A stretch of 64,000 nucleotides of DNA, taken from contig NZ_JAOBPO010000001.1 in assembly GCF_025574485.1 (NCBI RefSeq), positions 131,501-195,500 on the forward strand. Direction: 5' to 3'. A program made the translations under genes and the position numbers. Positions 1 through 64,000 of the stretch are shown here, one piece after another; positions within the stretch are counted from its first letter, which is position 1, and every line of letters starts with the position of its first letter. The notes beneath the pieces were generated by a model. That model worked only from the letters and a program-made list of their open reading frames with translations. It was not told the origin of the DNA and did no database searches. Source of the stretch: Kordiimonas aquimaris. GTDB lineage: Bacteria > Pseudomonadota > Alphaproteobacteria > Sphingomonadales > Kordiimonadaceae.

Positions 1-821
1 ATATCATCCATAATTGCCTTGAGGCGCGGCGATGTTTTAAAAACTTCATGCGTTATCATCCACAAACGCCAACCAGCATCAGGCAATATATCTGAAGCAC
101 GTTTAAGCCTTGCATCATTATCACCCATAAAAATTGGCAAGCGCCCTATACCGCCTGCTGCAATCAATTCCTGCTTTGCCCAAATATCATCCGTATGAAC
201 AGTTGAGATACCACCAAGTGCTTGCTTCATGTCGGGTGAAACAGGTACTTCACCATGCCGCATTACGTGAACGGCATCGGTTCTATCGTATGCACAACTT
301 TCATATACTGCCCCTCTCAATGTTCTGAGCATCTGACCCGACAACGGATAGTCAGGCGGCTTTCGCAGGATACGCAGTGCAATGTCAGCCTCTCGTGCTT
401 CAATTTCCTCCAGTTTATAGGTTGCGACAATATCAAATGTATATTCAGGCCGTTTTCGCACCATATCGGTAAACATTTTTGCGGTAAAAGGCGCGATATG
501 GGGAGGCATTGTAATACGAATAGGTCCGCCAGAATTTGCATCGCCTCGAAACAACAGCTGTTCTGCTGACGTCAGTGAGGCTTCAGCGGTTTCTGCTGCA
601 ACAAGAAGTTCTCGCCCTATAGCGGTTAAATTATACGTTCCATCAGCGCGAACAAAAAGCTTAACGCCAAGCTTTTCTTCAAAACCTTTCAGGCGCCGAC
701 TAATCGTTGTGCGGTTCACATTTAATTGTTCAGCTGCCGCTTCCAACGTTCGAAATCGGGAAAGCGCCAGCAATATTGGCATTTCTGCCCAAATATAGTC
801 CATATGTGCAAAATCGCTCAT
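1..821 (-). CDS. LysR-family transcriptional regulator (C-terminus cut by window edge)
   Basis: The reverse strand reads open from the ATG at 821 to the left edge, giving about 273 residues without a stop. The N-terminus has the LysR winged helix-turn-helix pattern (alanine-rich helix, then NVNRTTISRRLKGFEEKLG), followed by a LysR substrate-binding domain (GPIRITMPPHIAP onward). LysR proteins are usually about 300 residues, so only a short tail is missing. The gene diverges from the dehalogenase-like gene at 899 across a 77-bp gap, the usual arrangement for a LysR activator and its target. The effector is unknown; regulation of the neighbouring pair is inferred. An ATG at 803 is a possible alternative start. 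Confidence 0.9.
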   Translation of the reverse strand, partial: MSDFAHMDYIWAEMPILLALSRFRTLEAAAEQLNVNRTTISRRLKGFEEKLGVKLFVRADGTYNLTAIGRELLVAAETAEASLTSAEQLLFRGDANSGGPIRITMPPHIAPFTAKMFTDMVRKRPEYTFDIVATYKLEEIEAREADIALRILRKPPDYPLSGQMLRTLRGAVYESCAYDRTDAVHVMRHGEVPVSPDMKQALGGISTVHTDDIWAKQELIAAGGIGRLPIFMGDNDARLKRASDILPDAGWRLWMITHEVFKTSPRLKAIMDD

Positions 822-898
822 TCACTTGCAATAACACACGTTGACTAATAATGCCAAGACGAAAAACTAATGCGCATCAACAGCGAAGAAGAGATAAT
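822..898. promoter_or_regulatory. Divergent LysR / hydrolase intergenic region
   Basis: This 77-bp gap separates two divergent start codons and is where a LysR operator and both promoters are expected. It carries a ribosome-binding stretch (AGAAGAGAT) just before the ATG at 899, which supports that start over an in-frame ATG at 851. I see no clear -35/-10 pair, and the operator assignment rests only on the gene arrangement. Confidence 0.35.
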
Positions 899-1915
899 AT
901 GATAAAAAAATCTACCCAAATATTAACGATAATCACCAGCCTTATCACAATAGGGCCAGTATCAGCACAAGTGGAAGATAGTGAATTAGCGCGCCATGAT
1001 TTTCCTTATAAGTCCAATTATGTAGAAGTTCTCGGCTCCAAAATGCATTATGTCGACACCGGCGGCGAGGGCTCCATCGTTGTCATGATCCATGGTCAAC
1101 CAACCTGGTCTTATCTATGGCGCAATGTAATTCCACATGTTGAAAATGAGCACCGCGTTATTGCACTCGACTTAATCGGGTTTGGAAAGTCAGACAAACC
1201 TGACATTGAATACCGCGCAACCGATCACGCACGTTATCTACAAGGGTTTATGGACACGCTCGCACTGGATGACATCACACTGGTTGTTCATGATTGGGGT
1301 TCCATGCTCGGTTTTGACTTCGCCGCCAAAAACCCAGAACGCATCAAAGCAATCGCCTTTATGGAAGCTGGCGTTATCACGGCACCTCCTGAAGTGCCTT
1401 ACGGGCGTGTTAAACCAAAACTCTCCGGTGAAGCCCCCACTGTTATAGAAGGTTTTGCCAACCTGATAGGACAAATCAGAACCCCTGGTGTCGGTGAAAA
1501 GATGATTCTAGAAGACAATTTCTTTCTGGAGCGTTTGGTACTACCCAGCTTTGAAGACCTGCTGACTGAAGATGAAAAAAATGCATACCGCGAACCTTTC
1601 AGCGAAGGTAAAAACCGTCGGCCTATGCTGCAATTCCCACGCGATGTCGCCATTGGTGACAAAGCGCCCCAATACACACTTGATATGATGAAAAACTACA
1701 GCATGTACCTGCTTAAGCAAAAAAACATGCCCAAGCTGCTTTTGCATTTAAGTGAAGGCTTCCTCATTCAGCGCTGGGACGTGGAATGGATGCGCCGCAA
1801 TTACGAAGACCTCACTGTCCATAATATGGGCCCAGGCGGGCATTATATGCAGGAGTTCAACCCAGACGGTATTGGCAAGGCAATAAATATCTGGATGCGT
1901 GACAACAACCTTTAA
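899..1915 (+). CDS. Secreted haloalkane dehalogenase-like alpha/beta hydrolase
   Basis: The 338-residue protein aligns by eye along its length with subfamily II haloalkane dehalogenases (LinB/DhaA), which hydrolyse carbon-halogen bonds. The triad is visible: nucleophile Asp132 with halide-binding Trp133 (VVHDWGS), acid Glu156 (MEA) and His315 (GGHYMQE). The oxyanion segment reads HGQPTWSYLWR, so Gln67 stands where the family has the second halide-stabilising Asn. Residues 1-24 form a signal peptide ending VSA-Q, so the enzyme probably works in the periplasm. The ATG at 899 has a good ribosome-binding site and starts directly at the signal peptide; the frame is open back to 851. It is followed 15 bp later by a secreted RidA-like gene and likely controlled by the divergent LysR. 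The true substrate is unknown. Confidence 0.85.
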   Translation: MIKKSTQILTIITSLITIGPVSAQVEDSELARHDFPYKSNYVEVLGSKMHYVDTGGEGSIVVMIHGQPTWSYLWRNVIPHVENEHRVIALDLIGFGKSDKPDIEYRATDHARYLQGFMDTLALDDITLVVHDWGSMLGFDFAAKNPERIKAIAFMEAGVITAPPEVPYGRVKPKLSGEAPTVIEGFANLIGQIRTPGVGEKMILEDNFFLERLVLPSFEDLLTEDEKNAYREPFSEGKNRRPMLQFPRDVAIGDKAPQYTLDMMKNYSMYLLKQKNMPKLLLHLSEGFLIQRWDVEWMRRNYEDLTVHNMGPGGHYMQEFNPDGIGKAINIWMRDNNL

Positions 1916-1930
1916 TCAGAAAGACCAACA

Positions 1931-2398
1931 ATGAAAAAGATATTCTTAGCAGGTGTACTCGGTGCACTCATTAGCTCAACGGTGTTTGCACAAGGAAGCA
2001 GGCAGGGCGCTGTGCCCCTTATCCCCGATAATTGGCAAAATATATACGAAGAATACGGTTTTGCTCCGGCATTGAAAGTTGGAGACACAATCTATGTCTC
2101 GGGCATGATTGTTCGCCTCATGGGAGAAGGCACCTATGAAGAACGCTACGCAAACGGCATCAAGGCGACTTTTGAAATGTTAGAAAAAATCCTCGCTGAA
2201 GGCGGCGCAACACTTGATGACATTGTGGACATGACAAGCTTTCACACCGACTTACCAAGGCAAATGGCAACCATCCTGTCTGTAAGGAAAGAACTGATGA
2301 ACCAGCCACACCCTGCATGGACGGCTGTTGGCACAACATCCCTTGCAATTCCTGATGGTCAAACAGAGATAAAATTCACGGTTAAGTTAAAAGAATAA
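1931..2398 (+). CDS. Exported RidA/YjgF-family protein
   Basis: The 155-residue protein has a signal peptide (residues 1-20, VFA-Q) and then a RidA/YjgF fold: strand motif YVSGMI, the helix around ATFEMLEKILAEGGATLDDIV, and a C-terminal PDGQTEIKFTV strand. Cytosolic RidA enzymes hydrolyse reactive enamines using an Arg in a PARS motif; here that segment reads PAW (Trp130), so the classical imine-deaminase residue is absent. It lies 15 bp behind the dehalogenase-like gene on the same strand and probably shares its mRNA. A periplasmic role linked to that hydrolase is inferred; the exact activity cannot be stated. Confidence 0.85.
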   Translation: MKKIFLAGVLGALISSTVFAQGSRQGAVPLIPDNWQNIYEEYGFAPALKVGDTIYVSGMIVRLMGEGTYEERYANGIKATFEMLEKILAEGGATLDDIVDMTSFHTDLPRQMATILSVRKELMNQPHPAWTAVGTTSLAIPDGQTEIKFTVKLKE

Positions 2399-2771
2399 TG
2401 CCTGACAATTGTGTTGAATCTCGAATCCTTTATAGGTGGCAATACAGTGTCATATGGTCTTCTTGCCTCAAATACATGATGCAACAGAGACACACTTGCC
2501 TCTCATAAATGTTATTTTGACCCGAATAAACGTTCTGTTTTGGCCATTTTCTTTAAAAAACAGAACGTTTTCATCAAGATTTTTTGCAATTGTAACAAAA
2601 GACTGATACCAGTTTGGCTACTGCAAGACGCCGATTCGCAATCGGCATACTACTGGCAGGTGACTGGTTCAATGTTTGAATCAATTATATATAACCCTGC
2701 GACTGATCTGATTTGGCTTTTGCGCGAACATACGCACCTCATCCGACATCGCGCAAAAGGAACTAAAGAAA
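2399..2771 (+). promoter_or_regulatory. Intergenic leader of the cold-shock gene
   Basis: This 373-bp stretch precedes the cold-shock gene and holds no convincing ORF. It contains the inverted repeat at 2528-2570, a small GC hairpin at 2630-2646 (7-bp stem GCCGATT/AATCGGC, loop CGC), and an AT-rich segment near 2680-2700 (TTATATATAAC) that could hold a -10 element. Cold-shock mRNAs commonly have long structured 5' leaders that control translation by temperature; this region could be one, but no transcription start can be assigned from sequence alone. Confidence 0.45.
2528..2570. repeat. Perfect 14-bp inverted repeat upstream of the cold-shock gene
   Basis: AAACGTTCTGTTTT (2528-2541) is matched exactly by its reverse complement at 2557-2570 with a 15-base spacer, and TTTT appears at the end of the right arm. 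It could be a terminator for the ridA-like gene that ends 130 bp earlier, a leader hairpin, or an operator for a dimeric regulator. The 14-bp perfection is seen directly; the role is open. Confidence 0.6.
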
Positions 2772-2981
2772 ATGGCTAATGGTACTGTAAAATGGTTTAA
2801 CGCCACCAAAGGTTTCGGCTTCATTCAACCTGACGAAGGCGGCAACGATGTGTTCGTACACATTTCTGCTGTTGAAGCTGCTGGTCTTTCTGGCCTGAGC
2901 GACAACCAAAAAGTAACTTACGACATCGAGCCTGATCGTCGCGGTCGCTCTTCAGCTGCTAACCTGAAGCTGGTTGACTAA
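2772..2981 (+). CDS. cspA: CspA-family cold-shock protein
   Basis: The 69-residue protein is a single cold-shock domain. It shows both RNA-binding motifs, RNP1 (KGFGFIQ) and RNP2 (DVFVHIS), in the usual order, with the common start ANGTVKWFN. Such proteins bind single-stranded RNA or DNA and melt secondary structure, acting as RNA chaperones in the cytoplasm. The start has a ribosome-binding site (AAAGGA) about 8 bases upstream. The gene stands alone, with a long leader before it and a strong terminator after it. Which cold-shock paralogue it is, and whether it is cold-induced, cannot be told here. Confidence 0.95.
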   Translation: MANGTVKWFNATKGFGFIQPDEGGNDVFVHISAVEAAGLSGLSDNQKVTYDIEPDRRGRSSAANLKLVD

Positions 2982-3013
2982 TTATTTAGCTACTCTTTAC
3001 TGAGTAACTAACG

Positions 3014-3043
3014 AAAAGCCCCGGCAATTGCCGGGGCTTTTTT
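3014..3043 (+). terminator. Intrinsic terminator of the cold-shock gene
   Basis: A perfect stem GCCCCGGC/GCCGGGGC (3018-3025 and 3030-3037) with an AATT loop is flanked by AAAA and a run of T (3038-3043). It starts 33 bases after the cspA stop codon. The A/T flanks make it potentially bidirectional, but no gene converges on it from the right. Confidence 0.93.
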
Positions 3044-3132
3044 GTTGCTGCTAAAAAGATAAATCTGATCAGACAATCAGAATGTTGCGTAGAAAGTAAT
3101 ATTCCAGAGAGGTAAAACCGGGAGCAACAAAC

Positions 3133-4035
3133 TTGACTGCAGTTCACCAACAAAAATGGCTCATCACCGGAGGGACCGGATTTATTGGCAAAGCCTTAAG
3201 CGCATCACTTGTCAACAGCGGCATGCATGTAACGGTGCTGACACGCAACACTGCAAAAGCCGCGAACCACATGCCTGATAAGGTAAACTTGATATCAGAC
3301 CTTACCGCGCTGCCCTCTGATATATCATTTGATTGCATCGTTAACCTTGCCGGAGAACCACTTTTCAGTGGATTATGGACAGCGAAACGCAAGCAAGCTT
3401 TCTTTGATAGCCGCCTTGGCACCACCTCAGCACTGGTCACACTTATTGAACGTATGGAAAACAAGCCAAGTGTCATGATTAGCGGTAGCGCAATTGGCTA
3501 TTACGGCATGTCACTTGAAACCGAATTTACAGAGAATGGCCCGCCCGGCACGGACGAGATGGCTCAATTGTGTGATCAATGGGAGAAAGCAGCAGCACCA
3601 ATTAAGCAAACAGGGGTTCGCCTAGCATATCTTAGAACCGGACTGGTAATGGATAAATCAGGCGGCATGCTCCCACCGCTTTTGCTGTCATCAAAACTGT
3701 GTATGGGCGCGAAGCTTGGTGATGGTCAACAATGGATGAGCTGGATCAGCCTTAATGATATTGTTCGCCTTATTCTGTTTGTTGCCAAAGACCAGACTAT
3801 AAGCGGCCCCGTTAACGGCACCGCGCCTGCTCCTGTTAATCAAACTGAGTTCAGTGACGCACTTGCAGCGCACGTTAACCGCCCACGTTTCCTGAGAATG
3901 CCCGCAGCACCAATGCGTCTGATACTAGGAGATATGGCAGACCTGTTGCTCAATGGCCAAAAAGTACTGCCCGCCAAAGCACTATCAGCAGGCTTCGAAT
4001 TTCAGGAACCCGAACTTAAACAAGCTTTTGCATAA
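3133..4035 (+). CDS. TIGR01777-family NAD(P)-dependent epimerase/dehydratase
   Basis: The 300-residue protein has an N-terminal Rossmann motif (WLITGGTGFIGKAL) and the family signatures NLAGEPL, SAIGYYG and MSWISLNDIV, with the C-terminal DUF1731-like tail (RMPAAPMRLILGDMADLLLNGQKVLP). This matches the YfcH/SDR39U1 branch of extended short-chain dehydrogenases, whose substrate is unknown. The start is a TTG at 3133 preceded by GGAG. It runs into rluA 49 bp downstream, so the two may be cotranscribed. Length is normal for the family. Confidence 0.88.
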   Translation: MTAVHQQKWLITGGTGFIGKALSASLVNSGMHVTVLTRNTAKAANHMPDKVNLISDLTALPSDISFDCIVNLAGEPLFSGLWTAKRKQAFFDSRLGTTSALVTLIERMENKPSVMISGSAIGYYGMSLETEFTENGPPGTDEMAQLCDQWEKAAAPIKQTGVRLAYLRTGLVMDKSGGMLPPLLLSSKLCMGAKLGDGQQWMSWISLNDIVRLILFVAKDQTISGPVNGTAPAPVNQTEFSDALAAHVNRPRFLRMPAAPMRLILGDMADLLLNGQKVLPAKALSAGFEFQEPELKQAFA

Positions 4036-4084
4036 GCTTGGCAGCTACGTTATGTGTGACCCAGAAAAAGGGACAACTTCAACA

Positions 4085-4780
4085 ATGGCTATATTCACCA
4101 CACAGCGCGATCATGTGATGCAATCATACGATCCACCACAACACCCTTTCATTGATGTACTATATACTGACAGCGACCTGTTGGTTTTGAACAAACAAAG
4201 TGGTCTGCTGTCTGTCCCTGGCAAGCTTGAAGAACATAACGACTGTCTGGAAGCTAGAGCATGTGCAACCTATGACGATCCTCTACTAGTACACCGGCTT
4301 GATATGGAAACATCTGGCGTTTTCATTATGGCACGCAACCGCAATGCTCAACGGTCGTTAGGCCAGCAATTTGAGAAGCGTAAAACGCACAAAACCTATG
4401 TCGCGCGCGTTGTCGGGGAAATGCCGTCACTCGAAGGCACCGTGGACTTGCCTTTGATCTGTGATTGGCCCAACAGGCCGAAACAAATGGTCGACCATGA
4501 AAACGGCAAAAATGCTATAACGCACTGGCGCGTGCTGGACCTAGAGCAAAAGAACAACACGGCCATCAGTCGAGTTGAACTAACACCTGAAACCGGCAGG
4601 TCTCATCAATTACGGGTACACATGCTAGCGCTCGGCCACGTCATAGTTGGTGATCATCTTTATGGTGATGCCATAACGACTGGTATGGCAAACAGGCTGC
4701 AACTGCATGCACACAAGCTGACCATTCATCACCCAACTAAGCAAGAACCTGTCACCTTTGAAGCGCCCCTCCCGTTTTAA
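4085..4780 (+). CDS. rluA: Dual-specificity 23S rRNA/tRNA pseudouridine synthase RluA
   Basis: From YDPPQHPF onward the protein follows E. coli RluA closely: NKQSGLLSVPGKLEEH, the catalytic-Asp motif VHRLDMETSG, DLPLICDWPNRPKQ and TGRSHQLRVHMLALGH. RluA converts uridine 746 of 23S rRNA and uridine 32 of some tRNAs to pseudouridine. The frame is open back to 3953 inside the previous gene, so the start must be chosen: ATG 4085 has a purine-rich stretch (AAAAAGGGA) upstream, whereas ATG 4118 would give about the E. coli length of 219 residues. A short N-terminal extension is therefore uncertain; the function is not. Confidence 0.9.
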   Translation: MAIFTTQRDHVMQSYDPPQHPFIDVLYTDSDLLVLNKQSGLLSVPGKLEEHNDCLEARACATYDDPLLVHRLDMETSGVFIMARNRNAQRSLGQQFEKRKTHKTYVARVVGEMPSLEGTVDLPLICDWPNRPKQMVDHENGKNAITHWRVLDLEQKNNTAISRVELTPETGRSHQLRVHMLALGHVIVGDHLYGDAITTGMANRLQLHAHKLTIHHPTKQEPVTFEAPLPF

Positions 4781-4796
4781 ATAAAGTATGACGCCG

Positions 4797-5081
4797 TTAT
4801 GATGTGTCTACACTTGCTTCAAGCGGAATAATAATATCTGTCTCGCCAGCCGCCAGCATATAAACCGTTGCGACCATAGCAAGCTTACCCATTTCATCTG
4901 TAATATTGCCAGCATCACGTGCATGCATATACCCGCTCAACATTGACGCCGCCTGTTCACGCGTCATGTTAATTTCATTCAATAAACCTTCCACTACAGG
5001 GTAGTCTTCTCCTGATACATCAAATGTCCCATTTAAAAATACGTCACCATTTTTTGTGACTGTCACCTTTAGTGTACGCAT
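4797..5081 (-). CDS. Small protein of unknown function
   Basis: This 94-residue ORF is not recognised. It has a beta-rich start (RTLKVTVTKNGDVFLNGTFDVS), a central helical stretch with many Met and Ala residues, and a hydrophobic segment (LAMVATVYMLAAGETDIIIPL) near the end. There is no signal peptide. It lies between the convergent rluA gene and the kefC-like gene, on the same strand as the latter and 40 bp downstream of it, so it could be the last gene of that operon. Coding status is supported by its fit between neighbours and natural codon use. Confidence 0.6.
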   Translation of the reverse strand: MRTLKVTVTKNGDVFLNGTFDVSGEDYPVVEGLLNEINMTREQAASMLSGYMHARDAGNITDEMGKLAMVATVYMLAAGETDIIIPLEASVDTS

Positions 5082-5121
5082 TATCTATTCCTATACTGAC
5101 AAAGATGCATGCTTTCCCACA

Positions 5122-6909
5122 TCACCATGTATCATCATTCTTGAGCGACTGAGCATCGTGGCTCATTAATTCTTCCAATTGCTTACGCGCTTTTTTAGCA
5201 TAATCGATAACCGCAGCTTCATCGCCTCGGTACTTGGCAATTTCGTCTACAGCATATTCATCATAGCGCCTGAAGCGACCTGCGACCCTGTTAGCAAAAT
5301 GAGCCGGATACCCAAGTTCGCGTAGTGCCATTTCTCCAATTTCCAGCGCAGAGGAAAAAGTTTCACGGCGCACATGCGCGACACCCAGTTCCTTAAGTTC
5401 AACCACATTCCCGCGGTTCTTTGCTCGCGCTAGAACTGTTAATTTAGGATAATAAGCTTTAAGAACTTTGGCAGCTTCCTGCACAGCAGCAGGGTCATCC
5501 ATCGCAAGGACAACCAGCCGGGCATCCTTGGCTCCGGCAGCCTCCAACAGGTCATATCGTGTGATGTCACCGTAAAAAATCTGGAAGCCAAATTTACTCA
5601 ATGTCTCGATATGCGTGGGGTTATTATCAACAACCGTCACAGGTACCTGCAGCGAAAGCATTAAACGTCCAACAATCTGTCCAAACCGGCCAAATCCGGC
5701 AATTATAACGTGTCCTTCATTTGCAATAACGTCTGTCTCACGTGCATCAACATTAGCTGAGCGTCGTAAAATAAAGTCGTACACAAACATCAACAATGGT
5801 GCCAGCAACATGGAAAAAGACGCCACAACCAATAAGGTTTTAGCCAGCGCATCAGGCATAAGTGTTGTGGCACTCATCACCGAAATCAGAACAAACGCAA
5901 ATTCACCAGCAGGCGACAGCAAAAGAGCAAATAGTATTTTTTCATGCCAAACAAAGCCTGCAAAGTGTCCAAGTACCATCAAAATCAATGACTTTGCGAC
6001 AATTAGAACAAGAACCAACCCTATAATCCACAATGGGTCTGCCATGAAAAGTGACAAGTCTACGGACATGCCAACGGCAATGAAAAACAAGCCCATTAAC
6101 AGCCCTTTAAAAGGCTCGATGTTTAACTCCAACTCATGCCGGTATTCAGAATCAGCAAGCAATACACCAGCGAGAAAAGTGCCAAGTGCCATTGAGATAC
6201 CAACAAACTCAACAAGCAAACCACTGCCCACAACCAGCATCAATGCAAAGCTTGTGAACACTTCACGTTGGCCGGTGGACGCGATAATGCGGAAAAGAGG
6301 TCGGATCAGAAAACGGCTCGAAAAGATAAAAAAGGCAATGACAGCAATGACTTTCGCAGCAATCAACAGATCAAAAACAAACGGACCATTGTTGAAAGCG
6401 ATAACCGGCAAAATCGCCAAAATTGGGATAATCGATATATCCTGAAATAACAGGATCGAAAATGAAACCTTACCGATCTCCGATTTCAACAATCGCCGCT
6501 CTTCAAGCGTTTGCAACGCTATAGGTGTAGACGAAAGCGCAAGAGCAAGCCCTGCGAGCACCGCAATACTAAGAGCTGCACCACCAATTATGGCAAGCAG
6601 ACTGATAAGAATAATGGAGACAACAACTTGAAGACTACCAAAGCCGATCAATTGCCGGTGCATGTTCCATAGTTTTTTGGGATTAAGCTCCAGCCCAATA
6701 AGGAACATTAACAATACAACGCCAAACTCCGAAAACCTCAGGATAGCATCAACGTCCCGGATGAAGGCAACTCCCCACGGCCCAATGACCATGCCGGCTG
6801 CCAGATAACCAAGAACGGACCCTAGACCGAGCCGCTTAAAAACAGGTACAGCAATGACAGCAGCTGCCAAATATAAAAACGCACTATTTAGAAAACTGTG
6901 ATCATCCAT
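5122..6909 (-). CDS. KefB/KefC-type glutathione-gated K+/H+ antiporter (CPA2)
   Basis: The 595-residue protein has about 12 membrane segments of the Na+/H+ exchanger type (residues 1-380) and a cytoplasmic RCK/TrkA-N domain (from about 400) starting HVIIAGFGRFGQIVGRLM. The segment HELELNIEPFKGLLMGLFFIA is the conserved KefC Q-linker region. KefB/C proteins release K+ in exchange for H+ when electrophile-glutathione adducts bind, acidifying and protecting the cytoplasm. The ATG at 6909 overlaps the stop of the KefF-like gene (ATGGATGA), indicating translational coupling; the TTG at 6927 would lie before the ribosome-binding GGGGAG and is rejected. KefB and KefC cannot be separated by eye. Confidence 0.9.
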   Translation of the reverse strand: MDDHSFLNSAFLYLAAAVIAVPVFKRLGLGSVLGYLAAGMVIGPWGVAFIRDVDAILRFSEFGVVLLMFLIGLELNPKKLWNMHRQLIGFGSLQVVVSIILISLLAIIGGAALSIAVLAGLALALSSTPIALQTLEERRLLKSEIGKVSFSILLFQDISIIPILAILPVIAFNNGPFVFDLLIAAKVIAVIAFFIFSSRFLIRPLFRIIASTGQREVFTSFALMLVVGSGLLVEFVGISMALGTFLAGVLLADSEYRHELELNIEPFKGLLMGLFFIAVGMSVDLSLFMADPLWIIGLVLVLIVAKSLILMVLGHFAGFVWHEKILFALLLSPAGEFAFVLISVMSATTLMPDALAKTLLVVASFSMLLAPLLMFVYDFILRRSANVDARETDVIANEGHVIIAGFGRFGQIVGRLMLSLQVPVTVVDNNPTHIETLSKFGFQIFYGDITRYDLLEAAGAKDARLVVLAMDDPAAVQEAAKVLKAYYPKLTVLARAKNRGNVVELKELGVAHVRRETFSSALEIGEMALRELGYPAHFANRVAGRFRRYDEYAVDEIAKYRGDEAAVIDYAKKARKQLEELMSHDAQSLKNDDTW

Positions 6910-7450
6910 CGGGACACGTCTCCCCAATCAATGCTGACAAAGCCTTACAATACGCTGCCGAAAAACCTTTTATGTCCTGATAATCAAGGCTGCGCGCCTC
7001 ATGTGTTACAAAGGCATCAACAACATCCATACCGCAATAACGCGCTGTCATCTCAATTGGCTTCAAATAGTCAGCAACAGGTGCACCGTGACTTTGCTCA
7101 TCGTTATAGGCAGATTGCGATCCGCCTGTAGATGCGGCAATCATAAACTTCTTACCCGCCAAAACATTGCCGCCATCACCGTAAGCGAAACCATTTTGCA
7201 GTACGGCATCTTGCCACTCTTTAATAATTGAAGGAGCGCTAAACCAATATATTGGAAACTGAAATACCAACGCGTCTGCATCGCGCAGTGCGTTTTGCTC
7301 AGCCTGCTCATCAATTAACATAGATGGATACAGTTCATATAGATCACGCACTTCTACATAAGGCAAGCCACACGCCATCATCATCAAACTACGATTGTAG
7401 CGGGATTTGTGCGGTGATGGGTGCGCATAGATAAGTGTAATCTTCTTCAT
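6902..7450 (-). CDS. KefF/KefG-type NAD(P)H oxidoreductase, ancillary to the K+ antiporter
   Basis: The 182-residue flavodoxin-fold protein begins KKITLIYAHPSPHKSRYN and contains FQFPIYWFSAPSIIKEWQDAVLQNGFAYG, both typical of KefF/KefG and MdaB quinone reductases. In E. coli this subunit binds the antiporter and is needed for full efflux while reducing quinones with its FMN. Its stop codon overlaps the antiporter start by eight bases, a tight coupling that supports joint assembly. Length is normal for the family. The electron acceptor is not known here. Confidence 0.9.
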   Translation of the reverse strand: MKKITLIYAHPSPHKSRYNRSLMMMACGLPYVEVRDLYELYPSMLIDEQAEQNALRDADALVFQFPIYWFSAPSIIKEWQDAVLQNGFAYGDGGNVLAGKKFMIAASTGGSQSAYNDEQSHGAPVADYLKPIEMTARYCGMDVVDAFVTHEARSLDYQDIKGFSAAYCKALSALIGETCPDG

Positions 7451-7510
7451 GGTTTCAGACCTTAGACGGCGCTGACAGGGAAGGCAAACAGCTTAAGTCA
7501 CGATGATTAT

Positions 7511-8032
7511 TTAGTTGCCCGATTGGCTTTTCAGGCTGACTTGATTGTAGACAAATACTTGGTCGATAAGCTGGCCATCCGTTGAAAAAGGAACATACAA
7601 AATTGTGACCGTTACAAAGTCTTTGTTAGGTGACAATGCATCAGCCGTTACAACGATAGGCTCACGCACATCTACACAGTAACGAGAAGACTGGAGTATT
7701 CTTTTAAAAACATAAGGATGCAAACTCTCGGATATTTTCTTGTTGGTGTGCGCGCCGTAAAAATCATCAAGGCGTGTCCCCAAAAGCCTCAGATACACAT
7801 CTTCAACTTCATTATGTGCATTGTAGATCAAATCAAATAGCGAAACCTCGGGCAAATAAGGCTTTAAATCTGATGGATTTAGATCGGCGCGGCGCGGCAA
7901 GCGTAACCCGTCTGTTTTCTTATCAAAATATGCCAAAACTTCAGCAAACCGCTTGTTCTCGACACACCTTTCGCGTGCCAACTCAATAGAGAATTCGCCT
8001 TCAATTTCAGGAGTTTTATCTATATCGATCAT
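7511..8032 (-). CDS. PAS-domain protein (PAS_5-like family)
   Basis: The 173-residue protein has no output domain. Its pattern (helical start, LPRRADLNPSDLKPYLPEVSLFDLIY, then VYLRLLGTRLDDFYGAHTNKKISE and a beta-rich C-terminus) is that of the short stand-alone PAS family PF07310, common in alphaproteobacteria and of unknown biochemical role. Similar proteins are suspected sensors or adaptors. It lies between the M24 peptidase gene and the KefF-like gene on the same strand, with gaps of about 90 and 60 bp. A second member occurs at 27293. Confidence 0.75.
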   Translation of the reverse strand: MIDIDKTPEIEGEFSIELARERCVENKRFAEVLAYFDKKTDGLRLPRRADLNPSDLKPYLPEVSLFDLIYNAHNEVEDVYLRLLGTRLDDFYGAHTNKKISESLHPYVFKRILQSSRYCVDVREPIVVTADALSPNKDFVTVTILYVPFSTDGQLIDQVFVYNQVSLKSQSGN

Positions 8033-8121
8033 TTTGCTCCAATAGGCACAGGCCTGACCTTAGTACGCTTGAAACCCTTTGCACACTTATTTTAACTTGC
8101 CCATAAAGACTTAAGGCAAGA

Positions 8122-9414
8122 TTATACCGGCTTCGGGCCAATCGTGCCAACAGGCTCGTCAATAGAGTTTGGTGGCTTTGTAAACCAAACAGGTCCAGCA
8201 TCTGTCATATGGATACAATCTTCAAGTCGCACGCCAAATTCGCCGTATATATAGATGCCTGGTTCATTTGAAAAACACATGCCACTAGCAAGCCTAGTCT
8301 GCTCTCCGTGCACAAAATTTACACGCTCATGACCATCCATACCAATACCGTGACCCGTACGATGACTAAGGCCGGGCGTTTTGTACCCGGGACCGTACCC
8401 AAGTGTTTCATAGTAGGCACGAACCGCGTCATCAACTGTGCCGGCAAAGGTGCCAATACGCGCTGCATCAAATGCAACTTGCTGCCCTTGCCTAACTGTC
8501 TGCCAAACCTCACGTTGACGCCGTGTGGCTTCACCAAAAACAAAAGTACGCGAAATGTCGGATTGATAGCCATGCACGTTACACCCGCAATCCATTAACA
8601 CAATATCGCCCTCTTTGAGAACCTGCGGCTGGCCTGTGCCATGAGGGTAAGCGCTAGCTTCAGCCAACAAAGCCATACCCCATATACCACTGCCGCCAAG
8701 CTGCGCCTGTGCACGCCGCATCAGTGCGGTAATGTCTGCAGGTGTCATACCCGTTTCCAGCGTGTTCCAAACATGATTATATGCGCGTAGCGTCACTTCA
8801 TTCGCTTTATGCATCAACACCAGTTCATGGCTGGACTTTACCATCCGGCAGCCTTCCGTCACAGGACGAGCACCCGCAATAGCAATGTCTGCGCTAACCT
8901 CGCGCAGACCTTCAACGACAAAATATCGAACCGTTTCTTCAAGACCAAGAGGCCGATTAGCTACACCGCGATCCTTGAGAATAGAAGTGACTTGCTCAAA
9001 CGGGCTTTCATGCTCATGCCATGTGCGCACATCATCACCAAATGACATTGATTCGCGCACGCTAGGTTCTTCAAAAAACGGCGTCACAACCGCAATGTCA
9101 CCTTCAGCTGGGATAACAACCGCTGTAAGGCGCTCACTCCGTCGCCAACGGATACCTGTGAAATACAGCATAGCCGACCCAGGCTCCAGCAGCACAGCGC
9201 CGAGCCCGTGTTCTCGCATCAACTTTTGTGCCTTTTCAACACGTGCGCGGCGCTCAGCAACTGTGATGGGCGTAACGTCACCAGTTATGCTCGCCAAGCC
9301 TGCATCTTGCGCTGTTACCGACTGCTCAAGTGTTGAAGATAGAGCGCCGACAGCTGCAAAGCCACCAACGCCTTTCATGAAACCGCGTTTTGAAAGCAAT
9401 TTCTGCTCTGACAT
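8122..9414 (-). CDS. Exported M24-family Xaa-Pro peptidase
   Basis: The 430-residue protein has a pita-bread metallopeptidase domain with all five metal ligands: Asp in VLMDCGCNVHG, Asp in SDISRT, His in HRTGHGIGMDG, Glu in SNEPGIY and Glu in VRLED. The N-terminus MSEQKLLSKRGFMKGVGGFAA resembles a twin-arginine signal with Lys-Arg in place of Arg-Arg. These enzymes cleave peptide bonds involving proline or related dipeptides. It follows an exported amidohydrolase gene by 11 bp and is surely cotranscribed with it. The substrate is unknown; an export role for both is inferred from the leaders. Confidence 0.88.
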   Translation of the reverse strand: MSEQKLLSKRGFMKGVGGFAAVGALSSTLEQSVTAQDAGLASITGDVTPITVAERRARVEKAQKLMREHGLGAVLLEPGSAMLYFTGIRWRRSERLTAVVIPAEGDIAVVTPFFEEPSVRESMSFGDDVRTWHEHESPFEQVTSILKDRGVANRPLGLEETVRYFVVEGLREVSADIAIAGARPVTEGCRMVKSSHELVLMHKANEVTLRAYNHVWNTLETGMTPADITALMRRAQAQLGGSGIWGMALLAEASAYPHGTGQPQVLKEGDIVLMDCGCNVHGYQSDISRTFVFGEATRRQREVWQTVRQGQQVAFDAARIGTFAGTVDDAVRAYYETLGYGPGYKTPGLSHRTGHGIGMDGHERVNFVHGEQTRLASGMCFSNEPGIYIYGEFGVRLEDCIHMTDAGPVWFTKPPNSIDEPVGTIGPKPV

Positions 9415-9425
9415 AGGTGTTTCCT

Positions 9426-10721
9426 TTAACGCTTGTAGATTTCGCCGTCTTTCATCACAAAACTAACATGCTCTGCAACAGCAACGTCATCAAGAGGATT
9501 GCCTGTAACAGCAATGATGTCAGCGATATAACCTTCGCGGATTACACCAAGATCATTTTCCTGCTTGAGCAGCGTAGCTGCGTTGATGGTGGCTGCCTGA
9601 AGAGCCTGCAGAGGTGTCATACCAAACTGAACCATACGTGACAGTTGCTTACCATTATCACCGTGAGGATAAATTGCGGCATCTGAGCCAAATACCATTT
9701 TCACGCCTGCTTTAACGGCGCGATTAAAGCTATCACGCTGCGCGGCAGACACTTGTTTTTCTTTATTGATGTTTTCTTCCGGTACGCCGTTGGCTTCACC
9801 AAATGCCAATGTGTACTCAGTATTATAAATATCCATTGAGAAGTATGTGCCGAACTTCTTTGCCAAATTGATTGCTTCATCATCAGCAAAGCTTGCGTGT
9901 TCAATCGAGTCTACCCCGGCAACGATTGCGGCCTTAATACCGTCTGTGCCATGTGCATGCGCCGCAATTGTCAAACCACGCAGATGTGCTTCTTCAACAG
10001 CAGCTTTAAGCTCCTCAAGGGTCATTTGCTGGACACCGACCTTGGTACCTTTTGAGAAAACACCACCAGTGGCACAAACCTTGATAGCGTTCGCACCGTA
10101 CTTAATGTTTTCCCGCACTTTAGCACGCACAGCCCAAGGACCATCGGCTGCACCACCGCTTGAAAGTTTCATTTCAGGAGGCAGGAAGTTGTTGTCACAG
10201 TGCCCGCCTGTAATACCAACGGAATGACCTGCTGCATAAATGCGCGGGCCAATAATATCACCGGCGTTAATGCCGTCCCGAACACCAATAACCGAGTAGC
10301 CCCCAGCGCCAACATTACGAACTGTCGTAAAGCCTGCCATCAGTGTGCGGCGCGCATTTTTCACGGCAACGACAGTTTGGCGTGGAATTGACTGCCCAAG
10401 GCCTGCATAAAATGGCGCTTCGGCATCACTAGAAAGATGAACATGCATATCCATCAAGCCAGGCATTAATGTTTGACCTTCAAGGTTAACAACCTCAATA
10501 CCCTGAGGTGCTTCAAGTTGGCCTTGTGTTCCGATTGCAGAGATACGGCCGTGACGCACAAGAATGGCAGGGCGTTCTATACGCTTGCCGTCAACAACAT
10601 CAATCATCGCATCCGCGGTAACGAAATAGTCTTTCGCATTTGCTTCAATGGCAGCAATAGAAGTAGAAGCCAAGATTGCGGCGCCAGCCACAACATTGCG
10701 TATTTTCCCAAACTTAGACAC
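9426..10721 (-). CDS. Secreted amidohydrolase (imidazolonepropionase/prolidase-like)
   Basis: The 431-residue protein has a signal peptide ending near ANA-K (residue 29). The amidohydrolase metal site is intact: His93/His95 (MHVHL), probable carboxylated Lys214 (IKVCATGG), His255 (AAHAHG), His275 (IEHAS) and Asp347 (GSDAAI). This matches the branch related to imidazolonepropionase in which several members are Xaa-Pro or Xaa-Arg dipeptidases. It is the first gene of an operon with the exported M24 peptidase, which fits a role in breaking down proline-containing or modified dipeptides outside the cytoplasm. The precise substrate is inferred only. Confidence 0.88.
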   Translation of the reverse strand: MSKFGKIRNVVAGAAILASTSIAAIEANAKDYFVTADAMIDVVDGKRIERPAILVRHGRISAIGTQGQLEAPQGIEVVNLEGQTLMPGLMDMHVHLSSDAEAPFYAGLGQSIPRQTVVAVKNARRTLMAGFTTVRNVGAGGYSVIGVRDGINAGDIIGPRIYAAGHSVGITGGHCDNNFLPPEMKLSSGGAADGPWAVRAKVRENIKYGANAIKVCATGGVFSKGTKVGVQQMTLEELKAAVEEAHLRGLTIAAHAHGTDGIKAAIVAGVDSIEHASFADDEAINLAKKFGTYFSMDIYNTEYTLAFGEANGVPEENINKEKQVSAAQRDSFNRAVKAGVKMVFGSDAAIYPHGDNGKQLSRMVQFGMTPLQALQAATINAATLLKQENDLGVIREGYIADIIAVTGNPLDDVAVAEHVSFVMKDGEIYKR

Positions 10722-10961
10722 GATCGTATTCTCCCAGAATAATATTTTCAGCGACCCTACGAGGAAAAGTAAACCTTATCAACTCTCGGACTTTATCAAT
10801 TTTTGTGGCCGGTAAGTTTTCATTTGTTTATTTATGTTGCATACATTCAATAATCAGTTGCCAGTCGAATAAAACACGCATAGCTGTATTATCAGTAATA
10901 AAGCACAGCATGAACCGCCACCCATTCAAGGTGCGGTGTGTAATCATAAAGGCATAAAGCA

Positions 10962-12380
10962 ATGCAGCAGGCGTCAACAATGTTTGACCGTCAATGGATA
11001 ACTGCCCGGTTAAAGCGACACACGCGAGAGCTTGTGCGCTTGGCAGCGCCTGCTGTTATGATGCGCATTGGTCTTATGGGTCTAGCCATGGTGGATACTG
11101 CTATGGTTGGCCACTACGCCACCCAACATTTAGCCTGGCTCAATCTGGCAAACCAATCAGTGATTATGTTTGCGCTTGTGATAGGCCTTGGCCTGCTATC
11201 TGGCATCATTATATATGCAACAAACGCATACGGCGGCGCGGACTTTAAAGGCGCAGGCAAAGTTTGGCGGCGTAACTTGCCGTTTTCCCTTTTGGTCGGC
11301 GGTATTATTGTTGCCGCCTGCTGGCCGGCAGAGTTTTGGCTTTTGCAACTTGGTCAGACGCCGGAAAATGCTGCTGTTAGCGGTGACTTGGTCCGTATAC
11401 TGGCACTTGGTCTGCCTGGACATTTATTGTTCGTGAACTGCACAATGTTTTTGGAAGGCATCAAGCGCCCACACATCGGCTTCCAACTAACCATCGGCGC
11501 TAACATCGTCAATGTGTTCCTGAACTATATGCTTATCTTTGGTCATTTCGGCGCACCAGAATTAGGTGCTGAAGGTTCCGCCTGGGCATCAACTGGTGTA
11601 CGCTGGTTCATGGCCATTACTGCCATGATGTATGTGTGGAATGCAGCTTCCCTTAGAAAATTCAGAGTACGCGAACCCCATCTTCAAAAGCTTGTTGAAT
11701 GGAGAGACCAACGCCAAATGGGTTATGCCTCTGGTACATCACTGGCGGCTGAAGTGATTGCCTTCTCCGCTCTCGCCATATTTGCTGGCTGGATTGGCAC
11801 TGTGCCACTGGCAGCTTTCGGCGTTGTTTATCAAGTGCTTGGTATTCCGCTCATGATAGCAATCGGCATAGGCGTGGCAACTACCGTCAGGGTTGGCATT
11901 GCATTATCTCGTAATGACGGGCCTGACGCTGCACTAGCCGCCGTTGCCGGCATTATCATGACAATCCTTGTATGTGGCTTTCTTGCTATTTTAATTTATG
12001 CCTTCACAAAACCTATGCTGGGCATATTCACTTCCGATTTACGCATTATAGACATGCTCATACCGTTCGCTCTCGTCTATATATCAGGCATGATTTTCGA
12101 TGCTGCACAGATGGTGGCGTCTATGGTTCTGCGCGGATACAAAGAGACATGGTGGCCAACTTATCTCCAGGGGTTTGCCTTTATTTTTGTTATGCTGCCA
12201 ACCAGTTATTATTTGGCATTTCCGATGGACAGAGGCTTTCAAGGACTGATGGAAGGCATGCTGATCGGCGTGTTTGTATCGCTTGTGCTGCAATTGATAC
12301 GTTTCATTCACCTTGCAAAACGATCTATAAATAATCTAGCTGATTCAGCTAAACTAGACGAAAAAAAACTTGGTCATTAA
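10962..12380 (+). CDS. MATE-family multidrug/Na+ (H+) efflux transporter
   Basis: The 472-residue protein shows 12 hydrophobic segments and the two MatE halves. Typical pieces are LAAPAVMMRIGLMGLAMVDTAMVG in the first helix, a central loop near residue 240, and GVVYQVLGIPLMIAIGIGVATTVRVG in the second half. MATE pumps expel cationic drugs and metabolites using Na+ or H+ gradients across the inner membrane. It stands alone after a 240-bp gap from the divergent amidohydrolase. Start options are ATG 10962 and ATG 10980; the first is kept on length. Substrate cannot be predicted. Confidence 0.9.
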   Translation: MQQASTMFDRQWITARLKRHTRELVRLAAPAVMMRIGLMGLAMVDTAMVGHYATQHLAWLNLANQSVIMFALVIGLGLLSGIIIYATNAYGGADFKGAGKVWRRNLPFSLLVGGIIVAACWPAEFWLLQLGQTPENAAVSGDLVRILALGLPGHLLFVNCTMFLEGIKRPHIGFQLTIGANIVNVFLNYMLIFGHFGAPELGAEGSAWASTGVRWFMAITAMMYVWNAASLRKFRVREPHLQKLVEWRDQRQMGYASGTSLAAEVIAFSALAIFAGWIGTVPLAAFGVVYQVLGIPLMIAIGIGVATTVRVGIALSRNDGPDAALAAVAGIIMTILVCGFLAILIYAFTKPMLGIFTSDLRIIDMLIPFALVYISGMIFDAAQMVASMVLRGYKETWWPTYLQGFAFIFVMLPTSYYLAFPMDRGFQGLMEGMLIGVFVSLVLQLIRFIHLAKRSINNLADSAKLDEKKLGH

Positions 12381-12479
12381 TGAATTTATTGCCTTGCTTT
12401 TACCACTTTCAGGAGACAAATATTAGAAATGGGATATTGGTTTTTTGAAAAAATTGCGAACAAAACACAGTTCTATTTA

Positions 12480-13343
12480 ATGACTGTGCGCCGTTTGTTG
12501 AACATCTTTGCTATAGCTATCACTATGTTGTTGACGGCTGCTCCCGCTGCACATGCTCAATTCAATATTGGCGACCGTTTTGATGCGGCTGTGGAATTTA
12601 TGCAGCAAGGCATTGATCTGATCTGGCCCGGTGATCTACGAGAAAGTGGTTTTAATACAAAGCTTGGTATCGGTATTGGTTTAACACCGGACTATATCGG
12701 CTCAGATAATTACCGCCTGCGTGTCATCCCCATCATTGATATTCGCTACAAAGAGCGCTGGCGCCTAAACGGCAGCCTGTTGACATATGCCGCTCTTAAG
12801 AATGGCCCCTTTGAAGCTGGCCCTTTGTTAAATCTCAGATTTGGACGTCCAGAAAGCCGAAACCGCATCCTACGTGGTCTGCGAGAAATTGATACCACGT
12901 TTGAAGTTGGCGCTTTTGCCAGATACCAGACAAAAAGCGGTTTGGTTTCGATCGACTATCGCCATGCTACTTCTGAAGATCTGGGTGGTTCAGTTCGATT
13001 TACCGCTGGGCATGGCTTTTACAAAACCGGCAACTTTGTTGCTATTGCTGGTGTACGTGGGCGCTGGTTAACCCGCAAGTCTACCCAACGCCAATTTGGT
13101 GTTACAGCACAAGACGCAGAGCAATCAGAGGCTGGGTTGCCTGTATTTACAGCATCAAGCGGTTTTTCAGAATTATCAGGCAACCTTGTTGGTGCATACC
13201 GGTTGAACGAACGAGTACGTGTGCTTAGCCTCGTATCTGTTGGACGATTGTTTGGCGATGCAAAAGACAGTCCGCTCGTGAGCGGAGCCACTGGTTCACC
13301 AACACAGTTTATTGTTGGGTTTGGTATCACACGCCAGTTTTAG
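12480..13343 (+). CDS. MipA/OmpV-family outer-membrane protein
   Basis: The 287-residue protein has a signal peptide ending AHA-Q and a beta-barrel with the MipA/OmpV patterns GIGIGLTPDYIGSDNYRLRVIPIIDIRYKERW at the start and a C-terminal aromatic residue (TRQF). MipA of E. coli bridges a murein hydrolase and a murein synthase; OmpV-type relatives are porin-like. ATG 12480 sits directly before the signal peptide; the frame is open to 12429 without a better start. It is 99 bp behind the MATE gene and convergent with the nitroreductase gene. A specific role is not predictable. Confidence 0.87.
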   Translation: MTVRRLLNIFAIAITMLLTAAPAAHAQFNIGDRFDAAVEFMQQGIDLIWPGDLRESGFNTKLGIGIGLTPDYIGSDNYRLRVIPIIDIRYKERWRLNGSLLTYAALKNGPFEAGPLLNLRFGRPESRNRILRGLREIDTTFEVGAFARYQTKSGLVSIDYRHATSEDLGGSVRFTAGHGFYKTGNFVAIAGVRGRWLTRKSTQRQFGVTAQDAEQSEAGLPVFTASSGFSELSGNLVGAYRLNERVRVLSLVSVGRLFGDAKDSPLVSGATGSPTQFIVGFGITRQF

Positions 13344-13352
13344 GCTTAAACC

Positions 13353-14024
13353 TTAAAGCCAGCTTGAAATATCTTCGAGTGGCTTTTTATCAATATCCGG
13401 CACAGTAACATTGTCTGCAGGATAACCTGCTACAATCAACATTGTTGCATGTTCATGTTTCGGCCTGTCACATAATTCATTGAGAAAACCCATCGGGGAC
13501 GGCGTATGCGTAAGCGTTGCCAAGCCTGCATTATGCAGTGCCGCGATCAGAAAACCAGCAGCCAAACCGGCACTTTCATGAACATAGTAATTTTTCAGGC
13601 GCTCACCTGTGGTTTCATCCACGTCATAAGAACGACGGAAAACAGCAATCAACCAAGGCGCAACCTCGAGGAATGGTTTATGTTCGTCAGTACCAAAGGG
13701 CTGCAGGTCCTGAAGCCACGACTCTGTTGCACGTCCTCCGTAAAATTCTTGCTCTTCTTCTTCAGCGGCGGCGCGCATGCGTGTTTTCAGCTCAGGGCTG
13801 GAAATAGCAGCAAAGTGCCAAGGTTGCTTGTTGGCGCCCGAAGGCGCCCGCCCTGCGGTCAAGATTGCATTTTCAATAACAGCACGCGGTACCGGCGTAT
13901 CAGAAAATTCCCGTACTGTCCGGCGGCATTTCATCAAATCCAGAAAGTCGGCAGAGCGCGCCAACATTTCGTCAGGTTCTCGTCGAATAAAATCGACATG
14001 TTCAACAAATTTTGCCTCGTTCAT
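13353..14024 (-). CDS. Iodotyrosine deiodinase-like nitroreductase-fold flavoprotein
   Basis: The 223-residue protein is of the FMN nitroreductase superfamily (RRTVREFSDTPVP, APSGANKQPWHF). From about residue 80 it follows vertebrate iodotyrosine deiodinase closely. The lid residues that clamp the halotyrosine amino acid, Glu-Tyr-Lys in that enzyme, are present as Glu91, Tyr95 and Lys116 with the same spacing, and the C-terminal LATLTHTPSPMGF, HEHATMLIVAGYP and VTVPDIDKKPLEDI match too. Such enzymes reductively remove halogen from iodo-, bromo- or chlorotyrosine. A good ribosome-binding site (AAGGGGAAAAGG) precedes the ATG. It converges on the MipA gene and diverges from the degenerate serine hydrolase. 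No membrane anchor is present. Confidence 0.85.
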   Translation of the reverse strand: MNEAKFVEHVDFIRREPDEMLARSADFLDLMKCRRTVREFSDTPVPRAVIENAILTAGRAPSGANKQPWHFAAISSPELKTRMRAAAEEEEQEFYGGRATESWLQDLQPFGTDEHKPFLEVAPWLIAVFRRSYDVDETTGERLKNYYVHESAGLAAGFLIAALHNAGLATLTHTPSPMGFLNELCDRPKHEHATMLIVAGYPADNVTVPDIDKKPLEDISSWL

Positions 14025-14147
14025 GCCTTTTCCCCTTGATGCTTATATTGCTTTCAATAGTCTACATGTGACTTGATAAGCGAAGACTTTACTGTGTCGC
14101 AACGAATAATAAAGGACTGTGTTATCACTCGGCTTAAATATTTGAAT

Positions 14148-15917
14148 ATGAAGGCACGGCACATACACACCAAGCTATTGGCTGTCATATCCTTTATGAT
14201 TGCCTGTTACGCATTGCCTACAGGTGTTTATGCACAGTCAATTGCACTAAATCCAGCAACAGTTGAAGCAATGGTGAACGATCTCGGACCAAAAAGTCGC
14301 ATCATCATGATCAATGGTCCAAACATCTCTGTATTGCGACCGGGAGATAATGCAAACCAACAAATCAAGTCTGCAGGGTTAACCAAGCTATTGGTGGCCG
14401 CTATCACGCAGCGACTAATTGCTGAAGGCGCCGTTGAGCTCGACACTCCAGTGTCCGGTATTATCCCTGAAATTGTTGAGGCTAATCCGTTTGAACGAGC
14501 AGTAACGGTTCGCCACCTTCTGCAAGAAACAGCCGGTTTTGCAACACCTCCTTCGGTCCTGCAAAGTGGTCCAAAGCCAGATTTAATAAAGGCACATCAC
14601 CTTAAAAAGTTTATTATAAAACAGCGTAGTGCTGATCAACTTAGTGCACATGACCCGGTGGGATGGGCCGTGCTTGTCCACACTCTTGAAGCAGCTGTTG
14701 CAAGGCCGTTTCCTTTTTTGGTGAAACAACATTTCACCATCCCCTTTGGTTTATCACCTTCGGATGCAACCATTCAGTATGCTAAACTTTCAGGCAAGCA
14801 TATGCCCGTGCTCGTGTCATTTAGTGAAGAGGCTGCAACAACACTCGCTCAATTGTTAGTGAGCAACTCTACCATCAACGACAAGACGTATGTGCCGCGT
14901 AGCCGGTATAACGCATGGCATGATGAGGCGAGTGGACACCGCCTCCACCCGAACGCAAACATTTCTATGATTGGTTTCAGTGCACACCGTTTCGGAGGCA
15001 GAACGATACTGTCAAGCTTGAACAGCTGGTGCGGTGACAATACGGCATTCACAGCATTCCCCCGAGAGGGCTCTGCGTTTCTGGCTGTGAGCTTGGATTC
15101 CAAACAAACATGCGCAAGTCACCTTGCAAAAACTGTGAGCGAGCGAGTGGCTACAAACCTTTTCCCTCCAGTTACACCAAGCCAAACACTTGCACTACCG
15201 CCATCACCCAGCACATTGTCTGGTCGTTACATACGGGCAGACACAGCACCAGCGTGGCTGAGGGAGCGTCTTGACCAAATGACGTCTGATTGGTTTACAA
15301 TCGGCGGGTTCGACAGTTCAGGCATACACTTAACCGCAACAGATGGCACAACTCGTATTTACCGAACAACCGGACCGTACATGTACGAATCTGCTGATCC
15401 GTTTCATGATAGTAAAGACGCCTTAATTTTCAGCCCGTTCAAGCTGGGTGGGTACGTAATTAAGAATAACGATCCATATCGACGTATTGATATATTGGGT
15501 GTGGCATCTGCCTTCGAGCAGCTATTGCCATGGATATTACTCACTCTTGCCTCAGGCGGCATTTATCGTTTTACCATGAAAGATCGCGCGTGGCGTAATA
15601 TGGCTGTATTCACGATCATGGGTACGGCATTAGTTTCACTGGGGCTATATATGGAATTAACTGCGTGGCCACATGTCTTGTATGAGCAAGACAAGGCATG
15701 GTTGATAAGTTCGTGGCGTGTTGCCTTGAATATCGGCCTGATGGCAGTTCTCACAGTGCCTATGTTTACGGTATCCTTTTCCCGCAAAGATAAATTACCT
15801 CAAGGGCTTATAGAGCCTGTGGTGAAATTGCACCTTATCCTGTTAAGTGCGTCTGCAATTTCGTTGCTCCTGATGCTGGTGGCATGGGGCGTCGCGGGTA
15901 CCTTCAGTGCGTATTAG
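14148..15917 (+). CDS. Serine-hydrolase-fold (class C beta-lactamase-like) membrane protein, catalytic residues missing
   Basis: The 589-residue protein has a signal peptide (VYA-Q), a beta-lactamase/transpeptidase-like region (residues 30-370) and about four C-terminal membrane segments (residues 460-585). Family landmarks are recognisable (TKLLVAAITQRLIAEGAVELDTPV; VRHLLQETAGF), but the SxxK nucleophile position is Gly77 (GLTK80) and the YxN motif reads HDP. It is therefore probably not an active hydrolase and may bind peptidoglycan or peptides instead. Domain layout resembles periplasmic esterase/flp-type proteins with a membrane tail. The ATG at 14148 starts the signal peptide; the frame is open back to 14073 but upstream codons look like leader. 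Confidence 0.7.
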   Translation: MKARHIHTKLLAVISFMIACYALPTGVYAQSIALNPATVEAMVNDLGPKSRIIMINGPNISVLRPGDNANQQIKSAGLTKLLVAAITQRLIAEGAVELDTPVSGIIPEIVEANPFERAVTVRHLLQETAGFATPPSVLQSGPKPDLIKAHHLKKFIIKQRSADQLSAHDPVGWAVLVHTLEAAVARPFPFLVKQHFTIPFGLSPSDATIQYAKLSGKHMPVLVSFSEEAATTLAQLLVSNSTINDKTYVPRSRYNAWHDEASGHRLHPNANISMIGFSAHRFGGRTILSSLNSWCGDNTAFTAFPREGSAFLAVSLDSKQTCASHLAKTVSERVATNLFPPVTPSQTLALPPSPSTLSGRYIRADTAPAWLRERLDQMTSDWFTIGGFDSSGIHLTATDGTTRIYRTTGPYMYESADPFHDSKDALIFSPFKLGGYVIKNNDPYRRIDILGVASAFEQLLPWILLTLASGGIYRFTMKDRAWRNMAVFTIMGTALVSLGLYMELTAWPHVLYEQDKAWLISSWRVALNIGLMAVLTVPMFTVSFSRKDKLPQGLIEPVVKLHLILLSASAISLLLMLVAWGVAGTFSAY

Positions 15918-16033
15918 AATAATCGCTAAAACCGGACATCAATGTGTAGTTTTGTTGGTGTAATTGGGGCTGCGTGATAGCAAAGATGCCAGGCAGATTA
16001 TATTATCTGTCAGCTTTAAACCGAGGGCACAGA

Positions 16034-16660
16034 ATGAACTTCCAGCTCAGAAACTCTGATATAAAAAAACAATTAGACACACTTGCTACAGCAGATAGCC
16101 ATATAGCCGCTGCCATCAAACATGTTGGATACCCAAATGAACGGGTTAATGAGCAATCATTTGCTGTTTTTTTGCGTGTTATTATTGGCCAACAACTATC
16201 TGTGAAAGCAGCTGCCACCATTTCTGAGCGCGTTAATGACCTAGTGGGCGGCGACCCACAACCTCTCAAATTCAATAGTGTCAACGATGAAGCCTTACGA
16301 AATGCTGGTTTATCAAGGCAGAAAATTGCTTATGTCAGGTCCCTTTGCGAAACCACCGAAAATGGTATTCTCGATATAACTGCACTACCAGACATGTCCG
16401 ATGATGATGCCATTGCAGCCATTACCGCTGTTAAGGGGTTAGGTGTCTGGAGCGCACATATGTACATGATGTTCTCATTGGGGCGGACAGATGTTTGGCC
16501 AGTGGGTGATTTGGCTGTGCGTGTTGGCGTTGGGCGCATCATAGGACTGGACGACCGCCCAACAGAGAAAGAAACGCAGGCCATTGGTGAGCGATGGCGT
16601 CCATATCGCAGCGCCGTAGCTTTATTGGCGTGGCACTATTATTCCAACGCACCCCTTTGA
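16034..16660 (+). CDS. DNA-3-methyladenine glycosylase II (AlkA-type)
   Basis: The 208-residue protein belongs to the HhH-GPD superfamily: GQQLSVKAAATISERV, the hairpin AVKGLGVWSAHMYMMF, and the catalytic Asp in DVWPVGDLAVRVG. These enzymes excise alkylated purines and start base-excision repair. It is the short form that lacks the N-terminal domain of E. coli AlkA, like many bacterial relatives. ATG 16034 is preceded by GAGGG at proper spacing and is preferred over 15974. It is followed by the TIGR01244 gene 51 bp downstream on the same strand. Confidence 0.88.
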   Translation: MNFQLRNSDIKKQLDTLATADSHIAAAIKHVGYPNERVNEQSFAVFLRVIIGQQLSVKAAATISERVNDLVGGDPQPLKFNSVNDEALRNAGLSRQKIAYVRSLCETTENGILDITALPDMSDDDAIAAITAVKGLGVWSAHMYMMFSLGRTDVWPVGDLAVRVGVGRIIGLDDRPTEKETQAIGERWRPYRSAVALLAWHYYSNAPL

Positions 16661-16711
16661 CATTAGCGCCGTGATGTCTGACACTGTGTTCATCAAAGCA
16701 AGGAGCTTTAT

Positions 16712-17167
16712 ATGAGCGATTTTCGTCCTGTCACACCCACACTGTCTGTTGCACCCCAAATCAGCGCTGATGATATTGCAGATGCAGTTGATCAAGGCTA
16801 CACGCTCATTATTAACAACCGTCCGGACGGAGAAGAAGGCAGTCAGCCCACAAATGCATCGCTGGCGGCTGTTGCAGAAGCAAAAGGAATAAAGTGGGCA
16901 CACATTCCTGTTGTGGGCGGCGAATTAACACTGGATGCGATTGAGCAATTATCATACGCGCTTAAAGACACTGACGAAAACAAGGATGCTAAAGTACTGG
17001 CTTTTTGTCGATCAGGCACACGCTCGTGCACGCTATGGGCGCTTTCACAAGCCTATACAGGCAGTGCGCCTGTTGAAACAATTATCAATAGTGCCGGGGT
17101 TGCTGGTTATGACATTGCCAATTTTGCACCAACCCTTGCGCATCTATACAAAAACGCAACTAGCTAA
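16712..17167 (+). CDS. TIGR01244-family phosphatase/sulfurtransferase-like protein
   Basis: The 151-residue protein has the DUF442 pattern (SVAPQISADDIADAVDQGYTLIINNRPDGEE) and a Cys-loop CRSGTRS like that of dual-specificity phosphatases. Related domains (Blh) occur beside persulfide dioxygenases or beta-lactamase-fold hydrolases and may handle sulfane sulfur. Here no such partner is adjacent. The ribosome-binding site is AAGGAG before the ATG. Its stop overlaps the convergent ptrB stop by four bases. Enzyme activity is inferred only from the loop. Confidence 0.85.
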   Translation: MSDFRPVTPTLSVAPQISADDIADAVDQGYTLIINNRPDGEEGSQPTNASLAAVAEAKGIKWAHIPVVGGELTLDAIEQLSYALKDTDENKDAKVLAFCRSGTRSCTLWALSQAYTGSAPVETIINSAGVAGYDIANFAPTLAHLYKNATS

Positions 17168-19251
17168 GGCGCGGTATTGAAGCAATTCAACAAGAACATA
17201 TATTCCTCTGCAACTTCCCGGTAACGTTCAAAACGACCTGACTTGCCACCATGCCCTGCACCCATATTTATCCTCATGATAAGCAGGTTATCATCGCTTT
17301 TTGTCGCTCGCATTTTTGCGGTCCATTTCGCAGGCTCCCAATATGTTACGCGCGGGTCATTTAATCCGCCTGTGACGAGCATCGGTGGATACGCCTTTGC
17401 TTCAATGTTGGTGTACGGACAATAGCTTTTAATATTGTTATATGCTGCAGCATCTTCAATCGGGTTTCCCCATTCAGGCCATTCAATAGGTGTTAACGGC
17501 AATTCAGCATCAAGCATTGTATTGAGCACATCGACAAAAGGCACATGCAATACCGCCGCCTTGAAAAGCGTAGGCGCCTGATTAAGAACCGCACCCATTA
17601 ATTCACCACCAGCACTGCCACCAGAAATACTGATACCACCAGACGAGGCATAACCTTCGTTTGTTAGATGGCGGGCAACATCAACAAAGTCATTAAAGGT
17701 GTTGGTGCGCATTTCAAGCTTACCGGCTTCATACCATCCTTGGCCTAATTCATCGCCGCCACGAATATGCGCAATTGCATAGGCGAAACCACGATCAAGC
17801 AACGACAACCGCGCAGCAGAAAAACCCGGGCTCATGCCAATGCCATATGCACCGTACCCGTATAGATGAACGGGCTTTCCTTCATTTTTTTGCCAATCTG
17901 CGGCATACACCAAACTTACCGGCACCAATGTACCATCGCGCGCGGGCACCATGAGCCGCTCTGATTTATATTTGGTGCTATCATAGCCAGAAGGGATGTC
18001 TTGCACCTTGCGCACTATTGGCTTGCTGGTGTTTCCAGCAACCGAAACTGGAACATCCATAACTGTAGGCGGTGTCAGCAAGCTGGAGAAACCAAGGCGA
18101 ATGAACTGTTGATTAGCTTCAGGATTATTGTCTAAGCCAACTTCATAAACTGGTTCTTGCATTGGTATATTGACATGCGATCCGTCATTAAAGAGAAGCG
18201 TGATCTGGTCCAAACCATCAATACGGTCTTCAACCGCCGTAAACGTATCAAACGCTTGCAACCCTCTTAAATACCGGTGGTTATCTCCTTTTAGTTGTTC
18301 TACCCAACTATTTTCATCCGTGCTCTTGCTGCACGTAAAGACGCTGTAATTGATATGGTTTTTATTGGACCGAACCATAAAACGATCACCGGCATGGTCG
18401 ATACTATAATCATGTTTTATCCGCCGCGGGCATATGCAGTTTGGTTTATCGTTCGCATTAGACAGTGAAAGTATATGGTTTTCTGCTGTTACGTGATCAG
18501 CACTACGAATAATCAGGTATTCCTTTGACGTAGTTGCACTTATGTGGACAAAGAAGCTGTTATCCTGCTCTTCATAAACATTTGATGTTTTGCCACTTAA
18601 TGACTGACCTATCACAAGGTAGGGTCTCCATTCTAGAGAGACCTTAACATAGTAAAACCTATTACTATCAGCGGCCCACACCACTTCTCCGGACGTCTCT
18701 TCAATACCATCAACCAACACTTCACCAGTGTTCAGGTCTTTTATGGTTATCGTAAAACGCTCAGACCCATTGATGTCTGCGCTTGTTGCCAGATACCGAC
18801 CGTCAGGGCTGATACTAAGCGCACCGAGCTTGAAAAAATCCAGCCCTTCTGCCGCTTGATTTTCATCCAGCAATATACGCCATGGCTTATCATCAAAAGC
18901 TGTTGCGCAACGCGGACGGTAGTACCAGCAACGATACTGCGTTCCGGTTTTAAAAGCCCACCTAAGATCATAAGGCCCGTCCTGCCAAGGCACACCTTCT
19001 TCATCCTCTTTCAACCGGCCCTTTATCTCGTTGAATATGGTTTCTGTTGCCGCATTATCTTTTTTCGTTACGGAATCGTAATAACTATTCTCAGCATTAA
19101 GATATGCCAAAACATCCCCGTTGGTAACCTCAGGGTATCCAGGGTCTTTCAGCCAATGGTATGGATCCTCAACCGTGTCACCATGATGACTAAAACGATG
19201 CGTTACACACTTGGCAATTGGCGGTGTGATATCTTTAGGTGCTTTTGACAT
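17164..19251 (-). CDS. ptrB: Oligopeptidase B (S9A serine peptidase)
   Basis: The 695-residue protein has the prolyl-oligopeptidase layout: a seven-bladed propeller region and a C-terminal alpha/beta hydrolase domain with nucleophile Ser in ISGGSAGGELMG, Asp in GGLNDPRVTYWEP and His in GAGHGGKSGRF. The N-terminal HHGDTVEDPYHWLKD and HIRGGDELGQGWYEAGK are standard for oligopeptidase B, which cuts after Arg and Lys in short peptides. ATG 19251 (MSKAPKD) is chosen because upstream codons to 19356 do not resemble the family; no signal peptide remains with that start, so it is cytoplasmic. It diverges from the aminopeptidase P gene. Confidence 0.92.
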   Translation of the reverse strand: MSKAPKDITPPIAKCVTHRFSHHGDTVEDPYHWLKDPGYPEVTNGDVLAYLNAENSYYDSVTKKDNAATETIFNEIKGRLKEDEEGVPWQDGPYDLRWAFKTGTQYRCWYYRPRCATAFDDKPWRILLDENQAAEGLDFFKLGALSISPDGRYLATSADINGSERFTITIKDLNTGEVLVDGIEETSGEVVWAADSNRFYYVKVSLEWRPYLVIGQSLSGKTSNVYEEQDNSFFVHISATTSKEYLIIRSADHVTAENHILSLSNANDKPNCICPRRIKHDYSIDHAGDRFMVRSNKNHINYSVFTCSKSTDENSWVEQLKGDNHRYLRGLQAFDTFTAVEDRIDGLDQITLLFNDGSHVNIPMQEPVYEVGLDNNPEANQQFIRLGFSSLLTPPTVMDVPVSVAGNTSKPIVRKVQDIPSGYDSTKYKSERLMVPARDGTLVPVSLVYAADWQKNEGKPVHLYGYGAYGIGMSPGFSAARLSLLDRGFAYAIAHIRGGDELGQGWYEAGKLEMRTNTFNDFVDVARHLTNEGYASSGGISISGGSAGGELMGAVLNQAPTLFKAAVLHVPFVDVLNTMLDAELPLTPIEWPEWGNPIEDAAAYNNIKSYCPYTNIEAKAYPPMLVTGGLNDPRVTYWEPAKWTAKMRATKSDDNLLIMRINMGAGHGGKSGRFERYREVAEEYMFLLNCFNTAP

Positions 19252-19449
19252 ACTTGTCCCAAATATCAGAACAGCGCACACATAGTACGCCGTATCTCTT
19301 TGTTTGTTTTCCGACCAACAGGTAAAAGCTTGAACACGTCCTGTAAAGCACAACAATTGACAGGTGGCTCTTGCAATTCACGTGCGCGCCTGCAACATAC
19401 GGAGAAATAATTCACAAGCCTCCATCAGATCAGTAAACGGAAAGCTCAC

Positions 19450-21249
19450 ATGACAACAAATCCCGCTCACGTAAAAGCCTTGCGCACAGAACTGTCCAGC
19501 AGAAACCTTGATGGTTTCATCATACCGTTAACTGATGAGCATATGAGTGAATATGTTGGCAGTTATGCACAGCGCCTCTCATGGGTCACAGGATTTGAAG
19601 GCAGCGCCGGCAACGCCGTAGTACTGATGGGCAAAGGTGCCATTTTTGTTGACGGGCGCTATACACTGCAAGTCGCTGATCAAGTTGACGGTGATGTGTT
19701 TGCGCACCATCATTTCCAGGAATACTCTTTGCTGAAATGGGTTGCTGACAATGCACCAAAAAACGGGAAAATTGGATATGACCCGGAACTTGCGACAGTA
19801 GCATGGGTAGAAACCGCAGAAGCTGCCCTTAAAAAAGCCGGATTAACACTTGTAGCAACCGACACAAATCCAATCGATTCTGTTTGGCAGGATCAACCCG
19901 AGGCACCGTTGTCACCGGCATATGTGCTGGATGATCAATATGCAGGTCGTAGCGCTGCAGAAAAACGCGCTGATGTTGCACAGTCACTTGAGGCTGAGGG
20001 AGCGGATGCTGCCGTCATCAGTATGCTGGATAGTGTTGCGTGGGCCTTCAACGTACGTGCAGCAGATGTGGATAATACACCAGTTGCACATGCCTTTGCC
20101 GTAATGCGCAAGGACGAGAGCGCCACGCTTTTTATTGATGCGCGCAAAGTTGATGAAACACTGCGTACCAAGCTTGGTAACCACGTGAGCATCGAACCAC
20201 GTGAAAACTTCTATGGCCATTTGGCAAACCTAGGTACCGAAGGCGCATCAATACTAGTAGACCGTGCGACAAACAACGCAAAGATTTTTGATACGCTGAC
20301 AAAAAGCGGTGCAACTCTTGTTGAGGGCCAAGACCCATGCATTTTGCCGAAGGCCGTTAAAAACTCAACCGAACAACAAGGCAGCCGCGATGCACACATC
20401 CGCGACGGCGCGGCCATTACCGAGTTCCTGCATTGGCTTTCCGTTGAAGCTGACACTGGCAATGTTGACGAACTTAAAGCTGTCGCCAAATTATGGTCAT
20501 TCAGGCAAAAACGCGCACTGTTGCAAGACAACAGTTTTGATACCATCTCCGCATCCGGTCCAAACGGCGCACACTGTCATTACCGCGTTGATGAAAACAG
20601 CAACCGCACACTGGATATGAACAGTCTGTATCTGGTCGACAGCGGCGGCCAGTATTTCGATGGCACAACAGACATCACACGCACCATTCCGGTTGGCACA
20701 CCCACACAGGAAATGCGCGAGAATTTCACACGCGTTTTAAAAGGGCATATTGCCCTATCAACAACCAAGTTTCCGAAGGGTACATCAGGCGCAGCGCTGG
20801 ACGCCATTGCCCGCCGACCGCTATGGGATGCAGGGCTTGATTATGACCACGGCACAGGCCACGGTGTTGGTGCGTTTCTCGCCGTACACGAAGGCCCGCA
20901 GCGTATCGCCAAGGGATCATCTGATGTGCCACTTGAGCCAGGCATGATCCTGTCGAACGAGCCTGGCTACTATAAAGCCGGCGAATACGGTATTCGCATT
21001 GAAAACCTTGTGCTGGTAAAGGCGCTTGAAGGCAAAGACGCCGGCGAGCCCGGTCGTCACATGATGGGGTTCGAGACCTTGACCCATGCACCGATCGAGC
21101 GCTCACTTGTAGATACAAGCCTACTTACAGACAGTGAACTCACATGGTTAAATGCCTACCACGCAGACGTGTGGGCCAAAATCAGCCCACTGGTGGAAGG
21201 CGCCGCCAAGGCTTGGCTGGAAGCAGCAACCGCTATAATCGCAAAATAA
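19450..21249 (+). CDS. Xaa-Pro aminopeptidase P (M24B)
   Basis: The 599-residue protein has the three-domain layout of eukaryotic-type aminopeptidase P: two creatinase-like N-terminal domains (1-310) and a catalytic M24 domain. Metal ligands are visible: Asp in YLVDSGGQY, Asp in GTTDITRT, His in GTGHGVGAFLAVHEGPQ, Glu in SNEPGYY and Glu in GIRIENLV. It removes the N-terminal residue from peptides with proline in second place, in the cytoplasm. It has a full family length and no signal peptide. It diverges from ptrB across about 200 bp and probably works with it on peptide turnover. Confidence 0.93.
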   Translation: MTTNPAHVKALRTELSSRNLDGFIIPLTDEHMSEYVGSYAQRLSWVTGFEGSAGNAVVLMGKGAIFVDGRYTLQVADQVDGDVFAHHHFQEYSLLKWVADNAPKNGKIGYDPELATVAWVETAEAALKKAGLTLVATDTNPIDSVWQDQPEAPLSPAYVLDDQYAGRSAAEKRADVAQSLEAEGADAAVISMLDSVAWAFNVRAADVDNTPVAHAFAVMRKDESATLFIDARKVDETLRTKLGNHVSIEPRENFYGHLANLGTEGASILVDRATNNAKIFDTLTKSGATLVEGQDPCILPKAVKNSTEQQGSRDAHIRDGAAITEFLHWLSVEADTGNVDELKAVAKLWSFRQKRALLQDNSFDTISASGPNGAHCHYRVDENSNRTLDMNSLYLVDSGGQYFDGTTDITRTIPVGTPTQEMRENFTRVLKGHIALSTTKFPKGTSGAALDAIARRPLWDAGLDYDHGTGHGVGAFLAVHEGPQRIAKGSSDVPLEPGMILSNEPGYYKAGEYGIRIENLVLVKALEGKDAGEPGRHMMGFETLTHAPIERSLVDTSLLTDSELTWLNAYHADVWAKISPLVEGAAKAWLEAATAIIAK

Positions 21250-21254
21250 CCTAG

Positions 21255-21680
21255 CTAAGCTTCGATCACTTCAAAGTCTGTTGTGATCGCGGCAAGTGCG
21301 CCCATTTGCACTGAGGCGGAGCAATATTTGTCCATAGAAAGCTGAATGGCGCGTTCAACATGCTTGGGGTCAATGTTATTGCCCTTCACAAAGAACTTGG
21401 CGTGGATTTTATTGAAATACTTCGGGTGATCGTCCGCGCGTTCTCCCTCCAGCTCAACCCAGCAATTGGCAACATCCTGTCGGGCTTTCTTCAGGATCAT
21501 CATCACATCAATGCTGGAACAACCACCCATGCCCAAAAGCAGCATTTCCATGGGGCGGATACCCTTGTCGTTGCCACCACTTTCAGCACCAGCATCCATA
21601 ACAACTGAATGACCAGAAGGCGATTCGCCCAAAAACGTCATACCATCTACCCATTTCACTGTTGTTTTACCTGAAGCCAT
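21255..21680 (-). CDS. OsmC/YhfA-family protein
   Basis: The 141-residue protein is a single OsmC domain with the two redox Cys positions in MGGCSSIDVM and DKYCSASV and the family helix PMEMLLLGM. OsmC/Ohr proteins reduce organic peroxides with a Cys pair; the YhfA branch has the same fold and unknown substrate. The branch here is judged from the GGCSSIDV context. The gene is convergent with the aminopeptidase P gene, with only five bases between stops. Start ATG 21680 is preceded by AAGGAAA on the minus strand. Confidence 0.88.
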   Translation of the reverse strand: MASGKTTVKWVDGMTFLGESPSGHSVVMDAGAESGGNDKGIRPMEMLLLGMGGCSSIDVMMILKKARQDVANCWVELEGERADDHPKYFNKIHAKFFVKGNNIDPKHVERAIQLSMDKYCSASVQMGALAAITTDFEVIEA

Positions 21681-21853
21681 TGATTTTCCTTTAGTTCGTT
21701 ATTTAAGCGGCGACTGATCAGCTTACCGCAAGCATCGCACCTCTAATCGCAAGGGCGTATCATTACATGCCCTCACCACATAGCAAAGAATGAAAGGCAA
21801 TCGACATTAAACGCCCTAGTCACGACATTACTCCCTAAATGAAGAAGAGTTGA

Positions 21854-21874
21854 CCGCGCCCCTATACGGCGCGG
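21854..21874. other. GC-rich hairpin downstream of the GST gene
   Basis: CCGCGCC (21854-21860) and GGCGCGG (21868-21874) form a perfect 7-bp GC stem with a seven-base loop, 44 bp beyond the GST stop codon. There is no clear T run on the minus strand, so it is a weak terminator candidate or an mRNA 3' end structure. The rest of the 237-bp gap between the OsmC and GST genes shows nothing recognisable. Confidence 0.4.
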
Positions 21875-21917
21875 GATTTCTCATTTCAGGTATATGTTTT
21901 GATACGAAGAACCGAGA

Positions 21918-22571
21918 TTATTCCGGAAAAACAGGTTCAACATCACCTTGCTGCCACTGCGGATACTTTTTCATGATACTTTTGAAGAAGTCGGAGGTGA
22001 CATGACCTTCAAGCCATGGCGTCAAATTTGGAAACTTGTCATTACAAAACCAAGAACCGGCCGCACCAGCAAACTGACGAACAAAGGGGAAAATAGCAAT
22101 ATCAGCCACGCTGCGCTTGCCGCCATACAAATACTTGCTTCCTGCCAATCGCCGATCAAGGCCGCTCAGAAATTTACCAGCCTCAGTGCGGTGTACATCA
22201 GGATCAACATCTTCATAACGTGTAGTATATTTAAAACGATCAAGGTGATGCTTAAACGGGCCATCGCATTCGGCAATAAGGCTTTGCATGTCAGTGAATG
22301 TGCCCACCTCTGGCCGCAACCACTCTTCAGGGTCATGCCTTTGCAAGGCCCATGTCATTACATCAAGGCTTTCATCAATGATCATACCATCCTGCAACAC
22401 CAGAACGGGAACTGTTCCCTTGCCGGACACTTCAAGCATTGAGGCAGGCTTGTCTCTGAGAACAACTTCCCGCAGCAGCACTTTTTGATCGGCAACAGCA
22501 ATAGCCATTCGTGCCCGCATCGCATATGGACAGCGTCTGAAACTATATAAAACTGGTTTATCAACAATCAA
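21918..22571 (-). CDS. Glutathione S-transferase/glutaredoxin 2-like protein
   Basis: The 217-residue protein has an N-terminal thioredoxin-fold domain (PVLYSFRRCPYAMRARMAI, GTVPVLVLQDG and IIDESLDVM for glutathione binding) and an all-helical C-terminal domain (KYLYGGKRSVADIAIFPFVRQFA). The Cys in CPYA resembles glutaredoxin-2/omega-class enzymes, which do thiol transfer rather than classical conjugation. The start is a TTG at 22571 with GAAGG nine bases upstream. It lies 51 bp downstream of trhO on the same strand and may share its mRNA. Confidence 0.88.
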   Translation of the reverse strand: MIVDKPVLYSFRRCPYAMRARMAIAVADQKVLLREVVLRDKPASMLEVSGKGTVPVLVLQDGMIIDESLDVMTWALQRHDPEEWLRPEVGTFTDMQSLIAECDGPFKHHLDRFKYTTRYEDVDPDVHRTEAGKFLSGLDRRLAGSKYLYGGKRSVADIAIFPFVRQFAGAAGSWFCNDKFPNLTPWLEGHVTSDFFKSIMKKYPQWQQGDVEPVFPE

Positions 22572-22622
22572 AACTATCTGCCTTCAATGTATCCCGAAGC
22601 CTGTACTGCGTTTCCTTTGGTT

Positions 22623-23576
22623 TTACTCATCGGTTGTTTTCAGGCGCGGCGGTGCGCTAACGCCGATATGTAATTCACCTCGCTCTTTCGCCAGCGCAAT
22701 TTGCTTTTGGCGTTCCGCGAAGCGCGTTTTCTGCTCCTCGCTTGTCTCGTCATAACAATGCGGACAAGAAATACCTTGTGTATAATCAGAAGATTGTTTG
22801 TCTTCTTCGCTGATAGGGCGGCGGCATGCATGACACATGTCATACGGCCCTTCCCTCAACCCGTGGCCAACAGACACCCGATCATCAAAGACGAAACATT
22901 CACCGTGCCATAGACTTTCTTCCTCGGGCACTTCTTCCAGATACTTCAGAATACCACCTTGAAGATGATACACTTCGTCAAAACCTTGTTCTTTTAGATA
23001 TGCCGTTGATTTTTCGCACCGGATGCCACCCGTGCAAAACATGGCAACCTTCTTTTGGCCTTTAAGTGTATCCGTGTTTTTGACCCAATCAGGAAACTCC
23101 CGAAAAGACTTTGTCTCCGGATCAATCGCCCTGTTAAATGTGCCAATAGCCACTTCGTAATCATTACGCGTATCAACCACAACCACATCAGGGTCAGAGA
23201 TCAACGCATTCCAGTCTTGCGGTTTAACGTAGGTACCAACCACTTGATTAGGGTCTATGCCGGGCACACCCATGGTTACAATCTCTTTTTTCAACCGAAC
23301 CTTCATGCGCGGAAAAGGTGGCTCGCTCGCCCACGATTCCTTATGATCAAGCCCTTCAAAAGCCGGAATAGAGCGCAGATAAGCCAGAACAGTCCGCAAA
23401 CCTTCCTCTGGACCCGCAATGGTGCCATTAATGCCTTCACCGGCAAGGAGGATCGTGCCCTTAACATCGTTTTCCGTGCATACATTCTGAATCGGCTGCT
23501 GGTACTCAGCAAAGTTTTCCAATGCAACAAATTTATAAAGTGCAGCAACAAGGTATGTGGAGGCGGTATTTGCCAT
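22623..23576 (-). CDS. trhO: tRNA uridine(34) hydroxylase TrhO (rhodanese-like, UPF0176)
   Basis: The 317-residue protein matches the YceA/TrhO family: N-terminal acylphosphatase-like domain ([18 protein letters not shown]), rhodanese domain ([22 protein letters not shown]) with active Cys in [12 protein letters not shown], and the C-terminal Cys-rich segment (CHACRRPIS ... CPHC). TrhO uses oxygen to form 5-hydroxyuridine at the wobble position of some tRNAs. The length fits. The C-terminal CxxC pairs suggest a bound metal. It is the first gene of a probable pair with the GST gene. Confidence 0.92.
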
Positions 23577-23906
23577 CGTAAGTGTCTCTCAACAATAAAC
23601 GGTTTTCAAGCCATGGGTAACTTTCAAGCGGCCTTATAAGCAAGCTGATCATACTTGTAAAACGCCTAAGCATGATACGCAAAAATGTCGCATATCTTAT
23701 AGCTTTCTCAAGTGCACATATTGCAGTGAAACACTCATGATTTTTCATGCAGTTGCAACGCACTTTCAATTGCATGAAAATCCCGAAAAAACCTTATATT
23801 AATAGGGATTAGCAACAACCGAAACAATTTGCAGCCACTCCCTCAGCTTGCTATAGTGAGGTCAAATTCGCACCGTAGTTTTGTTTATTTTCGACAGGAG
23901 ATTGCC

Positions 23907-24383
23907 ATGAAAGGCGACAAGAAGGTTATTGCCCATTTGAACGTGATTCTGAAAAATGAACTTACGGCAATCAATCAATATTTCCTCCATTCTCGTATGC
24001 TCAAGGACTGGGGCATGACGAAACTTGGTGATAAAGAATACGAAGAATCAATCGACGAAATGAAACATGCCGACCAGTTGATTGAGCGTATTTTGTTTCT
24101 CGAGGGTCTGCCAAACTTGCAAGACCTGGGTAAATTGATGATCGGCGAAAATGTCGAAGAAATTCTGCAATGCGACCTGAAAATGGAGCATATCGCACAC
24201 AAAGACCTTAGAGATGCCATTGAGCATAGCGAAAGCGTTCGTGATTATGTTTCACGTGACTTGTTGTCCAGCATTCTGGAATCAGAAGAAGAACATGTTG
24301 ACTGGCTTGAAACACAGCTGTCTCTCGTAGAACGTATGGGGCTGCAAAATTACGTCCAGTTACAGTCTGCTTCCGCCGACTAA
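23907..24383 (+). CDS. bfr: Bacterioferritin
   Basis: The 158-residue protein has every landmark: ferroxidase ligands Glu18, Glu51, His54, Glu94, Glu127 and His130, and the haem ligand Met52 ([22 protein letters not shown]). It forms a 24-subunit shell that oxidises and stores iron and binds haem between dimers. The ATG at 23907 follows GACAGGAG; an open frame back to 23829 is ignored. It converges with bfd across a shared terminator, so storage and release genes lie side by side but on opposite strands. Confidence 0.96.
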
Positions 24384-24406
24384 AGCATGTCGATTACCAC
24401 ACAAAC

Positions 24407-24436
24407 AAAAAGCCCTGCAAAATGCAGGGCTTTTTT
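24407..24436. terminator. Bidirectional terminator between bfr and bfd
   Basis: The stem GCCCTGCA/TGCAGGGC (24412-24419 and 24423-24430, loop AAA) is flanked by AAAAA on the left and TTTTTT on the right. It lies between two convergent stop codons, 23 bp after bfr and 19 bp after bfd, so it can end both transcripts. Confidence 0.92.
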
Positions 24437-24455
24437 GATTCGGCTATAACTCTAT

Positions 24456-24647
24456 CTATTCAGCAGCAAGCACACGCTGGTGTGGCAGCTCCTTGTTCAC
24501 AATATCAACGGCGCAATCACGGCAAGCGCCGCAGCAAAATCCGTTTCCTAGCGAAACATATGCTTCATCAGCAGACTTCACACCGTTTTCTCGTACTGCT
24601 GTTTTAATTTCACTATCGGTATAACCGTTACACAAACATACATACAT
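24456..24647 (-). CDS. bfd: Bacterioferritin-associated ferredoxin
   Basis: The 63-residue protein begins MYVCLCNGYTD, as Bfd does, and carries the [2Fe-2S] cysteines as Cys4 and Cys6 plus a CxxC pair at Cys39/Cys42; Cys38 and Cys45 are extra. Bfd donates electrons to bacterioferritin haem so that stored iron can be released when iron is short. It faces bfr tail to tail. An AT-rich palindrome 34 bp upstream may be an iron-responsive operator. Confidence 0.93.
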   Translation of the reverse strand: MYVCLCNGYTDSEIKTAVRENGVKSADEAYVSLGNGFCCGACRDCAVDIVNKELPHQRVLAAE

Positions 24648-24680
24648 GATCGTGGCTTGCTCACTTAATATTAAGAACCG

Positions 24681-24696
24681 TTATCAATATTAATAA
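24681..24696 (-). promoter_or_regulatory. Fur-like AT-rich palindrome upstream of bfd
   Basis: TTATCAATATTAATAA is a 16-bp palindrome with two mismatched positions, centred on AATATT, 34 bp ahead of the bfd start. Its TTATxAATATTxATAA form resembles the core of a Fur box, and bfd genes are commonly derepressed in low iron. A similar AT-rich stretch (TTAATATTAA) lies at 24665-24674. The remainder of the roughly 300-bp gap to 24964 shows no recognisable gene. Assignment to Fur, rather than another regulator, is inference. Confidence 0.4.
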
Positions 24697-24964
24697 GCAT
24701 ATAAGTATTGCTGGTCAAGCCGCAAAATACACAACACTTAAAACTGTACCCAAAGAGTGCATTATTCCCGAAATGCGTGTATAAATAATAGTAATGTAAA
24801 GTTGAAATGACTTTTGGGCTCAATTTAGCCATCAAAATGTCAAAAACAGCTTGTATCAGCATTGATAAATAAAATTGAGCGAGCAAATAAGACTCGTAAA
24901 CATACGACTCAGTGCCGAGGGATAGCACTGTATAAAACAGCAGATGCTGTGATTGAGGAACGAT

Positions 24965-26185
24965 ATGCCCTACGATGTAGCACAGTATAAACCGCGTCGG
25001 ATTGCACTGTTTTCAGGCAACTACAACTATGTCATGGATGGTCCCGTACGCGCGCTCAATAAACTTGTTGGATATCTGGAAAAGCGTGGCATCGAAGTTT
25101 TGGTTTTTGCCCCCACGGCAGAAAAAGCAGCTTTCCAACATCAAGGGACGCTTGTTTCTGTTCCTTCCGTGCCACTGCCTGGACGCGGGGAATATCGTAT
25201 TGCCTTAGGTTTACCCAAGCGTATCCGCCAGAAATTGATCGACTTTGCACCCGACATGATCCACCTCGCTGCCCCAGACATTCTTGGGCGCGGCGCACTG
25301 AAGTGGGCTGAAGAAAACAATGTACCTGCAGTTGCATCGTTCCACACTCGTTTTGATACATACCCGCGTTATTATAAAATGGCGTGGCTCGAGAAACATG
25401 TGACCGCATATATGCGCCGATTTTACCACCGCTGCGAACAGATATATGTCCCTTCCCCGTGCATGGCTGAAGAACTTCAGGCCCAGAACATGGCACACAA
25501 TATTGGCATATGGAGCCGCGGTGTTGACACAGAGCTGTTCAATCCCAAGCGGCGCGATATCGAATGGCGACGAAAGCTAGATATCGCTGATAGTGAGGCC
25601 GTTATTGCCTTTGTTGGGCGATTAGTATTGGAAAAAGGCCTTGGTGTTTTTGCAGACACGCTGGACCTGCTCGCAAAACGTGGCATCAAATTTAAGGCAC
25701 TTATTGTAGGCGATGGTCCGGAGCGCGAAAGATTCACCAACAGATTACCTGACGCAATTTTTACCGGCTATCTTAACGGAGACGCTTTAGCGCGTGCCTA
25801 TGCCAGTTCAGACATATTCTTCAACGCCAGCATAACCGAAACGTTTGGCAACGTTACACTTGAAGCAATGGCTTGCGGGTTACCTGCCGTTTGCGCAAAT
25901 GCCACCGGTAGCCGTTCGCTGGTAAGCCACAATGAAAACGGTTTTCTGGCAGAAAAACTTGAGCCTGCTATTTTCGCAGACCACCTGCAAAATATTATCG
26001 AAACCCCCACACTAAAAGCACAAATGGCTGCAGCCAGCCTTCACCGCGCCCAAGATTACACTTGGGACGCTGTACTGAGCAGACTTTTCGAGCAGTATTC
26101 AGATGTTATGACAGCATACGCTGGCACGACAGAAAGTGGGCACGTCAAGCGTAGCATGCGGCCCACGGTTTCTGCTGCTGAGTAA
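24965..26185 (+). CDS. GT4-type family 1 glycosyltransferase
   Basis: The 406-residue protein has the two-domain GT-B layout. The N-terminal half holds FSGNYNYVMDGPVRALNKLVGYL, and the C-terminal donor domain carries FVGRLVLEKGLGVFADTL, GDGPERERF and the EX7E-type motif in FNASITETFGNVTLEAMACGLPAV. These features resemble enzymes adding mannose, galactose or sulfoquinovose to diacylglycerol or phosphatidylinositol. GAGGA sits just before the ATG at 24965. A membrane protein gene follows 42 bp later, suggesting a glycolipid or cell-envelope pathway; the acceptor is unknown. Confidence 0.88.
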   Translation: MPYDVAQYKPRRIALFSGNYNYVMDGPVRALNKLVGYLEKRGIEVLVFAPTAEKAAFQHQGTLVSVPSVPLPGRGEYRIALGLPKRIRQKLIDFAPDMIHLAAPDILGRGALKWAEENNVPAVASFHTRFDTYPRYYKMAWLEKHVTAYMRRFYHRCEQIYVPSPCMAEELQAQNMAHNIGIWSRGVDTELFNPKRRDIEWRRKLDIADSEAVIAFVGRLVLEKGLGVFADTLDLLAKRGIKFKALIVGDGPERERFTNRLPDAIFTGYLNGDALARAYASSDIFFNASITETFGNVTLEAMACGLPAVCANATGSRSLVSHNENGFLAEKLEPAIFADHLQNIIETPTLKAQMAAASLHRAQDYTWDAVLSRLFEQYSDVMTAYAGTTESGHVKRSMRPTVSAAE

Positions 26186-26227
26186 TGACTGCTTTTCATT
26201 GCCTCGCAAGTTGACTAAATCATTGGC

Positions 26228-27190
26228 ATGACACTTTCATCATTGAAAGAAAAAGCGGTATCAATCACCGCTCATCCGCTAGCACATGCAACAGGTCGTG
26301 CCCTGCAAGCAGTCTTCATACTGGCGGTTTGCTACTATCTTGCCATACGCATTACAGATATTGGCTGGCAGGAAGTTACACAGTCCCTGCCTTCCACGCC
26401 GTGGTTTTATGTCTTTTTTATCATGATGTATTTTGCGTTCCCGGTCGCTGAATGGACCGTCTATCGGCGCATGTGGGGGAAAGCGGTTAACCTGCGGTTC
26501 GATGTCTTTTTACGCATGCGTATCTACAACTATGCATTTGTCAGCTACTCTGGCGAGGCATACATAGCATTGTGGGGCAGTAAAAACCTTAACCAAAGCA
26601 AGCGCCGTACGCTGGCTACTGTCAAAGATAGTAACATTTTATCAGCGCTTTCATCCAATGCCTTGACCCTCATACTCTTAACATTGTTTTTCGCAACAGG
26701 GCAGCTAGAACTCATTACAGGCGCAGACCCATCTTATTCAAGGTATGTCGCTATCGCATTCGGACTAAGCGCTGTGTTGTTTCCGCTCGCAGTTATGTTG
26801 CGAGGTAAAATATTTTATGCTGAGGCAGATGATCTACGTGCTGTGTTTGGCATTCACTTAACACGCTTGATAGCTGTTGTAGCCTTGCAAGTAGGCCAGT
26901 GGACTGTGGTGATGCCTTACGTGAGCCTAGATGTGTGGTTACTATTTCTCACCGCACAATATGTATTGACCCGCATCCCTTTCCTGCCCAATGCTGACCT
27001 GCTTTTTGCAGGGGTCGGTCTGACACTGCTTTCGTATGTAGATGCATCTCAGGCGATACTTGCCGGTCTGTTTGTAGCAAGCGGGGCGTTATCACAGGTA
27101 CTGAATCTATCTATTTTTGCAGCCCTTGGTTTGCGCGATATACTTGGTGGAAGCAATAATAAAACGAATCAAAACGAATCAAAATACTGA
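26228..27190 (+). CDS. Integral membrane protein, possibly LPG-synthase/flippase-like
   Basis: The 320-residue protein has about eight hydrophobic segments and no signal peptide. Its layout (polytopic, with a conserved-looking NYAFVSYSGEAYIALW loop and a C-terminal FLPNADLLFAGVG segment) recalls lysylphosphatidylglycerol synthase/UPF0104-type membrane domains, many of which flip or modify lipids, but I cannot identify it with certainty. It follows the glycosyltransferase by 42 bp on the same strand. The last codons overlap the GANTC repeat cluster, and the stop TGA is itself part of one repeat. Confidence 0.65.
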   Translation: MTLSSLKEKAVSITAHPLAHATGRALQAVFILAVCYYLAIRITDIGWQEVTQSLPSTPWFYVFFIMMYFAFPVAEWTVYRRMWGKAVNLRFDVFLRMRIYNYAFVSYSGEAYIALWGSKNLNQSKRRTLATVKDSNILSALSSNALTLILLTLFFATGQLELITGADPSYSRYVAIAFGLSAVLFPLAVMLRGKIFYAEADDLRAVFGIHLTRLIAVVALQVGQWTVVMPYVSLDVWLLFLTAQYVLTRIPFLPNADLLFAGVGLTLLSYVDASQAILAGLFVASGALSQVLNLSIFAALGLRDILGGSNNKTNQNESKY

Positions 27191-27205
27191 TTCGAAACTG
27201 ATTCG
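27165..27205. repeat. Four CGAATCA heptamers in inverted pairs (GANTC cluster)
   Basis: The heptamer CGAATCA occurs at 27165-27171 and 27175-27181, and its reverse complement TGATTCG at 27188-27194 and 27199-27205. The 41-bp block can fold as a double stem and contains four GANTC sites, the target of the alphaproteobacterial CcrM methylase. It overlaps the end of the membrane-protein gene and lies about 90 bp before the PAS gene. It may be a methylation-sensitive regulatory site or a repeat-type terminator. Confidence 0.8.
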
Positions 27206-27292
27206 ACTATTATATATTAAAATATATCCTCATGGTATTCTCGCCCGTCATTTGCTATTAATGAAGATGTGAGAGCACCTAAAGAGGTACAG

Positions 27293-27808
27293 ATGCTGAA
27301 TGGCAAAAATCAGGTAACGGCACAACAGATTTCCTTTGGCGATTTCCAGCTACTAACAGGTGAGGCCATTGATGGCCGAAACAAAATGGTCGATTTCTTC
27401 ATGTCCATGTGGCGCGAAAAAGGTGGCCCTACACATAAAATAATGCGACAGGACATCAATCCTGTAGAAATGAAACGTTACCTTGAACATTTGGTAATTC
27501 TTGATGTTGAACATGCAGACAATGACTGGGCTCTGCGGGTACGTCTTATCGGTGGATATGTTGCTAACTTCTACGGGGAATTAGCCGGTAAAGATGTGCG
27601 CGAGATGAAAAACACGCAAGCCATATCGCGCATTTATCAAGCCTGTGCACGTGTTCTGGAAACTAAAAGTGCGGTATTAACTACCTCGCCTGCGTTTGCA
27701 CCCGAACGCCTCCATCTGGAAGCAATTGCGCTTTACATGCCATTATTTGATGCAAAGGCTAAGGTTGAAAAAGTCCTGATCTGCGTCAACATCACAACGC
27801 AAAAATAG
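27293..27808 (+). CDS. PAS-domain protein (PAS_5-like family), second copy
   Basis: The 171-residue protein shows the same plan as the PAS protein at 7511: a helical start, an IMRQDINPVEMKRYLEHLVILDVEHADNDW core, RLIGGYVANFYGELAGKDVREM and a beta-rich end. It has no output domain. ATG 27293 has AAGAGG upstream and is preferred over the GTG at 27269. Upstream lies the GANTC cluster and an AT-rich run (27207-27226) that could hold its promoter. SlyX follows 40 bp later. Function unknown; a sensory or adaptor role is the family guess. Confidence 0.72.
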   Translation: MLNGKNQVTAQQISFGDFQLLTGEAIDGRNKMVDFFMSMWREKGGPTHKIMRQDINPVEMKRYLEHLVILDVEHADNDWALRVRLIGGYVANFYGELAGKDVREMKNTQAISRIYQACARVLETKSAVLTTSPAFAPERLHLEAIALYMPLFDAKAKVEKVLICVNITTQK

Positions 27809-27848
27809 AATTGATGCCTTCCCTTAATATAAGATGAGAAAAGACTGT

Positions 27849-28064
27849 ATGCCCGATGACCACGTTATAAACCGCGTCGATGATCTGGAAGTAAAATATG
27901 CCTTCCAGCAAGACACAATTGATAGCCTCAATGAGACAGTTACAAAGCAATGGCAAACCATTGAACAGTTGCAACGTACTATTGAACGCCTTGAGGGTCG
28001 CATTGTTGAGTTGGGTGAATGGCAAGGCGCTGGTGGCGATGAACCACCACCGCCGCATTATTGA
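27849..28064 (+). CDS. slyX: SlyX-family small coiled-coil protein
   Basis: The 71-residue protein is almost entirely a heptad coiled coil (DDLEVKYAFQQDTIDSLNETV, QLQRTIERLEGRIVELGE) ending in a Pro-rich tail with PPPPHY, as in SlyX. The biochemical role of SlyX is unknown. ATG 27849 is preferred over ATG 27834 by match to the family start. It lies 40 bp behind the PAS gene and probably shares its transcript. Confidence 0.88.
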   Translation: MPDDHVINRVDDLEVKYAFQQDTIDSLNETVTKQWQTIEQLQRTIERLEGRIVELGEWQGAGGDEPPPPHY

Positions 28065-28261
28065 TGTGTATCAAAATGGATCTGCAAACTTATCATGTCC
28101 AGTGATGACTAACCTTTAAAAGGGAAGTGGCGCATTTACCATGGCTTAAGCCTTCAACAGCTATCGCCTAGCGCAATAAGGTTTGGTTACAATAACACCT
28201 CAATAACGCGGCCAATCTAACATCACCCGAATTGTTAGCTAGCCATCATGTTACCCCAAAA

Positions 28262-29740
28262 TCAGGGGACCGGAGGTGCGGGAATACATAATTCCGTATT
28301 TAGGTTTGTGTCACCTGATCTATATGCATTCAATTTTGTTATAAACTTTTGTTTCTGGTCATAAGAGACAGCTTCAGAAATATCATTTTCCTCGGAAGGG
28401 TCCAGCTGAACATTATAAAATTCAAATTTCAGGCGAGAGGAATCCGCAATATCGTAGTTGCCAAACCATTTATTTATCCGCCATTCTTGGGATTTTGGCA
28501 ATACAGCTTTAGCCAACGATTGAAGCCAGGGTTTGTTGGGTTTGAGTGAGACGACCATCTTCAATGGACCATCACGCAGTGCCCACATTGGATGTGGCCA
28601 AGTAGATCGCGTATAAAATTCTCTATTCCAACTACTACTTACTACCCCGGTTAGAATATCGCGAATGTTTTTTCCCGGTCCATGATATTGGATAGAAGCA
28701 CCCGCGATATCCAAGATTGTTGGAAACCAGTCTTCTATTTGTAAAGGTGTATTGATTGTGCGAGGTTTTTCCAATCCTTCCCACCACACAAATGCCGGAA
28801 CACGCACACCACCCTCATAAACAGAACCTTTTGCGCCCTTAAGAAGGCCATTACTACCAAACGCTGTTTGAACCCCATACCGCTTTCCATATACACCGTC
28901 GTAAACATTGTCGGTATAGGCACTTCGTGCCTCAGCGCCATTGTCCGAAGAGAATATAACAATTGTATCTCTCTCATTTTGAGTTTCTTGAATACGAACG
29001 AAAAGTCGACCAATATTTTCATCCAAATGGCTGACCATGCTTGCATAATCAGCATTTTTAATGTTCGTTTGCGCATAAAATTCTTTCCAGTTTTGGGGAG
29101 CATCAAGCGGCCAATGAGGAGCGGTATATGCTAAATAAAGGAAGTACGGGTTATGTCGCTTACCTGTGACAACTCGCAAAGCCTCGTCAGTCAGTAAATC
29201 GGTTGCATGTCCCTCTTCCTTGGTGATGATATCGTTTCGATGCCAAACGTGTTGACCACTAGCCGTATCATGAAAGTAGGGATCAGCGTGAGCATCAAAC
29301 GCACCATATGAATGAGAAAAACCATACTGCAATGGCCCCCTAGATTTATCATTACCTAAATGCCATTTTCCAACAATGAACGTTTCATAGCCTAAGCTGG
29401 ACAATGATCTCGGTAATGATCTCTCTGGCAGATTACCGGTAAACTGATCTACTGGTTTGGAATTATTGGTACGTCCCGGATAATCACCCGTAAAAAAAGC
29501 CAGACGCGTAGGTAGGCAATATGGGTGTACATAATGTCTTTCAAGTTTGATACTTTTTTGAGCAATTGAATCGATGTTGGGTGTATATATATCTCCGCCA
29601 TGATATCCAACATCTCCCCATCCAAGATCATCAACCAATATAAAAATAATGTTAGGTTGGTCGTTTGTCTCACTACTTAGTGAGGGAGATGTAAAAATAA
29701 AGATAAGCGAGGCAATAGGAAGAATAAACAAACGATACAA
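28262..29740 (-). CDS. Secreted arylsulfatase (type I sulfatase)
   Basis: The 492-residue protein has a signal peptide (to about residue 22), metal ligands Asp37/Asp38 (ILVDDLGWGDVGYHG), and the formylglycine motif at Cys75 (YCLPTR, where CxPSR is commonest). Later landmarks FSSDNGAE and LKGAKGSVYEGGVRVP match the arylsulfatase B/J-like branch. Such enzymes remove sulfate from algal or animal polysaccharides. The start is TTG at 29740 with AAGAAGG eight bases upstream. No formylglycine-generating enzyme lies in the window. Its AT-richer composition and the position beside a tRNA suggest acquisition; the flanks (28065-28261, 29741-30154) hold no other gene. Confidence 0.88.
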   Translation of the reverse strand: MYRLFILPIASLIFIFTSPSLSSETNDQPNIIFILVDDLGWGDVGYHGGDIYTPNIDSIAQKSIKLERHYVHPYCLPTRLAFFTGDYPGRTNNSKPVDQFTGNLPERSLPRSLSSLGYETFIVGKWHLGNDKSRGPLQYGFSHSYGAFDAHADPYFHDTASGQHVWHRNDIITKEEGHATDLLTDEALRVVTGKRHNPYFLYLAYTAPHWPLDAPQNWKEFYAQTNIKNADYASMVSHLDENIGRLFVRIQETQNERDTIVIFSSDNGAEARSAYTDNVYDGVYGKRYGVQTAFGSNGLLKGAKGSVYEGGVRVPAFVWWEGLEKPRTINTPLQIEDWFPTILDIAGASIQYHGPGKNIRDILTGVVSSSWNREFYTRSTWPHPMWALRDGPLKMVVSLKPNKPWLQSLAKAVLPKSQEWRINKWFGNYDIADSSRLKFEFYNVQLDPSEENDISEAVSYDQKQKFITKLNAYRSGDTNLNTELCIPAPPVP

Positions 29741-30154
29741 TTTTATAGCCTTCTTATTTTAAAAGTCTTTCAATCAACTAACATTACCAAGTGTGGTCAC
29801 TTACATCAAAATATATACACAGCACCAGGATAACGCTCGAAGTTTATCTCGATAACAACCATATCAGAAATCTATTAGTAATTATTACAGTCAATCACAT
29901 TTATAATTATTCAATGATGCCATTAGCCTCTTTTAGCAAATTCAGATGCAAGGTAGTAGCCATTTTCTTTCCAGTGTCAGATACATTAATCGGAAGATAT
30001 AATCTTTATGCATCGCTAAATGTTCAACGAGTTTATGACCCTTCGAAGCATATATACTCCGTCACTTTATCGAGACTATTAGCTAGTTATGAATGTTTTA
30101 TAGCGGGTATTCGATATCGCGCTTTTGATAGAGCCTGCAGCAGAAATTTGATAA
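29741..30154. other. AT-rich intergenic stretch between sulfatase and tRNA-Arg
   Basis: This 414-bp stretch is AT-rich and has no ORF that resembles a protein. I found no insertion-sequence ends, no integrase remnant and no copy of the tRNA 3' end. Its composition and position next to a tRNA gene suggest foreign or decayed DNA. The beginning of the stretch holds the sulfatase ribosome-binding site and must contain its promoter. Confidence 0.45.
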
Positions 30155-30231
30155 TGGCGCACCGGGGAGGATTCGAACCCCCGGCCCCTAGATTCGTAGT
30201 CTAGTGCTCTATCCAGCTGAGCTACCGGTGC
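30155..30231 (-). tRNA. tRNA-Arg (anticodon ACG)
   Basis: Read on the minus strand the 77 bases fold as a tRNA. The acceptor GCACCGG pairs with CCGGTGC, the D loop carries AGCTCAGCTGGATAGAGC, the anticodon loop CTACGAA gives ACG, and the T arm contains GGTTCGAATCC. G precedes a chromosomally encoded CCA at the 3' end (30157-30155). It decodes CGU and, after A-to-I editing, CGC and CGA. Confidence 0.97.
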
Positions 30232-30421
30232 ATTCGCCAAAACATGCGCCGCATTGCATATGATACAATATCTTGCGGCGTGCGGCGGAACCTAATCAGA
30301 TTGCCTGACGATTGCAAGTGGGAAATCGCTTTTTCTTGTTTATGCCATAAAAGGTCGCTAGCTTGCCTGCAATTCAGGCAGCACAAATCCCGATAAACCA
30401 ATGACTTTGAGATATTATGTA

Positions 30422-30940
30422 ATGATTGAACAGCCAACACGTTTGCTTCTTATTGCCGCTTTAACGGCGTGTATCTCAGCGTGCAGCATGTCTGGTGACT
30501 GGCCGAATCTGTCAGATAAAATTCCGGATGCATCAGAGCGCGTACGTGTGGTGGAACAGGCTAGCATCTCAAACGCACCTAAACCAAAACCAGAGCCAGC
30601 ACTTGCCTCAGCAGCAGATGCCCAAGCACGCCTTGCTGATATCACCGTCGCTATCAACACGGCTCAGGAGGCTTACAACAAAGCTTTATCAACTTATGAA
30701 GCGTCAGTGCGTGAAACTAATGTTAATGGCACACACCTATGGTTGGAAGCGCAATTAGCGCTTACACGGTTTAGCCAAACGGTTAGCACCCTCAACGAAA
30801 TCATATACAGCGCTTCTCTCAATGCCACGTCACCAGTAAGCAACGCACATGAAGCCAAAAAAGCTTTTGATCAAATCGTAATAGCTGAACGCCAAAGGCT
30901 TAACCGTATCAAGCCGGACACCATGAACAACTCATCATAA
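30422..30940 (+). CDS. Putative lipoprotein of unknown function
   Basis: The 172-residue protein has a lipoprotein signal (LLLIAALTACISAC, lipobox ISAC) followed by a Pro- and Ala-rich linker (NAPKPKPEPALASAAD) and a helical, possibly coiled-coil domain (ARLADITVAINTAQEAYNKALSTYEASV). ATG 30422 begins the leader; an in-frame start at 30401 is also possible. It stands alone between the tRNA and the convergent P1 peptidase gene. No family is recognised. Confidence 0.7.
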   Translation: MIEQPTRLLLIAALTACISACSMSGDWPNLSDKIPDASERVRVVEQASISNAPKPKPEPALASAADAQARLADITVAINTAQEAYNKALSTYEASVRETNVNGTHLWLEAQLALTRFSQTVSTLNEIIYSASLNATSPVSNAHEAKKAFDQIVIAERQRLNRIKPDTMNNSS

Positions 30941-30967
30941 AGATTAGCGCAAGAGGAAAGCGTTAAC

Positions 30968-31870
30968 TTAATTGGTGGCAGCAATCGCTTTTTCAATGGC
31001 TCTTACGATACAATCAGAGCCAAGCGTACCCAGTAGCGCCATCAAAGTGCCCGCTTCCAGATCTGTTTCACAATCTGCTGTAGACAAAGCAAAAACCGTA
31101 TCCCCATCAAACGGTGTATGGATAGGCCTTAGAGCCCGCGCAAGCCCGTCCTGAGCCATCATCGCAAAACGTGTACATTCGGCCTTGTTAAGAGGGGCAT
31201 TGGTTGCAACAGCCGCGATAGTGGTATTGGTGCCCGAAATACCCATCTTAGGCATCTCGACGACACCGTGCTCAGCAGCAGTGCGCACTACCGGGCCGCC
31301 AAAGCTGTTCACTGCAACGATAGCAGCAACCATGAGACCATTTGGCAAAACAAGACTCGCTGTTCCAAGGCCGCCACTATAAGCACCAGCTGTAGCACCG
31401 TAACCCGCCCCCGTGCGGCCAGCTGTCATTGTGTCAGACGCATCTTCTGCAGCAGCTATACCAAGAGCACGGTATGGTGGCTCCGTCCCCCAGTTCTTGT
31501 CACCGCCATTACGCAGATCAAACAATATAGCAGCTGGCACCACTGGCACAGCCGCCGGGCTAATAGGCAATCCGATACCTTTATGTGACAAAAAACTAGC
31601 AACACCGTCAGCTGCGGCAAGACCAAACACGGACCCACCCGACAACACAAGACCATGCATTTTCTCTACCAGACATGTGGGGTCAAGCGCTTCCGTATCA
31701 CGCGTACCTGGCCCGCCACCACGTACATCCACGCCCATCGTCACAGGTGTATCTGGCAAAACAACTGTAACCCCGCTGCGCACCTTTTCATCATGAGCAT
31801 TGCCAACTTGCAGACCTGCAATATCCGTCAGCGAATCAGTTGGTCCAGGCATCGCTTCATAACGTGTCAT
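30968..31870 (-). CDS. P1-family peptidase (DmpA/BapA-type aminopeptidase)
   Basis: The 300-residue protein is a P1/DmpA N-terminal nucleophile hydrolase: GLQVGNAHDEKVRSGVTVVLP, RGGGPGTRDTEAL, LSGGSVFGLAAADGV, and the self-cleavage segment SGTNTTIAAVATNAPL, where a Thr or Ser becomes the new N-terminal nucleophile. Members cleave L-aminoacyl, D-aminoacyl ester or beta-peptide bonds. No signal peptide is seen. The gene starts 20 bp behind the histidine kinase gene, so the two form an operon; a functional link is unclear. Confidence 0.9.
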   Translation of the reverse strand: MTRYEAMPGPTDSLTDIAGLQVGNAHDEKVRSGVTVVLPDTPVTMGVDVRGGGPGTRDTEALDPTCLVEKMHGLVLSGGSVFGLAAADGVASFLSHKGIGLPISPAAVPVVPAAILFDLRNGGDKNWGTEPPYRALGIAAAEDASDTMTAGRTGAGYGATAGAYSGGLGTASLVLPNGLMVAAIVAVNSFGGPVVRTAAEHGVVEMPKMGISGTNTTIAAVATNAPLNKAECTRFAMMAQDGLARALRPIHTPFDGDTVFALSTADCETDLEAGTLMALLGTLGSDCIVRAIEKAIAATN

Positions 31871-31890
31871 TTTATGATCCTACTTTTAGC

Positions 31891-33291
31891 CTACTCGTCT
31901 TCATCACGGTCAGGCAGGCACATCATAAAGCATGTCCCCTCAGGTCCTGTGCTTTCCAGACCGATTTGGCCACCATGCGCTAAAACGATATCACGTGCTG
32001 CAGCAAGCCCAAGACCTGTACCGCCTGCCTTGCTGGATGAAAATGCCTTAAACAAATGAGGTCTCACCGTTTCAGGAATACCGGGCCCATGGTCACAAAC
32101 ATGAATATGACTGGTTTGGGCTTCATCTTTTGTTGCCGTCACCTCAATCCACCCATCTGGCCCTTGTACCTCACCAGCATTGCGGCACAAATTAAGCAAT
32201 ACCCGGTGATATTGCTCGGGATCAACATAGATCATAAAATCTTCATCGATATTACACTCGAAACGGAAAGTACCACCATCCAGCAAACCAAGCGATGACC
32301 CAACATCAAAAACCAGATCACGCAAACACACTTCGCTTTTCTCAAGCGGTGCTTCTTCAGCCTTACCATGCCTGATTGTCGCCTCACAAAGCGCAATAGC
32401 CCGGCTTACTGCTGTCATCAAACGGCGGGAAACCTTTTGCACGCGTGGGTGGTCAACATTTTGCAACACGTCAGATGCAAGCTGCGCCGTTGTCAGAACA
32501 TTGCGCAAATCGTGATTGATTTTCGCTACAGCTTCGCCCAACGCCGCCAGGTTGCTTTTTTGTTTCAAAGCCTGACGTACTTCATCCTGCATACGGGTTA
32601 ATTCACGCTGCACCAGACCAATTTCATCCGAGCGGCCTTTAGAATAGCGAATCTTTTTTACCACTTCAGGGCGGCGCCGGAAGGAAACAATGCTGTCTTT
32701 TATACGGCGCATCGGGCGCACCAACATCCAGTGCAACGCCAAATACACCAATATGCCAGTAAAGAGTGAGACAATGATTGCAAGTATGAGCGCATTATTC
32801 GAATATTTCGTTAGTTCACTATAAAGGTCTGCCTCATCAATAGTGATCTCTAACCAGCGAATTTGCGGTGACTTGGCTCGCCCTACAACACGAATAACCC
32901 GTGTGCCACCAAAATTGAGTGTCTGGTACGCATCAATAATAAGCATACCGAGTGACGGGTTACGTAAATCGTACGATTCGTCCACTTCCTCAGGCATAAC
33001 GTTAAACCCAAGTAACAAGCTTTTGTCTTCACCGCGCATGATAACAGCAATAACGCCTGCTTCGTTTAAAAGACGCTCTTCCAGCATCGGGCTAACGGGT
33101 GCATCACCGCGCTCTTCGAGAGCGAGCGCAGCAATTTGCGCATTTGCCAGACGCGTTTGCAAAAAGTCCTGACGAAAGTTTGCAATGGACGGCAGATAAA
33201 CAAAGCCGGAAATCACCATCACAAATATAACTGTGAGGAACAGTAGACGTGACCGGAGACTAGCCGTAATGGGTCTGTAATGATCTGGCAT
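31891..33291 (-). CDS. Orphan sensor histidine kinase
   Basis: The 466-residue protein has two membrane segments (about residues 13-32 and 168-190) enclosing a periplasmic sensor of about 130 residues, then a HAMP region, a helical linker, an H-box (NHDLRNVLTTAQL), and an ATPase domain with N box (NLCRNAGE), G1 (DHGPGIPE) and G2 (GGTGLGLAAARD). It autophosphorylates on the His and should pass the phosphate to a response regulator, but none lies nearby. The sensed signal is unknown. It is cotranscribed with the P1 peptidase. Confidence 0.93.
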   Translation of the reverse strand: MPDHYRPITASLRSRLLFLTVIFVMVISGFVYLPSIANFRQDFLQTRLANAQIAALALEERGDAPVSPMLEERLLNEAGVIAVIMRGEDKSLLLGFNVMPEEVDESYDLRNPSLGMLIIDAYQTLNFGGTRVIRVVGRAKSPQIRWLEITIDEADLYSELTKYSNNALILAIIVSLFTGILVYLALHWMLVRPMRRIKDSIVSFRRRPEVVKKIRYSKGRSDEIGLVQRELTRMQDEVRQALKQKSNLAALGEAVAKINHDLRNVLTTAQLASDVLQNVDHPRVQKVSRRLMTAVSRAIALCEATIRHGKAEEAPLEKSEVCLRDLVFDVGSSLGLLDGGTFRFECNIDEDFMIYVDPEQYHRVLLNLCRNAGEVQGPDGWIEVTATKDEAQTSHIHVCDHGPGIPETVRPHLFKAFSSSKAGGTGLGLAAARDIVLAHGGQIGLESTGPEGTCFMMCLPDRDEDE

Positions 33292-33483
33292 AACTCAGTG
33301 TTCAAAACTATTCCTGAGCGAAAAGCAAGTAAACAATAATCAAGGCACTGCTTTGATTTTAAATTTCACGATTTGCCAAGCTTAACCATAAGGAATGGTT
33401 GCATTTGATACCAATTTTCATATCTGGTAAAACAAGTTGCATCACTGAGCAAAAAACCAGACAAAACTATCTGTTTTGGACAG

Positions 33484-33512
33484 TTGACTTGCTCGTAACT
33501 AGTCGGTATACA
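33484..33512 (+). promoter_or_regulatory. Sigma-70-type promoter of rpmH
   Basis: TTGACT (33484-33489) and TATACA (33507-33512) are separated by exactly 17 bases, near the vegetative consensus, and lie about 110 bp upstream of rpmH on the coding strand. The 329-bp gap (33292-33620) between the divergent kinase and rpmH has no other recognisable element; the kinase promoter must also lie in it. I see no DnaA-box cluster there. Confidence 0.7.
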
Positions 33513-33620
33513 CCGCGTTCGAATTTGAAGCGCCCGTGTGAAAGCACCTTTGATCGCTGCGGATATACAGATTTCCGAAGCTGAGCATTAGAAAAGCGGC
33601 GCATAGCTGGAGTAAATAAA

Positions 33621-33755
33621 GTGAAACGCACATTCCAACCAAGTGAGCTCGTTCGCAAGCGCCGTCACGGTTTTCGTGCACGCAAAGCAACTGTTGGTGG
33701 TCGCAAGATTTTGGCTGCACGCCGCGCACGCGGTCGTAAACGCCTGTCTGCATAA
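33621..33755 (+). CDS. rpmH: 50S ribosomal protein L34
   Basis: The 44-residue protein is the complete L34 sequence: the start [20 protein letters not shown], then a glycine-arginine core and the Lys/Arg-rich tail. L34 binds 23S rRNA near the polypeptide exit tunnel. Alphaproteobacterial L34 is usually 44 residues. The start is GTG at 33621 with GGAG upstream. The gene leads the conserved rpmH-rnpA-yidD-yidC block. Confidence 0.97.
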
Positions 33756-33806
33756 GACAAGCCCGCCTTTATGCAGAGACTGATTCTCTGCTTGAAAATA
33801 CAGAAC

Positions 33807-33837
33807 GCCGACCGTGATATGCTCCGGTCGGCTTTTT
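33807..33837 (+). terminator. Attenuator-like terminator between rpmH and rnpA
   Basis: GCCGACCG (33807-33814) and CGGTCGGC (33825-33832) form a perfect 8-bp stem with a ten-base loop, followed by TTTTT (33833-33837). It ends 17 bp before the rnpA start codon. It would end many transcripts after rpmH, letting L34 be made in larger amounts than RnpA. No separate strong promoter for rnpA is visible after it. Confidence 0.85.
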
Positions 33838-33854
33838 GTATGGAATGCAATTGA

Positions 33855-34274
33855 ATGGTCAGCAAACCAAAAACTTTGGCAACAAGCAAAATCGGCCGAA
33901 TCACACAACGCCCTGAATACCTTAGCGTTGCAAATACCGGCCGCAAATGGGTTACGCCCAGCTTTATTTTGCAAGCTGATCATGGAACAACGCATCAATC
34001 AGACGATTCAACACCCGCAAAAGTCGGATTCACCGTCTCCAAAAAAGTAGGGAATGCTGTCATGCGCTCTAAAGCAAGGCGGCGACTAAAAGAAGCAGCA
34101 AGAGCCAGCTTTCCTGAACATGCCCCCAATGGTTGGTCGTTCGTATTAATTGGACGCAATACTGCCGTGCACTACCCATTTAAAAAAATGTGTGCTGATA
34201 TGACGTGGGCACTTGCCAAATTGGCCTCGGGTACCGACTTAAAGAAATCGAACAAACGCCAAAAGAGTAGTTAG
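33855..34274 (+). CDS. rnpA: Ribonuclease P protein component
   Basis: The 139-residue protein contains the RnpA signature around VGFTVSKKVGNAVMRSKARRRLKEAAR, the basic RNR-type helix that binds RNase P RNA and the precursor tRNA. RNase P removes 5' leaders from tRNAs. The ATG at 33855 follows the attenuator hairpin closely; there is no strong ribosome-binding site, so translation may be modest. yidD follows 43 bp later. Confidence 0.93.
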   Translation: MVSKPKTLATSKIGRITQRPEYLSVANTGRKWVTPSFILQADHGTTHQSDDSTPAKVGFTVSKKVGNAVMRSKARRRLKEAARASFPEHAPNGWSFVLIGRNTAVHYPFKKMCADMTWALAKLASGTDLKKSNKRQKSS

Positions 34275-34317
34275 AACCATAAAACCACATGCTGCGTAAC
34301 ATCCGAAGGAAACCGCG

Positions 34318-34644
34318 TTGGCGGAAAACACTGAAGAACAAAAGTTAAAAAAAGACCGAAGCAAATCACTGCTTGCGGTCTTACTTTCCGCTTTTGTACG
34401 GTTTTATCAGCTTGTTATTTCACCACTTTTAGGGCCGCGATGTCGTTTTCAGCCTACCTGCAGCCATTATACCCTTGAGGCGATTTCGCTGCATGGAGGC
34501 CTAAAAGGAGGCTGGCTTGCAGCAAAACGGATAGCAAAGTGCCATCCTTGGGGTGGATTTGGATATGATCCTGTGCCAAAAGGCAGCAACACAATTAAGA
34601 ACGATGCACCAAAAGCCGACAAGCAGGTGTCGCCAGACTATTAA
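34318..34644 (+). CDS. yidD: Membrane protein insertion efficiency factor YidD
   Basis: The 108-residue protein has the complete YidD core: [32 protein letters not shown] and [17 protein letters not shown], with the three conserved Cys residues. YidD is a small peripheral membrane protein that helps YidC-dependent insertion. The start is TTG at 34318 with AAGGA upstream. It has a basic N-terminal extension of about 20 residues and lies between rnpA and yidC. Confidence 0.95.
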
Positions 34645-34721
34645 TTAAAGAAGACTAACAATTAACAAAGCTATCGAAACGAGCGATTGTCGCCGAGTAT
34701 AGTGTCAGGGTATTTGATCTC

Positions 34722-36452
34722 ATGGGTGAAAATAAAAACTTTATTTTGTTTGCAGTGCTGTCGCTGTTTATTTTGATGAGCTATCAGTACCTTTATGCAG
34801 GGCCAAAGCTTGAAGCGCAGCGCCAATATGAGCAACAACAACGTGCATTGGCAGAAGACACAATTGCACCACGTGCGGATGCGCCGTCCATAACGCAGCC
34901 ATCCATCGTTCAAAACACGCCTGCAACCGTGACATACGAAGATGCCGGTTCTATTGCTCTCGAAACATCCGAGCTAAGCGGCTCTATTTCACTACGCGGT
35001 GCAAGGCTTGATGATTTGCTATTGAAAAACCATCGCGTCAGTCAAGATGCTGATTCGCCCAGCATTCGTTTGCTTGTCCCCCTTGAGGAACAGAAATCAT
35101 ACTTTGTTAGATACGGTTGGTTCGCCAAAGGCAAAGACGCGTCTTTCACACCTAATGATGCAACCGTCTGGAGTTCATCTGGCAACACGCTGACACCAGA
35201 AACACCTGTTACACTGTCGTGGACCAACCCGGAGAATGTGATATTCAATCTTGATATCAGCGTTGACGAACAGTTTATGTTTTCTGTTCGACAGTCTGTC
35301 ATCAATAATAGTGGAAGCCCAATTGAGGTTGCCCCATACGGTGCGATTGACCGCCAAGGCGAACCAAAAACTGATGGCCTCTACATTCTTCATGAAGGAC
35401 CGATCGGTGTGTTTAACGGCACTCTTGAAGAAATTGACTACGGCGACCTCGAAGATGACGGTGATTTTGAGACACTCAGTAGTGTCGGCGGCTGGATGGG
35501 CATTACAGACAAGTTCTGGATGACCACAATGATTCCGGATCAAAACACTGCCCTTAACCGCGCTCGCATGATCCGCCGGGTGGACAATAACGGCGTGACG
35601 TACCGCGTTGAGTATGCAGAAAACTGGCAGGTTGCACCTGCTGGCGGTCAATCAACATCAACCAGCCAGCTTTATGCCGGGGCAAAAATTGTTGGCGCCA
35701 TTGATGATTATGCTGAGCAATATAATATCAATCTGTTTGATCGCACAATTGACTGGGGCTGGTTCTGGTTCCTTACCAAGCCAATTTTTGCAGCCATCCA
35801 TTACCTCTTCCTGTTAACTGGTAATTTCGGTGTTGCGATCTTGTTAATGACAGTGATCCTGAAACTGTTCCTGTTCCCACTTGCCAACAAATCATATGTA
35901 TCCATGAGCCATATGAAAAAGGCACAACCAAAGATTAAAGCACTGCAAGAACGCCACGGCGACGACAAAGCCAAAATGCAGCAAGAGATGATGGCCCTTT
36001 ATAAAAATGAAGGTATCAACCCAATGGCCGGGTGCTTGCCGCTTATTCCGCAAATGTTTATATTCTTTGCCTTATATAAAGTGCTTTATGTCACCATTGA
36101 AATGCGTCACCAACCCTTTGTTGGTTGGATCAAGGATTTGTCAGTTGCAGACCCACTGACACCGCTAAATGCGTTTGGTTTGATACCATGGGACCCGCCT
36201 AGCGTAATTGCTATTGGCATTCTGCCTATTATGATGGGTGTCTCCATGTATCTGATGCAGAAACTTAATCCGCAGCAAGCAACCATGGACCCGATGCAGC
36301 AAAAAATCATGAACATGCTGCCGCTTATATTCACCTTTGTCATGGCGCAGTTCAGCGCAGGCCTCGTTCTATACTGGACGTGGAACAACATCCTGTCGAT
36401 TGGACAGCAATGGCTCATCATGCGCCGTGAAGAAGCACGCACTTCTACTTGA
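34722..36452 (+). CDS. yidC: Membrane protein insertase YidC
   Basis: The 576-residue protein has an N-terminal membrane anchor (NFILFAVLSLFILMSYQYLY), a large periplasmic domain (residues 50-350), and the five-helix insertase core from about 360 (LTGNFGVAILLMTVILKLFLFPL, INPMAGCLPLIPQMFIFFALY, TFVMAQFSAGLVLYWTWNNILSI). It inserts inner-membrane proteins alone or with SecYEG. The length fits a Gram-negative YidC. engB follows 23 bp downstream on the same strand. Confidence 0.97.
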   Translation: MGENKNFILFAVLSLFILMSYQYLYAGPKLEAQRQYEQQQRALAEDTIAPRADAPSITQPSIVQNTPATVTYEDAGSIALETSELSGSISLRGARLDDLLLKNHRVSQDADSPSIRLLVPLEEQKSYFVRYGWFAKGKDASFTPNDATVWSSSGNTLTPETPVTLSWTNPENVIFNLDISVDEQFMFSVRQSVINNSGSPIEVAPYGAIDRQGEPKTDGLYILHEGPIGVFNGTLEEIDYGDLEDDGDFETLSSVGGWMGITDKFWMTTMIPDQNTALNRARMIRRVDNNGVTYRVEYAENWQVAPAGGQSTSTSQLYAGAKIVGAIDDYAEQYNINLFDRTIDWGWFWFLTKPIFAAIHYLFLLTGNFGVAILLMTVILKLFLFPLANKSYVSMSHMKKAQPKIKALQERHGDDKAKMQQEMMALYKNEGINPMAGCLPLIPQMFIFFALYKVLYVTIEMRHQPFVGWIKDLSVADPLTPLNAFGLIPWDPPSVIAIGILPIMMGVSMYLMQKLNPQQATMDPMQQKIMNMLPLIFTFVMAQFSAGLVLYWTWNNILSIGQQWLIMRREEARTST

Positions 36453-36475
36453 TGTGCTTAACTTAGGAAAAGCCT

Positions 36476-37129
36476 GTGTCTGAAGACCTGTATGACAAAG
36501 ATGACCTGGAGCGCGGTAGGCTTTTGTTTGCCGGGCCTGTTACTTTTGTTATGGGCGCCGTGTCACTGGAAACACTACCTGCTGCAGACAGGCCTGAGGT
36601 TGCGTTTGCCGGACGATCAAACGTTGGCAAGTCCAGCCTTGTGAATGCGCTTACTGGCCGCAAGACACTGGCGCGCACATCAAACACACCAGGGCGCACG
36701 CAGGAGCTGAATTACTTTGAAATGGGCTCAGAAACGGATCAGCCTGCCTATCTGGTTGATCTGCCTGGTTATGGCTATGCCAAAATTGAGCGCAAGCGTG
36801 TACAGGCATGGACGCGGCTTGTAAAAACATACTTACGTGGCCGCCCTAACCTGCGACGTATCATGCTGCTTATAGACAGCAGGCATGGCCTTAAAGAAAA
36901 TGACCGCGAAATTATGACAATGCTGGACGAAGCAGCAGTGAACTATCAACTCGTTCTAACCAAACTTGATAAACTGAAAGTTGCCGAACGAGATAAAATG
37001 CTTAACAAGACCAAAATGGATGCTGCAAAGTTTATCGCATGTCATCCTACGATCTTGGCCACCAGCAGCGAAAAAGCATGGGGGCTTGCTGAAGTACGTG
37101 CCGAGATTGGTCAAACGACTCGCTTTTAA
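36476..37129 (+). CDS. engB: Ribosome biogenesis GTPase EngB/YihA
   Basis: The 217-residue protein carries GTPase motifs G1 (GRSNVGKSS), G3 (DLPGYG) and G4 (TKLDK), in the TRAFAC/YihA order, with NTPGRTQELNYF as switch I. EngB helps assemble the 50S subunit and is essential in many bacteria. The start is GTG at 36476 with AGGAAA upstream. It follows yidC closely, as in other alphaproteobacteria; argB, often next, is absent here. Confidence 0.95.
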   Translation: MSEDLYDKDDLERGRLLFAGPVTFVMGAVSLETLPAADRPEVAFAGRSNVGKSSLVNALTGRKTLARTSNTPGRTQELNYFEMGSETDQPAYLVDLPGYGYAKIERKRVQAWTRLVKTYLRGRPNLRRIMLLIDSRHGLKENDREIMTMLDEAAVNYQLVLTKLDKLKVAERDKMLNKTKMDAAKFIACHPTILATSSEKAWGLAEVRAEIGQTTRF

Positions 37130-37142
37130 CGCAGTATCCCGA

Positions 37143-37496
37143 TCATTTAGACCAACCAAACACTTCTCTCGTTTCACAAACAAGCGCCGTTAAATCTGAA
37201 CATTGCTGCGAAAGAACCACTGCATCCTGTGTTTCCCGGGCATTTTCTTCCATTAGAAGTAACAGCGCACTAAGACGCATTGCACCAAAACTGGCTGTTG
37301 CGCTTTTAAGTGCATGCGCTTTCACCTCAAGCAGCGCCCAATCCAGCTTGCCTGCAGTTTCAAGAATGCCGGCTTCAGAATCACCAATTTCTCGCTCGAG
37401 CGATTGCATCAACACTGGCATTGCCGCCGGCTCAACACTGCCAAGCAAACTGTCCAGAACACTTTGATCCAGTAACGGCTCTTTACTATCCGTCAT
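37143..37496 (-). CDS. Histidine phosphotransfer (Hpt) domain protein
   Basis: The 117-residue protein is a single Hpt helix bundle with the phospho-accepting His in KAHALKSATASFGAMRLSALL, which matches the HxLKGxxxxxGA motif with Ser for Gly. Such proteins relay phosphate between hybrid kinases and response regulators. Its ATG overlaps the stop of the DUF3253 gene (TAATG), so the two are translationally coupled. No partner kinase lies nearby. Confidence 0.87.
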   Translation of the reverse strand: MTDSKEPLLDQSVLDSLLGSVEPAAMPVLMQSLEREIGDSEAGILETAGKLDWALLEVKAHALKSATASFGAMRLSALLLLMEENARETQDAVVLSQQCSDLTALVCETREVFGWSK

Positions 37497-37762
37497 TATT
37501 CATCCCGTGCGTATTGGTCGGGTATCGCCAACCGATATACGCCGCGCAACCCTTCAGGGGATACAACTTTTTTCTTACGCACAAAAACAAGCTGGTTTTC
37601 GTGGCTAAGCAGTGTTGCCATGCTGCGAATACGCGGCAAATAAGTACGCCAATCAGTGTCCTTTTCTGCCAGAGCAATAGCAATTTCACGCGGCGCTACA
37701 CTGCGGGCATTTGCTATCTGCGTCAGAATTTCTTTTCGGATAGATTCGTCTGATTGACTCAT
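37496..37762 (-). CDS. DUF3253-family small protein
   Basis: The 88-residue protein resembles the DUF3253 family: a helical start (SIRKEILTQIANARSVAPREIAIAL), then DTDWRTYLPRIRSMATLL, a basic beta hairpin (VFVRKKKVVSPEGLRGVYRLAIP). The fold suggests a winged helix; function is unknown. ATG 37762 (MSQSDE) has AGAGG upstream and is preferred over starts to 37786. It is coupled to the Hpt gene. Confidence 0.8.
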   Translation of the reverse strand: MSQSDESIRKEILTQIANARSVAPREIAIALAEKDTDWRTYLPRIRSMATLLSHENQLVFVRKKKVVSPEGLRGVYRLAIPDQYARDE

Positions 37763-37911
37763 GTAAATGCTGCCTCTTGTCATCAAAAGCTATTTCTAAC
37801 GACAATATTTACTAAAAACTAGCGATTCGAAGGGTTCATCATAGGTTTTTCACTTTCCCTGACACGCGGCAGCGGTTAGTGTCCCGGCCAATATCAACGA
37901 GGACAGGCCTT

Positions 37912-38919
37912 ATGAAACTTTATATTCGCACCGCTGCGCTGATGGGCACATTACTGCTTGCCGCTTGTAGCGACAAACCAGCCGAAGAAAACAAAACAGA
38001 AGATGGGCAAACTATCGAAGGCACGGCTGTAACACCCACAGAAACACCTAATGTGAAAGAAACTGAATCGATGACCGACAAATATACACAAGACAATCTG
38101 TCTTATCTGGAAACCAATAAGGCAAAGGACGGTGTTGTCGTTACCGATTCTGGCCTTCAGTACCTCGTCATCAATAAAGGCGACGGCGCTTCGCCAACGG
38201 TTGAAGATTTTGTAACTGTCCATTATGCGGGACGTTTCATTGACGGTCGTGAGTTTGACTCGAGCATTGCGCGCGGCGAACCAGCTACTTTCCCTGCCGG
38301 TCGTTTGATTCCCGGCTTCACCGAAGCCCTAACCCTTATGCAGGTTGGTGATAAATGGGAAGTAACCATCCCGTCTGAAATTGCTTACGGTGCTGATGGT
38401 GCTGGTGGCGGTGTTATTCCCGGTAATAGTACACTTGTTTTCGAGCTTGAACTATTGAACGTTATGAACCAGCAAGAAGCTGAAGAACTTGCAAAAGAAC
38501 AACAGGCCGAAGCTGAAGCTCAACAACAAGCATTTCGCCAGTCACAGCTTGATTATCTAGCAGAAAATCTGAAAAATGATGACATCAAGGTAACCGATTC
38601 TGGTTTGCAGTACCGTGTCATCGAAGAAGGTACAGGCCAATCACCAACAGCAACTTCAAATGTAACTGTTCACTATTCAGGTAAACTTACAAACGGCGAA
38701 GAATTTGATTCGAGCTATAAACGCGGGGAAACAATTCAATTCCCGCTAAACGGTGTGATCAAAGGTTGGACCGAAGGTGTTCAGTTGATGAAAGAAGGCG
38801 GTAAATACGAATTCTTCCTGCCATATGACTTGGGCTATGGTGAGCGCGGCACGCCTAGCGGTATCCCGCCGTATGCAACACTGATCTTCATCGTGGAATT
38901 GGTGTCTGTCGATAGCTAA
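37912..38919 (+). CDS. Tandem-domain FKBP-type peptidyl-prolyl isomerase lipoprotein
   Basis: The 335-residue protein has a lipoprotein signal with lipobox LLAAC (Cys19) and two FKBP domains. Each shows the FKBP order VTDSGLQY, VTVHYxGxxxxGxEFDSS, then PxxxVIxGWTE or LIPGFTE, and the YGxxG loop. Between them lies an acidic Glu/Gln-rich helix ([17 protein letters not shown]). It should speed proline isomerisation of exported proteins in the periplasm. The ATG at 37912 has GGACAGG upstream. Its stop overlaps a convergent small ORF by four bases. Confidence 0.93.
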
Positions 38920-39116
38920 AGCAGGCAAAGAAGCCCGTAACAACTATCCAGAACATCTCTGAAAAAGAGATATAGCGCGAGGTCAATAGACCCAAGCACA
39001 ATAATCATGGGTAGCAGGAAGTATTTCACTGCTGCCCATGCCGCACCAAGTGTGAGGCGCGGCGGCGCAATACGATGCCCCTTGACTGTTTCCAGTTTTT
39101 CTCGTCCAAATGCCAT
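38916..39116 (-). CDS. Small single-pass membrane protein, unknown
   Basis: The 66-residue ORF (from ATG 39116) has a basic N-terminus ([21 protein letters not shown]) and one or two hydrophobic segments ([21 protein letters not shown]). It overlaps the FKBP gene stop by four bases in convergent orientation and lies head to head with the acyltransferase gene at 39187. No family is recognised. Coding status rests on the membrane-protein-like composition. Confidence 0.55.
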
Positions 39117-39186
39117 AAGCCAATGGTAACAACAGACAGAATTGATGCAAGGCATCATATATTTTCTGCGTAAAATGATGCGAGAT

Positions 39187-40155
39187 ATGTCCTCACCAAG
39201 TTTTCAAATTGAACGGCAGCCGTTTCTATTAGCGGCAAATCATCAGCTCACTCCTGTAAACTCGAACAAGCCACTACCGCTGCAGCAACACGCATTTTAT
39301 GCCGCAGCGATGCAGGCTTTCGGTGCAAACATTGAAGAAATTATTGTTAAACAGGATAGTGAGCCTGTGCTGAAAGGTTATTTTCTTCATCGCACCTTTA
39401 TGCGCTTTGTTCATGTAACATCAGCACTGCGCGGCCCTTTGTGGCATGATGACGCCGCACCTGAGTCGCTAAAGATTGAAACATTAAAATTTCTAAAAAA
39501 ACAGTTTTCAAATTGGCGCTGGAACTTCCTGAGCATCATGCCTGAGTTGCATGATGACGCTCTAAACAAAAAGCTATTACGTAGTGCAGGTTTTCACCGC
39601 ATTATGACAGGTGCCAGCACTGTATGGCTTGACCTCGGGCAAACGGAAAATGCGTTCCGCCAAAAGCTGGATGGCAATTGGCGTAATCAACTAAAAAAAG
39701 CCGAGAAAGAAAACCTGTCGATCAGTATAGGCGGTGCAAAAGCCAAACATTACAATTGGCTGCTTGAGAGAGAAAAGGACCAACGCCAGAACAGAAATTA
39801 TCTCGCGCTACCCACAGGTTTTATCGAAGCTTATGCTGAAGCGGGAAAACTGCTGAATGCAAAAGATCCAAATATCATCTCCGTAACAGCAATTGAAAAC
39901 GGCAACAAAATTGCAGGCGCATTATTCTTAATACACGGCAATAGCGCAACATATCACATTGGATGGGCGGGTGAACGCGCGCGCACCATTAATGCGCAAA
40001 ATCAGGTTCTATATTCAGGTGCACAGACACTCATGGAGCGTGGTATCCAATGGCTTGATCTGGGCGGGCTGGACACCGGACCACAAGCAGGCATTGCACG
40101 CTTCAAACTCGGCATGGGAGCAACGCCGATAATACTCGCCGGCACATACATATAA
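39187..40155 (+). CDS. FemAB-like GNAT acyltransferase
   Basis: The 322-residue protein has a double GNAT arrangement of the FemAB/BioF2-like type. Notable parts are WLDLGQTENAFRQKLDGNWRNQLKKAEKENLSI (typical peptidyltransferase NWRN/KKA segment), SVTAIENGNKIAGALFLIHGNSATYHIGWAGERA, and LDLGGLDTGPQAGIARFKLGMGA near the end. Such proteins transfer amino acids or acyl groups to peptidoglycan precursors or other surface molecules. Start choice among 39142, 39175 and 39187 is open. Confidence 0.85.
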   Translation: MSSPSFQIERQPFLLAANHQLTPVNSNKPLPLQQHAFYAAAMQAFGANIEEIIVKQDSEPVLKGYFLHRTFMRFVHVTSALRGPLWHDDAAPESLKIETLKFLKKQFSNWRWNFLSIMPELHDDALNKKLLRSAGFHRIMTGASTVWLDLGQTENAFRQKLDGNWRNQLKKAEKENLSISIGGAKAKHYNWLLEREKDQRQNRNYLALPTGFIEAYAEAGKLLNAKDPNIISVTAIENGNKIAGALFLIHGNSATYHIGWAGERARTINAQNQVLYSGAQTLMERGIQWLDLGGLDTGPQAGIARFKLGMGATPIILAGTYI

Positions 40156-40295
40156 ATATCGATTATGCAATCAATGCCCCGTGTTCGTACCAAATCATTG
40201 GAACAAACCTTGTGCTACTTGTAAATTTGCCTTAAACGCACATATTGTGATATTATAACCTGTCTATGGACAAAGAAAGATAGAGCACAAACGTT

Positions 40296-41378
40296 TTGGA
40301 CATTGTACTCGCATTGTCGGTTCTTGTACTGCTTGCTGCACCCTTGTTGGCGCGGTTAGTTAGCCGTATGCCTGCCCTTAAAGGCGGTATTGACGGTTTT
40401 GTTTTAATGACAGTTCTTGGCCTTGTTACACTGACCTTATTACCCGAATCGCTCGAGCGTGTCGGTGGTTGGGGCCTATTGGTCGCTTTTACTGGTTTTA
40501 TTCTGCCGTGGGCATCAGAATTTTTGTTCCATAAAACAGAAGAGATCACACACCGTATTGTTATGCTTGTTGCGACACTTGCACTTATTATCCACGCAGC
40601 AAGTGACGGTGCATTGCTCGCTGTCGCTAAAGACAGTGTTCATGGCTCATTTCTCGCAACCGGAGTGTTACTGCACCGAGTAGGTGTTGCCATCGCCGTA
40701 TGGTGGCTTCTGCGTCCTGTTTTAACAACTATTGGCGGCATTTCTGTACTTGCAGCCATGGGTGTTATGACAGTTGTGGCCTACTTGATGGTTATCTTTG
40801 CAGGCGAGTGGTATGATGTGCCGCTAGCTGGATACTGGCAAGCATTTGCGGCAGGATCATTGCTGCACGTTGTCTTGCACCCGATCGGCGATCATGAACA
40901 TGCACCGCAAGCGTCCACAATAACATTCCACCGTATTGGGACCGGCCTGGGCATTTTATTTGTCGCCGGGCTAATCGCATCCCACTATTACGACCATGGT
41001 CCAACACTGCAGGCAGCGGGTTACCATGCCCATACTATGGGACATATGTTTGACTATATGGCATCTGTTGGCACACTGATTGCGCCGATCGCGCTTTTGC
41101 TGATGGCCGGATTTGCCATATACGGCAAAATGAACGCTGACCTTGCTTCAGCATACCGGCGCCTACAACAAACAGCGCCATGGACCTTGGTATTGTGGTT
41201 CGGTGTAACCTTGATTGATAATATTTTACCTGTTGCACTACCAATGCCTGAGAACATCAGCGCGCTGTTTGTTTTATGGCTTGGAGCACTTGTACCAATT
41301 CTTGTTCACACAGGCGCACGTAATTTTTTTGCAACGCTCGTACCGCGCTTTATCCTTAAGCACGATCATAGCCACTAA
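40296..41378 (+). CDS. ZIP-like polytopic membrane protein, possible metal transporter
   Basis: The 360-residue protein has about nine hydrophobic segments and many His residues within them: His100 with Asp104 (HAASDGALLA, like the ZIP HNxxDG motif), His127 (LLHRVGVAIAVW, like HExP), and a run LLHVVLHPIGDHEH, plus a C-terminal HDHSH. These suggest a divalent metal pathway resembling ZIP permeases, but length and halves differ from classical ZIPs. The start is TTG at 40296. It stands alone. Confidence in transport is moderate; in a membrane role, high. Confidence 0.6.
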   Translation: MDIVLALSVLVLLAAPLLARLVSRMPALKGGIDGFVLMTVLGLVTLTLLPESLERVGGWGLLVAFTGFILPWASEFLFHKTEEITHRIVMLVATLALIIHAASDGALLAVAKDSVHGSFLATGVLLHRVGVAIAVWWLLRPVLTTIGGISVLAAMGVMTVVAYLMVIFAGEWYDVPLAGYWQAFAAGSLLHVVLHPIGDHEHAPQASTITFHRIGTGLGILFVAGLIASHYYDHGPTLQAAGYHAHTMGHMFDYMASVGTLIAPIALLLMAGFAIYGKMNADLASAYRRLQQTAPWTLVLWFGVTLIDNILPVALPMPENISALFVLWLGALVPILVHTGARNFFATLVPRFILKHDHSH

Positions 41379-41505
41379 AGCTTTAGTCTTTTTTCAACTG
41401 TATGCTTTTTTGCAGTCTCTGCAGCTGAAGACTGCATATATTTACGCTCGTTTTTTGCCTGGCTTTTGCTTATATGATGAGCCATAGCAGCGTTGAGGAA
41501 ACACC

Positions 41506-42261
41506 GTGCGATTTGAAAATAAAACAGTAGTAGTGACAGGCGGCACATCCGGCTTGGGTGAAGCGGTTGTAAAAGCTTTTACGGCTGAGGGTGCGCATGT
41601 TTTCTTCTGCGGACTGGACGCAATCGGCGGCGAGCGTGTTGAAAACGAAACATTGCCCCTCAAAGGCTGTGCAATATTTAAGCGAAATGACGTTAGGCTT
41701 GCAGATGATATGAGATCATTTATCGATCATGTTGTTACCAAGCGGTCCACTATAGATATTGCCGTTAATAGTGCTGGTATAAGCCACCCTGCAGCACTGT
41801 TTACTGACCACGCGCCCGAAATCATTGAAGATGTATGGCGCACAAACGTCATGGGCGTTTGGCATGCAATGCAATATGAGCTAGCCCCCATGATTAATGC
41901 CAAAGCAGGTTCAATTATCAATATTGCATCAATACTATCTAAATCAGGCGCGCCGTGGATGGCGCCATACGGCATGAGCAAACATGCAGTTGTCGGCATG
42001 AGCAAAAGCGCCGCATTAGATTACAGCGATATTGGCATTCGTATTAACTGCGTGTCCCCCGGTCCAATGCAAACACCGATGTTTGAGCGCGCACTTGCTG
42101 ACATAGACGGCGACATGAGTAAATTTGCAGGCGGTTTGCCGCATTCAGGGCCGGCAGATCCTGCAGATGTTGCAAAAACAGTGCTTTACCTTGCAAGTGA
42201 CGAGGCCGCAAATGTAACCGGTGCAAACTTCATTGTTGATGGCGGTGTCTCAACCGGATAG
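41506..42261 (+). CDS. Short-chain dehydrogenase/reductase
   Basis: The 251-residue protein has the classical SDR signatures: cofactor motif TGGTSGLGEAVV, NSAG, Ser in INIASILSKSG and YGMSKHA (Tyr/Lys catalytic pair), and a C-terminal NVTGANFIVDGGVSTG. The substrate is not predictable. The start is GTG at 41506. It stands between the ZIP-like gene and an AI-2E family gene on the same strand, with gaps of 127 and 93 bp. Confidence 0.92.
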   Translation: MRFENKTVVVTGGTSGLGEAVVKAFTAEGAHVFFCGLDAIGGERVENETLPLKGCAIFKRNDVRLADDMRSFIDHVVTKRSTIDIAVNSAGISHPAALFTDHAPEIIEDVWRTNVMGVWHAMQYELAPMINAKAGSIINIASILSKSGAPWMAPYGMSKHAVVGMSKSAALDYSDIGIRINCVSPGPMQTPMFERALADIDGDMSKFAGGLPHSGPADPADVAKTVLYLASDEAANVTGANFIVDGGVSTG

Positions 42262-42354
42262 CCCACACAAATGCCTTATTCACCAGTATTAGTCATGATT
42301 TAAGCATGCTATTATAATCAACTATACACAGCCAACACGACTAGAGGAACTGAC

Positions 42355-43428
42355 ATGAACATGGTAACGGACTGGTTCAGGCGCACATTTTCAGATGCGC
42401 AATTTGTACTGCTCGTCGGCATTCTGTTCAGTCTTATTATACTGGTTACTTTCTTTGGTCGCATGCTTGCGCCAGCAATAGCTGCGCTTGTTATCGCGTT
42501 TCTGCTAGACGGTCCGATTGATTGGCTCACACGCAGAGGCGCACGCCCGCTTGTAGCTTTTCTCAGCGTATACATCGGATTTATCTTACTCTCGCTCACA
42601 CTATTGCTTGCTGTCGTACCGCCTCTTTTCAATCAGGTGACGCAGTTTATAAATGACACCCCTGCCATCGTTAGCAGCCTTCAGCAGGCATTGTTGAGCA
42701 TGCAGGACCGTTTTCCTGACCTGATTTCAGAAGATCAGGTGCGCTCCTGGTTTTCAAACCTTGGTAACGAGGTCGCCAATCTTGGCCCTCAACTATTACA
42801 ATACTCACTGTCTGGTATTACCGGCGCGATTTCGATTGTCGTGTACACAGTGCTTGTACCGGTCATGGTGTTCTTCTTTCTTAAAGATAAGGAAGAAATT
42901 CTGAGCTGGATCAGCGGCTTTTTGCCAACAGACCGCACAATGGTGCATCAAGTCTGGCGTGAAGTGGTAGAACGCGCCGGTGATTATGCCCGCGGTAAGG
43001 TATACGAAATTCTGATTGTTGCTATTGCAGCTTTCATTGCTTACCAGCTTATTGGCTTGCGCTACGCAACTTTACTGGCGGTCGCGACAGGCCTAAGCGT
43101 TGTCATTCCATATTTTGGTGCAGCTGTTGTGACGCTGCCTGTCGCGTTTGTTGCTGTTTTTCAATGGGGTTTAACCAGTGAAACTCTTGGTGCTGTCATC
43201 GTGTATTTGGTGTTGCAAGCTCTAGATGGTAACGTTCTTGCACCATTATTGTTTTCAGAAGTCGTCAAACTACACCCAAATGCCATCATACTGGCCATTC
43301 TGGTTTTTGGCGGCATATGGGGATTGTGGGGTGTTTTCTTCGCTATTCCGCTTGCCACAGTTGCCAACGCTGTTATTCGTGCATGGCGAGAACGAGTGGC
43401 AGCAAACAAGGCTGCTACTACATCGTAA
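42355..43428 (+). CDS. AI-2E family (PerM-like) transporter
   Basis: The 357-residue protein has about eight membrane segments with the family landmarks: LLDGPIDWLTRRGARPLVAFL, TDRTMVHQVWREVVERAGDYARGKV, and GLRYATLLAVATGLSVVIPYFGAAV. The family includes proposed autoinducer-2 exporters and Na+/H+ antiporters, so the true substrate is open. It precedes a small ORF by 76 bp. Confidence 0.9.
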   Translation: MNMVTDWFRRTFSDAQFVLLVGILFSLIILVTFFGRMLAPAIAALVIAFLLDGPIDWLTRRGARPLVAFLSVYIGFILLSLTLLLAVVPPLFNQVTQFINDTPAIVSSLQQALLSMQDRFPDLISEDQVRSWFSNLGNEVANLGPQLLQYSLSGITGAISIVVYTVLVPVMVFFFLKDKEEILSWISGFLPTDRTMVHQVWREVVERAGDYARGKVYEILIVAIAAFIAYQLIGLRYATLLAVATGLSVVIPYFGAAVVTLPVAFVAVFQWGLTSETLGAVIVYLVLQALDGNVLAPLLFSEVVKLHPNAIILAILVFGGIWGLWGVFFAIPLATVANAVIRAWRERVAANKAATTS

Positions 43429-43504
43429 AACAAAACCTCTTTGCATTTCTTGGAATTCTGCTTAAATTAGTTAGTGTTAAAGCATTAAGGAGCACGCCAG
43501 TCCC

Positions 43505-43858
43505 ATGATTTTGGAATCGCGTAGCATTGTATTTTCTGACGAAGAGCTGTTTCTAGCCTTGCGTCCTGTTATGGAAACAAACGGGACAAATGCTGATGTC
43601 CCTCTGAAAAATATCTTCGCACGGCTTGATAGCGAGGGTGAAGTAACCGCGGTAATACAACCAGCTGATGGTTCGGCAGAAATAGTTTTCGAATCGCGAG
43701 AACTAGGGCCTGCCGTTTTGAACCATTGTATTGACCAAGGCATTCCTCTGCCACGTGGTTCATACAAAGAACTGGCAATACGCGGTGACCATATCGCACT
43801 TATCGTGCGCCTGGAAACTGGCGCAGTTCAGTCTGAGATAGACGAAGACGAAGAATAA
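43505..43858 (+). CDS. Conserved-looking small protein, unknown
   Basis: The 117-residue protein is acidic with a mixed alpha/beta look (MILESRSIVFSDEELFLALRPVMETN, AVIQPADGSAEIVFESRELGPAVLNHCIDQGIPLPRGSYKELAIRGD) and ends in an acidic tail (EIDEDEE). I do not recognise a family. AAGGAG lies 12 bases before the ATG. It follows the AI-2E gene by 76 bp and converges on cysK. Confidence 0.65.
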   Translation: MILESRSIVFSDEELFLALRPVMETNGTNADVPLKNIFARLDSEGEVTAVIQPADGSAEIVFESRELGPAVLNHCIDQGIPLPRGSYKELAIRGDHIALIVRLETGAVQSEIDEDEE

Positions 43859-43991
43859 TCAATATTACCTACTTATCGTAATTCCAAGTGTTCCGGCATT
43901 GTGAAACAATAAACTAGCGGTTTGCCACTATGAAAAATGGCAGCACTTCATCGAAGCCCTGCCACTCATTGTTCATTAATGTTATGGTATA

Positions 43992-44912
43992 TTACTCAGG
44001 CAGGAAATCCGGTACTGAAAGATACCTCTCTCCGGTATCGTAACAGAAACCCAACACGCGCATGCCTTTAGGCGACCCTTCAAGATGCTGAGCGATTGCA
44101 GCAAGCGTTGCACCCGAAGATATACCAATCAGCATTGCTTCTTCGCGTGCGGCACGGCGTGCCATTTCTTTAGCTGGCTCCGCATCAACCTGTATTACAC
44201 CGTCAACTAGTGACATATCCATAACACCTGGCATAAAGCCTGCGCCAATACCTTGAATAGGGTGTGGCCCGGGCGCGCCGCCTGACAGTACCGGCGATAG
44301 AGTAGGCTCTACAGCCAAAACCTTAAAAGAAGGCCACGCCTTCTTAAGCACTTCTGCACATCCGGTAATGTGACCACCTGTACCAACGCCTGTTATCATA
44401 TAATCAAGACCGCCGTTTTCAGAAAAATCAGCAAGAATTTCCGGTCCGGTTGTCTCCCTATGAACAGCAGCATTTGCTGGGTTGTCGAACTGCTGCGGCA
44501 TCCATGCACCTTCAGTATTTTCAACTAATTCCGTTGCTTTTGCCAGAGCGCCCTTCATGCCGAGTTCACGCGGTGTTAAAACAAATTCAGCACCATATGC
44601 CAACATGATACGGCGACGTTCAATCGACATTGATTCAGGCATTACAAGAATTAGCCTGTAACCCTTAACTGCAGCAACCATGGCAAGGCCTATACCAGTA
44701 TTACCCGATGTCGGCTCGATAATGACACCGTCCGGCTTCAATGAACCATCATCTTCAGCAGTGTTTACCATCGCTAGCGCAATACGGTCCTTGATCGAAC
44801 CGCCAGGGTTTGTGCGCTCCTGCTTGATCCATACTTCATGGTCCGGGAACATACGCGCCAAACGCACATGCGGTGTACCACCAATGGTTTCCAAAATTGA
44901 GGATGCTTTCAT
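43992..44912 (-). CDS. cysK: Cysteine synthase A
   Basis: The 306-residue protein has the PLP-binding Lys41 in [11 protein letters not shown], the substrate loop [14 protein letters not shown], and the phosphate-binding [10 protein letters not shown]. It combines O-acetylserine and sulfide to form cysteine in the cytoplasm. It lies 114 bp downstream of the serine acetyltransferase gene on the same strand, giving the two enzymes of the pathway next to each other and likely forming a complex. Confidence 0.95.
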
Positions 44913-45026
44913 GGAGATATTCTTTCTATGTTGATGTCATGCCTGTGTTGAAAACAGACGACACTATTGCGTCTAACGCATTCTAACGACCGCAACGCCA
45001 TCCGCCAAGATGTACGTTTTTTTATT

Positions 45027-45932
45027 CTATTTTCTCAGCAGTGCTTGTTGGCGTGCTTGTATGGGCACGATTTCGTCTGTATCAGCAGGCTTGAACATAA
45101 CGCGTGACCATGCCGGAATCGAGCGTGTTATCCAGACATTGCCGCCAATAACTGAATTTTTACCGATAATAGTGTCACCGCCAAGGATAGTTGCACCCGC
45201 ATAGATCACAACATTGTCTTCAATGGTGGGATGGCGTTTTTTGGCACGGTGTTCCCGATCAACACGAAGGGCGCCAAGTGTTACCCCTTGGTAAATTTTA
45301 ACATTATCACCGATAACTGTTGTTTGCCCAATCACTACACCAGTGCCGTGATCAATAAACAAAGACCGGCCAATTTGAGCGCCAGGGTGAATATCAATGC
45401 CGGTTTTTTGGTGCGCATATTCTGTGATCATGCGCGGCAGTAACGGCACGCTTCGGTCCGACAAGGCATGCGCAATGCGGTAAGCAACCACAGCAAAAAA
45501 ACCGGGATAACAAAGGATAACTTCTTCAATAGACTGCGCAGCAGGGTCTCCCTGCATTAGGGCGCGTGCATCCGCGTGGCATGCGTCCGCAATCTTCACA
45601 AGATCAGACATAAACCCTTTGACCAGCAACACAGTGCAATCAATGTCTTCCTGATTTCGGCAAAGTGGTTCAACCAAATCATGAAATGCGTCTTCAAGCG
45701 CTGTGAGACGTTCTTCCAGTGTTGCACTAAGCTCGTCTGCCGCCGCATGATGAGGAAACAGTACCGCGACTGTTTGCTTCAACAAGCCACCAATCTTCTT
45801 AAGCGAGATACCTGATAGGTCATTATATTGCTGATGGTGCGTACGCAATCTGTCAGCAATTGTTTCAATTGTAGATGGGCTTTCTTCGAGCTGCGGCATG
45901 GGCTGTCTCCTCGCTACTCTTAGTTTAAGCAC
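45027..45932 (-). CDS. cysE: Serine O-acetyltransferase (EpsC/CysE-type)
   Basis: The 301-residue protein has a helical N-terminal part (residues 1-150) and a left-handed beta-helix hexapeptide domain: PRMITEYAHQKTGIDIHPGAQIGRSLFIDHGTGVVIGQT, IYQGVTLGA, and TIGKNSVIGGNVWI. It transfers acetyl from acetyl-CoA to serine. The longer N-terminal region matches the EpsC-type subfamily. It heads the cysE-cysK pair. The end is not the classical cysE tail that binds CysK (a C-terminal Ile), as it ends LLRK. Confidence 0.92.
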   Translation of the reverse strand: MLKLRVARRQPMPQLEESPSTIETIADRLRTHHQQYNDLSGISLKKIGGLLKQTVAVLFPHHAAADELSATLEERLTALEDAFHDLVEPLCRNQEDIDCTVLLVKGFMSDLVKIADACHADARALMQGDPAAQSIEEVILCYPGFFAVVAYRIAHALSDRSVPLLPRMITEYAHQKTGIDIHPGAQIGRSLFIDHGTGVVIGQTTVIGDNVKIYQGVTLGALRVDREHRAKKRHPTIEDNVVIYAGATILGGDTIIGKNSVIGGNVWITRSIPAWSRVMFKPADTDEIVPIQARQQALLRK

Positions 45933-46022
45933 GAAAGATGTAACTACAAGCCCTGAGCAGACGAGATTTTCTTCACGTTTTCGGGAGAAAACTTATCTGA
46001 AATCGTAAAATGATAATAAAAA

Positions 46023-46796
46023 CTATATCGAATGACGCAATGCGTCGGCATCATCCTGTAAAAGGTGCCCGTATCCTGCATCACGGATCAAATCATTACT
46101 TTTAACTACGACTTCTTCGTGGATGCGCTTCATAAAGTCTTCTTTTGACAAACCTTCAGGGAGGGGTTCGCCAATCTGAAAAACTGCGGTACCAGCCCGA
46201 TGCCAAAACCCACGCGTCCAAAAAACACCCGTATTTGTCGCAACCGGATACACTTTCAGGCCTGCATCTTTATACAGATAATATGCACCGCTTTTCAGCC
46301 GCTTGGATGTTCCGATCGCAACGCGTGTCGCTTGCGGATAAACAATCAAAGGTCTTTCATATTCACGCATATGGTCTGCGACAGACTGCATTCCTTTGTG
46401 TGCAGTTTTGGACTTACGGTCAATTTTTATGACTTTAATCTTGGTCAAAATAGAGCCAATAAAAGGCAAGGAAAACAGCTCTTTTTTCGCCAGCGCGGTC
46501 ACATCACTACGTAGTAAATATGTCAGCATGGGATCCATATTGCTTTGGTGCGCCGCGGCAATGATAAGTGCACCATCTTTAGGTAAACGCTCAGTAAATC
46601 TATGTTCATGGCGAATACCTGCAAAAATGCGTGCAATCCACACAGAACCCGCAGAGAACCAGTAAACACCTCGGCGCACAGGTGCATCCGTCTTTGCAAA
46701 ACAAAGTGGTGCAACCACCAATCCGCAAAAAATTAGAGTAAAGGGGTAAAAAACAATGTTGAAAAAAATGGAGCGAATACGATCTGAAACTTTCAC
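46023..46796 (-). CDS. plsC: 1-acyl-sn-glycerol-3-phosphate acyltransferase
   Basis: The 257-residue protein has an N-terminal membrane segment, the acyltransferase catalytic motif HQSNMDPM (HxxxxD), and the substrate motif YPQATRVAIG (in place of the usual FPEGTR). It adds the second acyl chain to lysophosphatidic acid in phospholipid synthesis. The Pro-Gln-Ala-Thr-Arg form is a known variant. It stands apart from cysE by 90 bp on the same strand. Confidence 0.88.
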   Translation of the reverse strand: MKVSDRIRSIFFNIVFYPFTLIFCGLVVAPLCFAKTDAPVRRGVYWFSAGSVWIARIFAGIRHEHRFTERLPKDGALIIAAAHQSNMDPMLTYLLRSDVTALAKKELFSLPFIGSILTKIKVIKIDRKSKTAHKGMQSVADHMREYERPLIVYPQATRVAIGTSKRLKSGAYYLYKDAGLKVYPVATNTGVFWTRGFWHRAGTAVFQIGEPLPEGLSKEDFMKRIHEEVVVKSNDLIRDAGYGHLLQDDADALRHSI

Positions 46797-46944
46797 ATCA
46801 ACACCCTATACCTTGCCATCAAAACCAGCTTTGCAGCTCTCAAATTCACTTTTACAGTCAAATGCCATTATATGCTGCTTTTACACAAGATAAAAATCCG
46901 CTAGCCTTTACTGAATCGAAAATCACTTCAAAGGAATTAAGCAC

Positions 46945-47298
46945 GTGACTGAAAATACAGCGGACAACAAAAGAGGTGATGACAGGCTTCCGGTTTTATG
47001 GACAGGCCGCCTGACCACAGACGACGATAAAGAGTTCACATGCAAGGTGCGCGATGTTTCGCTGGCAGGTACACTCATATCAACCGATGCTTCGCTTGAA
47101 CTCGGTGAACGACTGCTTCTAGAAATTGATGAACTCGGTGAATTTGCTGTTGAGGTAAAATGGTCAGGTTCAGATCAACTTGGCCTCCTTATTTTGGCTG
47201 GCCCTGATCTTATGTTGAAAAAATTTGCCGAAGGTGCCGGTAGCGAAACCTCGAACAAGCCCATTATTGTTGACGGGGACCCATTAGCCGGAAATTGA
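46945..47298 (+). CDS. PilZ-domain protein
   Basis: The 117-residue protein is a small PilZ domain. RGDDR (RxxxR) and DVSLAG (D/NxSxxG), the two cyclic-di-GMP-binding motifs, are both present with normal spacing. It is probably a c-di-GMP receptor acting on motility or surface polymer synthesis. The start is GTG at 46945 with AAAGGAA upstream. No partner lies adjacent, though the chemoreceptor and polysaccharide locus are within 7 kb. Confidence 0.85.
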   Translation: MTENTADNKRGDDRLPVLWTGRLTTDDDKEFTCKVRDVSLAGTLISTDASLELGERLLLEIDELGEFAVEVKWSGSDQLGLLILAGPDLMLKKFAEGAGSETSNKPIIVDGDPLAGN

Positions 47299-47336
47299 AG
47301 CCTTGCCACATAGAACGACAGCAAGATAACAAACCG

Positions 47337-48098
47337 CTAGATAGTGATAGGTCTGTTATCACTATCAACGGCCACCATGATAAAATCGCTTTTACCGCAC
47401 AAGCGGCGATCACCAGAGTAAAGATCTTCCGCATGGATCGTCACCTCGCACACTAGCGAGGTTCTGCCCTTATATTTAACACGACCAGACAAGTCTATTA
47501 TCTCGCCTTCATTGGCTGATGCTACAAAGTCTGTTCTTTGACACCCTGCCATAACAAAAACTTTTCGGGCGTAGCGTGTTGCTGTTATGAAAGCTGCTTT
47601 CCCCATCATAGCCAAAGCGTTGCCGCCAAATAACGTTCCATAATGATTGGTTTGATCAGCAAACACCATTTCGATACAGCGACATAAAATATCATCCGAC
47701 GACTCGGTTACCACAGCCTTATCAAGTGAAGGTAATGCTGCCGCCTGCTTGTCTGGTGATACCATGTTGAAGGCACCAGTTGTGCAATGTACTTTTTCTC
47801 CACTAAGCAGGTCTTCAGCGAACATATCAACTTCAACCGAAAGCGAACGTGTACCCGCACGTACAACTTTTGCTGCAAAATCAATGATGTTTCCTCTAGC
47901 GGCAGCCTCATTGAAGTCAATGCGCTCGCACGATGCTGTGACAAAACTACGCCGTCCAAAACGGGTCGCAGCAACAAATGCAACCTTATCCATATGAGAA
48001 AGCGCTGTACCACCAAACAAAGTATCATGGTGATTTGTTTCACCGGGAAATACTATGTCAACGTAATGCGTTACATCGTTCGAACAGGTTCGCATCAT
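47337..48098 (-). CDS. Double-hotdog acyl-CoA thioesterase
   Basis: The 253-residue protein holds two hotdog domains of the YciA/ACOT type: NHHDTLFGGTALSHMDKVAFV in the first half and NHYGTLFGGNALAMMGKAAFI in the second. The catalytic Asp of the first helix is kept in HMDK but replaced by Gly in MMGK, so one site is probably inactive or complemented by the other, as in related double-hotdog enzymes. It hydrolyses acyl-CoAs. The frame is open to 48122; ATG 48098 or 48095 is the likely start. It follows the HI0933-type gene by 66 bp. Confidence 0.88.
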   Translation of the reverse strand: MMRTCSNDVTHYVDIVFPGETNHHDTLFGGTALSHMDKVAFVAATRFGRRSFVTASCERIDFNEAAARGNIIDFAAKVVRAGTRSLSVEVDMFAEDLLSGEKVHCTTGAFNMVSPDKQAAALPSLDKAVVTESSDDILCRCIEMVFADQTNHYGTLFGGNALAMMGKAAFITATRYARKVFVMAGCQRTDFVASANEGEIIDLSGRVKYKGRTSLVCEVTIHAEDLYSGDRRLCGKSDFIMVAVDSDNRPITI

Positions 48099-48164
48099 TT
48101 CATCCTCAATAAAAAAAGCCAAACCAATATAATCAGTACGGCAGCATTTACTAACAATTGCAGA

Positions 48165-49358
48165 TCAAACGGCCTGGCCAGCAGCATGTCCGCTAGCCCA
48201 CGCCCACTGAAAGTTATAGCCACCTAACCAACCAGTGACATCGACGCATTCACCAATAAAGTAAAGCCCCGGCACTTTTTTAACTTCCATAGTTTTTGAT
48301 GACAAAGCGTCAGTGGCAACACCGCCCTTGGTTACCTCCGCTTTGCCAAAACCTTCAGTACCCACTGGTTTCAAACGCCAATCTCCAACGCGTCTTGCCA
48401 CATTGTCCAGGCTCGCGTTCGATAATTCCGCCATTTTCCCAGGCCAATCACTCGTGACCTGCTCCGCTAAGCGACTTGGTAGCTTTTCTGACAACACCGT
48501 TTTTAGTGTAGATGATGCATATGTATCTCTTGCTGATATCAACCAAGACTTCACATCAGTTTCATCAGGTAATAAATTGACCTTAATTACATCACTCGGG
48601 CACCAGTATGAGGATACCTGCAAAATCGCCGGACCACTGAGGCCACGGTGTGTAAACAAGCTGTTTTCACGAAATGATGGATGTTCTTTATTATCGGCAA
48701 CGGCAACATGCGTATCCACTGCAACGCCTGCCAATTCTTTCATTGCCTGAACATCGCTCTCGCCGAAGGTAAGTGGTACAAGCGCAGGACGCGGCTCAAC
48801 AATGCGCAAACCAAATTGCCGCGCAAGCTTATAGCCAAAATCGGTTGCCCCCATCTTGGGAATGGAAGCACCGCCTGTAGCAACAACAAGCTGATGTGCC
48901 TCTATCGCCTTCTGACCTACTGAAAGCAAAAACCCCCGGTCTGTTTTTTCAACATTTGAAACTTCGGTTTCTAAACTCACTGAAACACCAACCTTGGCGC
49001 ACTCATCCAGCAAAACCTGCAAAATCGCTTTAGCGCCTTGATCGCAAAAAAGCTGCCCTAATGTTTTTTCATGCCATGTCAAACCATACGATGCGATAAG
49101 ATTCATAAAATCCCACTGCGTATAACGACTAAGTGCTGACTTGGCAAAATGAGGATTCTCGGAGATATACGCCGAAGCCGTAACAGCTTCATTGGTGAAA
49201 TTACATCTTCCGCCACCTGAAATCAGGATCTTTGCACCCGGTTTCTTGTTTCGTTCAATCAACAAAACAGTTTTACCACGCGCCGCAGCGGTGGATGCGC
49301 ACATTAAACCAGCGGCACCCGCACCCAACACCACTACATCGTAGGCTTCAATTTTCAT
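48165..49358 (-). CDS. HI0933/YhiN-family FAD-dependent oxidoreductase
   Basis: The 397-residue protein has the N-terminal dinucleotide motif VVLGAGAAGLMCAS and the family signatures RNKKPGAKILISGGGRCNFTNE, HEKTLGQLFCDQ and FAD-contact segment GLYFIGECVDVTGWLGGYNFQWAWASGHAAG. This TIGR00275 family has unknown substrates. Full length is kept. It leads a probable two-gene unit with the thioesterase downstream. Confidence 0.9.
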   Translation of the reverse strand: MKIEAYDVVVLGAGAAGLMCASTAAARGKTVLLIERNKKPGAKILISGGGRCNFTNEAVTASAYISENPHFAKSALSRYTQWDFMNLIASYGLTWHEKTLGQLFCDQGAKAILQVLLDECAKVGVSVSLETEVSNVEKTDRGFLLSVGQKAIEAHQLVVATGGASIPKMGATDFGYKLARQFGLRIVEPRPALVPLTFGESDVQAMKELAGVAVDTHVAVADNKEHPSFRENSLFTHRGLSGPAILQVSSYWCPSDVIKVNLLPDETDVKSWLISARDTYASSTLKTVLSEKLPSRLAEQVTSDWPGKMAELSNASLDNVARRVGDWRLKPVGTEGFGKAEVTKGGVATDALSSKTMEVKKVPGLYFIGECVDVTGWLGGYNFQWAWASGHAAGQAV

Positions 49359-49658
49359 TCGACATGTCCAATTGACGTATACTTACGCGTATCTTGCCCA
49401 TTTATCATTCTTTATCCGAAACAAAAGAGAAAAAGCGCACCAAACGCTCTTTAGCTTCATAAATACAACCAACCAGCTGTATTTAAACAGTTTTGTCGCT
49501 CCATTTAACTGTGGACGGTGCTCAGACCATCAAAAAAAATTAAAACATTCCGCAGTTTCTTCAGCGCTTTTAAGATTCGTTAACCGCCCTATGCGATAAA
49601 TCTTTTGGTAAATTTTATGCGATTCTCAAATGACGGCACGATAGGGGAACATTTAACA

Positions 49659-51929
49659 ATGACTACACAAGAAGACACAGCAAAAATGCGACTGTTTAGC
49701 ATCAGGAATTTGCTGCTCGCCGTAACAACTTTATTGATGATTGTAGTTATTGTCCTTAGTGCTTCTCAGGTTTTTCAAGCATTAGATGCAAAAAATAAAG
49801 CCAATCGCGCGCTTGAGCTCAATGATTTGGTCGATAATATGGTGCAATTCAAACTTGCACTAGCAGATGAACGGCTTTTTACCAGCCTAAGTTACGGCTA
49901 CAAAACATCAGTGCCAAGCCAGCAGATTACACAAATTGAAATTAACAGGAATGTTGTCGCTGATGCTTATGACAATATTGTTCTAGGGCTCGCAAATTTA
50001 CCTGAGTTTGACTTCAAAACTGATAATGAAAGCAAACATGGTCAGGCTTCTGTTGATTTCAAAAAAGCCGTTAACAAACTGAAAACCTCATATGCGGCAT
50101 ACACCGAACAACATGCCACAACTGATTCTGACCTAGAGGATGATGGTACAGATAACGATGTGTCCAACGCTGGCAAAGCGACAAGCTCTGTTACTGACCT
50201 AATCGACGTGACCGCAGAAATACGTGGTGAAATAGAGTCCAACTATGATTTTGGTAATGACCGCATTAGCACAGTTAATCGGCTGAAAACGCAATTATGG
50301 GTGATGCTTGAGTATGCTAGCCGTGAAGCCGCTTCCTTAAGTGAAAACATTGCTTCAATGGAACCAATTGGCGACATTAAAGCAAGCACAAGCCAACGAT
50401 ATACAGGCATTGGTCAAGGCGCATGGGAGCAGGTAAAATATGTTGCTATGTCTGCCTCTGCGACAGCGGAAATTTCCCAGCAGCTAAGTAAAATTCAAGA
50501 CATATTCTTTACTGAATTTGAAACTGCCCGTTTCGACCTTTATGACACATCTGTCTATGCCGAAGAGGATGGTGAGGAAACCGTAGATTACGGCATGAGC
50601 CCGGACGAATGGATTACACTTGCACGCGAATCTAACGAACCCGTTTCAATGATGGTTCGCCGCGCCGATAGTCTTGCCAAAGAACTCAATGACCGTGCGG
50701 TATCAACAGCAAACTCCAGCGTTATCACTGCAGCAACACTGATGGTGTTATCACTTGCTATTGGCGGACTGGCACTGTGGGTTGTAATGCTCCGCGTAGT
50801 GAGACCTGTTAACCAATTATCAGATACAATGATCGTACTTGCAGGCGGCAACTTGGATGCAGAAATACCAAATACGGACCGCGACGATGAAGTTGGCGAT
50901 ATGGCTAAATCTGTACAAGTGTTTAAAGAAAACGCCATTGAACGTCAGGCAATGGAAGCTCAGCAACGCGAGCGCGAGGAAGAAGAACGCGAACGTGCAG
51001 AAGAAGCTGAAGCACAAAAACGCGAAGAAGAAGAAGAACGCCGCATAGTGGAAGAACAGCGTGCTGAAGAAGCGCGACAGGAACGCCGTCAAGCAATGCT
51101 TGAGCTGGCAGATAAATTCGAAGCATCTGTCATGGCCGTTGTTGAAGGTGTTTCGAATTCAGCTTCCGAGATGGAAAATGCGGCGCGCGGGCTGTCAGAC
51201 ACGGCAGCCGATACATCACAGAAATCAGATGTTGTGTCTAATGCGGCGCAGCAAGCAAGCTCTAATGCACAAATGGTTGCAAGCGCTGCCGAGGAGCTTT
51301 CGAGCTCAGTAAGAGAAATCACTGGCCAAACTAATCAGTCTAGTGCTGCCGCACGCGATGCCGTATCTCGCACTGATAATGCCGGTAAAGATGTTGCTGA
51401 ACTTGTAGACGCTGCACAGAAAATCGGTGACGTTGTTAAATTAATTAATGATATCGCTGAACAGACGAACCTGCTTGCGCTTAATGCCACTATTGAAGCC
51501 GCCCGGGCCGGCGATGCAGGAAAAGGTTTTGCTGTTGTTGCTAGCGAAGTGAAATCACTGGCCAACCAAACGGCCAAGGCGACCCAGGAAATCAGTGAAC
51601 AAGTTGATGGTATGCAACGAGCAACCAATCTCGCCGTAAACGCCATGGATGACATCAAAAATATCATTAGCGATATCGAATCAACGTCTGTATCGATTGC
51701 ATCTGCTGTTGAAGAACAAGACGCGTCTACGCAAGAAATTGCACGCAATGTATCTGAGGTATCAACAGGTACGGAAGAGGTGACCTCAAACATTCATGCT
51801 GTGAACCAAGGCGCAACGACAACTGGCTCTGCGGCAACAGAGGTGCTGTCAGCGGCACAAATCCTTACACAGCAATCAACTGATTTACGCCATCAGGTTG
51901 AAAGTTTCCTTGCAACAATTCGTGCATAG
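49659..51929 (+). CDS. Methyl-accepting chemotaxis protein
   Basis: The 756-residue protein has a membrane segment (residues 19-38), a periplasmic helical sensor of about 320 residues, a second membrane segment (about 358-385), HAMP, a very charged Glu/Arg-rich coil (436-490), and a signalling domain with the hairpin tip [23 protein letters not shown]. It should report an extracellular signal to CheA/CheW. The ATG at 49659 follows GGGGAA; the frame is open to 49605. The large sensor domain has no recognised ligand class. A terminator follows. No other chemotaxis gene is in the window; the 300-bp upstream gap shows nothing else. Confidence 0.93.
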
Positions 51930-51938
51930 ATAAGCAAA

Positions 51939-51990
51939 CCCTCAATATAGCCCTTAAGAATAGGAGTGCTGACACTCTTTTTCTTGAGGG
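51939..51990 (+). terminator. Nested hairpin terminator after the chemoreceptor gene
   Basis: An inner stem GAGTG/CACTC (51964-51968 and 51973-51977, loop CTGA) is followed by TTTTT (51978-51982). An outer inverted repeat CCCTCAA/TTGAGGG (51939-51945 and 51984-51990) encloses it. The block starts 9 bp after the chemoreceptor stop. Confidence 0.75.
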
Positions 51991-52093
51991 CACGGCACCT
52001 CAATCATTAGGCTTGCCATCAAACCAAACATAGCTATAGTGCGGGCGCTCAAGACATGCCATTCGGCATAATTGAGAATCACATTTGTGGTAT

Positions 52094-52183
52094 GGAGTCG
52101 TGGCCGAGTGGTTTAAGGCGCACGCCTGGAAAGCGTGTTGGGTGGCAACGCCCTCGAGGGTTCGAATCCGTCCGACTCCGCCA
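52094..52183 (+). tRNA. tRNA-Ser (anticodon GGA)
   Basis: The 90 bases fold as a class II tRNA. Acceptor GGAGTCG pairs with CGACTCC, the anticodon stem CACGC/GCGTG holds loop CTGGAAA (anticodon GGA), a long variable arm follows, the T arm carries GGTTCGAATCC, and CCA is encoded. It decodes UCC and UCU. Confidence 0.97.
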
Positions 52184-52517
52184 CTTACCTTCCTTGAGAA
52201 CTACATTTAAATCACCACTCTGTGCTAGCCAGAGGTGTGCTTAACTGATTTACCATTCATCATGGGCAAATCCCGTTTAAAACCGTCAGATCACAGCTAA
52301 CCCAATCAGACGAGATACACGCCAAATTTATCTTATACCTGCTGTCTGATTGTCAAATATCGCTCAATGCAAGAACCTACAACGTCGCCCTCGCACATAG
52401 GGCTTACCCCAAAATCCAGTTTTTTACACATCTAGTGAACCATATTCGCATACGCGCCGTCCTATCTCGTACTTAAAAGAAAACTTAAAAAGCAAAACGA
52501 CAACGAGGAGATATAAA
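52184..52517. other. Intergenic stretch between tRNA-Ser and the RTX gene
   Basis: This 334-bp stretch shows no ORF resembling a protein, no integrase trace and no second copy of the tRNA 3' end. Its end carries the good ribosome-binding site GAGGAG of the RTX gene. A promoter for that gene must lie here, but I cannot place it. Confidence 0.4.
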
Positions 52518-53417
52518 ATGATTTGGTTCAATATCCTGAAAATTTTCCTTCAGAACAATAGTGGGTTTGTCAATGGCTCCCAGTGGGGGGACATACTGAA
52601 TGGTAGTAATGGGGATGAATTCATTGTCGGAGGTGGTAGCGGAGACATCATTCGTGGTTTCAGCGGTAATGACCTGATTGTTGGTGGCGGTTTCTCTGAC
52701 GGCGACATTAATCAAACAGTGTCTTTCTTTGGCCACCACGCAAGTCACCATGTGATAAACAACCTGAAACAAGACGGAGATGACCTTCTGGTTGGCGGCT
52801 ATGGTCATGACACTATTATTGGCGCCGGGTGGCATGATGGTTTGGTTGAAGATAATGGCAAGTTTGAATTAGGTGAAGTTGTCGCAGCGCCATTTGATCC
52901 AGATTTAACGCATCATTCAAATAGCAACGTCATCTACGCAGGGCCAGGTAATGATCTAGCTGTCGGAGCAAACTTTGCAGATATCATAGAAGGAAGTCGC
53001 GGTAACGATAAGATATACGGCTTAGGCGGACATGATATTTTAAATGGAGGTTCGTCTGATACATCAAATAATTATTATGATGAAAACGACACAATTGATG
53101 GCGGCAGCGGCGATGACCTGATCATTGGTGGTTCTGGCAATGATTTTATGACTGGTGGACAAGGAAGCGATATCTTTTCGTTTGGTAAATATTTTGGCCG
53201 AGATGAAATCTCTGATTTTGGTATCTCAAAAGAAGATCAAGACAAGCTTGATTTATCCGACATTGATGGCCTTTCTCTATCAAACATCATGGCAAGCGCA
53301 ACCTACAACGATGAAGGAACTACCTTAAACATTAGCGTTCATGGCACGATCACACTTTTAGGTATTGATCAAATTCAGTTGGAAGAGCTTGCAGATGCCG
53401 GACAAATATTACTATAG
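52518..53417 (+). CDS. RTX-repeat Ca2+-binding secreted protein
   Basis: The 299-residue protein is made mainly of degenerate Gly/Asp-rich nonapeptides (GGxGxDxxx): GGGSGDIIRGFSGNDLI, DDLLVGGYGHDTI, GNDKIYGLGGHDIL, GDDLIIGGSGNDFMTGGQGSD. The C-terminus resembles an uncleaved type I secretion signal with DKLDLSDIDGLS and a hydrophobic end. There is no Sec signal. It should fold on Ca2+ outside the cell and lack an enzymatic domain. The genes for its export are not in the window. Position beside polysaccharide genes suggests a matrix role. Confidence 0.85.
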   Translation: MIWFNILKIFLQNNSGFVNGSQWGDILNGSNGDEFIVGGGSGDIIRGFSGNDLIVGGGFSDGDINQTVSFFGHHASHHVINNLKQDGDDLLVGGYGHDTIIGAGWHDGLVEDNGKFELGEVVAAPFDPDLTHHSNSNVIYAGPGNDLAVGANFADIIEGSRGNDKIYGLGGHDILNGGSSDTSNNYYDENDTIDGGSGDDLIIGGSGNDFMTGGQGSDIFSFGKYFGRDEISDFGISKEDQDKLDLSDIDGLSLSNIMASATYNDEGTTLNISVHGTITLLGIDQIQLEELADAGQILL

Positions 53418-53437
53418 CGCATTGTTAATTCATTACC

Positions 53438-53824
53438 CTACTGCACCCGAGCTTCCACTTGAATATGAGAGGTTTCAATAGGAACAGTAACTTCCCCTGC
53501 GTTTTTGCTTGAATAAAATGGGGTTTGCCACTCAATTAGCGCCAGATCATCAACCCATACAGTTGTAGCCTCATCACTTACAGCGTTTGCCTCGAACACA
53601 ATACGATAACTACGTGTACCTACGCGTGGACTATCAAATGGTATCTCTATGGGTTGCCTGGTACCAGAACGCACACGGACTGTTGCGAGTGGTACTTTTG
53701 GATTCTCTATAAGAGCATCACTTAAACCATCGCGCGTTCCGCGACGCTGCATAAAGAAAATAAGCTCAACGTCATGTTCCGCTATAATTTTTGCAGCAAT
53801 TGAAGTCGGGTTACCAGCCTTCAT
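53438..53824 (-). CDS. Small ORF resembling an isolated C-terminal beta-sandwich domain
   Basis: The 128-residue ORF has no signal peptide or recognised full domain. It starts mid-strand in character and ends in a beta-rich pattern (SYRIVFEANAVSDEATTVWVDDLALIEWQ) like the final domain of carbohydrate-binding or jelly-roll proteins. Its ATG overlaps the stop of the kinase gene (TGATG), so it is translationally coupled. It may be the remnant of a larger gene or a genuine small partner. It converges on the RTX gene, with 20 bp between stops. Confidence 0.55.
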   Translation of the reverse strand: MKAGNPTSIAAKIIAEHDVELIFFMQRRGTRDGLSDALIENPKVPLATVRVRSGTRQPIEIPFDSPRVGTRSYRIVFEANAVSDEATTVWVDDLALIEWQTPFYSSKNAGEVTVPIETSHIQVEARVQ

Positions 53825-56091
53825 CAATTAGTATAGTAACCGCTTTTACTGCCGTAATAATATCCTTGGTCACCATATCCATAACTCTGGTGGCGCTTGA
53901 TATTCACTTGCGTCACAACCGCGCCAGCAAGCGGTGCACCCACTTCTTTTAGCTGAGCAATGCCGGCTTCCACAGATTTCTTGGGCGTTGTTTCCCACTG
54001 AACCGCATATAGAACTGCATCAACATGATGCGATAGAACGATAGAATCTGATACAGCCATAACTGGGGGTGTATCAAGCACAACCAGATCATGATTATCA
54101 CGTGCCCATGTAATAAGCCCTGTGAATTTATCACTGGAAAACAGCTTTTGCGGATCATTGTGATGCGTTGCCGCTAAAACATGCAAACCCGAGGCTTCAT
54201 CTTTATGTAACTGTTGTCCACCGAGTTCTTTGCCTTCAAGCACAGATACCAAATCAGCTTGATCATCGGATAAATTCAAGCGTGCACGCATAACAGGGCG
54301 CCGCAAGTCAGCTTCAATCAACAGCACCTTCTGACCAGACTTTGCCATAAGGCGTGCATAACATAGTGCAAATGTTGACTTTCCTTCACCCGGGACAGAT
54401 GACGTCAGCATAATAACCTGCGGTGTACTTTGACGCGGGCCTGAATATAGAAGCGAAGCATGTACATTTCTATGCGCTTCAGCAAAGGATGAGGACGGCT
54501 TCTCAATAAGATAGTCTTCGACCGATATACCTTTGAGTTTATTGGCCACAAGCATCGGCACAATACCCACACCGCGCAAACCCAATTCGGCTTTAATTTG
54601 CTCGAGCGTTCGAAAGCCGTTGTCGAGTGTTTCAAGCAGAAATGCTAACCCAACCCCAAGACCGAGAGACGCCATAATAACCAAGATAAAGATAAGTTTT
54701 TTCTTAGGGAAAGACGCTACAACAGGCACATCTGCGCTCGATATTATGCGTGCATCCGCTTGTTGAATATCTTGTTGATTGGTTGTTTCCTTGAAACGCG
54801 CCAAGAATGTTTCCAGCAAGACACGGTTGGCCTCTGCCTCACGTTCTAACTCTCTTAACTGAACTTGAGCCCTGTTAACCGTAACATTTTCAACTTTCAG
54901 TTTATCCATGCTTGTTTCAAGAGCTTGAACTCTGGCCTCGGCAACGCTTACTTCACTTTGAATACCGTTAACAACCTTGCGTATTTCCAAACGGATATTA
55001 TCAGCGATATCAGAAATTTCGGCTTCCACATTGATCATACGTGGATGACGCGGACCGTACCGCGTTGCAAGCTCAGCGCGGCGACGTAACACTTCTGATT
55101 GTTGTTCACGTAGGCGTTGAATAAGCGCAGAGTCAAGCACTTCGGCAAGACCCGCGTAATCCGCATTATTCGGGTCAGAAATATCACTTAGTTGGCTGTA
55201 GCGTGCTTGCACGCGCGCAAGATCTGTGCGCGCGTCAATAAGGCGTGTATTTAACTGAGCCAACTGTTGGTCTGCAACCAGCCCAGCATTTCCAGTTTGT
55301 ATCAATTGGTTTTGTTCGCGGAATGACTGCGCTGCATTTTCTGAACTGCGAACATTTTCTCGCAAATCAAAAATGCGCTCATTTAGCCACTCATTTGCCC
55401 GTTGTGTAGCTTCAAATTTAGCCTCTAACTGATCTGTTAAGTACAGGTTAGCGATACCATTTGCGATACGCGCAGCCTTCTTTGCATCAACTGACTCGAA
55501 GGATAATGAGATTGTGTATGAACGTGCTGGATTGGAAACAGATAATCTACTAGTAACGGCATCAATTACCCGTGCACGCTCGGTTGAAATACGCTCTGCC
55601 TCATTGATTTGCTCAACATCGCCCAAAATTGACCGCTGCCAGCTTTCAGGAAGATACGTAACAGGGTTTAAATACGACAATAAACCACGCTCTGGATTCA
55701 ACACGCTATTAAATTCAGGGTCTCTTACAAGGCCTAATGTATCAACAGCCTTCCCGACTAATCGCCGCGAAGTCATGACGTCAATTTCTGTTTTTATCGC
55801 TGCAACGTCTGTACCTGCCCCTGACAAAACAGATTGCACATCGACAACTTGGTTTTGACGTGTTTCAAGCGCCAGCATCGCCGAAGCAGTGTATCGCGGC
55901 GTTAATTGGAACAATATAAGCAAAGAGAAAACAGAACAAAATAGAAGAGTATTAATAATGATCCATTTGCGCCGCAATAGAACAAGCATCAAGGCACGCA
56001 AGTCAATCATACCATCTTCATCAGGAGCCATCGCATGATGTTCAGTATCGTGGGCTAATTCGCCTTTACGAGGATAATTTTGATCGTACAT
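53824..56091 (-). CDS. Polysaccharide co-polymerase with tyrosine autokinase (ExoP/Wzc-type)
   Basis: The 755-residue protein has a Wzz domain with membrane segments near residues 36-56 and 467-490, a long coiled-coil periplasmic part, and a cytoplasmic BY-kinase domain from about 540: Walker A (PGEGKST), a Walker A' reading LLIEADLRRP where Asp usually precedes, and Walker B (VVLDTPP). The C-terminus has seven Tyr in the last 20 residues for autophosphorylation. It controls chain length and export of an exopolysaccharide. It follows the OPX gene by 92 bp. Confidence 0.95.
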   Translation of the reverse strand: MYDQNYPRKGELAHDTEHHAMAPDEDGMIDLRALMLVLLRRKWIIINTLLFCSVFSLLILFQLTPRYTASAMLALETRQNQVVDVQSVLSGAGTDVAAIKTEIDVMTSRRLVGKAVDTLGLVRDPEFNSVLNPERGLLSYLNPVTYLPESWQRSILGDVEQINEAERISTERARVIDAVTSRLSVSNPARSYTISLSFESVDAKKAARIANGIANLYLTDQLEAKFEATQRANEWLNERIFDLRENVRSSENAAQSFREQNQLIQTGNAGLVADQQLAQLNTRLIDARTDLARVQARYSQLSDISDPNNADYAGLAEVLDSALIQRLREQQSEVLRRRAELATRYGPRHPRMINVEAEISDIADNIRLEIRKVVNGIQSEVSVAEARVQALETSMDKLKVENVTVNRAQVQLRELEREAEANRVLLETFLARFKETTNQQDIQQADARIISSADVPVVASFPKKKLIFILVIMASLGLGVGLAFLLETLDNGFRTLEQIKAELGLRGVGIVPMLVANKLKGISVEDYLIEKPSSSFAEAHRNVHASLLYSGPRQSTPQVIMLTSSVPGEGKSTFALCYARLMAKSGQKVLLIEADLRRPVMRARLNLSDDQADLVSVLEGKELGGQQLHKDEASGLHVLAATHHNDPQKLFSSDKFTGLITWARDNHDLVVLDTPPVMAVSDSIVLSHHVDAVLYAVQWETTPKKSVEAGIAQLKEVGAPLAGAVVTQVNIKRHQSYGYGDQGYYYGSKSGYYTN

Positions 56092-56183
56092 TTAGTTCTA
56101 CCGCTTTCTGCGTGACCACTATATCTGATTGCTCAGTGTCCACAAAATCTACCGCGCACTTACTATATAGCTGAAAGGAAATC

Positions 56184-56756
56184 TTAGAAAAAACGTTCTG
56201 GTATTCTCAAAATATCACCTGGCAATACTGCTGCGGTAATATCAATCCTGAATTTCTTTTCTTCACCATTAATCTTACGGGTAACTTCAATCTTACTTTC
56301 GCTCGCACGGTACGTAAAGCCTGACGCAAGCGCGATGGCATTAAGCACGGTCATACCACTGACATACGGATAGCTACCAGGTTCGTTAACCTCGCCTAAA
56401 ATATAGAAAGGGCGATAGTTAAGTATTTCTATACTCACGCGCGGGTTTACCAAAAAGCCATCTGCCAACTTTTCCGAAATCAACGACTCAGCATCAGTTA
56501 AGTCCTTGCCGCCAATGTTTACAGGTCCGATAAGCGGCATTGCTACAATACCCGTTCCATCCAGCTCAAACTCACCAGACAAATCTTCTTCGCCGTAAAC
56601 AACAACGCGCACTTGGTCACCCGAACCAAGCTGATAGCGCAGCACTTCAGCAGGCAAATCCGCATCACCAGAAGTATTGCCACCTTGAGCGAAAACGGCG
56701 CTATTCCCCAAGAGGAATACCGCCGCTAAAATAGCTATTGTTTTGCGCATTAACAT
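56184..56756 (-). CDS. Polysaccharide export (OPX) protein, short form
   Basis: The 190-residue protein has a signal peptide (VFA-Q), a polysaccharide export domain (YQLGSGDQVRVVVYGEEDLSGEFELDGTGIVAMPLIG, residues 40-105), and one SLBB domain (YRPFYILGEVNEPGSYPYVSGMTVLNAIALASGFT, 115-160). It lacks a lipobox and the C-terminal helix with which Wza spans the outer membrane, and ends ILRIPERFF. Such short OPX proteins depend on a separate barrel. The barrel gene is 60 bp upstream on the same strand and the co-polymerase is 92 bp downstream. Confidence 0.92.
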   Translation of the reverse strand: MLMRKTIAILAAVFLLGNSAVFAQGGNTSGDADLPAEVLRYQLGSGDQVRVVVYGEEDLSGEFELDGTGIVAMPLIGPVNIGGKDLTDAESLISEKLADGFLVNPRVSIEILNYRPFYILGEVNEPGSYPYVSGMTVLNAIALASGFTYRASESKIEVTRKINGEEKKFRIDITAAVLPGDILRIPERFF

Positions 56757-56816
56757 GAACTCACTACACCGTTCCATTTGTTACTACGCGCAACCAAACG
56801 CGCTAGTAACCGTCAA

Positions 56817-58094
56817 TTACCACTTGGCTTTAAGGCCGAGCATAAAGATATGCCGTTTAAAGTCTTGACGCAACGTTGTTGTATCACGGTAATTGAATGT
56901 ATATGTCGCATCAAAGCTGAAGTTACGGTTAATCAAATAACTGGCACCAAGCGAAGCATTAAACAGATCATCATCACGTACAGTATTTTGGAAATCCTGC
57001 TTGATATAGGTTGCTGTACCTTTGAGAAGAACATTACGCTGAAGTTCATGCTCTAATTGCAAATCAAACACCGTACCAAGAATACCGGAAGCTTGCGCTG
57101 GCGCCCCTGTTGGGTCCAGGTCTGCCACAATGGTTTCTGTTACCGTCCGGCTAATTGCACCGCGCACAGATGTTAGGCCTGTTGGGTTCCAAAGCAAAGA
57201 CGCACCAAACGTGAAATCACCAATATCGCTGAGTGAATCAGAGTCGTATTCCTGATTGATATATCCAGCAAAAACTTCACCTTGTGATGTTCCTGTCAAA
57301 TCGAACGCGGCACCAGCAACAATTTCATAACCATCAGAGTTACGTTGTGGCCCACCATCTTCCTGCGAATTATCATATTCAACACGGTTTGCAGAAACAC
57401 GAAGAAATGCCTCATAAAACTCATCAATTTCGTAACCAATGCGTACATCACCAGAATAACGCTGACGATCCCGGTCATCATTGTTCAGTGTACCACCACC
57501 AACAAGACCAACATCATCATAGTTAGAATCTTCATATTTTGCATTAGCAGCAAATGATACCAGCGCTTCATCACGCAAGAAACCTACACCTGCCGTAAAC
57601 GTCGAATATGTTGTCTGGTTAGCTTGTTGTCCAAGCGCATCAGGAGAACCACGATCCTCGTGCAGATCCGTGTAACCAATATTAGCTGAAAGGCTCGTAC
57701 CACGCGAAATATCTATTCGACCACTTGCACCAAGCCAAATGTCTTCGTAATTCTCACGTGTATTATCAAAGTAACGACCGAAATCTGCATTACCGAAGAA
57801 TGATAACGAGTTATTGTTCCAATCAGACGAGAGGTCAAAACCAGGCTTGATGCGCGCAATGAAATCATCAGTTTCATTAGATTCTTGTGCAAAAATGTTC
57901 GTATCAAAACTGCCCGCTACATCAAGTGTAGGCTTAAACAAGAAGCTACCAGAACGGCCACCCTTAACAGAATAGTCAGGACGCTGGCGTTCATATACAG
58001 ACACTACCTGTTCTGAACTTTGTGCAGACACAGCATAACTAACACCCATGGATGCTAATATGGCTGTCATTGATGATAGAGTGCGAAATTTCAT
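56817..58094 (-). CDS. Outer-membrane beta-barrel protein of the polysaccharide locus
   Basis: The 425-residue protein has a signal peptide (VSA-Q) and then alternating amphipathic strands typical of an outer-membrane barrel (DUF560/BBP2-like), ending in aromatic-Lys-Trp (LKAKW). Strands such as SFLFKPTLDVAGSFDTNIFAQ recur. It sits 60 bp before the OPX gene and is likely the pore through which polymer leaves. Relatives accompany exopolysaccharide clusters in alphaproteobacteria. GAGG precedes ATG 58094; the frame is open further up to 58160. Confidence 0.88.
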   Translation of the reverse strand: MKFRTLSSMTAILASMGVSYAVSAQSSEQVVSVYERQRPDYSVKGGRSGSFLFKPTLDVAGSFDTNIFAQESNETDDFIARIKPGFDLSSDWNNNSLSFFGNADFGRYFDNTRENYEDIWLGASGRIDISRGTSLSANIGYTDLHEDRGSPDALGQQANQTTYSTFTAGVGFLRDEALVSFAANAKYEDSNYDDVGLVGGGTLNNDDRDRQRYSGDVRIGYEIDEFYEAFLRVSANRVEYDNSQEDGGPQRNSDGYEIVAGAAFDLTGTSQGEVFAGYINQEYDSDSLSDIGDFTFGASLLWNPTGLTSVRGAISRTVTETIVADLDPTGAPAQASGILGTVFDLQLEHELQRNVLLKGTATYIKQDFQNTVRDDDLFNASLGASYLINRNFSFDATYTFNYRDTTTLRQDFKRHIFMLGLKAKW

Positions 58095-58274
58095 TTTCGT
58101 AACCTCGAAGTTTAGGTAACGCCTGAAACATTGTTTCAATTGCGACGTGATTAATATCAATACTTAAATACATCTAAATTTAAATAAATGCATAAGCGAT
58201 TTACCAAGAAAAGTCTAATTATAATATTATGTTGGCTACTGTGGCGTACTTACCACACAACCTATCCGGCAATT

Positions 58275-59042
58275 TTAAGTAGTTAGAAAATCTACTTTGT
58301 CATCAACAAGGACCGCTGCAGTTAGCCGACCTGTGGCATAAGCCGTTGTGTCAACCGCAATACGGTTGTGCTTCAAAGTAGGGTTTTGAACGCCTGTATG
58401 ACCATGCACAACCTTCACACCAAAGTCATAATCTGACTCGGTAAATTCATGGCGTATAAACAGCATATCAGCTGTATCTTGCTCGGTGAGAGCAACTTCA
58501 GGCCGCAAGCCAGCATGCACGAACAAATAATCCCCTATTTGGTGCTGGAGGGGCAGCGATTTAATAAAACTCTTGTGCGACTCCGGTAATGCATCATCAA
58601 ATTCTGACGCTGCACGCACTAAATCACGGTCTCCTATTTCATTTTCCCGAATACGAACACCATAACTTGCAAGGGTCGCCAATCCACCAAAGTGAAGCCA
58701 CCCTTCATTCTCGGAAGGGTTTTTGATAAAATCAAACATCATGGCTTCATGATTACCTTGCAGGCATACAACAGTAGCCCAATCCAAATCTATTGATACG
58801 AGGCACTCAATAACTTCTTTGGACTGAAACCCCCGGTCCACATAATCACCAAGAAAAACAACATGACATTTGCTTATATCAGAGCGGCTCTGCCAATCCG
58901 ATTCCATCATGCCAATAAGCTGCTCTAGTAGATCGAACCGTCCGTGCACATCACCAATAGCATAGACAAGCTCACCTTCCGGTACATAATAAGAGCGTGC
59001 CGGTAGTTTCTCTTTTTTGAAAAGTTGTTTTAAAAGTCGCAT
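58275..59042 (-). CDS. Serine/threonine-type metallophosphoesterase
   Basis: The 255-residue protein has PPP-family metal-binding motifs GDVHGRFD, GDYVDRGFQ and GNHEAM, with the later His motifs FVHAGLRPE and HGHTG. It is likely a protein or bis-nucleotide phosphatase in the cytoplasm. It leads the minus-strand run to the barrel, OPX and kinase genes, 180 bp upstream of the barrel. Removal of phosphate from the kinase tyrosine cluster is possible but not shown by sequence. Confidence 0.9.
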   Translation of the reverse strand: MRLLKQLFKKEKLPARSYYVPEGELVYAIGDVHGRFDLLEQLIGMMESDWQSRSDISKCHVVFLGDYVDRGFQSKEVIECLVSIDLDWATVVCLQGNHEAMMFDFIKNPSENEGWLHFGGLATLASYGVRIRENEIGDRDLVRAASEFDDALPESHKSFIKSLPLQHQIGDYLFVHAGLRPEVALTEQDTADMLFIRHEFTESDYDFGVKVVHGHTGVQNPTLKHNRIAVDTTAYATGRLTAAVLVDDKVDFLTT

Positions 59043-59244
59043 AATAAACAAATACATCACAGAACTGAGCGAAACGACTAAGGTGCCGAATACTTGGCGT
59101 TGTCATACCAGAGACATAGCAAAAGCACAAACACGCCATTCAACTAACCTGTAACATACCTTCATGTATCTATTAGATTCTGCAAACAAACTGACGTATA
59201 TGAATGATACGTAGGTAAATGTATTGTTCCCAAAGAAAAAATAA

Positions 59245-59264
59245 GCGCCGAGAAGTGACGGCGC
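59245..59264. other. Hairpin in the leader of the epimerase gene
   Basis: GCGCCG (59245-59250) and CGGCGC (59259-59264) form a perfect 6-bp stem with an eight-base loop, 24 bp before the epimerase ATG. On the minus strand the stem is followed by TTATTTTTT, so it could be a terminator for antisense transcripts into the phosphatase promoter region. The intergenic 59043-59288 separates the divergent units. Confidence 0.45.
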
Positions 59265-59288
59265 ATCATATTCAAAGAGGTTTACTTC

Positions 59289-60353
59289 ATGAAGGTATTG
59301 GTCACAGGCGCGGCAGGCTTTATCGGCAGTCATGTGTGTCACTATCTACTAGCGCGCGGTGATAATGTTGTAGGCCTCGATAATATGAATAATTATTACG
59401 ATGTGTCGCTCAAAGAAGCACGGCTTAGTGAAATTAAAAAATTTGCAACTGGCGAACTAGGCGTTACCAAATACCCTGAAGCATCCAAACACGCTGAAAA
59501 AACAGGTGAATTCACCTTCACCAAAACTGATGTTAGCGACCGCCCCGCGATGGAAGCTCTTTTTGCCAAACAGAAGTTCGATGGTGTCGTCCATCTGGCC
59601 GCTCAAGCTGGCGTACGTCATTCGCTTGATGCACCGTTCGATTACATCGACAGCAACATTACGGGATTTCTAGCAATACTTGAAGGCTGTCGCCACAACG
59701 GTATCAAACACCTGGTCTATGCTTCCAGCAGCTCCGTGTACGGCGCAAACACCAACATGCCATTTGATGTACAAAATCCAGCGGACCATCCTGTTGCATT
59801 GTACGGTGCAACAAAACGTGCAAATGAACTAATGGCGCATAGCTATTCAAGTCTGTTTGACATCCCAACAACAGGTCTTCGCTTCTTCACAGTTTATGGT
59901 CCATGGGGGCGACCTGATATGGCTTTGTTCCTATTTACGAAAGCGATCTTGGCCGGCGAGCCCATCAATGTATTTAATAACGGCCATCATATAAGGGACT
60001 TCACTTTTGTTGATGACATTGTGCGCGGCGTTGTTGCTGTGCTGGATGCTCCGGCAACATCAAACACCGAATGGCGCAGCAATGAGCCAGGCAGCGCAAC
60101 ATCAAAGGTTCCTTGGCGTATCCATAATATCGGCAACGGCCAACCTGTTGAGTTACTTCGCTATATTGAGGTGCTGGAAGATTGTCTCGGCAAAAAAGCC
60201 ATTAAACACATGAAACCTATACAGCCTGGCGATGTACCAGACACTTCAGCTTCTGTAGATACTCTTTATATGGCAACAGGCTACAAACCAGACACAACCG
60301 TTGAAACTGGCATAAAAAAATTCGTTGAATGGTATTTGGAATACTATGCCTAA
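59289..60353 (+). CDS. UDP-glucuronate 4-epimerase-like NAD-dependent epimerase
   Basis: The 354-residue protein has the Rossmann motif VTGAAGFIGSHVC, the GLDNMNNYYDVSLKEARL segment typical of LpsL/WbpP-type UDP-glucuronate epimerases, the ASSSSVYG active-site strand and the catalytic YGATK. It would supply UDP-galacturonate for a surface polysaccharide. It diverges from the export operon, and its product fits an acidic repeat unit. Length is normal. Substrate assignment is by motif only. Confidence 0.9.
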   Translation: MKVLVTGAAGFIGSHVCHYLLARGDNVVGLDNMNNYYDVSLKEARLSEIKKFATGELGVTKYPEASKHAEKTGEFTFTKTDVSDRPAMEALFAKQKFDGVVHLAAQAGVRHSLDAPFDYIDSNITGFLAILEGCRHNGIKHLVYASSSSVYGANTNMPFDVQNPADHPVALYGATKRANELMAHSYSSLFDIPTTGLRFFTVYGPWGRPDMALFLFTKAILAGEPINVFNNGHHIRDFTFVDDIVRGVVAVLDAPATSNTEWRSNEPGSATSKVPWRIHNIGNGQPVELLRYIEVLEDCLGKKAIKHMKPIQPGDVPDTSASVDTLYMATGYKPDTTVETGIKKFVEWYLEYYA

Positions 60354-60523
60354 GGTCTTTTTTCAGGGCGATCTGTGTGCTTTTCTTAGCCTTTGCGTAG
60401 AAAATTTAAACTAAGCACTATTTAATTACGAATAAACATTGGTCAAAACATAAGATTAACCTGTGTTACGCAACTGCGCTTTGCTTTTCCAAAAAGCAAA
60501 AAATCAAGAATAGAAAGCTGGTT

Positions 60524-61702
60524 ATGAACCGCGTGTTTAAAAAATTGGGTACAGCAGAAAATAAAGAAACTGCAGCAGGATTCCTTCAGATTATTTTTGT
60601 TCTTGTTGTCGTTGGCGGCATGCTGGCAATAACAGCCTTACTGAATTTCAAAGCAGCCAAAGGCCCAGCACTATCATCAGCCGCTGAGCAATTAGTGGTT
60701 GATGTATTAAGACCTTCTCCAACTAATCATAAAGCATCACAAACGATCTCTGGCGTAGTTGAAGCGCGCGCTAACGTAACAATCAGCCCAGAAGTGAATG
60801 GCCGCGTCACTAGCGTGCATCCTGACTTATTGCCCGGCGGTACAATCACGGCTGGAGACGTATTGTTTTCTCTTGATAAAACTGACTATGAAATTGCTCT
60901 TGAACGTGCCGCAGCTGAAGTTGCCAGTACAGAAGCTGATCTCACTCAGGCGGTTGCTGACGCAGATAACTTCATTAAAGATTGGCAACGCGTATATCCA
61001 GACCAACCTGCGCCTGCACTCGTTGCCAAGGAGCCCCAAATTGCTGCAATTCGCGCCCGCCTTGCCGCAGCAAAAGCAAACGTAAGGCAAGCAAAAACAA
61101 ACCTCGACCGCACGAAAATCTCTGCAAAAAATACCGCGCGCATTGTGGAGAGTGGTATTGAAGAAGGGCAATTTGTGGTCGCGGGTGGACAATTCGGGAC
61201 ATACTACGTGCCTGAGAGTTTACGCATACGCACAACTATCGAACCATATTTCATTGACCAATTGAACATCACAGCTAACAAGCCGGTATCTGTCACGGTA
61301 TCAAACAGTTCAGCAGCGCCCTTTATGTCAACTGTTGTCAGCATAGGCGCATCGTTAGACCCGCAAACTCGCCTGTTACCGCTAATACTTGATTTACCAG
61401 TCGAAAATTTAACACCCGGCACATTTGTATCCGTCAAAATTGAAGGCGATAAAGTAGGCGATGTTTTTCAACTACCGACCACTGCGCTTGCAACAAGGAC
61501 CAGTGTTTGGCGCGTGAGCAACGACAAGCTTGAAAATGTACCAGTGACTATTGTTGACCTGACAAATGATACGGCGGTTGTGAAAAGTTTCGACGTAAAG
61601 GACGGCATTGTGACGTCTCAAGTACCGACGAGTTTCGCAACGCGGCCAGTAAAAATACGCGCTGTTCGTGTTGATGCCAGCCAACCTTTCGAGGACAAAT
61701 AA
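60524..61702 (+). CDS. RND efflux periplasmic adaptor (MFP)
   Basis: The 392-residue protein has an N-terminal membrane anchor (about residues 21-45), a split barrel-sandwich/lipoyl region (SGVVEARANVTISPEVNGRVTSVHPD and IVESGIEEGQFVVAGG), a helical hairpin (AAAEVASTEADLTQAVADADN) and a beta-barrel domain. It connects an RND pump to an outer-membrane channel. Its stop overlaps the permease start (TAATG), so the two are translationally coupled. The outer-membrane partner is not in the window. Confidence 0.92.
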   Translation: MNRVFKKLGTAENKETAAGFLQIIFVLVVVGGMLAITALLNFKAAKGPALSSAAEQLVVDVLRPSPTNHKASQTISGVVEARANVTISPEVNGRVTSVHPDLLPGGTITAGDVLFSLDKTDYEIALERAAAEVASTEADLTQAVADADNFIKDWQRVYPDQPAPALVAKEPQIAAIRARLAAAKANVRQAKTNLDRTKISAKNTARIVESGIEEGQFVVAGGQFGTYYVPESLRIRTTIEPYFIDQLNITANKPVSVTVSNSSAAPFMSTVVSIGASLDPQTRLLPLILDLPVENLTPGTFVSVKIEGDKVGDVFQLPTTALATRTSVWRVSNDKLENVPVTIVDLTNDTAVVKSFDVKDGIVTSQVPTSFATRPVKIRAVRVDASQPFEDK

Positions 61703-64000
61703 TGTCTGAAATTAAAGAAGGGGCTACCGAAACATCTCATCAAATACCTGCTGACACGCGCGGGATCATGTCGCTTGCCGCACAGTTTCTAAACAACTCG
61801 GTGATGACCAATTTACTAATGGTCTTTTTTATCTTTGGCGGATTGATGACAGCTGTAACAATGCGGTCAGAAGTTTTCCCGACGGTAGACGTTGGTACCA
61901 TAACCGTTTCTGTGGCCTACCCCGGCGCCACGCCACTGGAAGTTGAGGATGCACTAAGCCGCCGCATAGAAGAAAGCGTACTTGGTATTAACGGTGTGGA
62001 GCGGGTTCGCTCTTATGCGTTCGAAAATCGCGCAAGCGTTGTGCTGGAGCTGGAAGACTTCCTCGACCCTTACCAAATCAAGGATGAGGTACAGGCAGCA
62101 ATAGATAGCCTGATTGATTTTCCACCTGGCAATGCCGAACAGCCCGTAGTCACTGTATCACAGTCACTCTCAAACGTTGTGTCCCTTGTCCTCACAGGAC
62201 AGGTTGGCGAAGAAGAAATGCGTCGTATCAGCGAGCAGCTAGAACGTGATCTGTTAACATTAAATGTTGTATCCGGTGTCACCATGCGCGGCGCGAGAGC
62301 GCGTGAAATAGGCATTGAAATCAGCGAAGAGACACTCCAGCAATACAGCTTATCTTTCAATGAAGTTGCCGCAGCTGTTCGTCAGTCTTCGCTTGAACTT
62401 TCTGCCGGCACAATCAAGTCTTCGGGTGGCCAAATCTTATTGCGCACTGACGCGCGCGCGCGCATCGGCGATGAATTTAAAGACATTGTCATTCGCTCCA
62501 ACAATGACGGGCAAGTCATTCGGCTTAAAGATATAGCGACCATTATTGACGGTTTTACAGATGATGAAATACGCAACGAATATAACGGCCAACCTGCCAT
62601 CATTCTTGATATCCTGCGCAATGAAAGTGCCGACATTCTAGCTGTCAAACGAGAGGTTATGAGATTTCTTGGAGCAACAAAGTTACCTGAAGGTCTTGAT
62701 GTTTCTGTATTCCGTGATCAAACGCGCGTACTTGCTGATCGCATTAGCCTTCTTACTGGCAACGCCTTGCTTGGTTTTGCCCTTGTTTTCCTCATGCTTG
62801 TCCTCACACTTGACTTGAAACTAGCCTTTTGGGTTGCGATGGGCATCCCGATCAGCTTCTTGGGCGGCTTTCTTATTTTTGGCTCCGTCGGCATATCACT
62901 GAACATGGTGACACTGTTTGCCCTTATTGTTGTTATTGGTATTGTTGTTGATGACGCCATTGTTGTTGGTGAAAACATATATTCCGAGCAACAAGCTGGC
63001 TTTAAGGGCAAGCGTGCCGCTTTTGAAGGCGTGCGCAATATATATGCGCCTGTCCTTGTCGGTGTTCTGACAACCATGGTCGCATTTGCGCCATTGCTGT
63101 TTCAAACAGGTACCTTTGCGAAAATTACGCGTCCTATCCCTGTCGCAGTTATTGCAATCCTCGCCGTGTCTCTCATAGAGGCATTTTTGATACTGCCTGC
63201 CCACCTCTCTAATGAAAAACGCTGGTCCAAGGGTTTGCTGCGAAAACTGCAAGTCAGTATTTCACGCGGGTTGGACCGGTTTGCCGAAAACACAGTGCAA
63301 CGCCTGACATATCAGTCTGGTCGCTTCCGTTATGTTACACTAACAGTAGCCATCGCCATCATTGTAATTGCCGTGTCCATGATCAATAACGGCCTCGTAA
63401 GAGTTGTATTCTTTCCGAATATCGAAGGGTCACAAATATCCGCCAGATTGGCCCTACCCGAAGGTGCGCCGTTTGCCGCCACAGAAGAAGCCGCGATACA
63501 GATGGAAAACGCACTTCTGCAAGTACAGGCCGATATACAAAACGAAACTGGCGAAGATGTAATTGAAGCTATCGCGGTAACTGTTGGGGCCAGTTATACA
63601 TCTGCACAAGGCCCTGGCTCCACATCATCCAGCAATGTTTCTACGCATCTGGCACAAATTTCTGTAGAACTGTCCGATACAGATGAAAGATCTCTTTCCG
63701 CCGCTGAAATTCAACGGCGATGGCAAACAGCCGTTGGTGCCGTTCCCGGTGCTGAAACGCTGACATTCAATTCCACGATTGGGCCGCAAAGCGACGATAT
63801 AGGCTTTGAGCTATCACACAGCGATGAAGATCAATTGTTTGCAGCTGCGACAAAACTGGCAGATCGCCTCAGTGCTATTGACGGTGTTGCGCAAATTGAT
63901 TCAGGCCTTGATCTTGGCAAGCGACAATATGAATTTACTATAAAAGATACAGGCATAGCTGCAGGTCTAAGCCCAAGTGACTTGGCACGACAAATGCGCC
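61702..64000 (+). CDS. RND-family efflux permease (cut by right edge)
   Basis: The frame stays open from ATG 61702 to the window edge, about 766 residues, whereas the family is about 1,030. The N-terminal half shows AcrB-type landmarks: NNSVMTNLLMVFFIFGGLM, EVFPTVDVGTITVSVAYPGATPLEVEDAL and the transmembrane-4 Asp pair in GIVVDDAIVVGENI. It uses the proton gradient to expel drugs, lipids or toxic compounds. It is coupled to the adaptor gene by a one-base overlap. Substrates are unknown. Confidence 0.95.
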   Translation, partial: MSEIKEGATETSHQIPADTRGIMSLAAQFLNNSVMTNLLMVFFIFGGLMTAVTMRSEVFPTVDVGTITVSVAYPGATPLEVEDALSRRIEESVLGINGVERVRSYAFENRASVVLELEDFLDPYQIKDEVQAAIDSLIDFPPGNAEQPVVTVSQSLSNVVSLVLTGQVGEEEMRRISEQLERDLLTLNVVSGVTMRGARAREIGIEISEETLQQYSLSFNEVAAAVRQSSLELSAGTIKSSGGQILLRTDARARIGDEFKDIVIRSNNDGQVIRLKDIATIIDGFTDDEIRNEYNGQPAIILDILRNESADILAVKREVMRFLGATKLPEGLDVSVFRDQTRVLADRISLLTGNALLGFALVFLMLVLTLDLKLAFWVAMGIPISFLGGFLIFGSVGISLNMVTLFALIVVIGIVVDDAIVVGENIYSEQQAGFKGKRAAFEGVRNIYAPVLVGVLTTMVAFAPLLFQTGTFAKITRPIPVAVIAILAVSLIEAFLILPAHLSNEKRWSKGLLRKLQVSISRGLDRFAENTVQRLTYQSGRFRYVTLTVAIAIIVIAVSMINNGLVRVVFFPNIEGSQISARLALPEGAPFAATEEAAIQMENALLQVQADIQNETGEDVIEAIAVTVGASYTSAQGPGSTSSSNVSTHLAQISVELSDTDERSLSAAEIQRRWQTAVGAVPGAETLTFNSTIGPQSDDIGFELSHSDEDQLFAAATKLADRLSAIDGVAQIDSGLDLGKRQYEFTIKDTGIAAGLSPSDLARQMR

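Follow-up and report, generated by a model that had tools for sequence, protein, structure and literature searches.

Does a small gene cluster in Kordiimonas, a marine genus, encode an enzyme and an accessory protein that act together in the periplasm, or do a regulated hydrolase and an unrelated protein simply lie side by side? The question is raised by a locus at the left end of the window (the 64,000-nucleotide stretch analysed here, comprising bases 131501-195500 of contig 1 in a genome of 3.81 Mb and 26 contigs, termed G000 below). There, a gene for a LysR-type regulator diverges from two closely spaced genes, the first encoding a homologue of haloalkane dehalogenases and the second a member of the Rid family, and both products begin with what appear to be export signals. 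The features of the locus are as follows (window coordinates).

1..821, minus strand: LysR-type regulator gene, continuing 34 bases past the left window edge (start codon at 821; full open reading frame at L003 9967-10821, 284 aa)
828..845, no strand assigned: candidate LysR operator, 18 conserved bases containing the inverted repeat CAA-N9-TTG (from spacer alignment and shuffles)
899..967, plus strand: predicted signal peptide of the dehalogenase homologue, with possible cleavage after VSA (home-made score)
899..1915, plus strand: gene for a subfamily-II-like homologue of haloalkane dehalogenases, 338 aa, predicted to be exported (NF002938, PF00561, catalytic residues)
1097..1099, plus strand: codon of Gln67, where a halide-binding Asn is usual (alignment; available part of PMC6920932)
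1931..1990, plus strand: predicted signal peptide of the Rid protein, with possible cleavage after VFA (home-made score)
1931..2398, plus strand: gene for a Trp-type, YjgH-like member of the Rid family, 155 aa, predicted to be exported (PF01042, match to yjgH, 1pf5)
2318..2320, plus strand: codon of Trp130, where RidA has its catalytic arginine (alignment; available part of PMC4433059)

Layout of the locus and predicted export

The open reading frames lie where an earlier, sequence-only reading of this DNA had placed them, with the two plus-strand genes 15 bp apart (bases 1916-1930) and diverging from the LysR gene. The longest frame for the dehalogenase homologue begins at 851, and the inner ATG at 899 was chosen as its start, because a purine-rich stretch precedes that codon and a signal-type N-terminus opens there. 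Farther downstream, at 2772-2981, lies what we take to be a cold-shock-type gene. A consensus scan returned no plus-strand promoter upstream of the dehalogenase-Rid pair, and the numbers of promoters and terminators found in such scans were below those in shuffled sequence (1 versus a mean of 3.9, and 1 versus a mean of 2.6, respectively).

The same reading had assigned signal peptides to both proteins, and each N-terminus does begin with positive charge, continue with a hydrophobic core and close with an A-x-A-like motif, as judged by a home-made, uncalibrated score (not SignalP) that combines hydrophobic stretch, charge and the A-x-A motif at the best in-frame Met. By this score, export-type N-termini are found in all six dehalogenase orthologues and all four Rid orthologues of the genus, in 6 of 9 other dehalogenase homologues of the order (a set that includes a second copy from this genome), and in three of the five Rid-family genes of the window’s own genome. 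Export is therefore not exceptional for the dehalogenase, given those six further homologues, nor for the Rid protein, given the three Rid-family genes of its own genome and a second exported Trp-type lineage in four genomes. The N-termini are thus consistent with the export of both proteins, a predicted trait that appears to be common in this order.

Recurrence of the unit and a candidate operator

The complete arrangement of LysR, dehalogenase and Rid genes was found in three of 19 genomes of the genus (G000, G052 and G067). The sequence-only reading had staked its proposal on the pairing being present in some other genome, and the pair, together with its divergent LysR gene, does recur in two; in these, identity to the window’s proteins is 75-81% for the dehalogenase, 71-73% for Rid and 53% for LysR. 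The dehalogenase and Rid genes are separated by 15, 20 and 10 bases in G000, G052 and G067, respectively (the Rid start in G052 being a chosen inner ATG), and because these gaps are so short, a shared transcript is likely.

The individual genes are distributed somewhat more widely. Orthologues of the dehalogenase (69-81% identity) are present in 6 of the 19 genomes (the three above plus G085, G079 and G099), and Rid orthologues (68-73% identity, apart from the window’s own) in four (the same three plus G099). In G085 no Rid gene follows the dehalogenase, the next gene lying 82 bases away on the opposite strand; neither G085 nor G079 has a Rid orthologue, with no match in G079 at E 1e-12. In G099, an assembly that is 76% complete, the Rid and dehalogenase genes are on separate contigs, and the latter diverges from a gene for a protein with Trans_reg_C and PD40-repeat domains (L062 5211-8616) rather than from a LysR gene. 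The Rid protein is therefore not required. The branching within the six orthologues is left open by the dehalogenase tree, so that gain and loss of Rid cannot be separated.

Beyond the genus, the pairing is narrow. Among 396 genomes sampled from the order (taken as the same set for both genes), the dehalogenase is matched at E 1e-52 or lower in 14, with at most 48% identity outside the six orthologues, and Rid is matched at 1e-20 in 36, 53% identity being reached only in G007 and G040, neither of which is one of the 14. No Rid match was found within (mostly) 1.5 kb of the nine dehalogenase places outside the genus, nor a dehalogenase match within a similar distance (again mostly 1.5 kb) of the 22 Rid places (from a total of 29 beyond the genus) for which loci were available. 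In samples of the class and phylum, which overlap each other and that of the order, the dehalogenase was matched in 1 of 385 genomes (class, 1e-75, own genome included), and Rid in 10 of 230 (class, 1e-22, own included, the others at no more than 38% identity) and 1 of 398 (phylum, 1e-28, own genome included). Plasmid records contained only homologues below 60% identity (209 and 136 records), and a scan of genome contigs returned two loci.

These distributions bear directly on a rival explanation, in which the functional unit consists of the LysR regulator and the exported dehalogenase only, and the Rid protein is a passenger with a different, general role in the periplasm. A divergent LysR gene or homologue accompanies the dehalogenase in five of the six loci, with Rid adjoining in just three, and G085 retains the surrounding genes of G052 and G067 with Rid absent; elsewhere in the genus, other exported Trp-type Rid genes lie with genes for peptidases and an OPT transporter. 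Against this, all four Rid orthologues were found in genomes that also have the dehalogenase (unlinked in one case), and the gaps of 10-20 bases favour a common transcript. Rid orthologues occur in four of six genomes with the dehalogenase versus none of 13 without it (Fisher p 0.0039, in a test that counts related genomes, some of them incomplete, as independent). On balance the passenger explanation is a tentative one, possible and somewhat less than probable.

The genes around the unit are partly shared among relatives. G052, G067 and G085 have in common an oppositely oriented SnoaL-like gene and a 3-hydroxyisobutyrate-dehydrogenase-like gene beside LysR, as well as a gene with a 5'-nucleotidase C domain followed by one for a hybrid histidine kinase (shared neighbours were judged by their place and similar starts, and Pfam was run on the G067 copies). 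In the window’s genome, the nucleotidase-domain gene and the gene next to it lie to the left of LysR, and SnoaL-like and dehydrogenase-like genes do not adjoin the unit. The product of the nucleotidase-domain gene (L003 5741-7264) has a signal-type start by eye, and its sole Pfam match is to the C-terminal domain of 5'-nucleotidases, a metallophosphatase domain being absent up to E 1; the gene that follows directly (L003 7264-9915) is large, and its counterpart in G067 encodes the hybrid histidine kinase.

The regulator itself has the N-terminal domain of its family (Pfam HTH_1, 46.5 bits versus a cut-off of 26.6), with a LysR_substrate domain that scores 19.0 bits in the window’s protein, under the cut-off of 28, and 34.3 bits in the orthologue at L017. 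Its homologues in the four other genomes are 45-54% identical to it. When the five LysR-dehalogenase spacers were aligned, a single conserved block was seen, at 828-845 in the window: the best match to it in each of the other four, taken together, agrees at 64 of 72 positions, compared with a mean of 43.8 and a maximum of 49 in 500 dinucleotide shuffles (spacer limits in G085 and G079 were placed by eye and are inexact). The CAA-N9-TTG repeat is retained in four of the five, its left half being lost in G067. A degenerate pattern of the block, allowing up to two mismatches, identified 17 sites in the six genomes, namely the five loci (four exact, G067 with two mismatches; these are matched by construction, because the pattern was derived from them) and 12 others, all with two mismatches; no further site with zero or one mismatch was present in the six genomes, and a reversed control yielded 6 sites. 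In G099, where LysR is not beside the dehalogenase, no site for the pattern was found on the dehalogenase contig. The block is thereby a candidate operator that may be bound by the LysR protein.

In favour of the exported, regulated pair that had been proposed from the sequence are its recurrence, the intact catalytic residues of the dehalogenase (described below) and a conserved candidate operator; the proposal is weakened by the narrowness of the pairing, by the dispensability of Rid, by the exported Trp-type Rids found in peptidase clusters elsewhere in the genus and by the lack of imine hydrolysis in Salmonella Rid7 (also below).

Two predicted proteins, both with relatives of known structure

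The dehalogenase homologue matches PF00561 (99.5 bits) and exceeds the threshold of the haloalkane dehalogenase family model NF002938 (323.1 bits versus a cut-off of 241); its best solved relatives are the ancestral enzyme AncHLD5, variants of DhaA, and 5mxp (DmxA). The Asp-His-Glu triad by which haloalkane dehalogenases are defined (in the available part of PMC6920932) corresponds to Asp132, His315 and Glu156 and is kept in all six orthologues of the genus. In an alignment of these six with nine of the ten other places in the order (the tenth, L067 on contig 56 of G016, was omitted on account of an open frame of 477 residues that exceeds the gene), Asp132, Trp133, Glu156 and His315 are invariant. 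The usual halide-stabilising pair of Asn with Trp or Tyr is present only in part: Trp133 is retained, and the second position is Gln (Gln67) in all six orthologues versus Asn in all nine other homologues.

The same replacement is found in DmxA of Marinobacter sp. ELB17 (5MXP), which, like the window’s enzyme, combines an Asp-His-Glu triad and a Trp with a Gln in place of the halide-binding Asn (PMC6920932, available part), and which also shares the stretches HGQPTWSYLWR and HDWGS. According to the same partial source, DmxA accepts 26 of 30 halogenated compounds as substrates, is counted in subfamily II, and shifts to another substrate group when its Gln is changed to Asn. Because Gln67 replaces Asn as in DmxA, the window’s protein is, by its residues, a ‘subfamily-II like, atypical’ dehalogenase homologue. 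It differs from DmxA in its signal-type N-terminus, in 13 additional residues of the cap region and in its LysR and Rid neighbours, and the word ‘operon’ is absent from the main text of PMC6920932. A second precedent is LinB of Sphingomonas paucimobilis UT26, a dehalogenase that is reported to be periplasmic, as is predicted here, but ‘without molecular processing’ (from a title cited in the available part of PMC6771000), in contrast to the signal-type N-terminus of the window’s enzyme.

The genus orthologues have also diverged in ways that might suit a rival explanation, in which the hydrolase has moved to another reaction of alpha/beta-hydrolases (that of an esterase, an epoxide hydrolase or a luciferase-like enzyme), with or without Rid taking the product. 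Their cap loop (Ala157-Thr195) spans 37-39 residues versus 22-28 in the nine other homologues, and is also longer than in five solved relatives with printed alignments; Gln at the second halide position occurs in all six of them and in none of the nine; and the stem leading to their group in the tree is long (1.55 changes per column). Nevertheless, the Trp beside the nucleophile, the acid Glu and the base His are all retained, the NF002938 cut-off is passed, and DmxA, which shares the Gln, has dehalogenase activity according to the part of the source available, all of which makes a change of reaction unlikely. A structural model of the protein, from three sequences, is poor (mean pLDDT 45.6), and the substrate specificity of putative members of the family is described as not predictable in the available part of PMC6920932.

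The window’s genome contains a second export-type dehalogenase homologue (contig 11, 279813-280679; L063 5808-6815), 40% identical to the first, in which the halide-binding Asn is retained; the surrounding 12 kb contain no Rid gene.

The Rid protein belongs to PF01042 (66.5 bits), and with 35.9 bits it does not reach the RidA family score (TIGR00004, cut-off 106.25). Its closest solved relative is yjgH (1pf5; 78.7 bits, the next scoring 35.1), and it has a Trp (Trp130) at the position of the catalytic arginine of RidA, with Glu146 kept, a combination that is not that of RidA proper and has the residues of Rid7. It had been read from the sequence as a RidA without its catalytic arginine; the arginine is indeed absent, but this is a known trait of a subfamily and not a defect of RidA proper. 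It is no sign of a degenerate RidA, Trp at this position being common to Rid4 and Rid7 in the part of PMC4433059 available. In that same portion, Salmonella Rid7 is reported not to hydrolyse the leucine-derived imine that was assayed, and Rid4 to Rid7 are described (in 2015) as completely unknown in function. YjgH of E. coli (Rid7) resembles the window’s protein in having Trp for the catalytic Arg with the Glu kept (PMC4433059, available part), and this closeness favours, at the level of sequence, Rid7 over Rid4. The chain of YjgH starts 7 residues before the match to residue 31 of the query, and hence is without the export segment of the window’s Rid. The latter is thus classed as an ordinary member of the Trp-type Rid subfamily, which is without a characterised role. 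We know of no dehalogenase neighbour of YjgH. An AlphaFold2 model of the Rid protein (three sequences, mean pLDDT 68.0) was read as poor, and a Foldseek search with it returned no match reaching E 0.001, the 50 matches listed including no structure of a Rid protein.

A second lineage of export-type Trp-type Rids, approximately 40% identical to the window’s, is found near peptidase-like genes at L042, L043, L045 and L049 (genomes G049, G029, G061 and G067). The neighbouring domains are M24, S9 and an OPT transporter at L042 and an Xaa-Pro dipeptidase of amidohydrolase type at L049; the remaining neighbours in this lineage were assigned by similar gene starts rather than by domain runs.

A proposed periplasmic unit and its implications

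The best supported statement about this locus, and one that is very probably correct, is made at the level of genes: it encodes a LysR-linked, exported, atypical subfamily-II-like dehalogenase. Going further, the preferred explanation, for which the chances appear to be evenly balanced, is a LysR-switched unit for periplasmic dehalogenation or detoxification, with LysR and the dehalogenase as its core and the Rid protein as an optional accessory. The LysR-type regulator, acting on the block at 828-845, would control a divergent two-gene transcript, the first product of which, a subfamily-II-type dehalogenase, would after export act in the periplasm on a halogenated compound that is small and probably natural, hydrolysing it ahead of its entry into the cytosol. 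In such a reaction, Asp132 would serve as the attacking residue and His315 and Glu156 would drive hydrolysis of the ester, with Trp133 and Gln67 holding the halide. The second product would be an exported Trp-type Rid, probably a trimer like others of its family, which in the same compartment might bind or process a reactive product, or might protect proteins from halogen stress.

That the dehalogenase and Rid work together as a periplasmic unit could, in our estimation, go either way, and a product-handling role for Rid is possible, its basis being that the two genes co-occur in a few related genomes. For protection there is a cytosolic parallel, in that N-chlorinated RidA of E. coli guards the cytosol against halogen stress (PMC4284807, available part). 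The more general proposal, that exported Trp-type Rids are periplasmic partners of secreted hydrolases and that the present one either takes the product of the dehalogenase or guards against halogen stress, is doubtful. No description of an exported dehalogenase-Rid-LysR pairing was found in the titles and abstract openings of the open-licence literature, where the single paper found to mention both ‘haloalkane dehalogenase’ and ‘RidA’ discusses each separately in the passages available.

The regulated pair bears on two questions: which compounds haloalkane dehalogenases act on naturally, where there is no pollution, and what role is played by Rid proteins that lack the arginine. The inducer of the LysR protein would be a lead to the substrate, and the candidate operator could be used in a reporter. 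Should Rid be only a passenger, the finding would come down to a dehalogenase, exported and atypical, that has a local regulator, which is ordinary. If the partnership is true, the locus would provide the first substrate context for an exported Trp-type Rid, and with it a function for its subfamily.
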